DNA of 64,000 nt, from assembly GCF_964030895.1 (NCBI RefSeq), contig NZ_OZ034986.1, forward strand, positions 1,302,001-1,366,000. The letters run 5' to 3'. Of this stretch, positions 1 to 64,000 are shown one piece after another (positions within the stretch are counted from its first letter, which is position 1; each line of letters begins with the position of its first letter). The notes under the pieces are model-generated. The model was not told the DNA's origin. It did no database searches and saw only the letters and a list, made by a program, of their open reading frames with translations. The position numbers were made by a program, and so were the translations under genes. Source of the DNA: Spiroplasma endosymbiont of Nebria brevicollis. Its GTDB lineage: Bacteria; Bacillota_I; Bacilli_A; Mycoplasmatales; VBWQ01.

Positions 1-1
1 T

Positions 2-1121
2 GATATTAATAATATAAAAACAAATAACAGTTTATTTCCCTATATAAAACAACTTACTGTTAATAATGAAGGTAATTTATCATTTGATAGCAAGCAAATT
101 CCAGATACCATTTCGGAAGACTGAAATAATGCTGTTGCCCAAGACATTAAAAACAAACAAGTTGTCAAACGCTACTGAAGGCACTAAAATTTTACAAAAA
201 CAAAATTTGAGTAAAATAGTAACATCAGCTTATACTTCTTCAACTTCAGATTTACATTGAACATTATTACAATTTGGTGGTGCCAATACGCATATTCAAC
301 TTACTGCAGGGGAGGGTGATGTTAGTTTAATACCTAATTTTCAAGATTTAAGTGAAAGTTTAGGATTTTACAATATTAGTCAATCTCATCCTGGGAATAG
401 TAAAATCTTATGTAGTGGGTTTGCGAAAAACTTTATTAGTAAAAGTAGTTTAAAAGATAATAAAACATTTAATGATAATCAATATAAGCAAATAATGTAC
501 AACATTATTGATTATAAGACCAATATTGATGGTCTGTTAAAAAATAGTTCCATTACTAATAGTAGTAAAGATTATAGTGTTAGATACTTACTAGATAATA
601 ATCAGAATATTATTAGTGTAAGTTATTATCAATATGACAAGAGTAATTTAAATATAGAAGCACACTTGAATATTAATCATACATTTAGCAAAGAAACACC
701 ATCAAGTGGTGAAGAATTTGGTATTCCAGCAATTACTATGTTTAAATGAAATGATTATGCTGATAGTTGAAATAATTTCATATTTTTATATCCTAGTTTT
801 ACAGTTGATAAAACAAGTGAAATTAATTACACGGTTGCTCATAAGAATTATAAAGTTAGAAATACTGAATTATCATTTCAAACTAATGTTATTTTAAATA
901 AACCAGAAGGTTCAAAGCAACCAATTTGAAAAATTGATGTTGAACCAGAACCAAGTAAATTTGCAGTGCAAGGTTTACTTTTATGAATGTACATGTGACA
1001 TGATGAGCAGTATGTATATGAAGGTTTTCAAGCAACTTCTCAATCTCATAATTTTGATATTGGTGCTAATTTTTCAGTTAATATAAATCAATGAATAATA
1101 AACAACTTTTTGAATAATTAA
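2..1121 (+). pseudogene. Hypothetical protein, frameshifted, 5' end outside window
   Basis: I do not recognise this protein. It is open in frame 2 from the window edge to about base 188. It then continues in frame 3 from about base 150 to a TAA at 1119-1121, so one frameshift lies near 150-188. Internal TGA codons (for example 747-749 and several near 990-1010) must be Trp. The sequence is rich in N, S, T and I with no hydrophobic segment in the visible part, so an extracytoplasmic or surface role is possible but unproven. It is followed about 40 bp later by another frameshifted unknown gene. Confidence 0.5.
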
Positions 1122-1158
1122 AATATAAAAAATAAATTACAAAGAGGAAAAAACAAAT

Positions 1159-2297
1159 ATGCCAAGTGAAACAACAATAGTAATGAACGCACACCTTTAT
1201 TATATAATGAAGCAACAAATGAAAGTAATATAAAAGAAAATAGTAAATTAGTATTTTTAAGCACTGGAGCCTTATTTAATGCTGCAGCACTATCTTTAGA
1301 CTTAGGTATAAAAACAACTTCAGGTATAACATCATTAATAGGAAAAACTTTGAAATTTGCATCTAGTTTGATACCTAGTAAAAAACCAATTATCAAAGGA
1401 CTAGTAGAAATAGCAAGTGGGTCTTGTTTAGTGGTAGGCATAGTATACAATCTTACTGCAAATGATTCACCTGATAATGCATCAACTACTGTGCCACCTT
1501 TTACAACTTCAACTCAAACTGATGGTACAACAACTCCTAGAAATTATACTAATCCTACACCTACAGGTTATGGGTTGTTATTAAGTAATCAGTTTCATGA
1601 AGATAATAATGATGATGAAAATACTTATTACTTTTATCCAGTAATAATTGCAGGAGCAATTATTATGTTGACAGGTGCATCAAGGATTGTTTCTGCTGCA
1701 AATTGATTATCAGATAGCAATTTTAAAAAAGTAGAAGTAGCACTTAAAGGTTCTAATTTTATTAGTTGAATACTTTCAGGTAGTTCAAATATAATTAACC
1801 AACAAATTCTTAGTGGGAGTTTAAAAATTGTGGGTTCTCTTTTTAATTTCGGTGAAATTTTTAAAAAAGATGATTTGAAGCATGATTTTAGTATTAAAGT
1901 TTCATTTGAAATTGAAAATGGAGCTTCAAACTTTAGTTTTACTCGTAATGCTCAGTTAACAAAAAGTGATAATGAACTTATAATTGAAAAATTACAAAAT
2001 CAAGATTTTAAAAAAATTACTATTGTAGCAAAAAAGTCAGGAAAAGAAAGGTTTAATGAAATCATGTCATATAAAATTAATGAAAAAGCTAAGATTTTTT
2101 TAAAACTAGAAAAATACTCTGATTCTAATGGTAAAAAAATTATCGTAAAAGAAGGAACAAAAATATATGATAATATCAGTACAGAGAATATGGCAGTTAG
2201 TCATTCTAATACATCCTGGATTATAAAATTAAAAATAGTGATTTATTTAAAAAAGTCACTATTTTTTTTCATTATTGCTATTTTTCTTGTACAATAA
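1159..2297 (+). pseudogene. Hypothetical membrane protein, frameshift near start
   Basis: An AAAGAGG ribosome site lies 12 bp before ATG 1159. That frame stops near 1231, while the long open frame (frame 3, about 1180-2297) has no start of its own, so a one-base shift near 1180 is likely. The rebuilt protein (about 375 residues) has hydrophobic stretches around the codons at 1240-1300, 1400-1440 and 1640-1690, separated by a Ser/Thr/Pro/Asn-rich loop, and a charged C-terminal half. The last roughly 20 codons run through a terminator hairpin (2233-2264), so the native stop was probably lost. Family unknown. Confidence 0.5.
2233..2264 (+). terminator. Rho-independent terminator
   Basis: AATAGTGA and TCACTATT form an 8-bp stem followed by a run of T. 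The hairpin lies inside the last part of the preceding open frame, which suggests that frame was extended by mutation. Confidence 0.7.
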
Positions 2298-2352
2298 TTA
2301 AAGGAAGAATTAAAACTAACCATTTCTTTTAAAATAAAAAATCATTTAAAAA

Positions 2353-2381
2353 TTGACACTTATTTTAAATAATAATATAAT
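2353..2381 (+). promoter_or_regulatory. Promoter of rpmG-secE-nusG
   Basis: A consensus TTGACA (2353-2358) is separated by 17 bp from TATAAT (2376-2381), 32 bp before the rpmG start. This is the best sigma-70-type promoter in the window. It drives the rpmG-secE-nusG unit. Confidence 0.85.
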
Positions 2382-2412
2382 TAAAAATGGTTAAGTTTTC
2401 AAGGTGAATTTA

Positions 2413-2562
2413 ATGAGCGAAAAAATAATCTTAATATGCAGCATTTGTTTGAACCGTAACTATCATACTTATAAAAACAAGGTTAAAAACAAAGAACGCA
2501 TGGAATTAAAAAAATATTGTGAACATTGTCATCAACACACTGTCCACAAAGAATCACGATAG
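2413..2562 (+). CDS. rpmG: 50S ribosomal protein L33
   Basis: A 49-residue basic protein with CSIC near residues 9-12 and CEHC near 36-39, the two zinc-binding CxxC pairs of the zinc-type L33. L33 binds the large subunit near the tRNA exit site. Position directly before secE-nusG is the usual place for an rpmG copy in Firmicutes and Mollicutes. The secE ribosome site (AGGAGG) overlaps the rpmG stop, so the genes are co-transcribed. Confidence 0.93.
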   Translation: MSEKIILICSICLNRNYHTYKNKVKNKERMELKKYCEHCHQHTVHKESR

Positions 2563-2573
2563 GAGGTATTTTC

Positions 2574-3005
2574 ATGAGTGAAGAAAATAAATCAAAGAAA
2601 TCCAAAATTAATCATGAAAAAGTGGCCCTTTTAAAAAACAAGTTTAATATTCTTCGTAAAATTAAACCATTAAAAACCAAAAGAACTTTTGAAGGTACTA
2701 CTGAAACATTTAACCCTCGTACCGCTGATAAAAATAAAAAAGTTGATATTAGTGCCATATGAGAAAAAGAACGTAAAAATCGTACTTTAGAAGAACGCTA
2801 TTATTATAAACGTGAAGCCAGAACTTATCATAAATATTTTTTCCTATATTTATCACGAGAAATAAGAAGAACACGTTGAACACCAAGAAAACAATTAAAT
2901 AGTAAATTCCTTACCACAGTAGCATTCATTACTATTCTAGCATTATTTTTCTATGCAATAGAAAGTATTTTACTAGTGGTATTACCATTACTAAAAATTA
3001 TGTAA
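2574..3005 (+). CDS. secE: Preprotein translocase subunit SecE
   Basis: This 143-residue protein starts at ATG 2574, 7 bp after AGGAGG. Residues 1 to about 100 are highly charged (Lys/Arg/Glu); the C-terminal 40 residues hold an amphipathic helix and one transmembrane segment (TVAFITILALFFYAIES), the layout of Gram-positive SecE with a long Mollicutes-type N-terminal extension. SecE clamps SecY (encoded at 51.9 kb) in the membrane. One TGA-Trp at 2760-2762 and a second in the helix must be read through. Its place between rpmG and nusG is conserved. Confidence 0.9.
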
Positions 3006-3040
3006 AAAATATTAAAGCAAAAAATGGAGATGTCAAAATA

Positions 3041-3661
3041 ATGAAAAATGAAAAACTTTTAAATAAAGTTGTACCAGTTGAAGAAACACATAAAAATAGA
3101 ATTGCACAAGCCCAATGATATATTGTTAATTGCAACAAAGGTAATGAAGATAAAGTAGCTGCTGGTTTAAGACAAAAAATTGAAAAAAAATTAAATCTAA
3201 AAGATAATATTTTTCAAGTCCGCGTTGTTAATGAAACTTCAACTGATAAAGAAAAAAAAGTAACAGAAAAAAATATTTTTCCTGGTTATATTTTTGTTCA
3301 TATGATTTTAACAGAAGATACTTGATATGATATTCGCAATACTGCTGGAATTAATGGTTTTATTGGCTCTAGTGGTAAGGGTGTTCCTCCAACTCCGCTT
3401 TCAACAAAAGAAGTTAATGAAATGTTATACCGTAATTCTAAACCACCTGTACAACCAAAAGTTAAGCAAGTAAAAGAAGTTAATCGTGACTTTAAAGTTG
3501 ACGAATTTGTTCATATTACTTCTGGTGCTTTACAAGACCGTGAAGGTCGTGTAACTAAAGTTGATGACGAAAAAGGAGTTGCAACAGTTGCTGTTGATAT
3601 GTTTGGTCGTGAAACTGAAGTTAAAGTAGAATATGATAGTTGTAAAAAAATTAATTCTTAA
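3041..3661 (+). CDS. nusG: Transcription elongation/antitermination factor NusG
   Basis: This 206-residue protein has the NusG N-terminal domain (QAQWYIVNCNKGNEDKVA near residues 22-40, then PGYIFVHM near 85-92, followed by WYDIRNTAGINGFIG) and a C-terminal KOW domain (VHITSGALQDREGRV about residues 156-170). NusG binds RNA polymerase and couples it to ribosomes or Rho. Start ATG 3041 is preceded by a GGAGATG-like ribosome site. It is the last gene of the rpmG-secE-nusG unit; rplKA follows after a long leader with its own promoter. Confidence 0.94.
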
Positions 3662-4039
3662 AAATTATTTTTTAGAAAGTTTATATTTACTATAATGCTA
3701 AAAAACTTTCTTGCGAATTAGGATAACTTAATACCATTATGGTACATAGATTATTTTTTGTTTTCTTTTAACATCTTTTTGATTTTGTAAAATTAAATTC
3801 AATTTATCAGACCCTGAGTTGTAATTTAATACTGGTTACCTTAAATATTCATGAGCTAAAAATGAGAATAAAAAATAATTTTCAATTTTTAAAATTTTAT
3901 TGACTACTATTTATAATAATGTTATTATCTTTAAAGTGCTATTTATCCAAGTAAGTAGTATTTAATTATGTTTGAAACTTGTGGAAGAAATTATTCGTTT
4001 GAACCACAGTGAGGACCCAATTTATAGGAGGAGTTGCTC
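3662..4039 (+). promoter_or_regulatory. nusG-rplK intergenic region: promoter and rplKA leader
   Basis: No gene is visible in these 378 bases. Soon after nusG an inverted pair AGAAAGTTT / AAACTTTCT (about 3674-3711) could form a weak hairpin without a T-run. A promoter follows: TTGACT (3900-3905), 17-bp spacer, TATTAT (3923-3928). The remaining leader of roughly 100 nt ends in a short TGTGG / CCACA pairing and a purine-rich stretch before the rplK ribosome site. In several bacteria L1 represses rplKA by binding such a leader; that role here is inference. Confidence 0.6.
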
Positions 4040-4486
4040 ATGGCTGAGAAAAAAAATATTAATCGTGAGGGTATCATCCAATTACCAGCAGGTAGTGCCA
4101 AACCAGGTGCTAGTTTAGCTTCATTTGGTATTGATATGCCTCGTTTTTGTAGAGAATTTAATGATAAAACTAAAGATTTAAAAGATGACGCTAATCCCGT
4201 TCCAATCCCTGTATTCATTACTGCATACAAAGATAAATCTTTTGACTTTAAAATCAAAACTACACCAACAACGTTTCTTTTAAAAAGAGCGTTAAAACTA
4301 ACAAAAGGTTCAGCTAACGCTAAATTAACAAAAGTAGGAACTATTACTTTAGCTCAAATTACTGAAATTGCTAAAATTAAACTTCCTGACTTAAATGCTT
4401 ATACCTTAGAAGATGCCATTAAAATTATTGCTGGTACTGCTAAAAATATGGGTATTACCGTTGAAAACGGAAAGGAGGGTATTTAA
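4040..4486 (+). CDS. rplK: 50S ribosomal protein L11
   Basis: This 148-residue protein has typical L11 features: the Pro/Gly-rich N-terminal linker ([18 protein letters not shown]), the central [12 protein letters not shown] block that begins the rRNA-binding domain, and the C-terminal [19 protein letters not shown] helix. L11 forms the GTPase-associated centre on 23S rRNA. ATG 4040 is preferred over the TTG at 4034 because a perfect GGAGGAG ends 6 bp before it. Co-transcribed with rplA, 2 bp downstream. Confidence 0.96.
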
Positions 4487-4488
4487 TT

Positions 4489-5169
4489 ATGGCTAGAAGT
4501 AAAAGATATCTTGCATTAGCAAACTTAATTGATAAGTCTAAAAATTACCCTGTTGACCATGCTATTGAATTAGCACAACAATCATCAGCATTAAAATTCG
4601 ATGCTACTGTTGAAGCAGCATTTCGTTTAAATGTTGATCCAAGACATGCCGATCAAATGCTACGTGGTTCAATCGTGTTACCAGCAGGTACCGGTAAAGT
4701 CCAACGTGTATTAGTAATTACTACAACTAAACAAAAAGAAGCGTTAGAAGCGCAAGCTGATTTTGTTGGTGGTAAAGAAATGATTGAAAAAATCCAAAAA
4801 GGATGATTTGAATTTGATGTAATTATTGCTACACCAGAAATGATGGGTGAGTTAGGAAAAATTGGTCGTGTTCTAGGTCCTAAGGGGTTAATGCCAACAG
4901 CTAAATTAGGAACAGTAACAATGGATGTTGAAAAAGTTATTACAGATATTCGTAAAGGAAAAGTGGAATACCGTGTTGATAAACAAGGTAATATCCACGT
5001 TATTCTTGGTAAAGTTTCATTTACACCAGAAGATTTAAGACACAACTATACAACAATTCTTTCTACTCTAAAAAAAATCAAACCTGCTGCTGTTAAAGGT
5101 ACTTATATTAAAAATATTAGTATTACAACAACAATGGGACCAAGTATTAAAGTTTTAATTGAAGAATAA
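4489..5169 (+). CDS. rplA: 50S ribosomal protein L1
   Basis: A 226-residue L1 protein reading through TGA-Trp at 4804. It has the L1 stalk signature [16 protein letters not shown] (about residues 128-143) and the start [14 protein letters not shown]1 binds the mobile L1 stalk of 23S rRNA and in many bacteria also represses its own operon. The ribosome site AAGGAGGG lies inside the end of rplK. A strong terminator follows at 5183. Confidence 0.96.
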
Positions 5170-5182
5170 TAACCTTAATTCT

Positions 5183-5222
5183 AAAAAATCATTAGCAAAA
5201 ACAAATTATTAATGATTTTTTT
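5183..5222 (+). terminator. rplKA terminator
   Basis: A 12-bp stem (AAAAAATCATTA / TAATGATTTTTT) with a 15-nt loop ends in a T-run directly after rplA. Confidence 0.85.
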
Positions 5223-5348
5223 CTATTTTGATTCACATTTTATTTTTAAATGAAAATATTTTACGATATAATTTATTTATTGTGATAATTCCAGTAACTT
5301 TGTTTTTGCTGGTTAAACAATAAAAATTGGTAAAGGAGCACGACCTTA

Positions 5349-5729
5349 ATGAAAAAACTAATAAATAGTTTTAAAAAACAAAATTGAGGAATAAAAATTG
5401 GCTTTTACTCACTGGTAATTAGTATTATATGCTTGGCAATAGGACTAATTTTAATTGCAACAGCTAGTTTTACACCGAAATCAGGTGGTGATACTGTTAA
5501 TAGTGGTAATGGTTTTAATGTACTTTCCGATTGGGGTATTAATAATTTTTTAACTGCTGATGGACATAGTGAAATGGAAATATTCTATTTTAGTAATAAA
5601 TTTTTAACTTATCCAATTGCACAAGTTTCATCAGGAATTGTATTTGCCATTATTCTAGCTTCAACATTTGTTGGAATTAGCGGTTTATCACTAATATTTG
5701 GCTACTTTAAACGCTGACTATATTCTTAA
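5349..5729 (+). CDS. Hypothetical two-TM membrane protein
   Basis: A 126-residue protein starting at ATG 5349 with an AAAGGAGC ribosome site. It has a short basic N-terminus, one transmembrane helix at about residues 18-42, a polar loop of about 55 residues (likely outside) and a second transmembrane helix at about 97-120. A -10 box TATAAT (5267-5272) lies upstream after the rplA terminator; its -35 is weak. The next gene encodes a similar layout, so the two look like diverged tandem paralogues. Function unknown. Confidence 0.7.
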
Positions 5730-5746
5730 TTTAGTAAGTGATAAGC

Positions 5747-6103
5747 ATGGATAAAAGTAAAAATTCATCACATTGAGATTGAAGACAAAAATTTGGTTTG
5801 TTTTTAATTATTGTGGCAATAATTTCAGTGATAATTAGTTTAATATTATTTGGTACGGCTTTTTTTAACAATGCCAATAATAAGTTTCTTGGTGATGGAT
5901 TTTGAAGTTTAAAACATTACGGAATTATCAATTTGGTTAACAATTGAAATGTATTTGATAATGATGCTGGTTTCAATGTATTCATTAATCATCCTTTTCA
6001 ACAAGTTTATTTTGGAATTATTTTATTAATAATTATTTTTCCCATTTGTTTTGGAATCGGTAGTATCTTATCAATTCGTGGATGATGAACAGCAAGAATT
6101 TAG
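5747..6103 (+). CDS. Hypothetical two-TM membrane protein, paralogue of preceding gene
   Basis: A 118-residue protein, 17 bp after the preceding gene. It shares that gene's plan: a short basic N-terminus, a transmembrane helix at about residues 15-35, a loop containing a GFWSLKHYGIINLV stretch that resembles the neighbour's NVLSDWGINNFL, then a second transmembrane helix near 88-110. No good ribosome site precedes it, consistent with translational coupling. Many Trp are TGA. No recognised family. Confidence 0.65.
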
Positions 6104-6162
6104 TAACAATGTAAAATTAAAGTATACTATTAATTATTAGTTTAAATAAAGGAATCATTAAT

Positions 6163-7230
6163 ATGTTTGTATTTAAAAAAATTAATTTTATATTATTACT
6201 AACTTTTGTATGAATTATTTTTTGGATTACGGTAACTATCATAACTAATAGCTACCGTAATCCAATTTTAAACTATGTACCCCATAGTGAAGATTACTTG
6301 CAAAATAAGCCTATTAGTTCTTATGTGTCTAAAGCACAAAAACCTAAACATATAGTAATGATTGGTATTGATGGTATGGCAGGATATGCTTTAAAAAGCG
6401 GTTATAGTCCTAACATGAATTATTTAATGCACAATGGTGCCCCCCCCAATACATTACAAGCACGTGTGATGTATTACCAATGTCCTCTGGCTTGCTAACT
6501 GAGCTAGTGTTATGTTTGCTACAGATCCTGTTAAACATGGAGTTGTTGACCAAGACTTATGAAATTTTAATCATACTGTCCATAATAAAGTTAATTCAAA
6601 TCAGATTAGTATCTTTGATGCTATTAAAGATAAATACTCATTATCAAATTTATTTGGATTTGCTAGTGAAGGCAGTATGATTGCTAATTTTAAACCAGAG
6701 GGTAAAACAAGCATTAAGGATATTGTGCTTGCTAACGGTAGTTATAATCAAACAGAAACTGATGAGCAAACCTTTGATGTTACTAAAAAACATTAGAAAA
6801 CAAACCATTATTTTCCTTTTTCTATTATGTTAATCCTGATTTAGCAGGTCATTCACGTGAATGAAATAGCGAAGAATATTACCGAGCCATCAATCAAACA
6901 GATAAATATATTGGTGGAATTATTCAAGATTTAAAAGATTTAACAATGTGGGATGATACATTATTAATCATTAGTTCCGACCATGGAGGAGTTTCTCAAT
7001 ATCATGGTCATGGTGCTAATGCAGAAGAAGAAATTCCCTTATTATTTTTTGGAAAGTGTATCCCTAAACATGGTATTATTCCTGATAAAATTAAAATCTA
7101 TGATATCCCAGCTACTATTGCTTGATTATTAGATATAGTAAATCAACCACCCATTTGGGATGGAGAACCAATTTTAACACCATTTTTTGATATGACTAAT
7201 ATGTATGAACATAGTGAGGATTTTAAATAA
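6163..7230 (+). pseudogene. Alkaline-phosphatase-superfamily membrane-anchored hydrolase, frameshifted
   Basis: Three pieces in three frames make one protein. The first has a transmembrane anchor and then MIGIDGMAGYAL, the metal-binding start of alkaline phosphatase/phosphodiesterase folds. The second begins near 6494. The third (from 6793) holds AGHSREW and SSDHGGVSQYHGHG, the downstream metal-ligand motifs. Shifts occur near 6465 (apparent extra GT), 6493 (one base missing) and 6790 (an A-run); an unusual run of eight C lies at about 6438-6445. The family hydrolyses phospho- or sulpho-esters outside the membrane. As read, the gene cannot make a full product. It overlaps the next gene by one base (TAATG). 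Confidence 0.7.
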
Positions 7231-8387
7231 TGACTAATATGGGAAATAAAGTAAATATTAATGGTATTAAATTAATAATTGCGATTGCCATAAGTTTTAT
7301 GGTTTGGTCTAATGTGCAAAATGTGACATTAAATGCGGGTGGTAGTTTACATGCTTTCAATGCTTATTTTTCTTCACCAATGATGTATGTTATTTTATTA
7401 GGTTTTGGTTATTTAAGTTGTTATAATAATTTTAGTTGAAAAGATTATGGTAAGTTTTTAATAGCATTAGCAATTTTATGTTTAATTACTAGTTTTATGT
7501 ATTTAGATTTCTTTGCATTTAAAGAAGGATATATCACAACAAGTTATATGATAGGTTCATGATTTAAATTATTATTTTTTGATTATGGGAAATGAATGAT
7601 ATGGATTATTGTTGGTGGCAGTGCTTTTATTAAATTACTTATTAATAAATATGGTAATAATAAAAATCTTTGCGATATTGTTAGACTAATTTTTTTAATA
7701 GTAACAGTATTAGTTGTTAGCATTGTTTTTAAAGTAATTACTAAACTTTATATTTATAATAATTTTAATGAAAATTTACTTTATATTTCATTTCGTGAAG
7801 GTGGATTTTTACAATTAATTCCAGGAATGATGATGTTTATGGTTGGAGTTAATATTTGATGATGAATTGTTTGAGGAGAAATTAAACGTGTTGTTTTATA
7901 TTCATATCTTAGTTTTTCTTGCTTTATTGTTGTTACAACTTTACGGATGATGTTTGATTTTCCTTTAATTTATTGAGATATTACCGAGCAACTACAAGCT
8001 GTGTTTCTTTTTATACCTTTTATCATGTTAAGCATTAGTAGTTACAAATGTGTAGATTTTCTATTTTATGGAATCATTTTCATCGCTTTCTTTAATATTG
8101 CTTTTAATAAACTTATTGGTGTTTAGTTTGTATTAGGTTTATTATTACGTGTTATTTTTGGTTTAAATACAGCACGAAGAACAGTAGAATTTGTCAACAA
8201 TAATCTTTTTATTGCTTTATTATATTCATTACTTAAAACTTATTTGTTATTAATATTTTGTGGTTGATTATCACCTAAGTATTTTAAACTGTTTAAAATT
8301 AAAGTTGAGTTTTTAAAACCAAAAATTAAAAAACAAATCAGTGTTAAAGAAAAACATGGTATAGCAATGAGTAAAATAGAAAATTAA
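7230..8387 (+). pseudogene. Polytopic membrane protein, interrupted by an in-frame TAG
   Basis: ATG 7230 overlaps the previous stop (TAATG). The frame gives 298 residues with about eight hydrophobic helices, then TAG at 8124-8126. The same frame stays open for another 87 codons (a further helix and a basic tail ending near KISVKEKHG) to TAA 8385-8387, so TAG looks like a nonsense mutation in a protein of about 385 residues. The 298-residue form could still be made. The family is not recognised; the arrangement after a phosphatase-superfamily gene suggests envelope lipid or glycan metabolism, but that is a guess. Confidence 0.5.
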
Positions 8388-8582
8388 AACTAATATTGTT
8401 AATATGTAAACTAAAGAGTTTAAAATTTTTAAAATAATTATGTAAGATACATCAATAATTTCAAGTAAATGAGTTATACTTATAAGCGAGATGTTTACGT
8501 CAAAGAACATTAATAAACTGTTTGTTTCTTGTATGTCAAAATATAAGAATTTTATTTTGATTATGATTAGAAAGGAGAAATT
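8388..8582 (+). other. Intergenic region before the MATE gene
   Basis: About 195 non-coding bases. A TTATACT box near 8473 is a possible -10 element. A GAAAGGAGAAATT ribosome site sits just before ATG 8583. Nothing else is recognisable. Confidence 0.3.
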
Positions 8583-10208
8583 ATGGATAAAATCACACAA
8601 ACTAAAGAAACAGTAAATAATAAAGCCACAAAAAATTTAGCTAAAAAATTAAAACGACAAGCAATTTTTACAACAGCTAAACCATGAAAAGCAATTTTTA
8701 TGATGGTAACTCCGACCATTATTGCTATTATTATTTTTTCTACTTATCAAATTTTTGATAAATGAATCGCCACCCAATGAGGTGGTAATAATATTATTAG
8801 TAATTACAGTAATCCCAGTTTAATAATTCCTACTGACCAAGCATTAAAAATTATTAATATTGCTACAACCTATGCAGCAGTCCCATCATCGATGATGGTA
8901 GCATTTGCCCTATTAATTTCCACAGGAACAGGAATTAAGTATTCTATTGCCTATGGAAAAAACAAACGTGAACGCATGTCACAATATTTGGGTAATGGTT
9001 TTTTATTATCATTCATTATTTCTATTATTTTTATGATAACTATGTATTTTAGTTGTCAAAGTATTATTGAATTTCAAGCAGGTAGTGTTTCTGGAGCAAC
9101 CGATCCTGCTATTAGAGTTATCATTATTAAAGAGGCAGTCCGTTTTTCACGAATTTTAATTTTAGCAACTCCGTTTTTATTTTTTGCTAACTTCTGAATT
9201 TCATTACTACGTAGTGAAGGGATGATGTTGTGAACTATTTTAATTAATGTCCTTGCTTGTTTAGTAAATTTATCATTAGACTTTATTTTAGTTATCCCTG
9301 GTAAAATGGGAATGGAAGGAACAGCTTACGCTACTATCATTGCTTGAGCAAGTATTAATTTAATGGCTATTACTATTATTTGACGTAGTGGTTCTAACAT
9401 CTGATTTAATTTAGTACATTTAAAATTAAAAAAAGCATTTGTGATAGGTATTTTACTAATCGGTGCCACATCATTATTACAAAATATTGCTCAAAGTGTC
9501 TTAGCTATGGTTACAACTAAAATTTTAAATTTGTTACCACCTCCAGATTATCATGTTGGTGATAGTAGTATTCCCGTTTATGTCCAATTATATGGTGGAA
9601 TTATGCCGTGATTAATTTTAATTAATGCACCAATTATTGGAATTACGCAAGGAGCGCAAGCATTAGTTGGTTATGTTTATGGAACAAAAGACTTTAATCG
9701 CGTTTGACAATTAATGTGACGTTTAACATTATTATTACTCTTACTATTAATAGCCTCATTTCTATTAGTAGTAATTGCAGGTCAATATATGATGCATTTC
9801 TTTGGTGTTGATTTAGCAATGGCTGAACATTTTAAGATTTATATCATTATGCAATTTGCATTTTATCCGTTAGCAACATTACATTATATTGCTGTTATTT
9901 TTTATCAATCAGTTAATCGTGGTAAAATTTCTCTATTTGCTAGTCTGCAACGTACTATTATTATGCCTATTATTTGTTCAGGATTAGGATATGTTGTTGC
10001 CAAAAGTACTGCTGATGGTTTCTATTTTTATTTATTTATTGGTTTTATTGATTTATTTGCAGCATTTATATTGTTACCTTTATTAGGTTATACATTTTGA
10101 AAAGCACGACCTTTTATTCGTGTTACCAAAGACCAAACTACGGGAACTATTAGTAAATTTGAAAATAATTCCGAATTGGAAATAGTAGAAACAATAGTAT
10201 TAGAATAG
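8583..10208 (+). CDS. MATE-family efflux transporter
   Basis: A 541-residue protein with about 12 hydrophobic helices in two similar halves of six, the MATE fold. The first half has AVPSSMMVAFALLISTGTG and IAYGKNKRERMSQYLGNGF; the second has APIIGITQGAQALVGYVYG, close to the conserved MATE helix containing Q-A-x-x-x-x-G. Such proteins export cationic drugs or metabolites with Na+ or H+; the substrate is unknown. ATG 8583 follows GGAGAAATT. Several Trp are TGA. The C-terminal cytoplasmic tail is acidic. A bidirectional terminator separates it from the convergent HU gene. Confidence 0.85.
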
Positions 10209-10239
10209 TTTTATTATATTAGATTCTATGTACTTAAGT

Positions 10240-10270
10240 GAAAGGCACTTTGATTAACAAAGTGCCTTTA
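10240..10270. terminator. Bidirectional terminator between MATE gene and HU gene
   Basis: AAAGGCACTTTG and CAAAGTGCCTTT form a 12-bp perfect stem with A- and T-tracts on either side. It lies between two convergent genes and can serve both. Confidence 0.85.
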
Positions 10271-10272
10271 AA

Positions 10273-10560
10273 CTATTTTTTTCCTTTATCATTTACCATT
10301 TGTTTTAATTTCTTACATGAATTAAATTTAACAACACGTTGTTTATCAATCATAATTGATTCACCTGTTTTAGGATTTACTCCTCTACGGGCTTTACGAG
10401 TTTTAATTGTAAATGTACCAAAGTTTCTTATTGTAACATCTTCTCCCCGCTCTAAAGTCAGAATAATTTTTTCAAACATAGCTTCTAAAGCATCCTTATA
10501 ATCTGCTTCTGAACTTTGTAATTCTTTTTGAACCACTTTAATAATTTGTTTTTTTTGCAT
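10273..10560 (-). CDS. hup: DNA-binding protein HU
   Basis: A 95-residue HU/IHF-family protein. It shows the helical N-terminal body, the hallmark VTIRNFGTFTIKTRKARRGVNPKTG arm region (in pieces RNFGTF, KTRKARRGVNPKTG), and a basic tail. HU dimers bend and compact DNA. The start MQKKQIIKV (ATG at 10560) matches the family length; an upstream in-frame ATG is less likely. A GGAAAGG ribosome site lies upstream on the minus strand, and a TATAAT-like -10 is seen near 10632-10640. Confidence 0.92.
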   Translation of the reverse strand: MQKKQIIKVVQKELQSSEADYKDALEAMFEKIILTLERGEDVTIRNFGTFTIKTRKARRGVNPKTGESIMIDKQRVVKFNSCKKLKQMVNDKGKK

Positions 10561-10792
10561 AAGAATTTCAACCCTTTCCTCATAACCAATCATCATAAAT
10601 ATATTAAAAAATACCTTAAATGATAGTATAATTATATAACATTTTTCAAAAAAGCCATGGTTAATGAAAATTCTAAAACTGAATTTCCCATAATAGTAAT
10701 AAACTAAAGCATGAAAATGACTTTTTCCGTTACTTTTCAGATTTTTTTAGATATTATGTTTCTTAAACAAAAAATCTTTGGAGATATCAAAT

Positions 10793-10888
10793 ATGAGAAA
10801 TATGAAACTTTTATTAAGATTAAATATGAGCATTTCCTCGTACCTATTAGTAAAATATTTCATATACAACCAATTGATTATATGTTAA
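10793..10888 (+). pseudogene. Remnant 5' end of a lipoprotein gene
   Basis: GGAGATATCAAAT plus ATG 10793 encodes a start MRNMKLLLRL, matching in pattern the MKSMKTIIRL start of the lipoprotein at 10931, and then stops after 31 codons. It looks like a leftover copy of a lipoprotein 5' end. The 334 bases between HU and the lipoprotein otherwise hold only regulatory sequence. Confidence 0.35.
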
Positions 10889-10930
10889 AATTAGTGGCAA
10901 CGACTTATAAAAACCTTGGAGGAATAAAAC

Positions 10931-11299
10931 ATGAAAAGTATGAAAACAATAATTAGACTGTTAGGTGCTGTAGTACTAACAACAGCGTCACTAACAACAG
11001 TTGTGGCTTGTGGTAATAAAGCAAGAACCTTACAAAATGATGTTGATGATATTATTACTGCTTTAAAATCAGGTGTCCAAGGTAAAGATTTAACTAGTGG
11101 AACTAGTACCCAAAAAGATGCTTTAGATTTATTCCAAGCAGCAGCAGACTTTATTAATAAAGATGCTATTGTAACACTAGCAGTACCGGCTGATGCAACA
11201 ACACCATTGGTTAAAGGTGATAGTACTATTCAAGTTATCATTACACTTAAAACTATAATTAGTTCTATCAATGAAGCCAACATTGTTGGTGTAAAATAA
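10931..11299 (+). CDS. Lipoprotein, probably truncated
   Basis: A 122-residue protein with a classical lipoprotein signal: basic start MKSMKTIIRL, a hydrophobic core, and the lipobox TVVAC with Cys at residue 27, so the mature part is anchored outside the membrane. A GGAGGAATAAAAC ribosome site precedes ATG 10931. The mature part is Thr/Ala/Asp-rich with a VTLAVPADAT-type segment; specific function unknown. Coding-like sequence continues in other frames to 11528, so the original protein was probably longer. Confidence 0.75.
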   Translation: MKSMKTIIRLLGAVVLTTASLTTVVACGNKARTLQNDVDDIITALKSGVQGKDLTSGTSTQKDALDLFQAAADFINKDAIVTLAVPADATTPLVKGDSTIQVIITLKTIISSINEANIVGVK

Positions 11300-11528
11300 G
11301 ACAATTAAATAAAATAAGAAATACTCAAACTGAAGCCTTTATGCAATGTTTAAATGATTCTGTATTTGGTCAATGATGAAGTGATTTTATTGCTTATTAT
11401 TATTGAGATTATAAAATTACTGATAGTGAAATAGAAGCAATTATGACAGGTAAATGGTTTTTTATGCTTGTCTTAATGTAAATTGTAAGTATACAACAGT
11501 TAGCGTAGAAAATGTAAATGTAATATAA
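11300..11528 (+). pseudogene. Out-of-frame 3' remainder of the lipoprotein gene
   Basis: After the stop at 11297-11299, frame 1 encodes a coding-like stretch (NTQTEAFMQCLNDSVFGQWW, Trp by TGA) to 11481. Frame 3 then encodes a short continuation to TAA 11526-11528. The pieces read as one C-terminal domain with two frameshifts. A hairpin GTAATATAA / TTATATTAC follows at 11519-11545. Confidence 0.45.
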
Positions 11529-12064
11529 AGAAAAAAATTATATTACCTGAATTTTTGAAAACTTACTTTATAATAAAATTAAATAATTAAAAAATAAGTT
11601 TGAGTGATATGATGGGGACATATAAAATAGAATATAATGAATTATTTAAAAGATATTAGTGGTTCTATAAGGGCATGTTTTAGTTTTTTAGTTATTTTTT
11701 AGGTTGTTTATATCTATTTTTAATAATTTTGTTCTATACCTTGACCATTTAAATAAAAGTTGTCATTAACGATTGTTTGATTTCTTTTTAATTCATGATA
11801 AATGGTGTTTATGTGATAACCGTAAGCAAGAGCGAAAAAAGTATGAAAAATAAAAACAGTACTCTAATGTATAAGAAATTATAATAATAAAATGATTTGA
11901 TAGATAGTAACTATTTTAAATGTTTAATTCATAAAATGCATACTCATGAATTACCAAAATTATAGAAACTAAGTATTATGTTTGATATAATTTTTAAGTG
12001 ATAAAAATAATTTTAATTTATTTTAGCAAAGTAATTTTAAACATAATAGAAATGAGTTGCGTTT
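11529..12064. other. Gene-poor region upstream of the AlwI-like locus
   Basis: About 540 bases with no intact gene. They contain a transposase remnant on the minus strand (11720-11846) and a TATAAT box at 11986-11991 that may serve the downstream restriction gene; its -35 is poor. The rest shows no feature I can support. Confidence 0.4.
11720..11846 (-). pseudogene. IS30-type transposase fragment
   Basis: On the minus strand, a stretch of about 40 codons reads FALAYGYHINTIYHELKRN followed by a short tail. This resembles the helix-turn-helix of IS30-family transposases, where the motif is ...TIyrELkRN. No catalytic part is nearby, so it is a small relic of an insertion sequence. Confidence 0.5.
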
Positions 12065-13967
12065 ATGGGGATTTTGTTTAATAATAAAAAGTTTTATTGA
12101 AATTTTGGTACAACATCTTTTAGAAATAAACAATTGAAAGAAAAAAATATCATTATTTTGAAGGCTTTAAATTCATTTTGAAATGAAGCCTTGTTTAAAA
12201 AATGAGACAATTATTCTCAAGAGCAATTTTATGAAGTATTAATGCAAAAAGGAAAGATAAAGATGCTAGACAAATCACATCATCTCTCTATCAATTTGGC
12301 TTAGTAACAGTAGACAGAACAGAAAAGTTACAGAAGTAGGAAATGAACTAATTAGAATTGTTAATGAAGAAATTATAGAAGAAAATTTTTTATGTATTTC
12401 ATCAGAGTCTTATCTTTATTTTTTACAATTTTTAAAAATGCAATTTGAAGAGATATCTCCTATAAATGTTTTAATTTCTTTACTATTAAAAAATCAGATT
12501 ATTTCATTTGATTTTGCAAAATATTTTTTACCTTTAATTACTACTAACAAGAAGTATAATCTGATTAATAAGTTAAAAAAAGTCGACATGTCAGAGGAAT
12601 ATATAAATGAAAAATTAACTGAATTAATTTTTTTAGAAGACAATTATAAAGAACTTGCAAAACACTTTTTTTTACAAAAATAAAAGATTTAAATCTTTTT
12701 TCAAATGTTGTTGTAGATAGAAAATCATCTATGGTTAGTTCTCAATTTTATTTAGATTTATATAATTCATTGGTAGAATTTTATAAAACTGGAAAAATAA
12801 CAAGCATTGATAAAACTTTTTTAAAACATAAAGATTTAAATTCAGCTAAAAAATGAAAAAAAGTTATTATATATAAGAAAAAAAGTAAACTCTGATTATC
12901 TTTCTAAAATCCCGTGAAATCAGTTTGATGATTATTTTATAAAAACATTACATTGTTTAAGAATAAAAAGCACTTTAGAGGATTATTTTGATTTAAATTG
13001 TCGACATTTAAGAATGACCGATATATTTAATTTTGACTTAAAATTAATATCTTTGGTATCTAATGTAGAAAAAGTATTCAAAATAATTGAATCTCAATTT
13101 ACTTTACTAAATGACTCTAAAAATTTAGAAAAAATAATAGATATTGTTATGATTAATGAATGGTTTAAAGATATAAATAATAAAGTTTTAAAACATTATA
13201 ATATTATTGAATCTGAACCAAATTCATTGAGAAAATTTGCACAAATAATAAATAATGAGAAAGAAGAAAAATTTCTAAAATTTATTAATGAAAAATTTAC
13301 AACTGAGTTTTTAATTAATGTCATGACATTATTTGAAGATAGAAAAAATGATGATAAAATATGAAAAAATATTAGTGATGAAGCAACTATTCCAGCAATT
13401 TATGAATATATAGTTACAATAGTATGATGAAAAATATTAAAAAAAGAAGTTAAAATATATGATTTATTTAAAAATAAGATAGATGCTAACTTTTTGCCTA
13501 TTCATCATACAACAGGGTTAAAGGCTGATATATTTTTTGAAATTGAAGGATTGTATGATGTACCTTCACACACATTACTTATTGAGGTCACATTAAGTGA
13601 AAACAAGGGTCAAAGAAAAATGGAATTAGAACCTGTACATAGACACACTTTGGATCAAGTTATTAAAAATATTAATTTAAATAAAACGGTGCTTACTTAT
13701 TTTATTTCACCAAATATTGATGAAATAATTTATCAAATGTTTAGAAATTATTCAAAATTTCCAATGTTTATAAAAGATAAAAACATAGAAGGGGTTAATA
13801 TTATGCCGCTTACAAATAGTATATTAAGCAAAATATTGCAAAATAATATAGATTATAAATTTTTGTATGATTTAACTATTGATACTATAAATAGTTCATA
13901 TAATAAAATGGATTGATTTAAAAAGTTTGAAAATAATATTTTTAGTTATAATGAAAAAAATATATAA
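12065..13967 (+). pseudogene. AlwI-family type IIS restriction endonuclease, frameshifted
   Basis: Pieces in several frames form one protein of about 620 residues: 12065-12270, about 12270-12340, 12345-12683, 12670-12912 and 12890-13967 (the last is intact, about 350 codons). The last part holds HHTTGLKADIFFEI, LIEVTLSENKGQRKMELEPV and HRH. This is the DxxxxE..ExT..Q..xE.EPV.RH pattern of AlwI/MlyI/BstNBI-type enzymes, which cut at a fixed distance from a 5-bp asymmetric site. Two adenine methyltransferase genes follow, the first overlapping by 17 bp. The N-terminal frameshifts make a functional nuclease unlikely. Confidence 0.75.
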
Positions 13968-14972
13968 TCGTAGATATATGGGTGGTAAAAATAAAATCAT
14001 TCCACATATAATAAATATTATTAACAATTTAAATATTGAGTTTTCAACTTTTTATGAACCATTTGGAGGAACTGGAGTAGTATCATATGAACTAGCTAAA
14101 AAATTTGAATTAAAAACTGTGTATATTAATGATTTTCTATCTTCAAATTTTATTATTTATAATGCTGTTTTCGGACATAGAAAATGCGATTACAATAAAT
14201 TAAATAATTTAATAAAAGCTTTTAATTCTAATGATTATTTTGATAACTATTTTGTGTCTAATTTTGGAAATAAATTTTTTTCTAATGAAACTGCTGATAA
14301 AATTGGTGGTATTAGGCAAAAGATTCAAGAATTTTATGATAAAAAAGAAATTAACTACTATGAATTTTGTTCGCTAATAACTTCATTAATATATTTCTAT
14401 GGATAGAATTGCTAATACTGTAGGACATTATGATGCTTATATTAAAAATGGATTATTAGATAAAAAAATTTTTTTAGAGTTAGTAGAACCATTAATGAAT
14501 AATTCAGAATTTTTTATTTCTAATGCTGACATTACTTTGGAAAATAATTTGCCTTATGCTGATATAGTATATTTAGATCCTCCATATAACTCTAGACAGT
14601 ATAGTTCAGCTTACCATTTGTTAGAAAACATTACAGAATGAAAAAAAGAGATGTAGTAGGAGCTGCTAGCAAAATTAATTTAAAAATTTAAATAGTAAAT
14701 TTTCTTTAAACACAGCTAAAATTGAATTTGAAAAATTAATATTTAAAATAAATGCTAAATATATAATTGTTTCGTATAATGATACATATAAAAAAGAAAG
14801 AACCCGTTCTTCAGCAATCATGAGTAGCTCTGATATTATTGACATTCTCTCTAAGCGAGGAAATGTTCAGTTTTATGACATTAAGACTAATGCATTTAAC
14901 ACTGGTAAAACATTAGATAAAAAGATAAATGAAAAATTATTTGTATGTGAGGTGAAAAACAATGAAAATTAA
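13951..14972 (+). pseudogene. D12-class adenine-N6 DNA methyltransferase, frameshifted
   Basis: ATG 13951 starts MKKIYNRRYMGGKNKIIP, followed by FYEPFGGTGVVSYELAKKF (the SAM-binding FxGxG motif, about residues 37-43). A one-base insertion near 14396 ends this frame; frame 2 continues with MDRIANTVGHYDAY and LDPPYNSRQYSSAYHLLENI (catalytic DPPY). Further shifts near 14650 and 14690 lead to an end at 14972 (YDIKTNAFNTGKTL). The order of motifs places it in the alpha (D12) group. It would protect one strand of the asymmetric site of the adjacent nuclease. At least three frameshifts make it inactive as read. Confidence 0.8.
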
Positions 14973-15735
14973 ATCTCCCTTAAATTATACAGGAGATAAA
15001 TTTGCAATAATTGATGAAATTAAAAATTTATCTCCTAAAGACATTAATACTTTTTATGATGTATTTTGTGGTGGCGGGAATGTTTTAATTAATGTAAATG
15101 CTCAAAAATATGTAGGTATTGATAATAATATTAAATTAATTGATTTATTAAACTTTTTAAAAACTAGAACAAAAAATGATATTGATAAAATGATTACAGA
15201 TATAGTTGAAGAATATAATTTAACTAAATCATGAGAAAAAGGTTATATATATTATGGTGTTGATTCGAGTAAAGGTTTATCACTAATAAATTCATATAAT
15301 TTTATACGGTTAAGAAATGATTATAATTTTTCTCAAAGTATAATTAAATTATTAGTATTATTATTTTATTCATTTAATAATCTTTTCAGATTTAATTCTA
15401 AAGGACAATATAATGTTCCTGTTGGAAAAAGAGATTATAATAAAAATATTCAAAGAAATTTAGAATTATTTATTGAAAGAATTCACAAAATAAAACCAAC
15501 TTTTATTAATCTAAATTTTTTAGATTTAAACAAATTAAATATTGCAAAAAATGACTTTATATATTTTGATCCACCATATTTAATTACTGAAGCAGAATAT
15601 AATCTAATGTGAACACAAGAAAACGATAATGAATTAATGAAATTATGTGATTTTTTAACTAAAAAAAATAGAAAATTTGCAATGTCTAATGTCATAAAAC
15701 ATGATGAAAAAACAAATGTTGAATTAATTAATTAA
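14962..15735 (+). CDS. D12-class adenine-N6 DNA methyltransferase, damaged C-terminus
   Basis: A 257-residue protein starting at ATG 14962, overlapping the previous gene. SPLNYTGDKF and FYDVFCGGGNVLINV (SAM-binding FxGGG) lie near the start; FIYFDPPYLIT (catalytic DPPY) lies near residue 197. It is the expected second methyltransferase for a non-palindromic site. A repeated TTAA unit at about 15721-15737 and a 9-A run at 15743-15751 shift the frame; without them the protein would extend about 19 codons to a TAA at 15792-15794. The catalytic core is whole, so partial activity is possible. Confidence 0.8.
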
Positions 15736-15835
15736 TTGAATTAAAAAAAAATAAAAACTCTAAAAGTATTGAGGTTTTAATAACAAATTATTAATTTGTA
15801 TTATAATATCACCGTATACAACTTGGATACATTTA

Positions 15836-15870
15836 AACACAAAGTAGGTTTATTCTATTTTGTGTTTTTT
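15836..15870 (+). terminator. Terminator after the restriction-modification locus
   Basis: AACACAAA and TTTGTGTT pair in an 8-bp stem with a 15-nt loop, followed by a T-run. Confidence 0.7.
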
Positions 15871-15885
15871 GTATTCCCTTGTGTG

Positions 15886-15910
15886 TTGACAAATAATTTA
15901 ATTATATAAT
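15886..15910 (+). promoter_or_regulatory. Promoter-like element
   Basis: A perfect TTGACA (15886-15891) is followed by TATAAT at 15905-15910. The 13-bp spacing is short of the usual 16-18, so strength is uncertain. It precedes the small gene at 15946. Confidence 0.45.
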
Positions 15911-15945
15911 TTAATTATTTAAAAACCAAAAAGGAATAAATTTTT

Positions 15946-16188
15946 ATGATACAAAAAATCCAAGCTAGTAATAATGTATTACAAGAAGCTATTAATCGTG
16001 ATAGGAGAAATAAAATAGAAATAACTAATGATACTCTTGAAGAAGTGAAATTAATTGTCCATGATTTAGACAAAGCTTTTGCAGGTGAGAAAATTGACTG
16101 AAATAAATACAACGATACCCATGATAAAGCAATTATTGATTTCATAATTAAGATAGTAGAGGCAAGATTTCATTCCAGATTCAAATAA
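15946..16188 (+). CDS. Hypothetical protein, 80 residues
   Basis: ATG 15946 has an AAAGGAATAAA ribosome site. The 80-residue product is charged and mostly alpha-helical in character (QEAINRDRRNKIEITNDTLE, VKLIVHDLDKAFAG), with no membrane segment and no motif I recognise. It lies between a restriction-modification locus and a candidate RNA gene, with its own promoter-like element. The last few codons may be altered by a frameshift. Confidence 0.55.
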
Positions 16189-16245
16189 ATATTTTTTTGG
16201 TTTTAGCAAACAATTAAAATGATTGAATATTTTTTGAAATTCTAA

Positions 16246-16274
16246 TTGAAAAAAGATAATTATTTTCTTATAAT
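16246..16274 (+). promoter_or_regulatory. Promoter of the candidate small RNA
   Basis: TTGAAA (16246-16251), a spacer of exactly 17 bp, and TATAAT (16269-16274) predict a transcript start near 16281. No ribosome site or open frame follows before the terminator at 16432. Confidence 0.8.
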
Positions 16275-16280
16275 AATTAG

Positions 16281-16465
16281 GCTTTAGTTAATGGTGTTAA
16301 AACATGAAGCTACCTTGGAAGTAATAAAGGGGAACACTAACATTTAGTTACTATGATTAATTAATTGTTAGACACTACAAAAGATTAGAACTGGTAAACT
16401 TCCCAGTAACAAAAATCTAATTATTTTTGGGTCACTATTTTCTAGAAATAGTGATTTTTTGTTTT
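16281..16465 (+). ncRNA. Candidate non-coding RNA of about 180 nt, family unknown
   Basis: A strong promoter ends 7 bp upstream and a strong terminator closes the unit, giving a transcript of about 180 nt with no coding potential. Possible internal pairings: AATG-GTGTT with AACAC-taa-CATT enclosing a GGGG-containing loop, and ATTAG...CTAAT enclosing ACTGG...CCAGT near the 3' end. I checked it by eye against SRP RNA, tmRNA, RNase P, T-box and common riboswitch signatures and did not see them. The next gene is a dead transposase, so a cis-regulatory role is unlikely. Confidence 0.55.
16432..16462 (+). terminator. Terminator of the candidate small RNA
   Basis: TCACTATTT, loop TCTAG, AAATAGTGA, then TTTTTT: a 9-bp perfect stem with a U-tract. 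Confidence 0.9.
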
Positions 16466-16643
16466 TAAATATATTATTTATTAATATAATAATCCAATTA
16501 AAACAGAATATATTTTTAAACCGTTTTGTAGTTAGTCTTGATTTAGTTATAGTTTTTAGATTTTTTACGCTGACTTATTTCTAACAAAAGTTATAATACT
16601 TTATATTGGTTTTAAAGTTAGGTAAAGATTGGATTGATAATAT

Positions 16644-18097
16644 ATGCCAGGTGTTCTAAACAATTATGAATATACTTATCAAAATTTTAATGAAGTTAAA
16701 TACTTTGATTATAAAGAAGAAGATTCAAATCAAAGAATATTAGCATAAACAAAAAAAGATTATGAACAATTAGACCAAGAAATTCGTAATTCAAAAATGC
16801 GTAAACAAAAAGGATATATCATTAAGGGCTATATTCCTAGAAAAATTATCACTATCTTTGGTGAAGTTAGCATTATCAGAACTAAATATCAATATTATAA
16901 TCAAGAAGAAGCCAAAAATAAAACAGCTTATTTATTGAATAATTATGTTCAAATTGAGCGTTATAAAAGAATGAATTTACATTTAAGACTAGCAATTACG
17001 CATCAACTATCAACAAGAAAACGCCAACGTGATATCGTAGATCAGTTTAAAGCAACAGAAATTACTAGAGCAAGTATTTCAAGTTTAGCAAGAACAATTG
17101 ATACAAAAGACTTAAATGAAGAATCCCTTTATTGAGATTATAAAATTCCCAAGGAAATTGCTAAAAAACAATATATTTATCTTAATGTTGATGATATATT
17201 TACATCATTACGAGAAAATAAAGTTAAAGGTGAATACCGAATTCGCTTAGCTGTTAGTCATTTAGATCATGTTGATAGCCATGCCAAACGTAAAGAGTTA
17301 GTATAAAAGCATGGCTTTTACTTAATTGCTAAAATTCCTGTAACAAAAAGTAGTATCCCAACAATTGAATATGCAGAACAAGTATATAAACAATTAACAG
17401 TCTTTTATGGTGATATTAGTGATAAAAAAATTATTGTTTGTGGTGGTGTTACTTGAATTCAAGAGTTAGCTAAATGTTTATCTGCTGATTATGTTTTAGA
17501 TAAGTATCATATTGCCAGTTTTATTTATAAAACATTCCCCCACCGCAGAAAAAGTAAAATTAAGATTAAAAGTATTCAAAAACAAGAAACTAATACTTTA
17601 CATAAAGGAATCTATGAAAGATGTAATGAATTTTAAATAAGGGTGATATTGATTCATTAATTTTATCTATTTCATTAAGTGATTTTAAATAAAGAATTAA
17701 TGAATTAATCACTTATGTTGTTAATCGTCAAGATGGTATTAATAACTATAAAAAACCATACTACATTAGATCGCAAACTGAAGCAATGGTTTCTCATCTT
17801 GTTAAGTCTATTAAAGGCTATGGTGCTAAACTTTATAATGTTAAAACTTTTGTTAATTTGCTTAATCTTAGATTGGGCTACATTAATCAATTAAGTCCAG
17901 TTGATATTTATTGTGATAAGGTATTTGAAATTGCTGAAATTAAGAAAAACTATTTTGCTGAGAACTTGTGAATTAAGGATAAAGATAATAAGTGAACTGA
18001 GCCAGTAGAACAATATAAAATTACCATTATTAATGGTAAGAAATCGCAAATCAGTACCATGTTATATCATTTGGTTAATGGTACTAAGATTTATTAA
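16644..18097 (+). pseudogene. ISLre2-family (UPF0236) transposase, degenerate
   Basis: One long frame from ATG 16644 contains the UPF0236 features: ITIFGEVSIIRTKYQYY, ITRASISSLAR, LNVDDIFTSLRENK and YVLDKYHIASFIYKT. It is broken by TAA at about 16746 and 17304. After about 17635 the reading continues in another frame with a further TAA near 17691, ending at 18095-18097 with GKKSQISTMLYHLVNGTKIY. ISLre2 elements encode a single DDE-like transposase of about 450-480 residues, which this matches in length. I see no clear terminal repeats. It is inactive. Confidence 0.8.
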
Positions 18098-18401
18098 AAT
18101 AAAAAACACTATTATTATTGATATTGAATTATATCAATTTTTGTATTTCTTAAATTTCGATAAGTAATCAAATTTATTGTTATATTTTAAAAATTATGTT
18201 TTAATATAGGTAACTTAAATGGGATAAGGAGTATATTTCTTTATTACTCTTTATGTGACAAAAATAATATTCAATCTTTTTTTAAAAATAATTTGACTAT
18301 TACCCCTAAAAACTGGTATTATACTTATTGGACTAAATTTTGATACACTAGGACTTGTGTATATAATTAATCTTTACATTTTAGAAGGAGGCTTGCAATT
18401 A
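18098..18401 (+). promoter_or_regulatory. rpsL upstream region and promoter
   Basis: These 304 bases hold no gene. A promoter stands at TTGACT (18293-18298), 18-bp spacer, TATTAT (18317-18322), with a TGG just upstream of the -10 (extended -10 type). An AAGGAGG ribosome site is at about 18385. Confidence 0.75.
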
Positions 18402-18821
18402 ATGCCAACAATGAATCAGTTAGTACGTAATGGACGTAAAACTAAAAAGTATAAATCAAAATCTCCAGCATTAAATGTTGGATATAATTCATTATCAAAA
18501 AGAACATTTGGAATTAGTTGTTCTCAAAAAAAAGGTGTAGTTACCCGTGCTGGAACTATGACACCTAAAAAACCTAACTCAGCGTTAAGAAAATACGTTC
18601 GTGCTCGTTTAACTAATGGGATGGAAGTTACTGCTTACATTGGAGGAGAAGGACACAACTTACAAGAACATGCTATTGTTTTAATTCGTGGAGGAAGAGT
18701 AAAAGACTTGCCTGGAGTTAGATATCACGTAGTACGTGGAGTTGCTGATACTGCAGGAGTTGCTAAACGTAACCAAAGTCGTTCTCTATACGGAACTAAA
18801 AAACCAAAAGATAAAAAATAA
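18402..18821 (+). CDS. rpsL: 30S ribosomal protein S12
   Basis: This 139-residue S12 starts [13 protein letters not shown]. It contains the decoding-centre loop [20 protein letters not shown] and the second loop [16 protein letters not shown], where streptomycin-resistance changes occur; both look wild-type (Lys in KKPNSA and in VKDLPG). ATG 18402 has AAGGAGG about 10 bp upstream; the longer frame upstream is not used. First gene of the str operon. Confidence 0.97.
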
Positions 18822-18835
18822 GGAGGGAAAAATCA

Positions 18836-19303
18836 ATGCGTAAGAATCAAGCTATTAAAAGAGAGTTAGTTGCCGATCCAGTATTTAAATCAAAAGTTGT
18901 AACACAACTTATTAATTCAATTATGACTGACGGTAAAAAAAGTGTAGCACAAAAAATTGTTTACAATGCCTTTAAAATTGTTACCGAAAAAACAAAAGAA
19001 GAACCGTTAACAGTATTTGAAAAAGCTATTGCTAACATTACACCACAACTAGAAATTAAAACAAGAAGAATTGGTGGTGCTAACTACCAAGTTCCAATTG
19101 AAGTTAGTGAAATTCGTAAAGGAACACTTGCTATCCGTTGATTAGTTGCTTACTCAAAAGCAAGACACGGAAGAAGTATGGAAGAAAAATTAGCAGCTGA
19201 AATTATGGATGCTTATACAGGTAATGGTTCATCAATCAAAAAACGTGATGAAATTCACCGTATGGCTGAATCTAATAAAGCGTTTGCTCATTATAAATGA
19301 TAA
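18836..19303 (+). CDS. rpsG: 30S ribosomal protein S7
   Basis: A 155-residue S7 reading through two TGA-Trp codons (19139 and 19298). It has [31 protein letters not shown] and the C-terminal [16 protein letters not shown]7 nucleates assembly of the 30S head. AGGAGGG ribosome site; 14 bp after rpsL and 21 bp before fusA, in one operon. Confidence 0.97.
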
Positions 19304-19324
19304 TAATATAAAGGAGAAAATTAA

Positions 19325-21421
19325 ATGTCAGAAATATCAGGTCGCCAATATTCACTAGCACATACTAGAAATATCGGAATTATGGCTCATATTGACGCTG
19401 GTAAAACTACAACTACTGAACGTGTGTTATACCATACTGGTAAAATCCATAAAATTGGTGAAGTGCACGAAGGTGCAGCTACTATGGACTGAATGGCACA
19501 AGAACAAGAACGTGGAATTACTATTACTTCAGCAGCAACTACTGCTGTTTGAAGAAACTACCGTATTAACATCATTGACACCCCAGGTCACGTTGACTTT
19601 ACTGTTGAAGTTGAACGTTCACTTCGTGTTTTAGATGGTGCAGTTGCTGTATTAGACGCCCAAACGGGTGTTGAACCACAAACTGAAACTGTTTGAAACC
19701 AAGCAACGAGATATAATGTTCCAAGAATTGTTTTTGCTAACAAAATGGATAAAACTGGTGCTGACTTTGCACATTCAATCCAAACATTAAAAGACAGACT
19801 AGGTGCCAATGCCCATGCTATTCAATGACCAATTGGTGCTGAAGATGCATTTGACGGAATCATTGACATTATCGAGATGAAAGCTTATCACTTTGACGGT
19901 AAACCTAATGAAGATTATAAAGAAATTCCAATCCCTGATGATTTAAAAGATGAAGTTGAAATTAGACGTCATGAATTACTTGAAGCGCTTTGTGAGTATG
20001 ATGATGAAATAATGAATTTATTCTTAGAAGAAAAAGAAGTACCAGTTGTATTAATCAAAAAAGCGATTCGTAAAGCTACTATTGATGCTAAGTTCTTCCC
20101 TGTTTTATGTGGAAGTGCCTTTAAAAATAAAGGTGTTAAATTAATGCTTGATGCTGTTATTGATTACTTACCTTCACCGCTAGATGTTCCTGCCATTAAA
20201 GGAATCCTACCAAATGGTAAAGAAGATGTTCGTAAATCAAGTGATAGTGAACCATTCTCAGCTTTAGCTTTCAAAGTTATGACTGACCCCTTTGTTGGAA
20301 GATTAACTTTCTTTCGAGTATACTCAGGTACATTAGATGCAGGAAGTTACATTTTAAATTCAACAAAAGACAAAAAAGAACGTGTTGGACGTATTGTTCA
20401 AATGCATGCTAATAGTCGTCAAGAAATTAAAAAAGTATATGCTGGTGATATTGCTGCTATTGCTGCGTTAAAAGATACAACTACTGGTGATACTTTATGT
20501 GATGAAAAACATGAAATCATTCTTGAAAAAATGGTATTCCCAGAACCAGTTATTTCACTAGCTTTAGAACCAAAAACTAAAGCCGATCAAGAAAAAATGG
20601 GGATAGGATTACAAAAACTAGCAGAAGAAGACCCAACTTTCCGTGTTGCAACAGATAAAGAGACTGGACAAGTAATTATTTCAGGAATGGGAGAATTACA
20701 CTTAGACATCTTAACTGACCGTCTAAAACGTGAATTCAAAGTGGAAACTAACGTTGGTAATCCACAAGTTGCTTACCGTGAAACGATTAAAGCAGTTTGT
20801 GAAAAAGCCGAAGGTAAGTATATTCACCAATCTGGAGGAAAAGGGCAATATGGTCATGTTGTTATTAAATTTGAACCAAACCCTGATAAAGGATTTGAAT
20901 TCGTTGATAAAATCGTTGGTGGTAAAGTTCCTCGTGAATATATTAAACCTGTTGAAGCTGGTTTAATTAAATCACTTGCTAATGGTTTAATTGCTGGATA
21001 CCCAGTAATTGATGTTAAAGCAACGCTATATGATGGTTCATTCCATCCAGTTGACTCTTCAGAAAATGCTTTTAATATCGCTGCTTCGAAAGCACTACAA
21101 GATAATAAAGACTTATTAAAACCAGTGTTATTAGAACCAATTATGGATGTTGAAGTAGTTATCCCTGAAGATTACTACGGTTCTATTGTTGGTAAAATCT
21201 CTGGTAAAAGAGGGACAATTGTTAGTGATGATATGAGAGGTCATTCTAAAGTTGTTAGATGTAAAGTACCACTTTCTGAAATGTTCGGATATGCTACTGA
21301 ATTACGTTCAATGACCCAAGGGCGTGGAACATATACAATGTCATTCTCACATTATGAAGAAGCACCAAAATCAGTTACGGAAGCAATTGTTGGTAAGTAC
21401 AAAAAAGTAAGAATTTCTTAA
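19325..21421 (+). CDS. fusA: Elongation factor G
   Basis: A 698-residue translational GTPase. G1 AHIDAGKTT (about residues 19-27), switch region [15 protein letters not shown]3 DTPGHVDF and G4 NKMDKTGAD are all present; domains II-V follow, with the C-terminal [22 protein letters not shown] drives tRNA-mRNA translocation. Several Trp codons in the first 180 residues are TGA, which splits the gene under the standard code. Third gene of the str operon; ribosome site AAGGAG. Confidence 0.97.
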
Positions 21422-21540
21422 AAATAACGATAATTTAATTGCAAGTAATGGAACTTTACTTTAAAATTACTGTAGTGTTTAATTATAATGTTAAATAAAA
21501 TATCAAAATAAAATTAGTACATTCAAGGAGGAATTATAAA

Positions 21541-22785
21541 ATGGCAGAAGTAAAGAAAAAGCCTGCAGCTACAGGCCCAAAGCAAAAATTCGAACGTGGT
21601 AAACCGCACGTTAACGTTGGAACAATTGGTCACGTTGACCATGGTAAGACAACATTAACAGCTGCAATTACTGACTACTGTTCAAAACATGAAAAAGATG
21701 GGTACAAAGGTGTTTCTAAAGGATATGCTGATATTGATGCAGCTCCTGAAGAAAAAGCACGTGGTATTACCATCAACACTGCTCACGTTGAGTACGAAAC
21801 TCCAAAACGTCACTATGCTCACGTTGACTGTCCAGGCCACGCTGACTACATTAAAAATATGATTACTGGTGCTGCGCAAATGGATGGTTCAATCTTAGTT
21901 GTTGGTGCTACAGATGGTCCAATGCCGCAAACTCGTGAACACATTTTACTTGCTCGTCAAGTTGGTGTTAAAAACATTGTTGTTTTCTTAAACAAATGTG
22001 ACCTTATGGAAGATGAAGATATGTTAGAACTAGTTGAAATGGAAATTCGTGAATTATTAACTAAATACGAATTCGATGGAGACAACACACCAATCATTCG
22101 TGGTTCTGCCAGAGGGGCTCTTGATGGAAAACCTGAATGACAAACAAAAATCAAAGAATTATTAACTGCTATGGATGAATGAATTCCAACTCCAGTTAGA
22201 GATGTTGAAAAACCATTATTATTAGCGGTTGAAGATGTATTTACTATTACCGGACGTGGAACTGTTGCTACGGGAAGGATTGAACGTGGAACTTTAAAGA
22301 AAAATGAAGAAATTGATATTGTTGGTATTAACAATGGACACAAAAAAGTTGTTGTTACAGATATTGAAATGTTCAGAAAATTCTTAGATGAAGCTTATGC
22401 TGGAGATAACGTTGGAGTATTATTACGTGGAATCAAACGTGAAGATGTACAACGTGGACAAGTTATTTGTAAACCAGGATCTGTTACACCACATACTAAA
22501 TTTAAAGCTGAAGTTTATATCTTAAGTAAAGAAGAAGGTGGACGTCATACTTCATTCCACGTTGGATACCGCCCACAATTCTATTTCCGTACAACAGATG
22601 TTACAGGAAGTATGGATGACTTTAAAAACAAAGGTGAAAAAGCTGAAATGATTATGCCTGGCGATAACGTAACTATTGCTGTTGAATTAATTCACCCAGT
22701 TGCCCTTGAAAAAGGAACACAATTCTCAATCCGTGAAGGTGGAAGAACTGTTGGAGCTGGACAAGTTACTGAAATTATTAAATAA
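21541..22785 (+). CDS. tuf: Elongation factor Tu
   Basis: A 414-residue EF-Tu. G1 GHVDHGKTT, the [16 protein letters not shown] effector region, DCPGHADY and NKCDLMED are present. The N-terminus is about 18 residues longer than usual ([20 protein letters not shown] before KPHVNVGT). It delivers aminoacyl-tRNA to the ribosome. AAGGAGG ribosome site; a TATAAT box at 21484-21489 in the 119-bp gap after fusA may give it its own promoter. It reads through TGA-Trp at 22138 and another at about 22180. Confidence 0.97.
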
Positions 22786-22811
22786 TTACTTTAACTAATC
22801 TAAAATATTAA

Positions 22812-22847
22812 ATCTTTACTCTTAAAAATAAAGAGTAAAGATTTTTT
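22812..22847 (+). terminator. tuf terminator
   Basis: ATCTTTACTCTT and AAGAGTAAAGAT form a perfect 12-bp stem followed by a T-run, ending the str/tuf block. Confidence 0.92.
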
Positions 22848-22901
22848 AAATATTTTATCATTTAAGTAGTAAAATTAATTTGAAGAAAAGAGTTGAAATC
22901 C

Positions 22902-23549
22902 ATGCCTTATGTTAAGGAATTAGAAGCTATAATCTTAAATCGTAAATCAATCCGAAATTATGATAATACAAAAATAATTGCCGATAGTAAAATTAATGAT
23001 ATTTTAAACTATGTTCGTCATACTCCTTCTGCTTATGGTTTAGAACCATGAAAAATCTTAGTTATTAGCAACCCCAAAATTAAAAAAGAACTACAACCAA
23101 TTATTAATAACCAACAACAAGTGAGTAATTGTTCTCATTTATTTATGTTACTTAGTTATAGTGGTGAAACTTTTAATACTAGTAATGATTGATTCATGAA
23201 AACTGTTATGAAAAACCGTAATTTAACCAAATCCCAATATGAAACATATAAATTAACTTTTAATAATTTCTTTGATGTCGAACAAAAAGCGCAAATCAGT
23301 CACTGAGCACAATGTCAAACTTTTATTTTGTTACAAAATTTATTATTGTTATTAACAGCACATGAAATTGATAATGTCGTGCTCGGCGGTTTTAATGAAA
23401 AACAATTATTACAATTTCTAGAAACTAACAAATTAATCGAACCTCATAAATACCATGTTGCTGTTCTAGTATGCGCTGGATATGGACACTCTTCAAAAAC
23501 TAAAATCATAAAAAGTGAACCTAATGAAATTAGTGTTATTATTAAATAA
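22902..23549 (+). CDS. Nitroreductase-family protein
   Basis: A 215-residue protein with the nitroreductase fold pattern: an N-terminal IILNRKSIRNYDN (FMN phosphate-binding RxSxRxy motif), TPSAYGLEPWKILVI, and a C-terminal NVVLGGFNEKQLLQFLE and HVAVLVCAGYG. These FMN enzymes reduce nitro compounds, quinones or flavins with NAD(P)H; the substrate here is unknown. No strong ribosome site is visible. The gene is 25 bp before the next one and probably co-transcribed. Confidence 0.8.
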
Positions 23550-23573
23550 GGTTTAGAGAATAAGGAAATTGTA

Positions 23574-24371
23574 ATGCAAAAATTTAAAATAAATGATTTG
23601 GATATTGAAGTAAATATTACTAGTATTAAAAAATTTTTAGATAAAATTGAATTTCCGATTGCTATTTTTGATTTTGAAACTTTTCGTAATTTGTTACCAA
23701 AAAAGACCAATAATACTTATTCAAATGATTTTGAAAAAATTTTCTCAATTGCTATATTAGTAATTACCAAAAAAGAAGATTTAACTCCTGAAATTCTTCA
23801 ACAAAAGAATCTAAAATTATTTATAAAAACATTAATTCCAAATGCTAATTTTTTAAAAAATAATAATGAATTAATAGTTTTTCAAGCCCAATTTTATAAA
23901 TTTTTAATTAGCAAATTATTGAAATATCACATTAAATCATTAGTAGTGTTAGGAGCAAGAACCGAAGTTTTATTATTAAAAAATTATTTAGCCTATCATA
24001 TTGATGAGGCTAAAAACAAAAGTAAAATCACTTATTTTTTCCATCATCATAAAATATTTGACTTGTATGATATTTGAAACAAAGATCATATGTTGAACTT
24101 ACCTTTATATAAAAAAGGTTTACATCAAGATATTGGCGCTACTAAAAAAACATGAATGTTAATAAAAAATAATGATGAATACTGAAAAATTTTAAAACCA
24201 CAATCAATTATGACTAATAATGATATTGGTCGTATTATTGATCAATATTTTTTTGATAATCTTTGTTTACTACCTACTTTTAGCAATCAAGTTGCTAATC
24301 ATAATCAAAATGATGTATTAATTGGTGCTGCTATTTTATCGTTATTGTATGAACTAGTTGTTAAAAAGTAA
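23574..24371 (+). CDS. DUF2779-like protein with exonuclease-type motif
   Basis: A 265-residue protein. Residues about 28-40 read FPIAIFDFETFRN, the DxE motif of DEDD 3'-5' exonucleases as found in DUF2779 proteins of Mollicutes; a late NDVLI acidic site near residue 245 could supply another metal ligand. The family is poorly characterised; exonuclease activity is inference from the fold. It follows the nitroreductase gene with a TAAGGAAATT ribosome site. Four Trp codons are TGA. Confidence 0.6.
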
Positions 24372-24545
24372 GAAAATAATTTTAAATTTTATTTTTAATT
24401 AAGAATGCTGCTATTTTAAAAATGAGATTTCTTATAATTAACAATCATTTTATTTGCTCTAAAAAGTATATGAACAACTCATTTTTTAAATAATATATAA
24501 TATAAGTGTGAGTAAATATTTTAAAAATTAAGGAGGTTTTTATAT

Positions 24546-24920
24546 ATGAAGAAGATTCAAGTTAGTTTAACTTTGGAAAAAATATTAATATTAATTGGAG
24601 CAGTATTATTTTCCTTTTTTGGTTTATTATATTCTATCAATTTTATTAATTATAATTTTTTTGGTCTTCAAGAAAGTGGAGTTTGATTTATTTTAATTGG
24701 TATTATGTATATATTAGCAACTTTTTCCACTAAGGTTTCCCCTGGAATTTGAGTTAAAGTTTGAAGCATACTTTTTATTATAATTTCTACTATTATTCTC
24801 TTAGGATTATTTATTGGTAAAAATGTTAACTATGGATATCCATGACTTTATATTAGTATTATTCCACATATTATTTTAATATTAGGTTCTGTCATGTGAA
24901 TATTGAAAAGTTACAAGTAA
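24546..24920 (+). CDS. Hypothetical four-TM membrane protein
   Basis: A 124-residue, almost wholly hydrophobic protein with four predicted transmembrane helices (about residues 11-32, 45-60, 68-90 and 98-118) and short loops. ATG 24546 has an AAGGAGG site 11 bp upstream, and TATAAT at 24496-24501 is a possible -10. It is a single-gene unit closed by a terminator. I do not recognise the family. Confidence 0.7.
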
Positions 24921-24964
24921 GTAAAACAAACAAGAAATCCAAAAAATTAAAGAAATATGAATAT

Positions 24965-24992
24965 AAATAAACGCCGTAAAAGCGTTTATTTA
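24965..24992 (+). terminator. Terminator after the four-TM protein gene
   Basis: AAATAAACGC and GCGTTTATTT pair perfectly around a CGTAAAA loop. Confidence 0.75.
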
Positions 24993-25119
24993 ATGAAAAT
25001 TTTATATGTAAACAATGATCACCTATCTTATTATTACACAAATATGAAATGTAAAAACTACATTTGGAATTCCCACGAGAATTTAAGAATAATTTTTAAC
25101 TTTCTCTATAACTTTTAAA

Positions 25120-25157
25120 ACTAGTAGCTATTATTATGATAGTTACTAGTTTTAGTT
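25120..25157 (-). terminator. Terminator-type hairpin downstream of the minus-strand remnant
   Basis: AAACTAGTA-G-CTAT and ATAG-T-TACTAGTTT form a stem of 13 pairs with one mismatch. On the minus strand it lies directly after the stop of the small remnant gene; on the plus strand it is followed by TAGTTTTT. Confidence 0.6.
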
Positions 25158-25165
25158 TTTCTGAA

Positions 25166-25369
25166 TTAATTTAGTATCAGAGAATCTTTCTCTAATTTCT
25201 TGGGTTTTATTTTTTTATTCTTACCTTTTTTAATAAATCTTTTTCATTTTCTTAAAATATGGGTAATAATATCTGAAACATATTTTTCTTCTGAATTTAG
25301 TACAATCTTTTTTATGCCTTCTTTGTTTTTGGTTGCTATTTGTTGTTCTAAAATTTGTGATGATGCCAA
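25166..25369 (-). pseudogene. Minus-strand coding remnant of about 67 codons
   Basis: An open frame from a TTG at 25369 to TAA at 25166-25168, rich in Lys and Glu (KEGIKKIVLNSEEKYV, DIITHILRKWKRFIKKGK). It lacks a ribosome site and a good start, and a terminator hairpin follows the stop. It is probably the 3' end of a lost gene; family unknown. Confidence 0.3.
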
Positions 25370-25529
25370 GTGTATGTAAACACAAAGAGACTAATTTGAC
25401 GGATGTAGTAAACTAGAATGAAATATTATCCTATTAAACAATGAAAAATGATGAAATGAATGATTTGAGATTAAAAAACAAAAATAGTTACTATTTCTAT
25501 TCTTTTTTATAATTTTTATAAATTATAAA

Positions 25530-25557
25530 TTGATATATACGAAATTACTGTTATAAT
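25530..25557 (+). promoter_or_regulatory. Promoter of ecfA1-ecfA2-ecfT
   Basis: TTGATA (25530-25535), 16-bp spacer, TATAAT (25552-25557), about 40 bp before the ecfA1 start. Confidence 0.75.
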
Positions 25558-25596
25558 TTTACTATTATAATCTTTAAAAATGGAGTTAGAATTTGT

Positions 25597-26439
25597 ATGA
25601 GTAAATCTAAAATATCACTAAGTTTAAAAAACGTTGAATTTCGTTATAAACAAGAATATCCTAATGCTGTTGATGATGTTTCTTTTGACATTACTCATGG
25701 TGAATATATTACTATTATTGGTCATAACGGCTCTGGTAAATCAACACTATCAAAAATTATTATTGGTGTTTTACATAAACAAAAGGGAGAAATTAAACTC
25801 TTTGATGAAATTGTCACTAATAAAAATATTAAACAACTAAGAAAACATTTAGGAATTGTTTTTCAAAATCCTGATAACCAGTTTATTGGTTCTACTGTTC
25901 GTGATGATATTGCTTTTGGTTTGGAAAATCATTTAGTTCCACCAAGTAATATGCCTGCCATTATTGAGCGTGTTTCTAAAGCTGTAGGTATGGAAAAATA
26001 CTTAGATCATGAACCACTGTGACTATCAGGTGGACAAAAACAACGAGTTGCTATTGCTTCTGTATTAGCTTTAGAACCTGATATCATCATTTTTGATGAA
26101 GCCACAAGTATGTTAGACCCAAAAGGTAAACGTGAAGTAAAAGAGATTATGTTGGAATTACAAAAACAACGTAATAAAACTATTATTTCTATTACCCATG
26201 ATATGGATGAAATTATCAATGCTGATAAAGTTATTGTTATGAATAAAGGAAAACTAGTGCGCTATGGCACGCCAGCAGAAATACTAAAAGAATGGGAATT
26301 TCTACAAAGTATTCATCTTGATATTCCATTTGTGTTAAAAGTCTCATTAGGTCTTAAAAATAAAGGAATAAACATTGCAGAGACATTGAATGAAGAGGAG
26401 TTGATTTCTAAACTATGTCAATTAAATTCAAAGAAGTAG
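25597..26439 (+). CDS. ecfA1: Energy-coupling factor transporter ATPase A1
   Basis: A 280-residue ABC ATPase. Walker [10 protein letters not shown] (about residues 42-50), Q-loop FQNPDNQF, signature LSGGQKQR, Walker [14 protein letters not shown] and switch H in ITHDMDE are complete. With EcfA2 and EcfT it forms the shared energy module that works with separate S-components to import vitamins or cofactors. It reads through a TGA-Trp just before LSGGQ. ecfA2 starts inside its last codons, so the two subunits are translationally coupled. Confidence 0.95.
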
Positions 26440-27290
26440 GCTACACTTACTCGCCCAAAACCCCTTATCAATATGAAGCATTAAAAGATATTACTGTTGA
26501 TATTGATGAACATAAAATTGTTGCTGTTATTGGTGAAACTGGAAGTGGTAAATCAACTTTAGTACAACATATTAACGGTTTATTAATTCCGATGACAGGA
26601 ACGGTTTCTATTAACGATTTTGTTATTAAAGCCCATCAAAGGAAAATCCGTGATATTAAAAAAATTCGTAAACAAATTGGCTTAGTATTTCAGTTTCCTG
26701 AATATCAATTGTTTGAAGAAACGATTGAACGTGATATTATGTTTGGACCTGTTAACTTTGGTGAAAAAAAAGATGTTGCTCGTGACCTAACTAAAAAATA
26801 TATTAAAGTGGTAGGATTAGATGAAACTTATTTACCGCGTAGTCCCTTTGATTTATCAGGTGGTCAAAAACGAAGGGTCGCTATTGCGGGAATTCTGGCA
26901 TTACAAGGTCATACGCTAATTCTTGATGAACCAACTGCTGGTTTAGATCCTGATGGTGAAAAAGAATTAATTAAACTATTTTATGATTTAAATCATAAAG
27001 AAAATAAAACTATTATTCTTGTTACTCACAATATGAATCATGTGTTAATGGTAGCTGATGAAGTTATTGTTTTACACAATACTAAAATTTATAAAAAAGC
27101 TGATCCTATCACCATTTTCCGTGATCAACAATTAATTGCTGAAACTGGCATTGAACCACCAAAAGTTTATAGTTTCTTATATAAACTAGAAGCTGCTGGG
27201 TTTGATACTTCAAAGATTAATGCTCGTAGTACTGCAGAATTAATTCAACAGTTAGAACAAATATTAGCAAAAAAAGATAAGAAAAAATAA
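26415..27290 (+). CDS. ecfA2: Energy-coupling factor transporter ATPase A2
   Basis: A 291-residue ABC ATPase overlapping ecfA1 by 25 bp. Walker [11 protein letters not shown]-loop FQFPEYQLF (typical of EcfA2), signature LSGGQKRR, Walker [14 protein letters not shown] and switch His VTHNMNH are intact. It pairs asymmetrically with EcfA1 to power EcfT-bound S-components. The C-terminal part beyond residue 230 is Lys-rich. No Trp codon interrupts it. Confidence 0.95.
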
Positions 27291-27304
27291 GGAGAAAAAG
27301 ATTT

Positions 27305-28156
27305 ATGAAAATTAGTTTTGGACGCTATTTACCATTAAACTCAATTATTCATCGTGTTGATCCAAGAATCAAATTGGTAGTTTTAATTTGTTTAATTGTT
27401 TCCATTTTTTTCCATACCGGTTTTGAAGGGTATGCCATTATTGGTGTTGCTGTTTTAACTATTTTCTTTTGTGCCAAATTACCACTTCTTATGTTATTTC
27501 GTTTAATGCGTCCTATTTTGTTTATGACAATAATATTATTTATGATTAACTGTTTTTTAGCAGGAAGTGGTCCTGAGGTTGGAATGATTTGACATTGAGG
27601 TGCGATTAAACTTTCTTATAAAGCGATTTTTGTCAGTCTTTATACGGGAGTTAGAATTTACTTAATGATTTTAATTACTACAATTTTAACAACGACAACG
27701 CAACCATTGGATTTAACATTAGCATTAGAAGACATTATGATGCCATTAAAAGTTATTAAATTCCCAGTTCATATTATTTCAATGATTATTTCTATTGCTT
27801 TACGTTCAATTCCTACGTTATTAGATGAAGCGGGAAGAATTTTAAAAGCACAAGCCTCGCGGGGTGTGGATTTAAAAAATGGGCATTTTAAAGAAAAAGT
27901 TAAATCATTAGTTTCATTAATTATTCCATTATTAGTATCTTCATTCCAAAAAGCCGAAGACTTAGCTTATGCTATGGACTCACGTGGCTATGACCCCCAA
28001 GGTAAACGTACCCGTTTTCGCCAATATCATATTGATTTTAAAGATATTTGTTTCTTTATTTTAGGAGTTGGAATACTAGCATTTATCATTAGTTATAGTA
28101 TCCATCCAAATATTTTTTGACAAATTCCGTTTGTTGATAAGTATTATGCTATTTAG
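27305..28156 (+). CDS. ecfT: Energy-coupling factor transporter transmembrane protein EcfT
   Basis: A 283-residue membrane protein with SFGRYLPLNSIIHRVDPRIK at the start, about six hydrophobic helices, and the two cytoplasmic coupling motifs with Arg-Gly: KAQASRGVD and AMDSRGYDPQG. These contact the two ATPases. It is 15 bp after ecfA2 with an AAGGAG site. TGA-Trp codons occur at 27590 and twice later. In many Firmicutes this operon follows rplQ; here it is about 29 kb upstream of rplQ. Confidence 0.94.
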
Positions 28157-28174
28157 TAATTAAAAATGATAAAG

Positions 28175-28212
28175 AACCTTGTTATTATAGTTAAGTAGTA
28201 CCAAGGTTTTTG
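28175..28212 (+). terminator. ecf operon terminator
   Basis: AACCTTG and CAAGGTT form a 7-bp stem with a long loop, followed by TTTTT. Confidence 0.65.
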
Positions 28213-28308
28213 GTTATAAAATTCTTATAATTATTTTGCGAATTTTTGTTTAAAATGCTTAAATTTATTGTATAATATTTAACGGTTTAATTTATTAAAT
28301 ACTAATAT

Positions 28309-28386
28309 GGCGATCGTGGCGTAGCGGTCTAGCGCATCAGTTTGTGGAACTGACATTCGCGGGTTCGAATCCCGTCGGTCGCCCCA
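28309..28386 (+). tRNA. tRNA-His (GTG anticodon)
   Basis: A full cloverleaf. The anticodon loop TTGTGGA gives GTG (His). The T arm CGGGTTCGAATCCCG is canonical. The extra 5' G at 28309 pairs with C73, the identity element of tRNA-His, and the genome encodes the CCA end (to 28386). A TATAAT at 28271-28276 lies about 38 bp upstream, and a small terminator follows. Confidence 0.96.
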
Positions 28387-28682
28387 TTTATAAAAAAGAC
28401 ATTTTGCTCCTTATGGAGTTTTTTTATTTTTAAAGTGTTAAACAGTTTAGTTTGTAAAAACTATTTATGTCAATTAGAGTGGGGTAAATCCTAATAGTAA
28501 GGATTAATTAAAAGTTTGAATATCTATAATAAAGTAGACCACAACATGAAATTAAAAATTATGTTGAAAAAGTTAAACAGTAATAGTTTATAAAGTAGTC
28601 TAAATCAATTGTTAATTGTAAAGCAATTGATGTTATAATTACTATGTTTTATAACTTGCAGAAAGTTGAGGTGATTTATTTC
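28387..28682 (+). other. Intergenic region with terminator and orphan IS end
   Basis: CTCC-TTAT-GGAG followed by seven T (28407-28425) ends the tRNA unit. At 28524-28539 the 16-nt CTATAATAAAGTAGAC is identical to the left end of the IS3-type elements found at 32.9 and 38.6 kb, followed by a CAACAT / ATGTTG hairpin. A TATAAT near 28635 may serve the next gene. No coding sequence is seen. Confidence 0.5.
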
Positions 28683-29213
28683 ATGCACTTTAAAGAAGGG
28701 CAAATCCTTTCAATTCATGCATATAAGCATAATGGTGATTTATATCGTAGTTGAGATAAATCAATTGTGTTAGAAAATACTGAAGATTATTTAGTATTAG
28801 TAAATGAACATGTAACAATTACTGAAATTAATGGTCGTAAATGAACGACTGTTGATCCAGCAATTTGGTTATTCTTTCCTAATCAATGGTACAATATAAT
28901 TTGTATGATTCGCAATGATGGTATTCATTATTATTGCAATATTGCCAGTCCTTTTATTTTAGACTGTCAAACTATTAAATACATTGACTATGATTTAGAT
29001 ATTAAAGTATTTCCTAACCGTACTTATAAATTATTAGATTTAAAGGAATTTAAAACTAATCGCAGAATATGAAAGTACCCTATTCCCTTACAAAATACGT
29101 TATGACAAAATATTAATAAATTAAAAAAAGATGTTAGAAAACACCAATCATATTTGTTTAATGATGAAGTCATTTTACAATATTGAGAAAAATATCAAAA
29201 ACAAGGTTTATAA
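28683..29213 (+). CDS. Nucleoside tri-/diphosphate phosphatase, NtdP-like (UPF0374/DUF402)
   Basis: A 176-residue protein matching the UPF0374 pattern along its length: HVTITEINGRKWTTVDPAIW, FFPNQWYNIICMIRNDGIHYY, CNIASPFILD, then IKYIDYDLDIKVFPN and YKLLDLKEF with the acidic metal-binding residues. Family members are soluble Mg/Mn-dependent NTP and NDP phosphatases. ATG 28683 follows TTGAGGTGATTTATTTC. It is a single-gene unit with its own terminator. Length equals the family norm. Confidence 0.88.
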
Positions 29214-29217
29214 CAAG

Positions 29218-29243
29218 AAGGTTGATAATGCCAACCTTTTTAT
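29218..29243 (+). terminator. ntdP-like gene terminator
   Basis: AAGGTTG and CAACCTT around a short loop, followed by TTTTATT. Confidence 0.85.
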
Positions 29244-29618
29244 TAAATTATTGTTAAAGATTTGCTAATGAATTACTAACACTTTTATTTATTTCTTCGG
29301 AGTCACTACTCTAAAGTCCTGTTAAAAACAAAGTTTTTAACAATATGATATTTTAACGGAATTATTGACTTAGCAATTAATAAATAAAGAATAGTGAAAA
29401 CTAACCGTATTTTTATTAGTTTATAATCAAAATTCAATGGAAAAATTATTGAAAATCTTTTTATCCAACAAAAGGATAATTCCGTATTTTAATACCTTTA
29501 TTCTAAATAATTTAAATTATTGTTTCAAAGTATATCATGAATTTTTCTGAAATTACAGGAAAATTTTGTTTTTACAGGTATAATAAAGTTATTAGTAATT
29601 TTTAAGTGGAGGCAGTTT
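29244..29618 (+). other. Boundary of the accessory region
   Basis: About 375 bases without an intact gene. At 29396-29500 lies a diverged copy of a sequence also present at 41702-41800; both have a TATAAT, about 9 bp, then an ATG starting MEKL(L/P)KI-FLS. A second TATAAT (29579-29584) and a GTGGAGG ribosome site precede the next gene. Confidence 0.45.
29396..29500 (+). repeat. Left copy of an imperfect direct repeat (other copy 41702-41800)
   Basis: Shares ATTTTTATTA-TTTATAAT, AATTCAATGGAAAA and GATAATTCCG blocks with 41702-41800. In this copy an ATG frame (NSMEKLLKIFLSNKRIIP) runs about 35 codons. The two copies bracket the defence-like cluster and the plasmid insertion. Confidence 0.5.
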
Positions 29619-30194
29619 ATGGGCAACAAAAAAATTAATGGAGCAGATTATTTGCTATTGCTACTATACTTAAATAACAAAACTGATATTAAATCCGCGC
29701 TTAGACTAGTTAAAATGATGTTTTTATTTGAAAACGAAATTAATAAACAGTTAGTGGAAAAAGTCCCAGAGGAAAAGTTATCAAAATTTATGGCGTATAA
29801 TTTTGGTCCTTGGTCTAAAGACTTATATGAACAATTAAATTTTTTTGAAAGTTTAGAATTTATTAAAAAAAGAGATTGAAGTTATTGAAGAAATGGGTAA
29901 TTTTGATAATTTTTCTTATGAAGATGATATAGATTATGATCTAATTAATGATAAAGATTTAGAAGAAAATAAACAAAATATCATGTACACATATTCAATT
30001 TTGGAAAAGGGATAGAATATGTAGAAAAAGAAATATTGCCTTATATTTCAAAGAATGACAAGGATTTATTAGAAGCATTTAAGAAAAAAATATGTTCTCT
30101 AACTATTAAACAGATATTATATTATGTATACAAAAAGTATCCTGACTTTACAGTAAAGTCAGTTATTAAAGGAGAAGTAATAGGAAATAATTAG
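29619..30194 (+). pseudogene. SocA/Panacea (DUF4065)-like protein, frameshifted
   Basis: ATG 29619 (GTGGAGG site) opens a frame reading ADYLLLLLYLNNKTDIKSA, KFMAYNFGPWSKDLYEQL and LEFIKKRD. The YNFGPWS element after an N-terminal helical domain is typical of DUF4065, found in phage-related and antitoxin proteins. After an A-run at about 29868 the reading shifts to IEVIEEMGNFDN, and it shifts back near 30010 to IEYVEKEILPYISK and YYVYKKYPDFTVKS, ending in TAG 30192-30194. Two compensating shifts imply an original protein of about 190 residues. Its role is likely as antitoxin or regulator of the following genes; family assignment is moderate. Confidence 0.5.
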
Positions 30195-30195
30195 T

Positions 30196-30561
30196 ATGAC
30201 AGAATTTCATCAGCGAGAAGCTTATTTTAAAAAATTTAATAATATTGATACTTATAAAACTGAAGTACCAGTATATTCAAGATCGGTTGATGCTGTTATT
30301 TTAGATAAGAAATGTTCTAATTTATCAGCAATTGAATTTAAATTAACTAACTGAAAAAAAGTTATTGAACAGGCACAAAATATTAAAACTGCATTTGATT
30401 ATATTTCAATTTGCTTAATGGAACCTAAAAGAAATAACACTAAATTATTGATTATTGAAGAATGTAAAAAATATGGAATTGGACTTATTTTTTCCAATTA
30501 TATTAATGACTCCTATCTATTTGAAGAAATACTAAATCCAATAAAACAAGAGAAAATTTAA
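30196..30561 (+). CDS. Small protein with PD-(D/E)XK-type motif
   Basis: A 121-residue protein, 1 bp after the preceding gene. The core reads SVDAVILDKKCSNLSAIEFKLTNWKKVI: Asp, then E-F-K about 16 residues later, as in the PD-(D/E)XK nuclease fold, followed by an alpha helix with a Gln. A compact nuclease or nuclease-derived domain is the likely identity; metal-dependent cleavage is inference. The following TGT-like frame opens inside its last codons (30545). Confidence 0.5.
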
Positions 30562-31576
30562 AGATTATTTTAATCTTGCAGTTTTTAATGCAAATATAGT
30601 AGTTCATAATTCAAAGGCTATCGCTGATTTAATTTCTACGTATAAAAAAGAGTATATTATTGATCCACAAACTCATCTATATTTTGTTCTATATCTTCAA
30701 CAGAAACTCCACGTTCTTCTTCAATAATGATTTTTTGCAATCGAGGAGGCATTTGATCAAGATATAGAACAAAATATAGATGAGTTGACAAAGTATACGT
30801 ATGATTTTCAATATAGTTATATTTCAAAATTTATTGATGAAAAAGAATATAGCAAATATTTGAAGTTTGCAAAAATTAGCATTCAACCTAAATATTTAAT
30901 TGCTCCTTATTTTATGATTCGTTATAGTAGTGAAGCATTATCATGAATAAAAATTAATGCAAAATTATTAGATTCATTTTTAACGTTAAAAAATGAAGTT
31001 GATATAGCAGCAGAATTAATTATGGATAAAAATGTACTACAAAATCCTTTATTGATTAATGAAATCATTAATTCATATACTAAAGAAGGATATGACTATA
31101 TTTTTATCTGAATAGATGATTTTAATTTTTTTAAGGATAATAGTAGTAAGTATTTTGAAGGATTTAAAAAATTAATTAATGGATTTAATGCTCTTGAAAA
31201 AAAAGTTGTTAACTTATATGGTGGTTTTGGTTGAATTTTACTTTGTCATCATGAATCAAAATATAAGTTATATGGAGTTGCACAATCTACAGGATATGGA
31301 GAATCAAGACCTATTACTCCTGTTGGAGGTGGATTACCAATTAATAAATATTATTTTTTACCATTACATGAAAGACTTAAAATGCAAGAAGCAATTGACA
31401 TTTTAATTAAACAAGGTTATATGGAAAATGGTAAAAGTAATTCGAAAAATGCAGAAGAGTATTATAAAAATGTTTGTGATTGTAAACAATGTAGAGAAGT
31501 TATTAAAGATAATATTGAAAATTTTGAACAGTACAATCATTCTAATCCATTTGTAACTAAAAATAATATAAAGTAA
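30545..31576 (+). pseudogene. DpdA/tRNA-guanine transglycosylase-like protein, with an inverted internal segment
   Basis: Frame 2 is open to 30725 and again from about 30755 to 31576. The part between (30698-30758) is the reverse complement of coding sequence; reading it inverted joins both halves in frame (LDQMPPRLQK...RGVSVEDIEQ, total about 343 residues). The C-terminal half has VVNLYGGFGWILL, STGYGESRPITPVGGGLP, KYYFLPLHERL and the zinc-type CDCKQC. This combination matches TGT-like enzymes of the DpdA type, which exchange guanine for 7-deazaguanine in DNA. No normal start codon is visible, so it may be fused to or coupled with the preceding gene. It lies upstream of a SIR2 gene in one operon. 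Confidence 0.6.
30670..30786. repeat. 28-bp perfect inverted repeats around a 61-bp inverted segment
   Basis: Arms 30670-30697 and 30759-30786 are exact reverse complements; the 61 bases between them (30698-30758) are coding only when inverted. In the present orientation the frame hits TAA at 30725-30727. Confidence 0.9.
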
Positions 31577-31580
31577 AAAT

Positions 31581-31760
31581 ATGCCTACTCAAGATTCACT
31601 TGAAATTTCATCTAGACATTTTATGTATTGCAAAATTAAAGAGTGAGAAACTATTGATAGCAAGTCATATAAAGACATCATTAATATTTTAATTTCTAAT
31701 TCAAAAAAATATCAATATAATTCTAATATGAAGTTATGGTGTGATTTTTTTGAAAAGTAA
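31581..31760 (+). pseudogene. Probable detached C-terminus of the TGT-like protein
   Basis: A 59-codon frame from ATG 31581, four bases after the TGT-like stop but in another frame. It reads PTQDSLEISSRHFMYCKIKEW; the His in this stretch could be the last zinc ligand of the CxCxxC...H site of a TGT fold. I therefore read it as the C-terminal part of the same protein, split by a frameshift, rather than an independent gene. It overlaps the SIR2 start by 20 bp. Confidence 0.45.
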
Positions 31761-31953
31761 TAAAATAATTATAGTGACAGGAGCAGGTTTTTCGGTGCCT
31801 GCTAATCTTCCAGTTCAAGAAAGTATAATTAATAAGCTTTTATCAAGAGAAGAGGAAAACATGGATTTTATGAATAGTGAAATTATAATAGATGATAGTG
31901 TTAATTTTTTAAAAGCTTATATGAATATAGAATTAATAGACCCAAAATTGGAC
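31741..31953 (+). pseudogene. SIR2-like protein, 5' part
   Basis: GTG 31741 (overlapping the previous frame) starts MIFLKSNKIIIVTGAGFSVPANLPV. TGAGFSxPAxxP is the NAD-binding motif of SIR2-like domains that act as NADases in anti-phage systems. The ORF is cut at TTGGAC (31948-31953) by the plasmid-derived element; the rest lies at 40526-41619 in matching frame. An additional two codons and TAA (31957-31959) come from the insert. Confidence 0.75.
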
Positions 31954-31955
31954 AT

Positions 31956-32393
31956 TTAATTCATTAAAAATTCTTTAATTTCATGAGTATATATTTGATT
32001 GAAATAAAGCAATGAAGTATTAGTAATATTAACTGACAAGTCAATAATTTGTTTATTTATCTTTATGTTTAGTTTCTTTTCTATTTGTGAAACTAAAGTT
32101 GGATTATCACTAATCACGCCGTAAAAGAAACTACCAAAACTAGTGTTTCAAAATGTAGAATCTGTGACACCATTTACATTTACAGCATTATATTGTTCAA
32201 ATCTCACTGCTTTATCACTTTCATGACCTACAACAGGTCAAAATGAAATCTTTGTGATTTTTTCAATAGAAATGTTATAAGTTGGTGGATTTGGCTTAGG
32301 TGGTGTAGGAACATTTGCTGTACAATCAATTATTGTCATAGTTGGTAATGAGGTTAAACCTATAATTCCTAACAATTTTAAAATTAATCGCAT
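31956..32393 (-). CDS. Plasmid-borne lipoprotein
   Basis: A 145-residue protein with the lipoprotein signal MRLILKLLGIIGLTSLP then TIIDC, Cys at residue 24, followed by a Pro-rich linker (VPTPPKPNPPTY). ATG at 32393 has an ATGAGGTC ribosome site. The mature domain is unrecognised. Two Trp are TGA. The stop overlaps the junction with the SIR2 fragment. A TATAAT and the AATATATTGTGTATTGTA motif (32413-32430) lie upstream. Confidence 0.7.
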
Positions 32394-32412
32394 ATTTAAG
32401 ACCTCATTATAA

Positions 32413-32430
32413 AATATATTGTGTATTGTA
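32413..32430 (-). promoter_or_regulatory. Operator-like motif upstream of the lipoprotein gene
   Basis: The 18-nt AATATATTGTGTATTGTA is identical to 36564-36581 upstream of parA. In both cases a TATAAT follows on the minus strand before the gene. Confidence 0.5.
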
Positions 32431-32434
32431 TAAT

Positions 32435-32785
32435 TTATTTTTGTTCAAATTCATTAATTATAAGCTCTATTATTGATCCGTTAGAAACACCCAATTTTTT
32501 AGACATTTCATCAATTTTAACTTGAACTGATTTTTTTAAATATATAGTCATATATGATTTTTTATCAATTGTTGTTTTAGGTAATTTAGCAACTAAATTT
32601 GCTAATTTAATATTTGTCGACTTAGACCCACTAGAAATATCTTTAATTGGTTCTTTAGTAATATGATCGTTGTTTATTGTTGTACTTTTAGAACTGTTGA
32701 TACTATTTTTAATAATTTCAGCATTAGCTTCAGTACCTATATCATCAAAATTTGAGAATAAGTTAGATGTTGCTTTATTTGGCAT
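32435..32785 (-). CDS. Plasmid ribbon-helix-helix-like DNA-binding protein
   Basis: A 116-residue protein; GAGGGG ribosome site. Residues 1-70 are polar and Ser/Asn-rich. The C-terminal 45 residues (KKSYMTIYLKKSVQVKIDEM, SKKLGVSNGSIIELIINEFE) have a short strand followed by two helices, the ribbon-helix-helix (CopG/ParB-small) pattern used by plasmid partition and copy-control repressors. It probably acts with the ParA remnant encoded 3.5 kb away and may bind the shared operator motif; both points are inference. Confidence 0.6.
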   Translation of the reverse strand: MPNKATSNLFSNFDDIGTEANAEIIKNSINSSKSTTINNDHITKEPIKDISSGSKSTNIKLANLVAKLPKTTIDKKSYMTIYLKKSVQVKIDEMSKKLGVSNGSIIELIINEFEQK

Positions 32786-32912
32786 TATAATACCCCTCTT
32801 TCAATTAGTTCTTGGTAAACGTGATAGTGTAAAAGTATGGTTTTCTACTTTCTCCAGTAGAATGGAAGGTATGCCCGTTATTTCGGCCTTTTTAAATTTT
32901 TGTTTTCTTTTG

Positions 32913-34246
32913 TGAACTTGTCAAGTAAAGTGGACAATAAAAAGAACCTTATATAATTATTATTATAAATGTTACATTAAATCTAATTTCATAGGAATAA
33001 ACTTAATATTTGTTTGGGGATGAGATAATCGATATTCGATTGGACTCATTCCTTTTAATTTTGGTTGTGGTCGATGATTGTTGTAAAAATAAATATACTT
33101 AGGTAAATTTTCTTTAATTCATTCAATAGTTCGTTTTTTTCTTGGAATCTGATATAAGAATTCAGTTTTCATAGTTCCAAACCATGATTCTGTTGCTCCA
33201 TTATCTGGAGAATTTCCTCTTCTGGACATTGATATTTTTATACCTAACGTATCACATAAAGTTTTATAAGAAGGGTTGGTATAATGAAAACCTTGATCTG
33301 ATTGTAAAATTCATGTTTTATACTTTCCAACATTAACTCAAGCTTGAATAATATTTTTTGTTACAAATGACATATCTAAACTTGAACTTATTTTGTAATC
33401 TAATATTTCATTATTGTGAAAATCCTTAACGATTGATAAATAATACGTTTTACCATTAGTTAGTAAATAGGTTATATCAGTGCCTAATTTTTGATTTAAA
33501 CCAGTAGTTGCAAAATTACGGTCTAATAAATTATCATATCTTAAACTGCCAGATTTTAACCTATAATCAAACTTCTTTGTTCTAATTTTGGATTTTAAAC
33601 CCATATTTTTCATATACCTATAAACAATATGTGGTTGTATGTTTAACTTATAAATTTTCTTTATTCAACAACAAATCATGTTATAACCATAAATTTCTTT
33701 GAACGCATAAAATGTACTTTTAATTATATTAGCAATAAATGGAATCCATTTATTAAACTGTTTCATACCATTGTTAAGTCATTTATAATAACCAGATTTT
33801 GAAACTTTTAATAATTTACAAAGGTAATTAACTGGATTTTTTGTTTGTAATTAAGATATCGCCTGGCACTTTCCCTTTGTCGATATCTCTAAATACTTTT
33901 TTAGATAATTCATTACCTCAATATATTGAATTAGTTCTTCTTTAGTCATTTCATTTAAATCAAGAGTTTTAGGTCTACCTTGCCGTTTACCTTTTGATTG
34001 GATACCTTTTCCTGGAATAAGACTATCTTCACCTAAAGTTCTTATAGATTTGCGTCATCTTTTAATACTACTTTTATCAACATTTAATATTTTACTTGCA
34101 GTAATACAACCTAAACCTTCTACTTTTTTTAACATTTCTATTTTTTCTTCTTTTGAATATCATTTATGCAGAAAATGAACACCTCTCTCAATAAAGTTTT
34201 ACCACAAAATGGTTCTTTTTTGTGTCTACTTTATTATAGGTGATCA
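32913..34246 (-). mobile_element. IS3-family (IS150-type) element, copy A
   Basis: 1,334 bp, the same length as copy B (38551-39884) and apparently near-identical in reverse orientation. Ends are imperfect terminal repeats beginning TGAACTTGTCAAG and TGATCACCTATAAT, both leading into AAAGT(A/G)GAC. It carries OrfA (helix-turn-helix, GRPKTLDLNEM) and OrfB (integrase with TDITYLL, DQGFHYTN, NGATESWFGTMKTE). In this copy the codon corresponding to 39484 of copy B is TGA (Trp; 33311-33313), so OrfB is open there. No target duplication is obvious. Confidence 0.85.
32979..34190 (-). pseudogene. IS3-type transposase OrfA/OrfB of copy A
   Basis: OrfA begins near KWYSKEEKIEM and ends at a TAA after KGKCQAIS. 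OrfB resumes in the same frame with NPVNYLCKLLKVSKSGYYKW and runs to KFIPMKLDLM. An A-rich CTAAAAAAG before the junction could support the programmed frameshift usual in IS3 elements, but the minus-one frame also stops soon, so I cannot show a complete OrfAB. DDE residues are present (TDITY, DQGFHYTN, TESWFG). Confidence 0.65.
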
Positions 34247-34894
34247 TTTTAAAGTCTTTTGTACCACTATTTGAAGCCATTTTTTAACTGTGTTATTTAT
34301 ATTAATTTGTTCATCTTTATATTTATTTAATATTTTATCTATTCTTGGCATACCCATCCTTATTTTTGAATTTCAGTTTCATATCTTTTTTTTATCTTCT
34401 AGTGCTAAATTTTGATATTTTGTTTTTTTACATTTGTGGTGAGTTTGGTTTAGTACTACTTGTTGAAGATTGTGGATTTTGTAAATCTATTGAATTTATT
34501 TCTTTTTCTTTAAAATATTCTAAAGTATCTATACCTTCTTCAAAAATATTACTAATTTCAGAATCTTTAGATACTTTTCTGTAAATTTTATTTGAAACAA
34601 TATTTTCTATTTCTTCTCTAATTAATGTCAGAATTTTTTTTAAATCTAAAAAACAATTATTTTTTAGATTTATTTTTTTATCATATTCTTTAACAAATTC
34701 TATTTTTAATTGTTTAAGTTTATCAATGTTTTTACAATTGTTATCAAAATTTATATCATATTTATTCAAATCTATTTGAATTTTTTCTATTTCTTTCTTA
34801 TTTTTTTCTTTTAATTTTTCAATTTGATTTATTTTGATTTTTATTTTCTTATTTTTATTATAAAGACCAAAAGTGATTATTTTTAATAAAATAT

Positions 34895-34952
34895 GGCTTT
34901 TATCCCTTTATGTACTTTTTTAAATTTTATCACATAAACAAGAATAAAAGCC
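34895..34952. repeat. Nested inverted repeat beside the IS1595-type element
   Basis: GGCTTTTAT (34895-34903) pairs with ATAAAAGCC (34944-34952), and inside it TTTATGT pairs with ACATAAA. It ends 4 bp from the IS terminal repeat. Confidence 0.6.
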
Positions 34953-34956
34953 TACC

Positions 34957-35797
34957 TAGGAAATTATCCCCGCATGTACTTATAGTAAGCACAAAATCAG
35001 GGTTTCAAAAGTTAGAAGTTTATTAAACTTATATGCATATTCTTTGGCATATAAGTGAATGTTTTCTTTTGAAACCCTGACATGAGTTTCTGAAAGTCTT
35101 CCTCAAATGTTTTCACACTGACTCAATTTGATTTGTGTTGACACCATTTGATGACACATAACCAAATTGATGATATCCTTTTCAAGAATCAGTAAACAAT
35201 GGACAGCTAACAGAAATGTGCTGCAAAGCAAACTTCAAAAGGTTTTTCTTGTCTGCTTTTTTTAAAACTTTCACAATTAAATTATTGGTTGTTTTTTCAT
35301 AAATGCCAACAATCAATGTTTTATTCAACAAAGATCTCCCTTGTTTTTTTGAACCCATATATGAAAGAAACATTTCATCCATTTGTGGAATGCCATTGAC
35401 AATGAGTTGTGATTCTTGTTTTGCAATTCTATTTCTGATTTCATGACCCATTCTTCAAGCTGTTTTATAAGTCACACCTAATTCTTTTGTAAGATCTGTT
35501 GCAGGTATGCCATGCTTGGTGTTTATTCATCTAAAGATAAGATAAAATCAAAATGTCAATTTGGTTTGTGACTTATAAAAAATGGTGCCATGTAAGATGC
35601 TAAATGTTTGATGACATTTCAAACATCTTATTCTTCTAAAATCAGAAACATTTAGACATTTGGTGTCACACTTGATACATTTAATTGTTTTCAAACTTGC
35701 GATATATTTTAAACAATCTTTTTCTGTTTGAAAACTGTTGTTGAACTCGTTGAGTTTCATTTTTTCTTCCACAAATACATGCGGGGATAATTTCCTA
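34957..35797 (-). mobile_element. IS1595-type (ISXO2-like) insertion sequence
   Basis: 841 bp with perfect 22-bp terminal inverted repeats (34957-34978 and 35776-35797; core GGAAATTATCCCCGC). The unusually GC-rich ends stand out. It contains one intact transposase gene and interrupts a coiled-coil gene. No 8-bp target duplication is visible, so either it was lost or flanking DNA was rearranged. Confidence 0.88.
35029..35772 (-). CDS. IS1595-family transposase
   Basis: A 247-residue transposase. The N-terminal zinc ribbon is IKCIKCDTKCLN...RIRCLKCHQTFS (CxxC, CxxC). The DDE-type (ISXO2-like) core has PQMDEMFLSYMGSKKQG, CPLFTDSWKGYHQFGY and VNTNQIESVWKHLRKT, giving the D-D-N/H-E set. Four Trp codons are TGA. 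The frame is intact, so the element may be mobile. Inside its 3' end, AGGGTTTCAAAAG / CTTTTGAAACCCT (34999-35075) forms a strong hairpin that may end transcription. Confidence 0.88.
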
Positions 35798-36299
35798 AAA
35801 TATTTTTAAATTTTCCATATTTTTTTTGTTCTAAATTTGTTATTTCTTTATTTAAATTTAATATTTTTTCATTTAAATATCATCATTATCAGTATTAATA
35901 GCATACATGTTTTTATTAAAATTCTCAACTTCTGAATTTTTTCATTTTAAGTTAAAATTTATGCTTTTCTTTAATTCATTTTTAAAATAGGTAAAGCAAT
36001 CCTCTAATTCTTTAAGTTGTTCAGCATGAGTAAATCTAAATTTATCTTCTTTTAGTAATAATTTTGTATATATTATTGCATATTTTTTCATTTTTTCATC
36101 TAAATTAACTACTAATTTGCTATTAAATCAAAATAAATCATTCATTTCTGTATCCTCATGATACACATATAAAGACTTTGTTCGTGATGTATTGAGTAAA
36201 TCTTCATGAAAAAACCAATTTATATTATCTAACTTAAATTTTTCTAATTCTTTTTTCATATTTAACCTCCACATATTTTTTTCATTTGACACTATAATT

Positions 36300-36509
36300 T
36301 TACAATATTTCTGCAATAAATTCTTCATATGCTTGTTTTTAACGTCAATTATATTCTGGGTTACTAAAATTTAAAGTAAGGGTTGCTTGTGGGTCTAAAT
36401 CAATAACCAATACTTTGTGATTTTTTAAAGCAAGCGTGGTTGATAGATTAAAAACAAAATTTGTTTTTCCTACACCACCTTTAAGAACTGCTACTGTAAT
36501 AATTTTCAT
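36300..36509 (-). pseudogene. parA: ParA/Soj partition ATPase, internally deleted
   Basis: ATG at 36509 (GGAGGTAATTACTA) starts MKIITVAVLKGGVGKTNFVFN: the deviant Walker A KGGVGKT. VLVIDLDPQATLTLNFS is the Walker A' region. After residue 56 the frame meets TAA, then ends with a typical ParA tail (KQAYEEFIAEIL) at 36300-36302. About 180 internal codons are missing, so this is a dead partition gene that marks the region as plasmid-derived. Confidence 0.8.
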
Positions 36510-37046
36510 TAGTAATTACCTCCAAATATATGTTGTATTTATATTTTGTATTATAACTTACACAATATATTGTGTATTGTATGCTGTAAAATATATTTTA
36601 TACGATAGTTATAAACATTCCAGATTTAATTAATAGGTGGTAAAGAAAATGTTTAGGCTGAAAAACTGCAAAAGAAGTTTATGAAAATAATTTACCAATT
36701 CCTGATCAAAGTAAGTTAAAATTAATGTACAAAATGATTAGAAAAATTATTAGATTAAACACGAATTAGTCTTAACTTAAATTTTCGCACTTGGGATAAC
36801 AATAAATGAACAAAAAAATTAATAATTTAAATTTAATGTTTACTTTTAATAAATAAATCAATAGCCAATAAAATAATAAATATAACCAATGATTATGAAA
36901 TTTTAAAAAATAGGCAAACAATAGAAATATTTAATGATATCTAAAAACTACTCAATTGAGTAGTTTTACTTTGCTTCTTCAATTTTTACTGTCATTTTTT
37001 GATGTTCAAAAATAGCTGTTGCTTTTTTCGGTTTTTTCTTATTTTT
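36510..37046. other. parA upstream region, gene fragment and terminator
   Basis: Contains the parA operator/promoter (below), a 38-codon coding fragment without a start (36657-36769: KTAKEVYENNLPIPDQSKLK), and a perfect palindromic bidirectional terminator at 36944-36967 (AAAACTACTC-AATT-GAGTAGTTTT). The rest is low-complexity AT. Confidence 0.5.
36560..36575. promoter_or_regulatory. Palindromic operator upstream of parA
   Basis: ACACAATATATTGTGT is a perfect 16-bp palindrome about 50 bp before the parA start, overlapping the 18-nt motif repeated at 32413-32430. On the minus strand TTATAAT follows. It is a plausible site for the plasmid ribbon-helix-helix-like repressor. Confidence 0.55.
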
Positions 37047-37529
37047 TTACATTTGTGGTGAGTTTGGTTTAGTATTACTTGTTGAAGGTGGATTTTGAAA
37101 TGAATTAATTTCATTTTTGCAATTTAATGAAAAAGTTTTATTTAAATTTAAATTTTCAGGTTTAAAATTTCTTCTTGTTATTAAACAAGGTTTATTTGAT
37201 AATAAGTTAATTTGTTTAAATATTTCATTTTTATTAATTAAAAATTTTCTTTCTTGTTTTTTATTTTGAAAAATAGGTGATTGATTAATATAATTTGAAC
37301 CTAAATTAATAAATTTTTGTTTTTCATCAACTAATCTATTTTTTCACATAAGACCAAATAGTTCTTTAAGAGACTCTTTATCAAGACCATCAAATTCTGG
37401 TTCTCCGTTATCGTTACATTTGAATTTAGATTTTTCTATAAAATCAATCATTTTTTTAGTTTTTCTTAATTCTTTAAATATTACTTTATGAGTATGTTTG
37501 TACATTTGTTGAAATATATTTTTATTCAT
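37047..37529 (-). CDS. Plasmid protein with PNSPQM tail
   Basis: A 160-residue, Lys/Asn-rich protein; ATG at 37529 with GGAAGATATT. The N-terminal half is helical (QQMYKHTHKVIFKELRKTKK), followed by an acidic NDNGEPEFDGLDKESLKELF segment and an unstructured end PPSTSNTKPNSPQM. That tail is nearly identical to the one on the coiled-coil protein at 34428. A conserved 25-nt hairpin lies 27 bp before the start codon. Function unknown. Confidence 0.55.
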
Positions 37530-37555
37530 AATATCTTCCTTTCAAAATAAAAACC

Positions 37556-37580
37556 CATTTACTTTTAAAACAAAGCAATG
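37556..37580 (-). promoter_or_regulatory. Conserved 25-nt 5'-leader hairpin, copy 1
   Basis: Identical (in gene orientation) to 37982-38006 and nearly to 63682-63706. CATT-tg-CTTT pairs with AAAG-t-AATG around a six-base loop. It ends 27 bp before its start codon. Confidence 0.6.
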
Positions 37581-37625
37581 AGTTAAAAAACTATATTAAT
37601 TTGCATAAATTAATTATACATAATT

Positions 37626-37911
37626 AAAACAGAAAAAGAACTAAAAACAGAAAGTTACCGAGAAAAAGGATATCCCGACTTATTAGTCCACTATGAAAAT
37701 AAAGTCATGATTATTGAATTTGAAAGAACTAGAAAAACCAAACAACGAATGAGAATAAAATTTGATGGACTGCGACACTATTGTAAAAACGGATACGATG
37801 TTTTATTTCTAATTCCCAACGAAAGTATAAAAAAAATTTGTTGATGAACAAATTAAAATTTACAATTGAAAACTAGGAACTTTCAAAACCCAAATATTCA
37901 ATTTTGGTTAA
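37626..37911 (+). pseudogene. Replication-relaxation-like protein, C-terminal fragment
   Basis: A start-less frame reading GYPDLLVHYENKVMIIEFER, TRKTKQRMRIKFDGLRHYCK and GYDVLFLIPNES, then after a shift in an eight-A run FVDEQIKIYNWKLGTF. PD...EFE resembles the nuclease-like end of plasmid replication-relaxation proteins. The matching N-terminal type of fragment occurs at 60154-60456 in the second element. Confidence 0.45.
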
Positions 37912-37981
37912 AACTTAACTAATTGTAAAATACACAAAATTTGATAACATGTAGTTGTTATTCAATATATAAGTTTTTACC

Positions 37982-38006
37982 CATTGCTTTGTTTTAAAAG
38001 TAAATG
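37982..38006 (+). promoter_or_regulatory. Conserved 25-nt 5'-leader hairpin, copy 2
   Basis: CATTGCTTTG...AAAGTAAATG, an exact copy of the motif at 37556-37580 in opposite orientation, 30 bp before ATG 38036. Confidence 0.6.
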
Positions 38007-38035
38007 AGTTTTAATGTTCAAAAGGAGATATTAAC

Positions 38036-38563
38036 ATGACAGACAAAAATAAATCACAAATATTTCAGCAAATAACAAAACAACAAGATATTAAAGATAT
38101 TTTAAATCAACCAAATGCTACCTTTAAAAATAATAGAGAAAAAGATAAACAAAGACACGGCGGATTAACAATAAAATTTTCTACTAATACTAATTATAAA
38201 CAATCAAAAGTAGTAATTAATGATAAATTAAGTAATTCTGATACAGATAGAATTTTTATTGACTTCAAATCAAATACTAAAGAAGTAGCAACACAAACCG
38301 AAACTACTGAAGTAAAAATTACTGATAATTTCACAAAATCATATAATACTTTAACAATTTTAGAAGATAAAAAAATATTAAGCACAAGAAAGGAAATTTT
38401 TAACTTAGAAAAACAATTAAAAATTCAAAAAGAAGAATATGATAATTTAAACTCAAATTGAATTCAGATCGTTAATAATCTTTCAGAAAATGAATATTAT
38501 GAACTTAACTTTTTGAACAATAAGTTAGAAAAAATGATAAGCAGTAAAACTGATCACCTATAA
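38036..38563 (+). CDS. Plasmid protein with coiled coil, truncated by IS copy B
   Basis: ATG 38036 follows AAAAGGAGATATTAAC. The 175-residue product has a polar N-terminal half (KDKQRHGGLTIKFSTNTN) and a C-terminal coiled coil (IFNLEKQLKIQKEEYDNL...NKLEKMISSKT). The last three codons and the stop lie in the IS end, which begins at 38551, so the native C-terminus is lost. No family is recognised; it may be the divergent partner of the protein at 37047. Confidence 0.5.
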
Positions 38564-39884
38564 TAAAGTAGACACAAAAAAGAACCATTTTGTGGTAAAA
38601 CTTTATTGAGAGAGGTGTTCATTTTCTGCATAAATGATATTCAAAAGAAGAAAAAATAGAAATGTTAAAAAAAGTAGAAGGTTTAGGTTGTATTACTGCA
38701 AGTAAAATATTAAATGTTGATAAAAGTAGTATTAAAAGATGACGCAAATCTATAAGAACTTTAGGTGAAGATAGTCTTATTCCAGGAAAAGGTATCCAAT
38801 CAAAAGGTAAACGGCAAGGTAGACCTAAAACTCTTGATTTAAATGAAATGACTAAAGAAGAACTAATTCAATATATTGAGGTAATGAATTATCTAAAAAA
38901 GTATTTAGAGATATCGACAAAGGGAAAGTGCCAGGCGATATCTTAATTACAAACAAAAAATCCAGTTAATTACCTTTGTAAATTATTAAAAGTTTCAAAA
39001 TCTGGTTATTATAAATGACTTAACAATGGTATGAAACAGTTTAATAAATGGATTCCATTTATTGCTAATATAATTAAAAGTACATTTTATGCGTTCAAAG
39101 AAATTTATGGTTATAACATGATTTGTTGTTGAATAAAGAAAATTTATAAGTTAAACATACAACCACATATTGTTTATAGGTATATGAAAAATATGGGTTT
39201 AAAATCCAAAATTAGAACAAAGAAGTTTGATTATAGGTTAAAATCTGGCAGTTTAAGATATGATAATTTATTAGACCGTAATTTTGCAACTACTGGTTTA
39301 AATCAAAAATTAGGCACTGATATAACCTATTTACTAACTAATGGTAAAACGTATTATTTATCAATCGTTAAGGATTTTCACAATAATGAAATATTAGATT
39401 ACAAAATAAGTTCAAGTTTAGATATGTCATTTGTAACAAAAAATATTATTCAAGCTTGAGTTAATGTTGGAAAGTATAAAACATAAATTTTACAATCAGA
39501 TCAAGGTTTTCATTATACCAACCCTTCTTATAAAACTTTATGTGATACGTTAGGTATAAAAATATCAATGTCCAGAAGAGGAAATTATCCAGATAATGGA
39601 GCAACAGAATCATGGTTTGGAACTATGAAAACTGAATTCTTATATCAGATTCCAAGAAAAAAACGAACTATTGAATGAATTAAAGAAAATTTACCTAAGT
39701 ATATTTATTTTTACAACAATCATCGACCACAACCAAAATTAAAAGGAATGAGTCCAATCGAATATCGATTATCTCATCCCCAAACAAATATTAAGTTTAT
39801 TCCTATGAAATTAGATTTAATGTAACATTTATAATAATAATTATATAAGGTTCTTTTTATTGTCCACTTTACTTGACAAGTTCA
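38551..39884 (+). mobile_element. IS3-family (IS150-type) element, copy B
   Basis: 1,334 bp, inverted relative to copy A and apparently near-identical. One visible difference matters: ACA-TAA at 39484-39486 replaces the ACA-TGA (Trp) of copy A, putting a stop in OrfB between the first and second catalytic regions. Insertion cut the gene at 38036 on the left and the Rep_3 gene on the right. Confidence 0.85.
38662..39825 (+). pseudogene. IS3-type transposase of copy B, OrfB with nonsense mutation
   Basis: OrfA (LKKVEGLGCITASKIL helix-turn-helix, GRPKTLDLNEMTKEELIQYI) stops at 38944-38946. OrfB follows with SGYYKWLNNGMKQFNK, GTDITYLLTNGKTYYL, then TAA at 39484-39486, and continues to MKLDLM. 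The premature stop separates the DDE residues, so this copy alone cannot make an active transposase. Confidence 0.75.
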
Positions 39885-40425
39885 GTTAGATACAAGGTTT
39901 ATTTCTTTAAGAGCTTTATTAATTGTGTCTCGTTCAAACGCACCTCGATTAAATTTACCGCTCTGAACATAAGTCTCTTGGTTTAATCCTAATAATTCTT
40001 TCAATTTTTGTATAATAATCAATAAATTGTTCTAAATATGGCATAAACTTTGGATTTAATGATACTTCAAAATAAGGTTCCTTCTTCCTTCATTCAACAT
40101 TATATATTACCACTCCTTTTGAACTTATTTTATCATTATCAATTTCAATAAATGTTTTTAAAATTAAACTATTTGCAATAGCATTATATCTTTGATATTT
40201 ACTATCACCTTTCAAATTTAGTCTTTCAAAAAAATCAACTTTGTTAATTAGAAAAGTTGTTGGATTTTTTTAAAAGGTGCTAAAAGCGTAAAAATTAAAT
40301 GCAATGCTTTTTGTTCCTCTAGAGTTAATTTGCTATATTTTCTAGCTAACTCGTTAGCATATTTAATTATCACTCCATCATATCTGTTTTTCTTATCATT
40401 TTCTTTTTTTTCAAACTACACCCAT
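39885..40425 (-). pseudogene. Rep_3-type plasmid initiator, truncated and frameshifted
   Basis: ATG at 40425 (AAGGAGAAATT) opens a decayed gene whose pieces align with the intact Rep_3 protein at 57702: YANELARKYSKLTLEEQKALHLIF, RLNLKGDSKYQRYNAIANSL, LNPKFMPYLEQFIDYYTK and FERDTINKALKEINLVSN. Several frameshifts are present, and the 3' end is cut by IS copy B. It identifies the 8.6-kb insertion as a plasmid. Confidence 0.75.
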
Positions 40426-40525
40426 AATTTCTCCTTAATTTATTTTTAAAATTATTAAAGATAATAATGTTATATCATGGATTTAATATTATATGTATTT
40501 CTAAAATAAATACTCATACTTGGAC

Positions 40526-41619
40526 TGCCGTGTACCACATACCATATATGAATATATAGATGTTGTTTTATTTATATTAAAAAGCTATTTTAGAGTTGAT
40601 GTAGCAAAAAATGAAGATGAATATAACAAGATATTAGTATGAAATAATAGTGATAATGACAGGTTATATTCTGAATTATTAAAATGTAAAGAAGAATTGA
40701 GAAGAAAGTTAGAAGGTGGAGAACATATTTCATTAGAAGATATATTTACTATTTTCGATAAGGCAATAGATTTTCGTAACCAATTAAATGGATTTGATTA
40801 TTCTAAAATAAGTATAATTAAAAATTCTTTAATGCTATTATTCATATATTATTTTAATGATGAAAACAATAAGCATAATTTTAAAACAAAAGATTACTTG
40901 GATGTTATTACTTACATAAAATCATCTAATAATGATATTTCTATAATTACTACAAACTGGGATTGTATTTTTGAAAATTATCTTGAAAAAAATGACTTAA
41001 ATATTAATTATTGTTTTAATAAATCTTATTATAAGATTTTTGGTGATAAACATAAACAAGATAAAGATATCAAAGAAATTCCTTTTATAAAAATACATGG
41101 TTCAGTGAATTGATTTTCATGTATTTCATGTGGGACATTAATTATATTTAATGATCAAAAGAAAGCGGATTGTATTTTTGATGATTCTTTAATGAAAACT
41201 TGCGAAAAGTGTAGTTGTACTTCTGATAGAAGTAGTCTTAATCAATTAGAACCAAAATTATTTACTCCAACAATGTTTAAAGAATTATCATCACAATTAT
41301 TTTCTAATGTATGAAAATTTGCATATGATGAATTATTAGAAGCAAAAAAAATAATTTTTTTAGGATATTCATTTCCTCTTTCAGATTTTGAATTTAGATA
41401 TTTAATAAAACGTAGCATTCAAAGAAATATTGAAATAGATGTTGTCTTATGAGAGACAGATAATCCTAAAAAATACCTAATGAATATAATTATATTAATA
41501 AAATGTTGCCTGAACAAAGGTTTAGAGATATTTTTTCTGGTCATAACATTAATTTTTATTATACTGGGTTTGGAAATTATTTCGCCTTAATTTTAAAAAG
41601 AAATAGCAGACATGTTTAG
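40526..41619 (+). pseudogene. SIR2-like protein, 3' part
   Basis: Continues the SIR2 frame from 31953. It contains DISIITTNWDCIFENYL, PFIKIHGSVNW, a zinc-type pair CISC...CEKC, and IIFLGYSFPLSDFEFRYLIK, the motifs of SIR2-like domains of defence proteins. After about 41470 a one-base shift is needed to continue (KIPNEYNYINKMLPEQRF to the TAG at 41617-41619). Joined, the protein is about 430 residues. The insertion and the late shift both inactivate it. Confidence 0.7.
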
Positions 41620-41701
41620 AAAAAACCAATTTGAAATTACACCTAATTTATCAATAAATGAAATCGAAATTATTGACTTAACGGATAATGAATAAAAATA
41701 A

Positions 41702-41800
41702 TGAAAATTAACAGCATTTTTATTACTTTATAATTAGAATTCAATGGAAAAGTTACCGAAAATCATTTTTTATCCACCAAAGCGATAATTCCGAATGAAA
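41702..41800 (+). repeat. Right copy of an imperfect direct repeat (other copy 29396-29500)
   Basis: Same TTTATAAT, AATTCAATGGAAAA and GATAATTCCG blocks. Its ATG frame reads MEKLPKI, then FLSTKAIIPNEIINFVLEQ after a one-base shift. Confidence 0.5.
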
Positions 41801-41972
41801 TTATAAATTTTGTTCTTGAACAATCTACTGAATATATAGCAAAAAGGAACCAACAATAATAAAAAATAATACAGAATCAATAAAATCATCTAACAGTTTA
41901 GAACAGGAACTTTCTAACCAAAAGCCAACAACTGTTTGTACTAAGAATAGTATAAGTAATTAAAAACTATTT

Positions 41973-42010
41973 AAATAAACTACCACCTTATAAGTTGATA
42001 GTTTATTTTT
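41973..42010 (+). terminator. Terminator before the S10 operon
   Basis: AAATAAACTA and TAGTTTATTT pair in a 10-bp stem followed by TTATT. Confidence 0.75.
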
Positions 42011-42076
42011 ATTATTTCATGAAAATAACCTTAAATTTACTATATAAAAATATTTTTATTTTTTTCTAATTTGCTA

Positions 42077-42214
42077 TTCCCTTCACTACTACACTATGCT
42101 ATACTTACAAAGCATGGTTGTTATGTATCAATGCTGATACGCTGATATAAGTTGTCATTATATCACATGTTTTGTTCTTTATTTTATTAATTCGTTCTAA
42201 GGAGGATATAGCCA
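42077..42214 (+). promoter_or_regulatory. S10 operon promoter and structured leader
   Basis: TATACT (42100-42105) with TGC just upstream forms an extended -10; TTCCCT lies 17 bp before it. The 110-nt leader has two perfect hairpins, GTATCA-ATGC-TGATAC and TGATATA...TATATCA, then AAGGAGG. Autoregulation by a ribosomal protein is possible but unproven. Confidence 0.65.
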
Positions 42215-42592
42215 ATGGCAATCATAGGAGACAAAGTAAAAATTCGTTTAGAAAGTTACGATCACTCAGCACTTGACCAAATAGCACAAAAAATCAAAGA
42301 AGTGTTAAAAAAAGAAGGTGCTGCAGTAGTAGGGCCAGTTCCATTACCAACTAATAAAGAAATTTTCACAATTCTTCGTTCACCACATAAACATAAAGAT
42401 TCACGTGAACAATTTGAGAAGAGAACTCACAAAAGAATGATTGGTGCCCAATTGTCACCAAAATCTTTAAATGCACTAAGTGGAATCACAATTCCTAACA
42501 GCGTAAGTATCTCTTTGATTATCGAATCTAAAGATGAAAAAAAATCAACTTTAAACCAAGCACCCAAAAAAGTTAATAAGAAAAAAGCGTAA
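42215..42592 (+). CDS. rpsJ: 30S ribosomal protein S10
   Basis: A 125-residue S10: [53 protein letters not shown] match the family exactly. The roughly 20-residue Lys-rich C-terminal extension is unusual (the family norm is about 102). First gene of the S10-spc-alpha cluster. Confidence 0.97.
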
Positions 42593-42627
42593 ATCAAAAG
42601 ATTTACGTTATTCCATAGGAGGAAATT

Positions 42628-43320
42628 ATGAAAGGAATCTTAGGTAAGAAACTAGGAATGTCACAAGTTTTCTTAAACAACGGACAACTAGTTCCAGTAA
42701 CAGTTATCGAAGTACAACCAAACGTAGTAAGTCAAGTTAAAACAGATGTAAAAGATAAATACAACAGTTTACAACTTGCAGCTTTTGACCTTCGTGTTAC
42801 TTTATCAAATCAACCAGAAATCGGGCACTTTAAAAAGGCCGATAGTCAACCTAAGCGCTTCGTGAGAGAAATTCGTAACATGGTCGGATTTAATCATAAA
42901 GATCTTATTAGCGTTGCCGACGTATTCACTGCCGGTGAATTCGTTGATGTTCAAGGAACTTCAAAAGGTAAAGGATTTTCAGGACGTATTAAACGCCATA
43001 ACCAATCACGTGGTCCAATGGGACACGGGTCTGGATTACACCGTCAGATGGGTTCTACAGGATCAATTAACGCTAACCGCGTGTTCAAATCACAACCAAT
43101 GCCAGGGCAAATGGGAAATGTTACACGTAGTGTTGCCAACTTAGAAGTTATTAAAGTGGATAGAGAAAATAATTATATTTTAGTTAAAGGTTCAGTTCCA
43201 GGACCAAAACTAGGATTCCTTGTTATTAAACAAGCAGTTAAAAAATCAGTTCCCAAAACACCAGTAGAATTAGTTGTTAGAAATCAAGAATCAACAGTTA
43301 ATCCTGCCGATGGACAATAA
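42628..43320 (+). CDS. rplC: 50S ribosomal protein L3
   Basis: A 230-residue L3 with MKGILGKKLGMSQVF at the start and the conserved loop GHGSGLHRQMGSTG reaching the peptidyl-transferase centre. AGGAGG ribosome site; 35 bp after rpsJ. Confidence 0.97.
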   Translation: MKGILGKKLGMSQVFLNNGQLVPVTVIEVQPNVVSQVKTDVKDKYNSLQLAAFDLRVTLSNQPEIGHFKKADSQPKRFVREIRNMVGFNHKDLISVADVFTAGEFVDVQGTSKGKGFSGRIKRHNQSRGPMGHGSGLHRQMGSTGSINANRVFKSQPMPGQMGNVTRSVANLEVIKVDRENNYILVKGSVPGPKLGFLVIKQAVKKSVPKTPVELVVRNQESTVNPADGQ

Positions 43321-43343
43321 AGTTAATTATGGAGGATAGCAAA

Positions 43344-43973
43344 ATGAAAATTAATGTTGTTAACAACGCTGGAACAAAAGTTAGCGAATTAACTTTAAAT
43401 GAAAAAATTTGAGGAATTGAACCACACAAGCAAGCACAATTTGATAGTTTATTAAGTTACAATGCTTCTAAACGTCAAGGAACACACGCTGTAAAAAGTC
43501 GCGCCGAAGTTGCTGGTGGAGGAAGAAAGCCATGAAAACAAAAAGGTACAGGTAATGCCCGTCAAGGATCAATCCGTTCACCACAATGAAAAGGTGGGGG
43601 AATTGTCTTTGGACCAACACCTGATCGTAATTACTTAATTGGTTTACCAAAAAAAGTAAGAAGATTAGCCTTAAAATCAGCGCTAGCTGCTAAGTTTCAA
43701 AATTCAAACATGATGGTAATTGATGATTTAAAATTTGAAAAACCATCAACTAAAACTATGTTAGAAACTTTAACAAATTTAGAATTAGCAAACAACAAAA
43801 CTTTAGTTATTACTGGAACAAGCAATAAAGAGTTAGTTATCAAATCAGGTCGCAATTTACCTAGAACAACAACAATTGCTGCTACAAGCATTAATATTTA
43901 CGATTTACTAAATGCTAAAAAAGTTTTATTTACTACTGAAGCAATCAAAATCGTTGAGGAGGCTTTAATTTAA
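43344..43973 (+). CDS. rplD: 50S ribosomal protein L4
   Basis: A 209-residue L4. The tunnel-lining loop [20 protein letters not shown] and [19 protein letters not shown] are intact; the Trp are TGA. L4 lines the exit tunnel and in some bacteria regulates the S10 operon. GGAGG site; 23 bp after rplC. Confidence 0.97.
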
Positions 43974-43974
43974 T

Positions 43975-44265
43975 ATGCATTTAAGTGAAGTTATAAAACA
44001 ACCGATATTAACTGAAAAAACTTACAAACAAATGGCTGAAGGCACATACACTTTCACTGTTAACCGTAAGGCTAATAAAAGTCACATTAAAAAAGCTTTC
44101 GAACAAATTTTTGAAGTTAAAGTCTCTTCCGTTAATATTATTAATAGTAAACCAAAAACAAAAACTGTTGGACGATTCGTTGGAAAAACGCAAGCAGTTA
44201 AAAAAGCTCTGATTAAATTAGCTCCTGGTGAACAACTAAGTCTGTTTAGTTCTGAAGAACAATAA
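43975..44265 (+). CDS. rplW: 50S ribosomal protein L23
   Basis: A 96-residue L23 starting MHLSEVIKQPILTEKTYKQM, with KANKSHIKKAFEQIFEVKV and the GRFVGKTQAVKKALIKLAPG end. It sits at the tunnel exit and docks trigger factor and SRP. Only 1 bp after rplD; GAGGAGG lies inside rplD. Confidence 0.97.
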   Translation: MHLSEVIKQPILTEKTYKQMAEGTYTFTVNRKANKSHIKKAFEQIFEVKVSSVNIINSKPKTKTVGRFVGKTQAVKKALIKLAPGEQLSLFSSEEQ

Positions 44266-44289
44266 TGAGCTTGGAAGGAGAAATATATT

Positions 44290-45153
44290 ATGGCAATTAG
44301 AAAAATTAATCCCATTACCCCAGGTCAACGTAATATGACAATACTTGATTACAAAAAAAACTTAACTATTGATAATAGTCCTGAAAAATCATTATTGGTA
44401 AATTTAGTTAAACAAGGTGGTAGAAATAACCAAGGTAAAATTACAACAAGACACCAAGGTAATGGCCACAAACGTAAATACCGTATTATTGACTTTAAAC
44501 GTAATAAAGACAATATTGTTGGAACAGTTAAAACAATTGAGTACGATCCAAACCGTAATGCTAACATTTGTTTAATTTTTTACCTTGATGGTGAAAAACG
44601 TTACATCTTAGCTCCAAAAGGAATTAAGGTAGGCGACAAATTATTAAGCGGTGAAAACAGTGATGTTGTTAAAATCGATATCATTGTTGGGAACTGTCTA
44701 CCATTATCACAAATTCCACAAGGAACAGTTGTTCACAACGTGGAATTAAAACCAGGAAAAGGTGGACAAATGGCACGTAGTGCTGGTGGAAGCGTTCAAA
44801 TCCTTGGTCGTGATGAAAGTGCTAAATATACTTTATTAAAACTTAGCTCAGGTGAAGTTAGAAAAGTATTAAGCAACTGTCGTGCAACCATTGGTGTTGT
44901 TGGTAATGAAGACTTTAACTTAGTTAATATTGGTAAAGCTGGAAGAAACCGTTGAAAAGGTATCAGACCAACTGTTCGTGGTAGTGTTATGAACCCTAAC
45001 GACCACCCACATGGAGGAGGAGAAGGTAAAGCTCCAATCGGAAGAAAAGCCCCTGTCACACCATGAGGTAAAAAAGCATTAGGATTAAAAACTCGTGATA
45101 CTAAAAAAGCATCAAACAAATTAATCGTCCGAAGACGAAATGCAACAAAGTAG
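44290..45153 (+). CDS. rplB: 50S ribosomal protein L2
   Basis: A 287-residue L2. [36 protein letters not shown] and the C-terminal [18 protein letters not shown] (with the catalytically important His) are present. TGA-Trp codons at 44953 and near 45063. L2 helps join the subunits and shape the peptidyl-transferase centre. Confidence 0.97.
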
Positions 45154-45167
45154 GAGGGAAATAAAAT

Positions 45168-45446
45168 ATGGCAAGATCTTTAAAAAAAGGACCCTTTGCA
45201 GATAGTCATCTATTGAAAAAAGTGGAAGTCCAAAATAAAAATAAATCAAAAAAAATTATTACAACATGATCTCGTAGATCAACAATTTTCCCTGAATTTG
45301 TTGGCCAAACCTTCGGAGTACACAATGGAAAAACTCACTTACCAGTCTATGTAACAGAAGATATGGTTGGTCATAAATTAGGAGAATTCGCACCCACACG
45401 TAAATTTGGTGGTCACGGTTCTGACAAGAAAAACGTTAGGAGATAG
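45168..45446 (+). CDS. rpsS: 30S ribosomal protein S19
   Basis: A 92-residue S19: [54 protein letters not shown]. One TGA-Trp breaks it under the standard code. It forms the 30S head with S13. AGGAGG site. Confidence 0.97.
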
Positions 45447-45451
45447 AACTT

Positions 45452-45784
45452 ATGGAAGCAAAAGCTCATTTAGACAAATTACGCATTAGTCCCAGAAAAG
45501 TGCGTTTAGTAGCTGATTTAGTTCGTGGTAACGCTGTTGCTAAAGCTCTAGTAATTCTAGCTCACGAACAAAAACGCTCAGCAAAACCAATTACTAAACT
45601 AATCAACTCAGCTGTGGCAAACGCCGCAAACAATCATGGAATGGAAGCCGATAGACTAAGAATTAAAGAAATCTTTGTTAATGAAGGTCCGACTATGAAG
45701 AGATTTATGCCCCGTGCTCATGGTAGAGCATTTCAAATCTTAAAAAGAACAAGCAAAATCACTATTGTGGTTAGCGACAATTAG
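45452..45784 (+). CDS. rplV: 50S ribosomal protein L22
   Basis: A 110-residue L22 with the long beta-hairpin [20 protein letters not shown] that reaches into the exit tunnel. Start ATG 45452, 5 bp after rpsS; a weak GGAGAT site. Confidence 0.97.
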
Positions 45785-45800
45785 GAGGTAAATAAGCAAT

Positions 45801-46586
45801 ATGGGTCACAAAGTTAGTCCAAACGGATTAAGATATGGTATTAACAAAGATTGACAATCACGTTGATATGCAACTAATGATGAAGATTTAGCAAAATGAA
45901 TTTTAGAAGACCACAAGATTAGAGGAGCATTATTTGCTCACTTAACAACTTCAGGAGTTTCTAAAATTGAAATTGAAAGAACTAAATCACAAATTATCTT
46001 ATTTATCCACTGTGTTCGTGTTGGTTCAGTCTTAGGGCAAGGCGGAGCAAACATTGAAGTCTTAACAACACTTGTTCGTAAAACAATTAAAAACCGTAAA
46101 ATTGGTATTAGAATCAATGTTATGGAAATTAAAAACCCCGATATCGATGCACAAATTATTGCTAATACATTAGCACAACAAATTGGTGCTCGTATGTCAC
46201 ACCGTACAACTCAAAAATTAGCAATTCGTAAAGCACTTCGTGCTGGAGCAAAAGGAATCAAAACTCGTGTTTCAGGAAGACTTGGCGAAGCTGATATGGC
46301 TCGTGAAGAAGGTTATTCAGAAAGCAGTGTCCCACTAGCAACATTACGTAGTAATATTGACTATGCTACTGCTACTGCTAAAACAACTTTCGGTCAAATT
46401 GGAATTAAAGTTTGAGTATATAAAGGTGAAATTCTTACTGGAAAAGATACAACACAACCAGAAATTCTTTCAAAATACAACCAAAGACCAAATAACAACA
46501 GACGTCCAAATATTAACCGTTCAAACGATAACAATCGCTCAAACACTACTAACAAACGTCCCCAAGCAACTAAGGAGGTAAGGTAA
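45801..46586 (+). CDS. rpsC: 30S ribosomal protein S3
   Basis: A 261-residue S3: start MGHKVSPNGLRYGI, KH domain VLGQGGANIEVLTTLVRK, RVSGRLGEADMAREEGYSE. The Asn/Arg-rich C-terminal tail (about 35 residues) is Mollicutes-like. Several TGA-Trp codons lie in the first 40 residues. GGAGG site 16 bp after rplV. Confidence 0.97.
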
Positions 46587-46589
46587 GAA

Positions 46590-47069
46590 ATGGCTATTCC
46601 TAAAAGATATAAACACTCTTGCGTTCACCGTCTAAGTTACGAAGGAACAGCAAAAGGATGTAAAACCGTTGCTTTTGGAACTTATGGATTACGTGCTGAA
46701 GATGGTTCTTACATTACAGAAAGACAAATCGAAGCAGCCAGAATTGCGATGACACGTTATATGAAACGTGGTGGAAAAGTTTGAATTAGAATTTTTCCCC
46801 AATTGCCAATTACACGTAAACCAGCAGAAGTACGTATGGGTTCTGGAAAAGGTTCAATCGACCATTGAGTTGCCGTTGTAAAAAAAGGTACAGTAATGTT
46901 TGAAGTATCATATCCAAATGAAGCAACTGCGCGCGAAGCACTACGCTTAGCAATGCATAAGTTGCCAATTAAATGTAAAATTGTTACTAGAGAAGTAACG
47001 CAAGAAATAAATCCTGTTAATCAATTAACAACAGAATTGGGTGAAGCAAATGGAAATGCAAGTAATTAA
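46590..47069 (+). CDS. rplP: 50S ribosomal protein L16
   Basis: A 159-residue L16 with [40 protein letters not shown] and the [19 protein letters not shown] loop near the A site. It is longer than the usual 137-145 residues because the frame continues through the rpmC start region. TGA-Trp at 46782 and 46866. AAGGAGG site in the rpsC tail. Confidence 0.95.
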
Positions 47070-47535
47070 AAAAAAGCCAACTTTAGAATTACAACAAGAC
47101 GAAGAAACACTTCGTGTACAATTGTTTGCTTTACGTATTCAAAAAGCGTTAGGTAAACTAGAAGCACCTCACATGATTAATAATCTTCGTAAGGACATTG
47201 CACGTATTAAAACTGAATTAAGTTTAAGATCTCTAAATGGCGAAACAATAAAACCATTAAATATTAACAAAATGGTTTTAGTAGAAGACAAAAAAGAAAT
47301 TAAAAAAACAAAAAAAACTGCTAAAGTTGAAAAAAAAGCAACCAAAGCACAAGATACTAATTCAACAGAAACTGTTGAAAATGTAGAAACAAAAGAAGTA
47401 ACTAAAGCAAAACCTGCTGTTAAAAAAGTTGCTACTAACAAAAAGACAGTAAAACCAAAAACTACAGCACCTAAATCAGCATCTAAAACATCATCATCTA
47501 AAAAAACTACTAAACCACAGGAGGACAAAGCATAA
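47050..47535 (+). CDS. rpmC: 50S ribosomal protein L29, long C-terminal extension
   Basis: The first 65 residues are L29 ([37 protein letters not shown]). They are followed by about 95 extra residues rich in Lys, Thr and Ala, a feature of some spiroplasmas. ATG 47050 is chosen over GTG 47041 because GGGTGA lies just upstream; both are possible. It overlaps rplP by 20 bp, and its stop overlaps the rpsQ start (TAATG). Confidence 0.9.
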
Positions 47536-47816
47536 TGACAAATATTGTTCCAAATAAACAACGTAAAACCTTCATCGGAATCGTAAGTTCAAACAAAAGT
47601 GATAAAACTATCACTGTTGTCGTTGAAACTTCAAAACGTCACCCAATGTATGGTAAAAGTTTTAAATCAACTAAAAAATATCATGCCCATGATGAAAATA
47701 ACCAAGCCCAAATCGGTGATAAAGTTGAAATTATTTCATCTCGTCCCTTATCAGCTCTAAAACGTTTCCGTTTGTTAAAAATCATTGATTCTAAAACAAT
47801 CGTTAAAAAAGCTTAA
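47535..47816 (+). CDS. rpsQ: 30S ribosomal protein S17
   Basis: A 93-residue S17: [72 protein letters not shown] precedes ATG 47535; one-base overlap with rpmC. Confidence 0.97.
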
Positions 47817-47838
47817 TTAAACCAGGAAGACAAAAGAT

Positions 47839-48207
47839 ATGTTACAAAATCTATCGTGAGCCAATGTGGCTGACAACACTGGCATTAAAGAAGTTATGGT
47901 AATTAGAGTAATGGGTGGAAGTACCAAAAAATTCGCTAAGATTGGTGATATTGTAGTATGTTCTGCAAAATCAGTAACACCAAATAGTGCTATCAAAAAA
48001 GGGCAAGTTATTAAAGCAGTTGTTGTGCGTAGTAAATTCGGTGTGAAACGTGATGATGGTTCAGTTGTAAAGTTTGATGATAACGCCGTTGTCATTATTA
48101 AAGAAGATAAAACACCACGTGGTACGAGAGTATTTGGTGTCTTAGCTCGTGAAGTTAAAGATCGTGGTTATAACAAAATTGCTTCTTTAGCAGAAGAAAT
48201 TGTTTAG
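47839..48207 (+). CDS. rplN: 50S ribosomal protein L14
   Basis: A 122-residue L14. ATG 47839 gives [20 protein letters not shown] (the TGA is Trp), the correct N-terminus; the downstream GTG 47866 would truncate it. [21 protein letters not shown] is typical. Confidence 0.96.
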
Positions 48208-48220
48208 GAGGATTGAGTAA

Positions 48221-48568
48221 ATGGCAAGCAAAAAGAAACCAGTTATTAGTCTTGATACTAAATTAAAAAAAGGCGACCAAGTTAAAATTATTGCTGGAAA
48301 ACATAAAGGTCATACTGGTCCTATTATGCAAGTACTTCGTGAAACTAACCGCGTTATTATTGAAGGAATTATGTCTAAGAAAAATAAAAAGCCAACCCAA
48401 AATGATCAAGAAGGTGGAATTATGGAAGTTAAGGCTAGCATTCACATTTCAAACGTCATGATTATTGAAGGAAAAGCAAAAGATAAAAAAACAACTAAAA
48501 TTGGGTACATCATTAAAGATGATAAAAAAATTCGTGTATCACGACGTTCTAATGCAGAACTACGCTAA
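48221..48568 (+). CDS. rplX: 50S ribosomal protein L24
   Basis: A 115-residue L24 with the KOW motif KKGDQVKIIAGKHKGHTGPI and IIEGIMSKKNKKPT. It starts 50S assembly. AGGAGG site 13 bp after rplN. Confidence 0.96.
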   Translation: MASKKKPVISLDTKLKKGDQVKIIAGKHKGHTGPIMQVLRETNRVIIEGIMSKKNKKPTQNDQEGGIMEVKASIHISNVMIIEGKAKDKKTTKIGYIIKDDKKIRVSRRSNAELR

Positions 48569-48589
48569 TAAAGGAGTAACAGAATAAAA

Positions 48590-49147
48590 ATGAATCGTTT
48601 ACAAGAAAAATACAATAAAACTATTATTCCGCAACTGCAAAAAGAACTAAATTTTAAATCAATCATGCAAGTACCTAAAATTGAAAAAATTGTTATTAAC
48701 ATTGGTGTGGGAGATGCAAGTGCCAATCCCAAAGCCATTGATAAAGCAGTAGCAGAATTAGCAAAAATTACTGGTCAAAAACCAGTAGTTACTAAAGCCA
48801 AAAAATCAATTGCTGGTTTGAAGTTAAGAGCAGGAATGCCAATCGGATGTAAAGTTACATTACGAGGACAAAAAATGTATGAATTCCTTGACAAATTTAT
48901 CGCAATTTCTTTACCAAGAATTCGTGACTTCCAAGGTTTATCAGCAAAAGCTTTTGACCAAAATGGTAACTATACTGTTGGAATTAAAGAACAAATCATT
49001 TTCCCAGAAATTAACTACGAAGAAGTAGATAAAGTTCGCGGTATGGAAATAACAATCGTTACAACAACCCCTGATAATTCAACAGCATTTATGTTATTGA
49101 AAAAAATGGGATTACCATTTAAAAAATCAGGAAAGCAGGAGGGATAA
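48590..49147 (+). CDS. rplE: 50S ribosomal protein L5
   Basis: A 185-residue L5: [78 protein letters not shown]. It binds 5S rRNA. AAGGAG site. No TGA codon interrupts it. Confidence 0.97.
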
Positions 49148-49150
49148 CAG

Positions 49151-49336
49151 ATGGCAAAGACTTCATTAAAAATAAGACAAGCCCGTAAACCAAAGTTTAG
49201 TACACAAGCATACACACGTTGTCAAAAATGTGGCCGTCCTCATGCGGTTATTCGTAAGTTTATGTTATGCCGTATTTGCTTTCGTGGTTTAGCATACCAA
49301 GGACAAATCCCTGGTATTAGAAAAGCATCATGATAG
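49151..49336 (+). CDS. rpsN: 30S ribosomal protein S14, zinc-binding type
   Basis: A 61-residue S14 with [20 protein letters not shown], the two CxxC pairs of the C+ form. The last codon before TAG is TGA (Trp). AGGAGG lies in the rplE end. Confidence 0.96.
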
Positions 49337-49349
49337 GAGGTATATAATT

Positions 49350-49754
49350 ATGATGACAGATCCAATAAGTAATATGCTTACCGTTATTCGTAACGCTATT
49401 ACTGCCCCAGATAGTAGTAAACACAGAGTAGTTAGTGTACCTTCATCAAAAGAATTAGTTAAAATTGCTGAAATCTTAATGAAAAATGGTTACATTGAAA
49501 AATATCGTATCACTGAAGAAGCATTAAAAAAACCTAAATTAGAAATGTTACTAGTACATACTGGTAAAAGTTCAATCCTTGGATTAAAAAGAATTTCGAA
49601 ACCAGGATTAAGAATGTATACAAAACATAAAGAACTTCCTACTGTTTTAAATGGTTACGGAATCGCAATCATTTCCACATCAAAAGGTCTTATGACAAAT
49701 AAACAAGCAAAAAAACTTGGCCTTGGTGGCGAAGTAATTGCTTATGTATGATAA
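49350..49754 (+). CDS. rpsH: 30S ribosomal protein S8
   Basis: A 134-residue S8: TDPISNMLTVIRNAITA, GLKRISKPGLRMYTKHKELP, GIAIISTSKGLMTNKQAKKL and the end GGEVIAYVW (Trp by TGA, then TAA). ATG 49350 or 49353 is equally possible. AGGAGG site. Confidence 0.96.
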
Positions 49755-49767
49755 GGAGTAACTCAAT

Positions 49768-50322
49768 ATGTCACGTATCGGTAACCGCGTTCTTACAATT
49801 CCGGAAAATACTTCTATCATTCTTGATACAAACAATTTTCTAACTATTACAGGACCAAAAGGTTCTTTAAAGAAAACTTTACCAAAAAATATTAATATTA
49901 ACTTTGATCAAGATAAGAACGTCATCACTACAGTAAGACCTGATGATAAAAAACATAACAAGCAACTTCATGGAACAACTAACTCACTAATTAATGGCAT
50001 GTTAATTGGAGTATCAAAAGGTTTCATGAAAGAATTAGAAATTAATGGTGTTGGATACCGTGCTGCCGTTCAAGACAATGTTCTGAACTTAAACTTAGGT
50101 TTCTCTCACCCCGTTAAATTCGAAATTCCATTAGGAATTACAATCGTAGCTCCTAAACCAACTATCCTACAAGTTAGTGGAATTGATAAACAACTAGTTG
50201 GTGAAGTTGCAGCTCAAATTCGTGCATACCGTACTCCTGAACCTTACAAAGGTAAAGGAATTAAGTATAAAACCGAACACATTCGTCGTAAGGAAGGAAA
50301 AGCTGCTGGTAAGGGTAAATAA
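49768..50322 (+). CDS. rplF: 50S ribosomal protein L6
   Basis: A 184-residue L6: [35 protein letters not shown], and [20 protein letters not shown] near the end, all typical. TAAGGAG site. Confidence 0.97.
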
Positions 50323-50352
50323 CCTAATACTTGCACTTAAGGAGAAACAAAA

Positions 50353-50706
50353 ATGACTAAAAATAAATCAGACAAACGTCAAACTCGTCAATTTCGTATC
50401 CGTGCTAAAATCAAAGGTACAAGCGAAAGACCACGTTTAAATATTTTTAAATCTAATAATAGTTTTTATGCTCAAATTATTGACGATACTGCTGCTAACA
50501 CAATTATTGGAGTATCAACATTAACTTTTAAAGATTTAGAATCAAAAAGCAATATGGCAGCTGCCACTAAACTTGGCGAAACCATTGCCACATTAGTAAT
50601 CAAGAAAAAAATTAAAAAAGTAGTTTTTGATCGTGGTGGATATTTATACCATGGTAAAGTGAAAGCAATCGCTGATGCAGCACGTAGTGCTGGATTAGAA
50701 TTCTAA
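50353..50706 (+). CDS. rplR: 50S ribosomal protein L18
   Basis: A 117-residue L18: [56 protein letters not shown]. It binds 5S rRNA with L5. AAGGAGAAAC site. Confidence 0.97.
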
Positions 50707-50723
50707 TGAAGGAGAACTAAAGT

Positions 50724-51404
50724 ATGAGTCTAGACAATAAAACAACAACTAAAAAAGATGATACAGTAAACTCTGAAGTTAAAACAGTACCAAAAACAGC
50801 GACTGATAACAAATTCAAAAGAAACGATTCATCACAACCAAATAGAAATAATCGCGGCAACAACAAAGAGCGTGGTCCTCGTAAAAGTTTTGAAAGAAAA
50901 CCAAAACCGGTTAGTGAATTTACTGAAAAAGTTATCTGAATCAGAAAAATTAATAAAGTTACTACCGGTGGCAGAAGACTACGTTTCTCAGCAACAGTTG
51001 CCATTGGTAATGGTAAAGGTGTTGTTGGTTTAGGAATAGCTAAAGCCAATGAAGTTCCTGATGCTATTAAAAAAGCCATTGAAGCTGCCCACAAAAACTT
51101 AACAACTATTACCATCACTGCTAATAACAATTCTATTGTCCATGAAATAACAGGAAAATACTGTGGAAGTCAGATTCTACTAAAACCTGCCAAAGAAGGT
51201 ATTGGAATTAAGGCTGGTGGTGCTGCCCGTGATATTTTAGAATTAGCTGGCATTCATAACATTTATTCAAAAGCATTTCGCTCAAAGAATAAAATTAACT
51301 TAGCAAGAGCTACTATTGATGGTCTTGCTGCTGTTAAACCAGCAGCATATTTTGCCAAAAATAACGATAAAAAAACCACTATTGCTAAGCGCACTAACGG
51401 TTAG
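50724..51404 (+). CDS. rpsE: 30S ribosomal protein S5
   Basis: A 226-residue S5. An N-terminal basic/polar extension of about 65 residues precedes the core: VTTGGRRLRFSATVAIGNGK, GLGIAKANEVPDAIKKAIEA, ILLKPAKEGIGIKAGGAAR. TGA-Trp at 50937. AAGGAG site, 17 bp after rplR. Confidence 0.95.
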
Positions 51405-51413
51405 AGGTGAACT

Positions 51414-51857
51414 ATGGAAACAACATTACATAACTTAAAACCAACCACTGGTTCACGAAAAGACATCAAACGTCTTGGACGTGGAACTTCTTCTGGAAAA
51501 GGTAAAACTGCTGGAAAAGGAACTAAAGGACAAAACGCTCGTACCGGTGGTGGAACAAGACCTGGATTTGAAGGTGGACAAACACCTTTATACCGTCGTG
51601 TTTCAAAACGTGGATTTACTAACTTTACAACAACTAACTATAGTATTGTTAACTTAGAACAAATTAACCTAATAGAAGCGATTGATATTACACCTGAAGT
51701 TTTATTCGAATTAAGATTAATTAGAAATAAAAAAGATGGTATTAAAGTACTTGCTAAAGGTGAATTAACAAGTGTCAAAACTATTAAAGCACATAAATTT
51801 TCAATAGCAGCTGTTGCTGCTATTGAACAAGCCGGAGGAAAAGCTGAGGTGATCTAA
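51414..51857 (+). CDS. rplO: 50S ribosomal protein L15
   Basis: A 147-residue L15: [59 protein letters not shown]. The stop TAA is followed at once by the secY GTG. Confidence 0.97.
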
Positions 51858-53216
51858 GTGTTCACAACAACTCGTGAATTAATAAAAAAGTATAAAGAAG
51901 TTATTATTAGAATTTTATTTACCATTTTTATTTTATTCATCTTTCGTGTTGGAGCATTTATAACCGTTCCGGGAGTGACTCTAAACCAGGATTTAAACAA
52001 TAGTAATAGTAGTGGAATAGAATTCTTTAATTTAATTTCAATGTTAGGTGGAGGTGCCATTAGTAGATTCTCAATCTTCGCACTTGGTGTCTCGCCTTAC
52101 ATTACTGCCTCTATTATTGTGCAGTTATTATCAACTGATGTTGTACCAACTTTAACGAGATGAGCGAAATCAGGAGAAAAAGGTAAGAAAAAATTAGAAT
52201 TAATGAACCGAGTATTGACAGTCCCATTTGCAATTATGCAAGGGTTTGCTACTATTTTAGGTTTACAATCACAGCACATTATTTCCGTTGATTGAAGCGA
52301 TGGATCTAGCGCTGCTGGACCTGCCACATTTTATTACGTATTAATTCCCGCTATTTTATTAGCTGGAACCATGTTGTCATTGTGAATGGCCGATCAGATT
52401 ACTAATCGTGGTATTGGTAACGGCATTTCATTAATTATTTTTGGTGGAATTGCTGCTAACTTACCATTTAATTTAGCGTCAACATTTAAATATTGAGTTG
52501 GACCAGATACTAATAATGGTGTTGTCTTCCAAGATGCATTAAAATTCGCCTTGTACTTCGCAGCCTTCTTATTAATTATCCTTGTCGTTGTTTTCTTTAG
52601 CGAATCAGAACGACATCTACCAATTCAACAAACCGGAAGTGGGTTGACCCTTAAGGGTGATAAGAGTTCTTATTTACCCTTAAAAGTTAACTCGGCAGGA
52701 GTTATCCCTGTCATCTTCTCCTCGGCATTAATTACTGCTCCCATGACTGTGGCCCAAATTCTAAGCCCAACAAGTGGGTTTGCCATCTTTGCTAAGAATT
52801 ATCTATCGCTACAGTCGTGACCAGGAATTACTATCTTTGCCATAATGACTATTATGTTTACATTCTTATATGCCCAAGTGCAAATAAATCCCGAACAAAT
52901 GGCAAAAAACTTCCAGAAATCAGGAACGTATATCCCTGGTGTTAAACCAGGAAAAGAAACAGAAGTATATATTAAAAGAATGTTAAATCGTTTAAGTACG
53001 GTTGGTGCCTTCTTCTTAACTGCCGTTGCTGTGACACCATTCTTAATTTCTAAGTTTACTAACCTCCCTTCTTCACTTGCTGTAGGAGGAACAGGTTTGA
53101 TTATTATGGTTGGGGTGGCGCTTGATACCACAAAACAAATCAAAGGACGAATTACCCAACATTCATTCTTAAATTATAAAGATAACAAAAATGCCAAAGA
53201 GCATTTATGAACTTAA
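51858..53216 (+). CDS. secY: Preprotein translocase subunit SecY
   Basis: A 452-residue SecY with ten transmembrane helices. Motifs: [69 protein letters not shown] and [19 protein letters not shown]. It starts at GTG 51858 with AGGTGAT in the rplO end. The last two codons are TGA (Trp) and ACT. It forms the channel with SecE (2.6 kb). Confidence 0.96.
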
Positions 53217-53232
53217 ACTTTAGGGGTAGAAA

Positions 53233-53889
53233 ATGAATTTAATTATTTTAGGTTTGCCAGGTGCTGGGAAAGGTACTGAATCAGACTTCATTGTAAAAAA
53301 ATATGGATTAATCCATTTATCAACTGGTGATATCTTCCGGAGCAATATCAAAAATGGTAATGCTTTAGGAATTAAAGCCAAAGAATATATGGATGCAGGA
53401 CAATACGTTCCTGATGAAATCACTAATAAATTGGTTGCTGCGAGATTGCAGCAACTAGATATTAAAACAACAGATTTCATTCTTGATGGTTATCCTCGTA
53501 CCATTGACCAAGCATTCTATCTTGATAAAACATTATTAACTATTAATAAACCAATTTTAGTTTTATATTTGGCAATTAATGAACAAACGGTTGTTGACCG
53601 TTTATCATCAAGACGAGTTTGTCTGCAATGTGGTCGTGTGTACAATCTTAAATTTTCTCCCCCCAAGATTAATAATAAATGCGATATTGACAATCAAACA
53701 TTAATTCAACGTTCTGATGATAAAGCAGCAACCATTAAAACAAGGTTGCAAGTTTATAAAAAAGAAACATTGCCACTAGTAACATATTACCAAAATCAAG
53801 GTTTGTTAAAAACTATTGACGCTAACCTTGAAAATGATAAAGTAAGAGCAACAATTGAACAATATTTATTGGAGAATGACAATGGTTAG
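53233..53889 (+). CDS. adk: Adenylate kinase
   Basis: A 218-residue kinase: P-loop LPGAGKGTESDFI, LSTGDIFRSNI, FILDGYPRTIDQA and the LID with CLQCGRVYNLKFSPPK followed by CDID, a zinc site of the C-C-C-D kind. It interconverts AMP, ADP and ATP. The map start lies inside its last codons. Confidence 0.96.
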   Translation: MNLIILGLPGAGKGTESDFIVKKYGLIHLSTGDIFRSNIKNGNALGIKAKEYMDAGQYVPDEITNKLVAARLQQLDIKTTDFILDGYPRTIDQAFYLDKTLLTINKPILVLYLAINEQTVVDRLSSRRVCLQCGRVYNLKFSPPKINNKCDIDNQTLIQRSDDKAATIKTRLQVYKKETLPLVTYYQNQGLLKTIDANLENDKVRATIEQYLLENDNG

Positions 53890-54658
53890 CATTAAAAGTG
53901 AAAAAGAAATTCAAAATATTAGAGCAGCTAGTAAAGTAGTAGCATTAATTCATCACGAATTAAAAAAAATAATTAAAGTTGGAACAACAGGTAAAGACCT
54001 CGATAAAGTTGCCTCAGGAATTATTAAAGAACATAATGCTAAACCATCATTCTTAAATTATCATGGATTTCCAGCCACAATTTGTGTTTCAGTTAATGAG
54101 CAACTAATTCACGGTATTCCCAATGATAAACCATTTAAACAAAATGATCTTGTTAAAATTGATGCTGGTGCTAGTATTAATGGATATCATGGCGATGCTG
54201 CGTTTACTGTGTGCGTTGGTTCACCAACTGCAGAACAACAAAAAATTATTGATGTGACACGTGAGTCGCTCAATAAAGCAATCGCAATTATTAGACCTGG
54301 AGTACGAATTGGTGATATTAGTAACACCATTCAAACTTATGTAGAAAGCCAAGGCTTTTGTTTACCAACATCGTATACTGGACATGGTATTGGTAAATCA
54401 CTTCACGAAGACCCAGCAATTCCTAATGTCGGCAAACCTGACAGAGGCATTAAATTACAAAAAAATATGACCATCTGTATTGAACCCATGGTTCAAATGA
54501 CAACAGATAAAGTGATTATGTTAGACGATAAGTGAACGGTAGTTGCTGCTGATTATCTGCAAACTGCCCACTTTGAACACACTATCTTAATAACAGATGA
54601 TGGTTGTGAAGTACTAACAATTTTAGATAACAATCAAGAAACTAATGAGGTGTTGTAA
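53882..54658 (+). CDS. map: Methionine aminopeptidase, type I
   Basis: A 258-residue enzyme with the five metal ligands in context: KIDAGASINGYHGDAAFTV (two Asp), TGHGIGKSLHEDP (His), CIEPMVQM (Glu) and AHFEHTILI region. It removes N-terminal Met. ATG 53882 follows GGAGAATGACA; it overlaps adk by 8 bp. TGA-Trp at 54533. Confidence 0.95.
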
Positions 54659-54661
54659 GTA

Positions 54662-54979
54662 ATGGCAAAACCAAAACAACAAGCAAAACCGAAATTTCTA
54701 AAAGAAAAAAAACCTAGTGAAAATACTATTGAGTGTGAAGCGATCGTAAAAGAAGTACTACCAAATGCTACTTTTAAAATTAAACTAAAAGACTTTGATA
54801 GTGATGAATTAATTACAGCAACACTAGGCGGTAAGTTGCAAATCAATCACATTAAAATTATTAAAAATGATCATGTTAAAGTTGAACTATCAACATATGA
54901 CTTAAGTAAAGGACGGATAACTTTCCGTTATCGTATTCCACCTGTAACTCATAAAAAAGAAGAAAACGAAGAAAATTAA
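54662..54979 (+). CDS. infA: Translation initiation factor IF-1
   Basis: An S1-like OB-fold: ECEAIVKEVLPNATFKIKL, ATLGGKLQINHIKIIKNDHV and LSTYDLSKGRITFRYR. At 105 residues it is longer than the usual 72, with about 22 extra basic residues at the start and a charged tail. It blocks the A site during initiation. Ribosome site AATGAGGTG in the map end. Confidence 0.93.
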   Translation: MAKPKQQAKPKFLKEKKPSENTIECEAIVKEVLPNATFKIKLKDFDSDELITATLGGKLQINHIKIIKNDHVKVELSTYDLSKGRITFRYRIPPVTHKKEENEEN

Positions 54980-55000
54980 TATTCTGATCGGAGAAAAATG

Positions 55001-55114
55001 ATGAAAGTACAAGCATCAGTTAAAAAAATTTGTGACAAATGTCAACCAATTAAACGCAAAGGACGTAACGTAATCATTTGCGAAAACCCTAAACACAAAC
55101 AACGTCAAGGATAA
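55001..55114 (+). CDS. rpmJ: 50S ribosomal protein L36
   Basis: A 37-residue protein: [20 protein letters not shown], then [14 protein letters not shown], with the C-C-C-H zinc site. ATG 55001 fits the family; the ATG 3 bp earlier is possible. GGAG site. Confidence 0.96.
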
Positions 55115-55133
55115 ATAGGAGGAAAAATAAAAT

Positions 55134-55532
55134 ATGACAACAAATACGAACAACGCTAGTCGAAGAATTGCCCAAGTAAATATTCCTGGAAACCAACACA
55201 CTGTTATTGGTTTAACAAGAATCTATGGAATTGGACGTAGCAAATCTTCTTCAATTTTAAAAGAACTAAAAATTGCTGAGAGTAAAAAAGTTAACGAACT
55301 AAGTGAAAACGAAGTAACTGCTATTAGTAAATTAATCGAGAAAAAATGTAAAACTGAGGGTGAATTAAGACGTGAAGTTTCATTAAACATTAAAAGATTA
55401 ATGGAAATCGGATGTTACCGTGGAATTCGTCATCGTAAAGGATTACCATTACGTGGACAATCAACTAAAACTAATGCTAGAACTTGCAAGGGACCACGTA
55501 AAACGGTTGCTAACAAGAAAAAAGCAAGCTAA
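55134..55532 (+). CDS. rpsM: 30S ribosomal protein S13
   Basis: A 132-residue S13: [72 protein letters not shown] site. Confidence 0.97.
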
Positions 55533-55549
55533 TTAGGAGGATAGAAATA

Positions 55550-55942
55550 ATGAACATAAAAACAACAGTTAAGAAAAAAATCAAAGCTAATCCTAATTTT
55601 TTCAAAGGAAAAGTATTTATCAAAGCCAGTTTCAATAATACAATTGTTACTATCACAGATCTTAATGGTAACGTAATTGCTTGATCTAGTGCTGGAGCAG
55701 TTGGATTCAAAGGAACTCGTAAATCAACGCCGCACTCAGCCCAACTAGCAGCTGAAGCTGCTGGTAAAACAGCTATCGAACACGGAGCCAAAATTTTAAG
55801 TGTTTATGTAAATGGAACAGGACCTGGAAGAGAACCAGCAATCCGTAGTTTACAAGCACTAGGATTTGAAATGAAAGATCTAAATGATGTGACACCAATC
55901 CCGCATAATGGTTGTCGTCCACCAAAAAAACCAAGAAAATAA
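55550..55942 (+). CDS. rpsK: 30S ribosomal protein S11
   Basis: A 130-residue S11: [78 protein letters not shown]. The Trp is TGA. AGGAGG site. Confidence 0.97.
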
Positions 55943-55960
55943 AGCAGGTGAAAATAAAAT

Positions 55961-56929
55961 ATGGAACAACAATTTTTAAAACCAAAATTTAGTTTAAATA
56001 GTGAAAACAGCACTACTCATTACACTGAGTTCGTTGTTAATCAATTAGAACGTGGTTATGGAACAACCTTAGCTAACGCTTTAAGAAGAACATTACTGTC
56101 TTCTGTGCCAGGGATTTCTGTTTACGCTATTAAAATTGCTGGTGTATCGCATGAATTTACTGCTGTTAAAGGCGTAATCGAAAATGTTTCAGAAATAATT
56201 TTAAATGTTAAAGACTTAGTTTTAGCTTTTGATGGGGAGATCCAAAAAGAAGAAAAAATTACTAACTTAAAAATTAATGTAACAGGTGAACAAGAAATTA
56301 CTGCTGGTGATATTATTTGCCCAACTGAAGTACGAGTAGTAAATCCAGACTTAGTAATTGCCAGAACAACTTCAAGAAACGTAGTATTCGATATGGAGTT
56401 ATTCGTTAAGAAATCTCGTGGTTATTCATCTTTTGAAAACAATAAAAAAGAAATTGCTAACAGTTCAGGAATTATCGCTATTGATGCTGACTACTCACCA
56501 GTTTCAAAAGTTGACTACAAAGTAGAACCAGTTACTAAAACTATTAAAGATGTTGAGTATGAAAAGTTAACAATTGGTGTCCAAACTAATGGTTCAATTA
56601 AAGCAGCCTCAGCCATTGCTATGGCAGCTAAAATCTTAATGAGTCATATTGAATTCTTTATTAATTTAGATGATAATGTTAAAAACTTTGAAGTTATTTC
56701 AATTATTAATGAAAAAGAAAATGATAGTTTAAATTTAGCATTAGAAGAATTGAACTTAACAGTTCGTTCATACAACTGTTTAAAACGTGATGGATTTAAA
56801 ACTTTAGGTGATATTGCCAAGAAAAGTTTAGAAGAAATTAAGTTAATTAAACATTTAGGTTCAAAATCTGTTAAAGAAATTGAAGACTGTGTAGCAAGAA
56901 ATAACTTAGAATTTTCTAATAAGAACTAA
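55961..56929 (+). CDS. rpoA: DNA-directed RNA polymerase subunit alpha
   Basis: A 322-residue alpha subunit. The N-terminal dimerisation domain has FVVNQLERGYGTTLANALRR, VSHEFTAVKGVIENVSEII; the C-terminal domain has LNLTVRSYNCLKRDGFKTLG and IKHLGSKSVKEIEDC, which contacts UP-element DNA and regulators. GCAGGTG site 18 bp after rpsK. Confidence 0.97.
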   Translation: MEQQFLKPKFSLNSENSTTHYTEFVVNQLERGYGTTLANALRRTLLSSVPGISVYAIKIAGVSHEFTAVKGVIENVSEIILNVKDLVLAFDGEIQKEEKITNLKINVTGEQEITAGDIICPTEVRVVNPDLVIARTTSRNVVFDMELFVKKSRGYSSFENNKKEIANSSGIIAIDADYSPVSKVDYKVEPVTKTIKDVEYEKLTIGVQTNGSIKAASAIAMAAKILMSHIEFFINLDDNVKNFEVISIINEKENDSLNLALEELNLTVRSYNCLKRDGFKTLGDIAKKSLEEIKLIKHLGSKSVKEIEDCVARNNLEFSNKN

Positions 56930-56947
56930 AAAGGAGGAACAAATAAT

Positions 56948-57313
56948 ATGTCATATATTAATGATACAGGAAGAGATAGTGCTAAAGTTGATGCAGAAAT
57001 GCGTAACCTAGCTAGTGAATTAATTGTTCACGGAAAATTAATCTTAACGCAAACAAGAGCTAAGAGATTACAAAGTTTTGTTGAACCATTAGTTACTTTA
57101 GCTAAACGTGGTGACTTACACTCACGACGTCAAGCAATTGCTAAATTACGTAAAATTGTAACTAAAGAGCATGAAAAAGATGGTGTTATTCCAACATTAT
57201 TTACTAACATTGCTGATCGATACAAAGACCGTAATGGTGGGTATACAAAGTTAATTAAAGTAGACAACAGAACTGGTGATAATGCGCCAATGGTATTAAT
57301 TACTTTTGTTTAA
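56948..57313 (+). CDS. rplQ: 50S ribosomal protein L17
   Basis: A 121-residue L17: [60 protein letters not shown]. Last gene of the cluster. Its final 99 bp are repeated, diverged, at 63816-63914, so this gene marks the left edge of an insertion. AAGGAGG site. Confidence 0.97.
   Translation: MSYINDTGRDSAKVDAEMRNLASELIVHGKLILTQTRAKRLQSFVEPLVTLAKRGDLHSRRQAIAKLRKIVTKEHEKDGVIPTLFTNIADRYKDRNGGYTKLIKVDNRTGDNAPMVLITFV
57209..57307 (+). repeat. rplQ 3' end, left copy of a 99-bp direct repeat
   Basis: Aligns without gaps to 63816-63914 with 7 mismatches (about 93% identity). It is the functional gene copy. Confidence 0.85.
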
Positions 57314-57327
57314 TAAGAAAATAGTAT

Positions 57328-57359
57328 AAAAGAGAAACAGATAAATCTGTTTCTCTTTT
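57328..57359 (+). terminator. Terminator of the ribosomal protein cluster
   Basis: AAAAGAGAAACAGA and TCTGTTTCTCTTTT form a 14-bp perfect stem with a TAAA loop. Confidence 0.93.
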
Positions 57360-57392
57360 AATATTAAAATTTATTTGATAAACATCCAAGAG

Positions 57393-57585
57393 TTAAATAA
57401 TATTACTTGTTGATGGTTCTGCTTGATTAGAATGTGATATTGGTAATGGTTCGTTGTTTATTGCAAGAATATCAACTGATTGTGCTATGTTTTCATGATT
57501 TTTCACAGAATTTATGGAAGTTAATGTTGCTGTTAGAATATTAAATACTTCTTTTCCTATTTTGTATACAAAATTATTTGTATAT
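57393..57585 (-). pseudogene. Minus-strand gene fragment with Ser/Pro-rich tail
   Basis: A start-less frame reading VYKIGKEVFNILTATLTSIN, INNEPLPISHSNQAEPSTSN and TAA at 57393-57395. The QAEPSTSN end recalls the PPSTSN tails of plasmid proteins at 34.4 and 37.0 kb. No ribosome site is visible. It occupies much of the 390-bp gap between rplQ and rep. Confidence 0.3.
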
Positions 57586-57595
57586 ATTCATTTAT

Positions 57596-57656
57596 AGTAC
57601 GAGTTAGAGAGAACATGTAGTACGAGTTTATCTATTATTTAAACTCGTACTACATG
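57596..57656. other. Palindrome and repeat upstream of rep: probable plasmid origin region
   Basis: Perfect 17-bp inverted arms at 57614-57630 and 57640-57656 (containing GTAGTACGAGTTT) with a 9-bp spacer, plus a third direct partial copy AGTACGAGTT at 57596-57605. They lie about 45 bp before the Rep_3 start. Rep_3 proteins bind such iterons and inverted repeats for initiation and autoregulation. Confidence 0.65.
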
Positions 57657-57701
57657 ATATGATATATATGATATATGGAATATTTTGACAAGGAGTTATT
57701 T

Positions 57702-58580
57702 ATGGAAAATAAAAATATTATTAAAAATAATAAAGAATTAAATATATATTATTCAAATTTTTTAGCACGTATGAATACTAAATTTACACTTGAAGAAGAA
57801 AAGGCATTACATTTAATTTTTAAACAAATTAATGCTTTTGGTAAAAATGATACAACAATAAAATTGAATAAATTAGATTTTTTTAATAAATTAGAATTAG
57901 AAAGTACAAATAGATATCCAAGATATCGTAAATTAATTCGTGGTCTAATTCATAAAACTTATGTAGAGTTTGTTGATAATTATGGTGCTGAATATGTAGG
58001 AGTAGTTATTAACTCATCAGTTTGAAAACCAAGAGAACCTTTTTTTGTGGTTGAACTTACTAAAATGTTTATGCCTTATTTAGAATTATTAATAAGAGAT
58101 TATACGAAAGTTGATTTAAATAGTGTATGTGCTTTTAAATCAAAACATAGTTTAACATTATATAAATTTATATGTAGTTGGACTGATGACAGCAAACAAA
58201 CAAATCAAAGATATATAACAACTAAGGATTTAAAAGAGTTATTTGGTTTGAATATTAGTGATTATGTTTATAATGATAAATTTAAACGTTATGATTTTGA
58301 AAGAGAAACTATTAAAAAAGCAATTAATGAAATAAATAAAGTATCTAATATTAGTTTAAGTTTTAAAAAAAATAAGAAAGGAAATAAGGTCTTAAATTAT
58401 GAATTTACTTGAATACAAAAAGAAAAAACAATAATTACTAAAAATAGAAAGAGACAATTAACTATTTTTGATTTAGATAAAGAAAATACAATTGGAAAAC
58501 CTACTAAAAGTATTTTATCTAAACCTAATTTATCAACAAATGAAATAAAAAAAATTTTACAAGATTTTGATGAACATTAA
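57702..58580 (+). CDS. Rep_3-family plasmid replication initiator
   Basis: A 292-residue protein with the two winged-helix plan of Rep_3 (RepB/RepE/Pi) initiators: FTLEEEKALHLIFKQINAFG, YPRYRKLIRGLIHKTYVEF, VELTKMFMPYLELLIRDYTK, KSKHSLTLYKFICSW, FERETIKKAINEINKVSNIS. ATG 57702 with AAGGAG is preferred to ATG 57675. The gene is intact. A decayed homologue sits at 39885-40425. A palindrome AATTTCTAAATATATTTAGAAATT-type hairpin follows the stop (58580-58603). Confidence 0.85.
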
Positions 58581-58654
58581 TTTCTAAATATATTTAGAAA
58601 TTAAAATTGTTATAAAAAAGTAAAAAAAAGAATAGTAGTTAGGTGTGTTAATAA

Positions 58655-59509
58655 ATGGAGATTGTAAAAGAGAAAATAAAAGATGTTGAAAATAAAAATA
58701 ATAAAGAAAATATATCTAAATTAAATAATTTTAATTCAAATAAAGTTGATAAATTAAATCTTATTTTAGGAGATAGTTTTATTGAAATGGCAAAATTAGA
58801 AAGTGAGTCTATTAATTTTATTTTTATTGATCCACCTTATTTTTTATCAAATAATGGATATAGTGTTAATTCTGGTAAAAGAACGTCTGTAAATAAAGGC
58901 GAATGAGATAGAAGTAAAGGATTTATTGAAAATTATAATTTTCATTTAAAATGAATTAAAGAATGTCAAAGAATTTTAAAACCAAATGGAACTTTAATAG
59001 TTAGTGGTACTTATCATTCTATTTATGTATGTGGTTTTATTTTACAAGAACTAAACTTTCATATACTTAATGATATATCTTGATATAAACCAAATTGTAC
59101 ACCTAATATTGGTTGTAGAAATTTTACTGCTAGTCATGAAACATTAATATGAGCAAAAAAAGATATTAATTTTAAACATGTTTTTAATTATAAAGATATG
59201 AAATTTTCTAAATGAGAAGATGATAATTTTAAGAATGAAAATAAACAAATGCGAAGTGTTTGAGCGATATCTACTCCAAAAGCAATAGAAAAAATTTATG
59301 GTAAACATCCATCACAAAAACCATTGGATCTTTTAAAAAGGATTATAATTGCATGTACTAATGAAAATGATATTGTTTTAGACCCATTTATGGGTTCAGG
59401 TACGACTGGTATAGTATGTAAATTATATAATAGAAATTTTATAGGAATAGAAAATAATAATGAATATTTTAATTTGGCAAAAAAAAGATTGGATGATAAT
59501 AATGGTTAA
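58655..59509 (+). CDS. Type II DNA methyltransferase, beta-group (N4-C or N6-A)
   Basis: A 284-residue enzyme. The catalytic FIFIDPPYFLSN comes first (about residues 66-77) and the SAM-binding LDPFMGSGTTGIVC near residue 245, the beta-group order as in DpnA-like enzymes; GKHPSQKPLDLLKR stands before it. The first 35 residues are a Lys/Asn-rich extension. A nuclease gene overlaps its end, so this is a restriction-modification pair. TGA-Trp at 58904 and others. Frame intact; specificity unknown. Confidence 0.88.
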
Positions 59510-59948
59510 AAAAGGAATTGGTGGGGCAAATACAAAAACTGGTCTTGCTTTTGAAGGCGAAAAAGAATTATTTTCTTTTTTTAAAAAACATGCCATTTAT
59601 GTTTATTTAAAGAAATATCATAATTTAAACTGAAATGTATTTTTATCAAAAAAATTATTACCAGATTATAGTATTTTTGTATATAAAAATAATACTTTTT
59701 TTATTATTGAAATTAAATCACAAAATGTTGTCGGAAGTGTTGATGAAAAATTGCAAACTTGTGATTTTAAAAGAAAACAATGACAAAAACTTTTATCAGT
59801 GTTAAATTATAAAGTAGAATATTGATATTTATTAAGTAATTGATTTAAAAAACCGGAATATAAAGATACTTTAAACTATATAATAAATAGTAATTGTCGT
59901 TATTTTTTTGAATATATACCATTGAAAGAATTAAATTTATCATTTTAA
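59502..59948 (+). CDS. Probable type II restriction endonuclease, PD-(D/E)XK
   Basis: A 148-residue protein overlapping the methyltransferase by 8 bp (ATGGTTAA). It has GIGGANTKTGLAFEGEKELF at the start, and LLPDYSIFVYKNNTFFIIEIKSQ gives PD...E-I-K, the catalytic core, then a Q-containing helix (EKLQTCDFKRKQWQKLL). Size and pairing fit a small type II enzyme cutting the site protected by the methyltransferase. Trp are TGA. Confidence 0.7.
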
Positions 59949-60240
59949 TTTATTAAAAAGATTAAATTTGTATGATAATTAAAAATAAGAAAAATTAGAC
60001 TCTCATGAATAATGTAAACTTTAAAACGCTCATAAATGCTGTTTTAAGCGTTGTTTTAATTTTGAATAGTTATGTATTATTGAGAGTGTTAGTGAGTAAT
60101 ACGTATATTAAGGCGGAGCCAACTAAGAACCTTTGGTTTGGTTGGCAGGGCGTTCACGCCATTTGTCTCACTTTTGAAAAGTGAGTGGGGTTGTATTGCG
60201 AAGCAATAAGGGGCAAAGCCCCTATTACTTGAATGCTTTT
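59949..60240. other. Array of hairpins: candidate transfer or single-strand origin
   Basis: Successive perfect hairpins: CCAAC...GTTGG (60119-60145), GGCG-TTCA-CGCC (60149-60160), CTCACTTTT-G-AAAAGTGAG (60167-60185), TATTGC-GAA-GCAATA (60194-60208), GGGGC-AAA-GCCCC (60210-60222). Upstream, ACTCTCA...TGAGAGT (about 60000-60090) encloses AACGCT...AGCGTT. The region is locally GC-rich and does not look coding. Confidence 0.6.
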
Positions 60241-60456
60241 TTTGTGTTCCCTTCCTAAATGGCTTTGCGCTTTACTTGTTAAAGTAAAATAATTTTTCTT
60301 TGGTAATGTATCTACATTAAGCATTTTTAATTTTATTAATTGTTCTTTTTGTAGTTGAATAGTTTTGATGTTTTTATTTAATAACAAAGCAAATTGTTCT
60401 AAATTTAAATATCCCCAGCGGTTTATAATAAATAGTATTTTTTCTAATTCACCCAT
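60154..60456 (-). pseudogene. Replication-relaxation-like protein, N-terminal fragment
   Basis: ATG at 60456 with GAGGTG. MGELEKILFIINRWGYLNLE and QFALLLNKNIKTIQLQ form a winged-helix start, and NYFTLTSKAQSHL its wing, as in plasmid replication-relaxation proteins. After about 75 residues the frame runs into the hairpin array, so the gene is truncated. A C-terminal counterpart lies in the other element at 37626. Confidence 0.5.
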
Positions 60457-60611
60457 AATTACACCTCATTATTAAACTTTTTTATTTTTTCACTAATAAA
60501 TAATATTTTGTTTTTTATAATAAGTAAAAAATTATTAAAATTTAAAATTAAAAAATTACTAGGATATAAAATTATTAGTGAAAAAATAAAAGTTATTAAG
60601 AAACAAATTGT
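60457..60611. other. Short intergenic stretch
   Basis: AT-rich, with only short open frames; nothing supported. Confidence 0.3.
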
Positions 60612-61511
60612 TCAATATATTAATAAAAATAAACTTGGATATAAATTTATATCAATATCAATATTTGACATTATATTTTTCATAATAATAAATTCAAATA
60701 AGTAATGAAATAGATATATCGGTAAGGATAATTTCCCGATATAATTTAAAAAAATATTTTGTTTAATTTTGATATTTTGAAAAATAATAAAAAGTGCTAG
60801 TGTGCTAAGTACTGACAAAAAATTCGAAGTTGTTATTGGCAATAATATATTTTTAAAACAAAATAATAAATTATTAATAATTTGTAAAGTGAACAAAAAA
60901 ATTATTGCCAATATAAATACTATTTTTTTTAGTCCAAATTGTTCAAAATTTATTTTGTATCAAGCTCCTAAACAATAAATTATTATTAAAAATAATAATT
61001 GTCCAGCACCAAAAATGTTATATTCTAGATTAGAAAAAAATGAAAATAAAATATAAATAATTAATAAACTATTAATAAAATATCATTTATTAATAGTTTT
61101 AATAGAAAGGTTAATAAATGGTGATAATAAATAAATAATTGGCAATGTTCATAAATATCATCAGTCACGACCTCCAAAAAATAAATCTTTCGTTGAATAA
61201 CAATGATTTAAATTATCATAATAAATAATTAAATAACCAATAATTAAATTTAAAAAATAATAAATTATTATAGTTGATAAAATATATCAAAATCTGGTTT
61301 TATTGGAATTTACTAGAAAAAAGCCAGTCAAAAACATAAACATAATTACTGGTAAATTACAAATAATTTGTGAATTTGCAAATAATCAATTTTCTGGAAC
61401 TTTTTCATGACCTTTAATATGTAACATTATAATCATTAAAGAACAAATAAATCTTAATAATTCATATTTACTATTTCTAACTATTTTATCTTTTGATATT
61501 TTAATTTTCAT
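60612..61511 (-). CDS. Acyltransferase-3-like integral membrane protein
   Basis: A 299-residue protein with about nine to ten hydrophobic helices. The start (NSKYELLRFICSLMIIMLHI, then KGHE) matches the R...H motif of acyltransferase family 3, whose members O-acylate surface glycans. ATG at 61511 has an AAAAGGAGTG site; an ATG 75 bp upstream is less likely. Several TGA-Trp codons (for example WW in GGRDWWYLWTLP). As plasmid cargo it may modify the cell surface; that is inference. Confidence 0.7.
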
Positions 61512-61671
61512 TTTTTTCACTCCTTTTATTGATATGCCTTTAAAACGAGCATATTTGCTGTTTTTAGCGATGTTTTTATTTTTCATACTAGTTATAGATA
61601 TTATTTTAAATTATCTATACTGTATATATAAATTAACTATATAATTATTTTTTCCATCACAATATAATATA

Positions 61672-63645
61672 TTAATTTATATACATATCTTTATATTCAT
61701 TATATATTCATTTTTGTTGCTCTTGATTGTCACTTTTTTTTATATTTATTTGCTCTTTTATTGAATAAATAAGCTTATAAAAATCAGATAACTTATTTGT
61801 TAATTTTTGTAAGTTAACTTTTTGGTTATTAATGTCTGCAAATAATAAGTCTAAATCTTTAATATAATCTTTAACATAGTTATTTTGCGTTTTCAGATTT
61901 AAAATTGTAAATTTATAATTCTTTTTGTTTGTTTGTTTAAAATTATTAGATATTTCTTTTAATGCTTCTTTACTTAAATTACTATTTTTTTACAATCATG
62001 AATTAAGGGGAAAAACTTTTTCGGCATTTTAATTAATGTTGTAAAATTAATTAAAAGCGGAAGATTTTGAGGATTATTATTTTGCGTATCAGATAATAAA
62101 CCAAATCTTTTGTCTTTAGTAAAAAAAATGCTTTCATTTTTTGTTGTTATTTTATTTTTTAATTCTTGAAAAACTACTTGTTCTTCTTCATTACATTCTT
62201 CAAATAAAAGCATTTGAGCAAAATAAAAACTATTTTTTATTTCTTTACTTTCTCTTTTTTGTACATATTTTTCGATTTTTTCATTAAATTTTTTACTTTT
62301 ATTTTCAGATTTTTTTTCTTGTTCTTGTGAGTTACTTTTTACTTCTTTTAAACTGTTATCTGGAATAAAAATTAGTTGAGAACATGGAGTTTTATATTCT
62401 TGTAAGAAATAATGATAATTAGGAATTAGATTTATTACTGATCATGGTGCTAATTCTAATTTTTCAAAATTAAATAACTTTAAATTATTATTGTTTTTCA
62501 TTTCTTTTCTTGAACTTGATGGTTGTGCTTTTTGTTCATTATTTTCTTTATAGTTATTAAAGTTTTTTATAAATTTTAAGATTTTACTATATCTACTTTC
62601 GTCATAAGTTTCAATAAAATTCTCTATGATAGTTTTAATGTTATCATCATACTTTTCTATTGGTATAGATTTAGTAACCTCTGTAATATTTTCGTTAATA
62701 ACAAAATAAGTAGTTAAAAATGTATTTATTTGTTCTTTTATTTTAAAGAAAAAATCAAAATCTTTTTCTATTGCTTTGTTAAAAAAAATTAGAATCATTA
62801 AATAACTTAACAATTTCATCAGTCTTTGCTCTTAAATTTGATTCATGTTTTTTAATGTCATCATTTTTCTCAGTAGTAAGTTCTGCTATTTTATTTCTTA
62901 TTTCTTGTTTATGTTTCTCGATTTTTTCATTAAGTGCTTTTATTTCATTTTCTAATTGTGTTATTTCTTGTTTCTTATTTTTTTCTTGTTCTTTTTTTCC
63001 ATAATCTTGTTTTTATTTATTAGTATTTGGTTTTCTCAATTAGAAATTTCAGTTTTTAAAGTTGCTTGCTCTTTTTCATTTTCTTTAATTAACTTATTGT
63101 AATTTTCACATAACCCATCTAAATGTTTTTGAATATCATCATGAATTGGGTTAGATTCAGTTAAATCTATTACTAATTCATCATATTTTTCTCTTTCTTC
63201 TTTAGAACCTGAAAAATTTTAAACACTTTTTTCAATTTCTTGAAAAGTTTCCTTATCTAATTCTTGTGCTTCTTTTTTAAATTCTTTCATTTTTTCTTTA
63301 ATCTTTTGATTTTTGTTGTCTATTTTTTCTCAAGTTTCTTGATTTTTACTTATCTTATCACTTAATATTGTATTTCCATTATCGTTGTTGCTTATTTCAT
63401 CTAGTAGTTTTTTTATTTCATCTTTTTTGGAAACTAAATCCTTTTTATATTCTTGACTTTCTAGTTCTCTTGAAGCAATATATTATCACATTTTTTTGAC
63501 AGTCACCTTGTTCCTTACTAATCTCATCTATTAAAAAGCTGAATTCTTTTTCAAGAGTTATTATTTTCGCTTTAAGGTATTTAATAATATTTTTAATGTC
63601 ATCTACTGAATTTGCTGTAGTTATGTTTGTTGTCTTTGGCATCAT
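61672..63645 (-). pseudogene. Large coiled-coil protein, multiply frameshifted
   Basis: ATG at 63645 (GGAGGAAAG) begins MMPKTTNITTANSVDD. About 650 codons in shifting frames follow, nearly all Lys/Glu/Asn/Gln-rich heptads (EIKALNEKIEKHKQEIRNK), down to TAA at 61672. Shifts lie near 63470, 63230, 63000, 62800 and 61985. The most intact part (62200-62819) has FINNYKEN-type helices and a PSSSRKEM linker. A plasmid structural or adhesion role is possible. The conserved 25-nt hairpin (63682-63706) lies upstream. Confidence 0.5.
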
Positions 63646-63681
63646 TTCTTTCCTCCGTTTTTGCTTTCAAAAATAAAAGAC

Positions 63682-63706
63682 CATTTACTTTGAAATTAAA
63701 GCAATG
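63682..63706 (-). promoter_or_regulatory. Conserved 25-nt 5'-leader hairpin, copy 3
   Basis: Same stem as at 37556 and 37982, with a different loop (AATTTC instead of GTTTTA in gene orientation), 37 bp before the start codon. Confidence 0.6.
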
Positions 63707-63815
63707 TTAAAACAACTTTTATTTTTGTAACTATATTTTATATAAAGAAAAATACAATAAAAGAAATATGCTTTTGTATTATATTAATGCATAAAATGAG
63801 TTTAAATAGTAATTT

Positions 63816-63960
63816 ATTGTTGATAGATACAAAGATCGTAATGGTGGGTATACAAAATTAATTAAAGTAGATAACAGAACTGGTTATAATGCGCCAATGG
63901 TATTAACTACTTTTATAATTTACAAAGAATGAAGAGAAAAATCACCTTTCCGATTCTTAT
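63816..63960 (+). pseudogene. Duplicated rplQ 3' fragment
   Basis: 63816-63914 repeats the L17 C-terminus in frame ([20 protein letters not shown], then [11 protein letters not shown]), with Asp changed to Tyr and Ile to Thr. The frame continues through new sequence (YKEWREKSPF) to a TAA near 63963. In another frame, coding-like sequence (NSEIKIDDFKLF) runs off the window end. It closes the second insertion. Confidence 0.75.
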
Positions 63961-64000
63961 TTTAACTCAGAAATTAAAATTGATGATTTTAAATTGTTTG

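Follow-up and report, generated by a model that had tools for sequence, protein, structure and literature searches.

A single template switch can make a perfect stem and invert its loop, as described in PMC8794818, where the largest pattern noted is 59 bp. In the four-switch-point model of short-range template-switch mutations (PMC8794818, PMC7954356), one event copies a nearby sequence as its reverse complement and leaves a perfect stem, and the loop is inverted if the copied source spans it. In yeast, one switch turned a 5-bp arm into a 16-bp arm while the spacer was flipped (REG2 case), and inversion of a spacer between existing perfect arms is the usual case there (PMC8604942). Intragenic invertons, as cited in PMC11868660 from Chanin et al. 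(2024), are a described class: a segment within a gene lies between inverted repeats, and its orientation determines the frame. Chimeras from phi29 amplification usually take the form of inverted sequence with an intervening deletion (PMC1855051).

The window analysed here comprises 64,000 nt from a Spiroplasma endosymbiont of Nebria brevicollis (contig NZ_OZ034986.1, positions 1,302,001 to 1,366,000). TGA is read as tryptophan, since code 4 alone leaves the frames open. The inverted repeat consists of two 28-bp arms that are exact reverse complements (28/28 matches), separated by a spacer of 61 nt. No other perfect inverted repeat of the window with arms at most 200 bp apart is as long, and Markov copies of the window (n = 10) reach 16 bp at most. 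The repeat region folds as single-stranded DNA with a predicted energy of -27.1 kcal/mol (z -6.6). No further copy of the arm occurs in the genome within 3 mismatches. Only one other perfect 28-bp pair, which has a 9-nt loop (L028:5409-5473, equal to G000:C1:125409-125473, where G000 is this genome), was found in 344 kb sampled from the 1.49-Mb genome. The second longest inverted repeat of the window, at 60480-60591, has 20-bp arms and a 72-nt spacer in AT-rich DNA.

The repeat lies in the third gene of a four-gene cassette that is common to two mollicute genera (window 29619-31959; L011 3991-7535; L005 471-2485). An intact four-gene version is found in an uncultured Mycoplasma MAG (L007/L011), where the order is a Panacea-like gene, a 161-aa protein, a 450-aa CxCxxC protein (P0001) without a family match, and a protein that starts with a SIR2-type motif. 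The Panacea-like copy at L007 matches SocA_Panacea at E 0.012, below the cut-off, and PADLOC PDC-M19A at E 4e-6. The SIR2-type protein of L007 has itself no family match, and its label comes from the match of the L005 copy and from the N-terminus common to the window and L007 copies. An AbiEii toxin gene lies about 1.1 kb from the MAG cassette on the other strand, with one unassigned gene between. The cassette is a candidate for an undescribed defence or toxin-antitoxin system. The CxCxxC protein was labelled TGT-like in the preliminary description, a name that family and structure searches do not support: the protein has the CxCxxC motif only and no Pfam, NCBIfam or PDB match; the predicted structure of P0001 alone has a pLDDT of 39.

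In the window, the cassette is decayed (Table 1). The N-terminal residues of the CxCxxC protein, present in both L005 and L007, are missing, apparently through a deletion that, to judge from the sequence, took away the end of the preceding gene as well. The two indels of the Panacea-like gene, whose frames were read by eye, are in or near base runs and are possible sequencing errors. The cassette at L005, which belongs to a genome of the same genus (G006), is decaying too: its CxCxxC gene is frameshifted after SKK. The small second gene of G006 appears internally deleted at L005:1050-1150, with the remnants IEFKLSN... and ...YDIGLTF recognised by eye. Just downstream of the window cassette, on the minus strand, are transposase genes of IS3 type (rve; 32975-33766) and IS1595 type (35032-35772). 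A plasmid of Spiroplasma ixodetis carries an IS element with 77% identity to one of the window.

Table 1. Coordinates of the repeat and of the cassette genes in the window
Feature	Position	Strand	Remarks
Panacea-like gene	29619-30193	+	Frame broken twice (near 29870 and 30005), compared with L005 471-1052 and L007 395-955
Small gene	30196-30561	+	Lacks about 30 C-terminal residues; homologous to L007:930-1412
CxCxxC-protein gene, decayed	30543-31576	+	No ATG/GTG/TTG before the repeat; stop 30725 in the flipped segment; 3' end shorter than in the relative
Left 28-bp arm	30670-30697	+	First ~7 nt, AACTCAT (to 30676), apparently native coding sequence
61-nt segment, reversed relative to the reading frame	30698-30758	-	Minus-strand reading encodes DQMPPRLQKIIIEEERGVSV
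Right 28-bp arm	30759-30786	+	Apparently native coding sequence (EDIEQNIDEL); homologous to L005 (...DKIQNNLNEL)
SIR2-like fragment	31741-31959	+	72 aa, against 392 aa in L007

The inverted segment between perfect 28-bp arms is confirmed. As the preliminary description stated, the assembled frame stops at 30725, where a TAA codon is present, and computation shows that reverse-complementing the spacer opens the frame and joins both flanks. An open stretch of 20 codons is by itself weak evidence, because 41% of random 20-codon stretches of the window are open. The decisive sequence support for the inversion is the homologue match of the reversed reading. The minus-strand peptide DQMPPRLQKIII... 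matches the L005 protein (LEMPKNLSKILI...) at the equivalent position, and DQMPPRLQKIIIEEERGVSV followed by EDIEQNIDEL in the window aligns with LEMPKNLSKILI...DKIQNNLNEL in L005. The local score of the spacer alone is 32, which is reached by 0.02% (0.0002) of residue shuffles and by 0.05% of open 20-codon pieces taken at random from the window. The anchored score is 47 against a shuffled mean of 19.8, and 0 of 5000 shuffles reach 47, while the remaining five readings of the spacer score 13-28. Only the reversed reading matches the homologue, and the loop is thus inverted relative to the ancestral state; the earlier claim of a real inversion of ancestral coding DNA is supported. Judged from these comparisons, spacer orientation is settled at the protein level only and not by DNA alignment, in which the as-is order scores 57 and the flipped order 51 against L005, values that are AT-rich noise from sequences too diverged to give an orientation.

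Convincing relatives are limited to L005 and L007 among viral contigs, plasmids, phages, genome contigs, about 390 genomes from the class, and about 390 from the phylum. L008 gives a weak match and its surrounding genes are unlike those of the window; L022-L024 also match weakly, with E values from 8e-5 to 5e-4, and two of these matches are in frames interrupted by stops. The L005 copy reads ...KEYIIDPQTHIFQYDSAQIISKK and then, past its own frameshift, KIKASINKFLLEMPKNLSKILIARTINADKIQNNLNELVECVYNFQ. The left flank of the window matches L005 closely through CACAAACTCA, and homology then ends at about 30677, some 7 nt into the left arm. The remaining 21 nt of that arm match L005 at 6 of 21 positions, with a shuffled mean of 7.8. 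The right-flank alignment begins at 30761 and so spans the right arm. With L005 as the single close homologue, the right arm is thus homologous and the remainder of the left arm is not. The interval from QTH to MPKN comprises about 26 codons in L005 and about 8 in the flipped version of the window. L007 is a distant homologue with 24% identity, and its stretch here is short, of about the length of the flipped window version. Because the homology to L005 covers the right arm and stops within the left one, and because the codon numbers differ in this way, the right arm appears to be native and the left arm appears new apart from about 7 nt (possibly up to 13) of microhomology. Past AACTCAT, the left arm is most readily explained as the right arm copied in reverse complement. 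The motif AACTCAT is present in the native left flank and, in reverse complement, in the native right arm, as a microhomology at the switch point would be, and the residues at both sites (QTH and EL) are conserved in L005.

These features point to a single template switch, which probably gave rise to the 28-bp repeat and the inversion at the same time, in a gene that was already decaying. The left flank would have been copied up to ...CACAAACTCAT, and the growing strand would then have annealed, by a complementary stretch of 7 to 13 nt (AACTCAT...), to the right arm on the opposite strand. From there, 89 nt would have been copied back as the reverse complement, the right arm first and the 61-nt segment after it, before the strand switched back to its own template where the right arm begins. 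This one event would account for the 28-bp repeat and for the reversal of the 61-nt segment against the frame, and about 70-80 nt of native coding DNA would have been replaced or lost in the same step. The polarity, strand, and timing of such a switch are reconstructed from the state of the sequence, which is itself directly observed. The perfection of the arms is expected of one recent copy.

Against a single switch, L005 is the only close homologue and is itself frameshifted, and the difference of about 20 codons could be an insertion in the lineage of L005, because L007 is also short here. Moreover, the flipped version and the left flank are joined in frame; a pre-existing repeat predicts this join, and a template switch would give it by luck in about 1 of 3 cases. 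An alternative history, in which the intact gene of the ancestor held the 28-bp repeat, or a slightly imperfect one, and the spacer was flipped later by template switching or recombination, draws on the similar length in L007, on the fact that flipping the spacer alone restores one open frame across both sides, and on the usual yeast case of spacer inversion between existing perfect arms (PMC8604942). It is nevertheless unlikely, as L005 has nothing corresponding to the left arm and chance is not a credible source of a perfect 28-bp repeat in coding DNA, so that an earlier copying event would be needed anyway. The picture implied by the preliminary description, a segment flipped between pre-existing repeats, is probably wrong for the same lack of a left-arm counterpart, and the left arm seems to have arisen together with the flip. 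The one-off template-switch event that had been named as an alternative is favoured instead, with a homologous right arm and a left arm without a match in L005. An artefact, either a strand-displacement chimera from whole-genome amplification or library preparation or an assembly error that entered the consensus, would share with phi29 chimeras their usual form of inverted sequence and intervening deletion, and the two frameshifts of the neighbouring gene are in or near base runs, as with sequencing errors. Such a chimera, however, must dominate the consensus of a single-contig genome, and a real lesion is no surprise in a cassette that carries other lesions and is also decayed in a second genome; the artefact is therefore distinctly improbable.

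A reversible phase switch, that is, an intragenic inverton toggling a defence-like gene, was also raised earlier and is disfavoured. It accords with the perfect arms, the inverted coding segment, and the existence of a described class. However, flipping would not give a full gene, because no in-frame ATG, GTG, or TTG lies in the interval from the 30542 stop to the repeat, and the flipped state would still lack a start and the N-terminal residues of the homologues, about 20-35 in number. The adjoining genes are frameshifted or truncated, and the arm has no other genomic copy. Neither a tyrosine recombinase (Phage_integrase, PF00589) nor a serine recombinase (Resolvase, PF00239) was found in the genome, by a search that found its positive controls in 14/14 and 10/14 cases, respectively. 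A length of 61 nt is short for looping by a site-specific recombinase. A phase switch is thus very unlikely, and it is highly improbable that a 61-bp loop flips back and forth through its perfect 28-bp stem by replication, independently of a recombinase, in a variant of the cassette that still works as an undescribed Panacea/SIR2 defence system.

A single template switch at this locus would resemble the described systems in several respects. As in short-range template-switch mutations, one event would copy a nearby reverse complement into a perfect stem and invert the loop spanned by the source, but here 89 nt would have been copied, the loop is 61 nt, about 70-80 nt would have been deleted, and the site is a bacterial pseudogene. 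As in the REG2 case of yeast inverted-repeat template switching, short imperfect arms would have become long and perfect and the spacer would have been flipped in one interstrand switch; the yeast spacers, in contrast, are only a few bp (PIM1 3 bp, REG2 5 bp) and the outcome is amino-acid replacement, whereas the present locus has a spacer of 61 bp and a broken frame. Intragenic invertons, in the account cited in PMC11868660, likewise have inverted repeats within a gene around a segment that sets the frame, but here a recombinase was not found, the flipped frame is without a start codon, and the neighbours are also broken. Programs that search for invertons would flag such a flipped segment, which can be a one-off scar in which the repeat is the product and not the cause. 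One copying error would thus have produced a long perfect hairpin, a reversed coding sequence, and a deletion at once in a bacterium. This is a known kind of mutation, of which the present locus is an unusually large and clear example.
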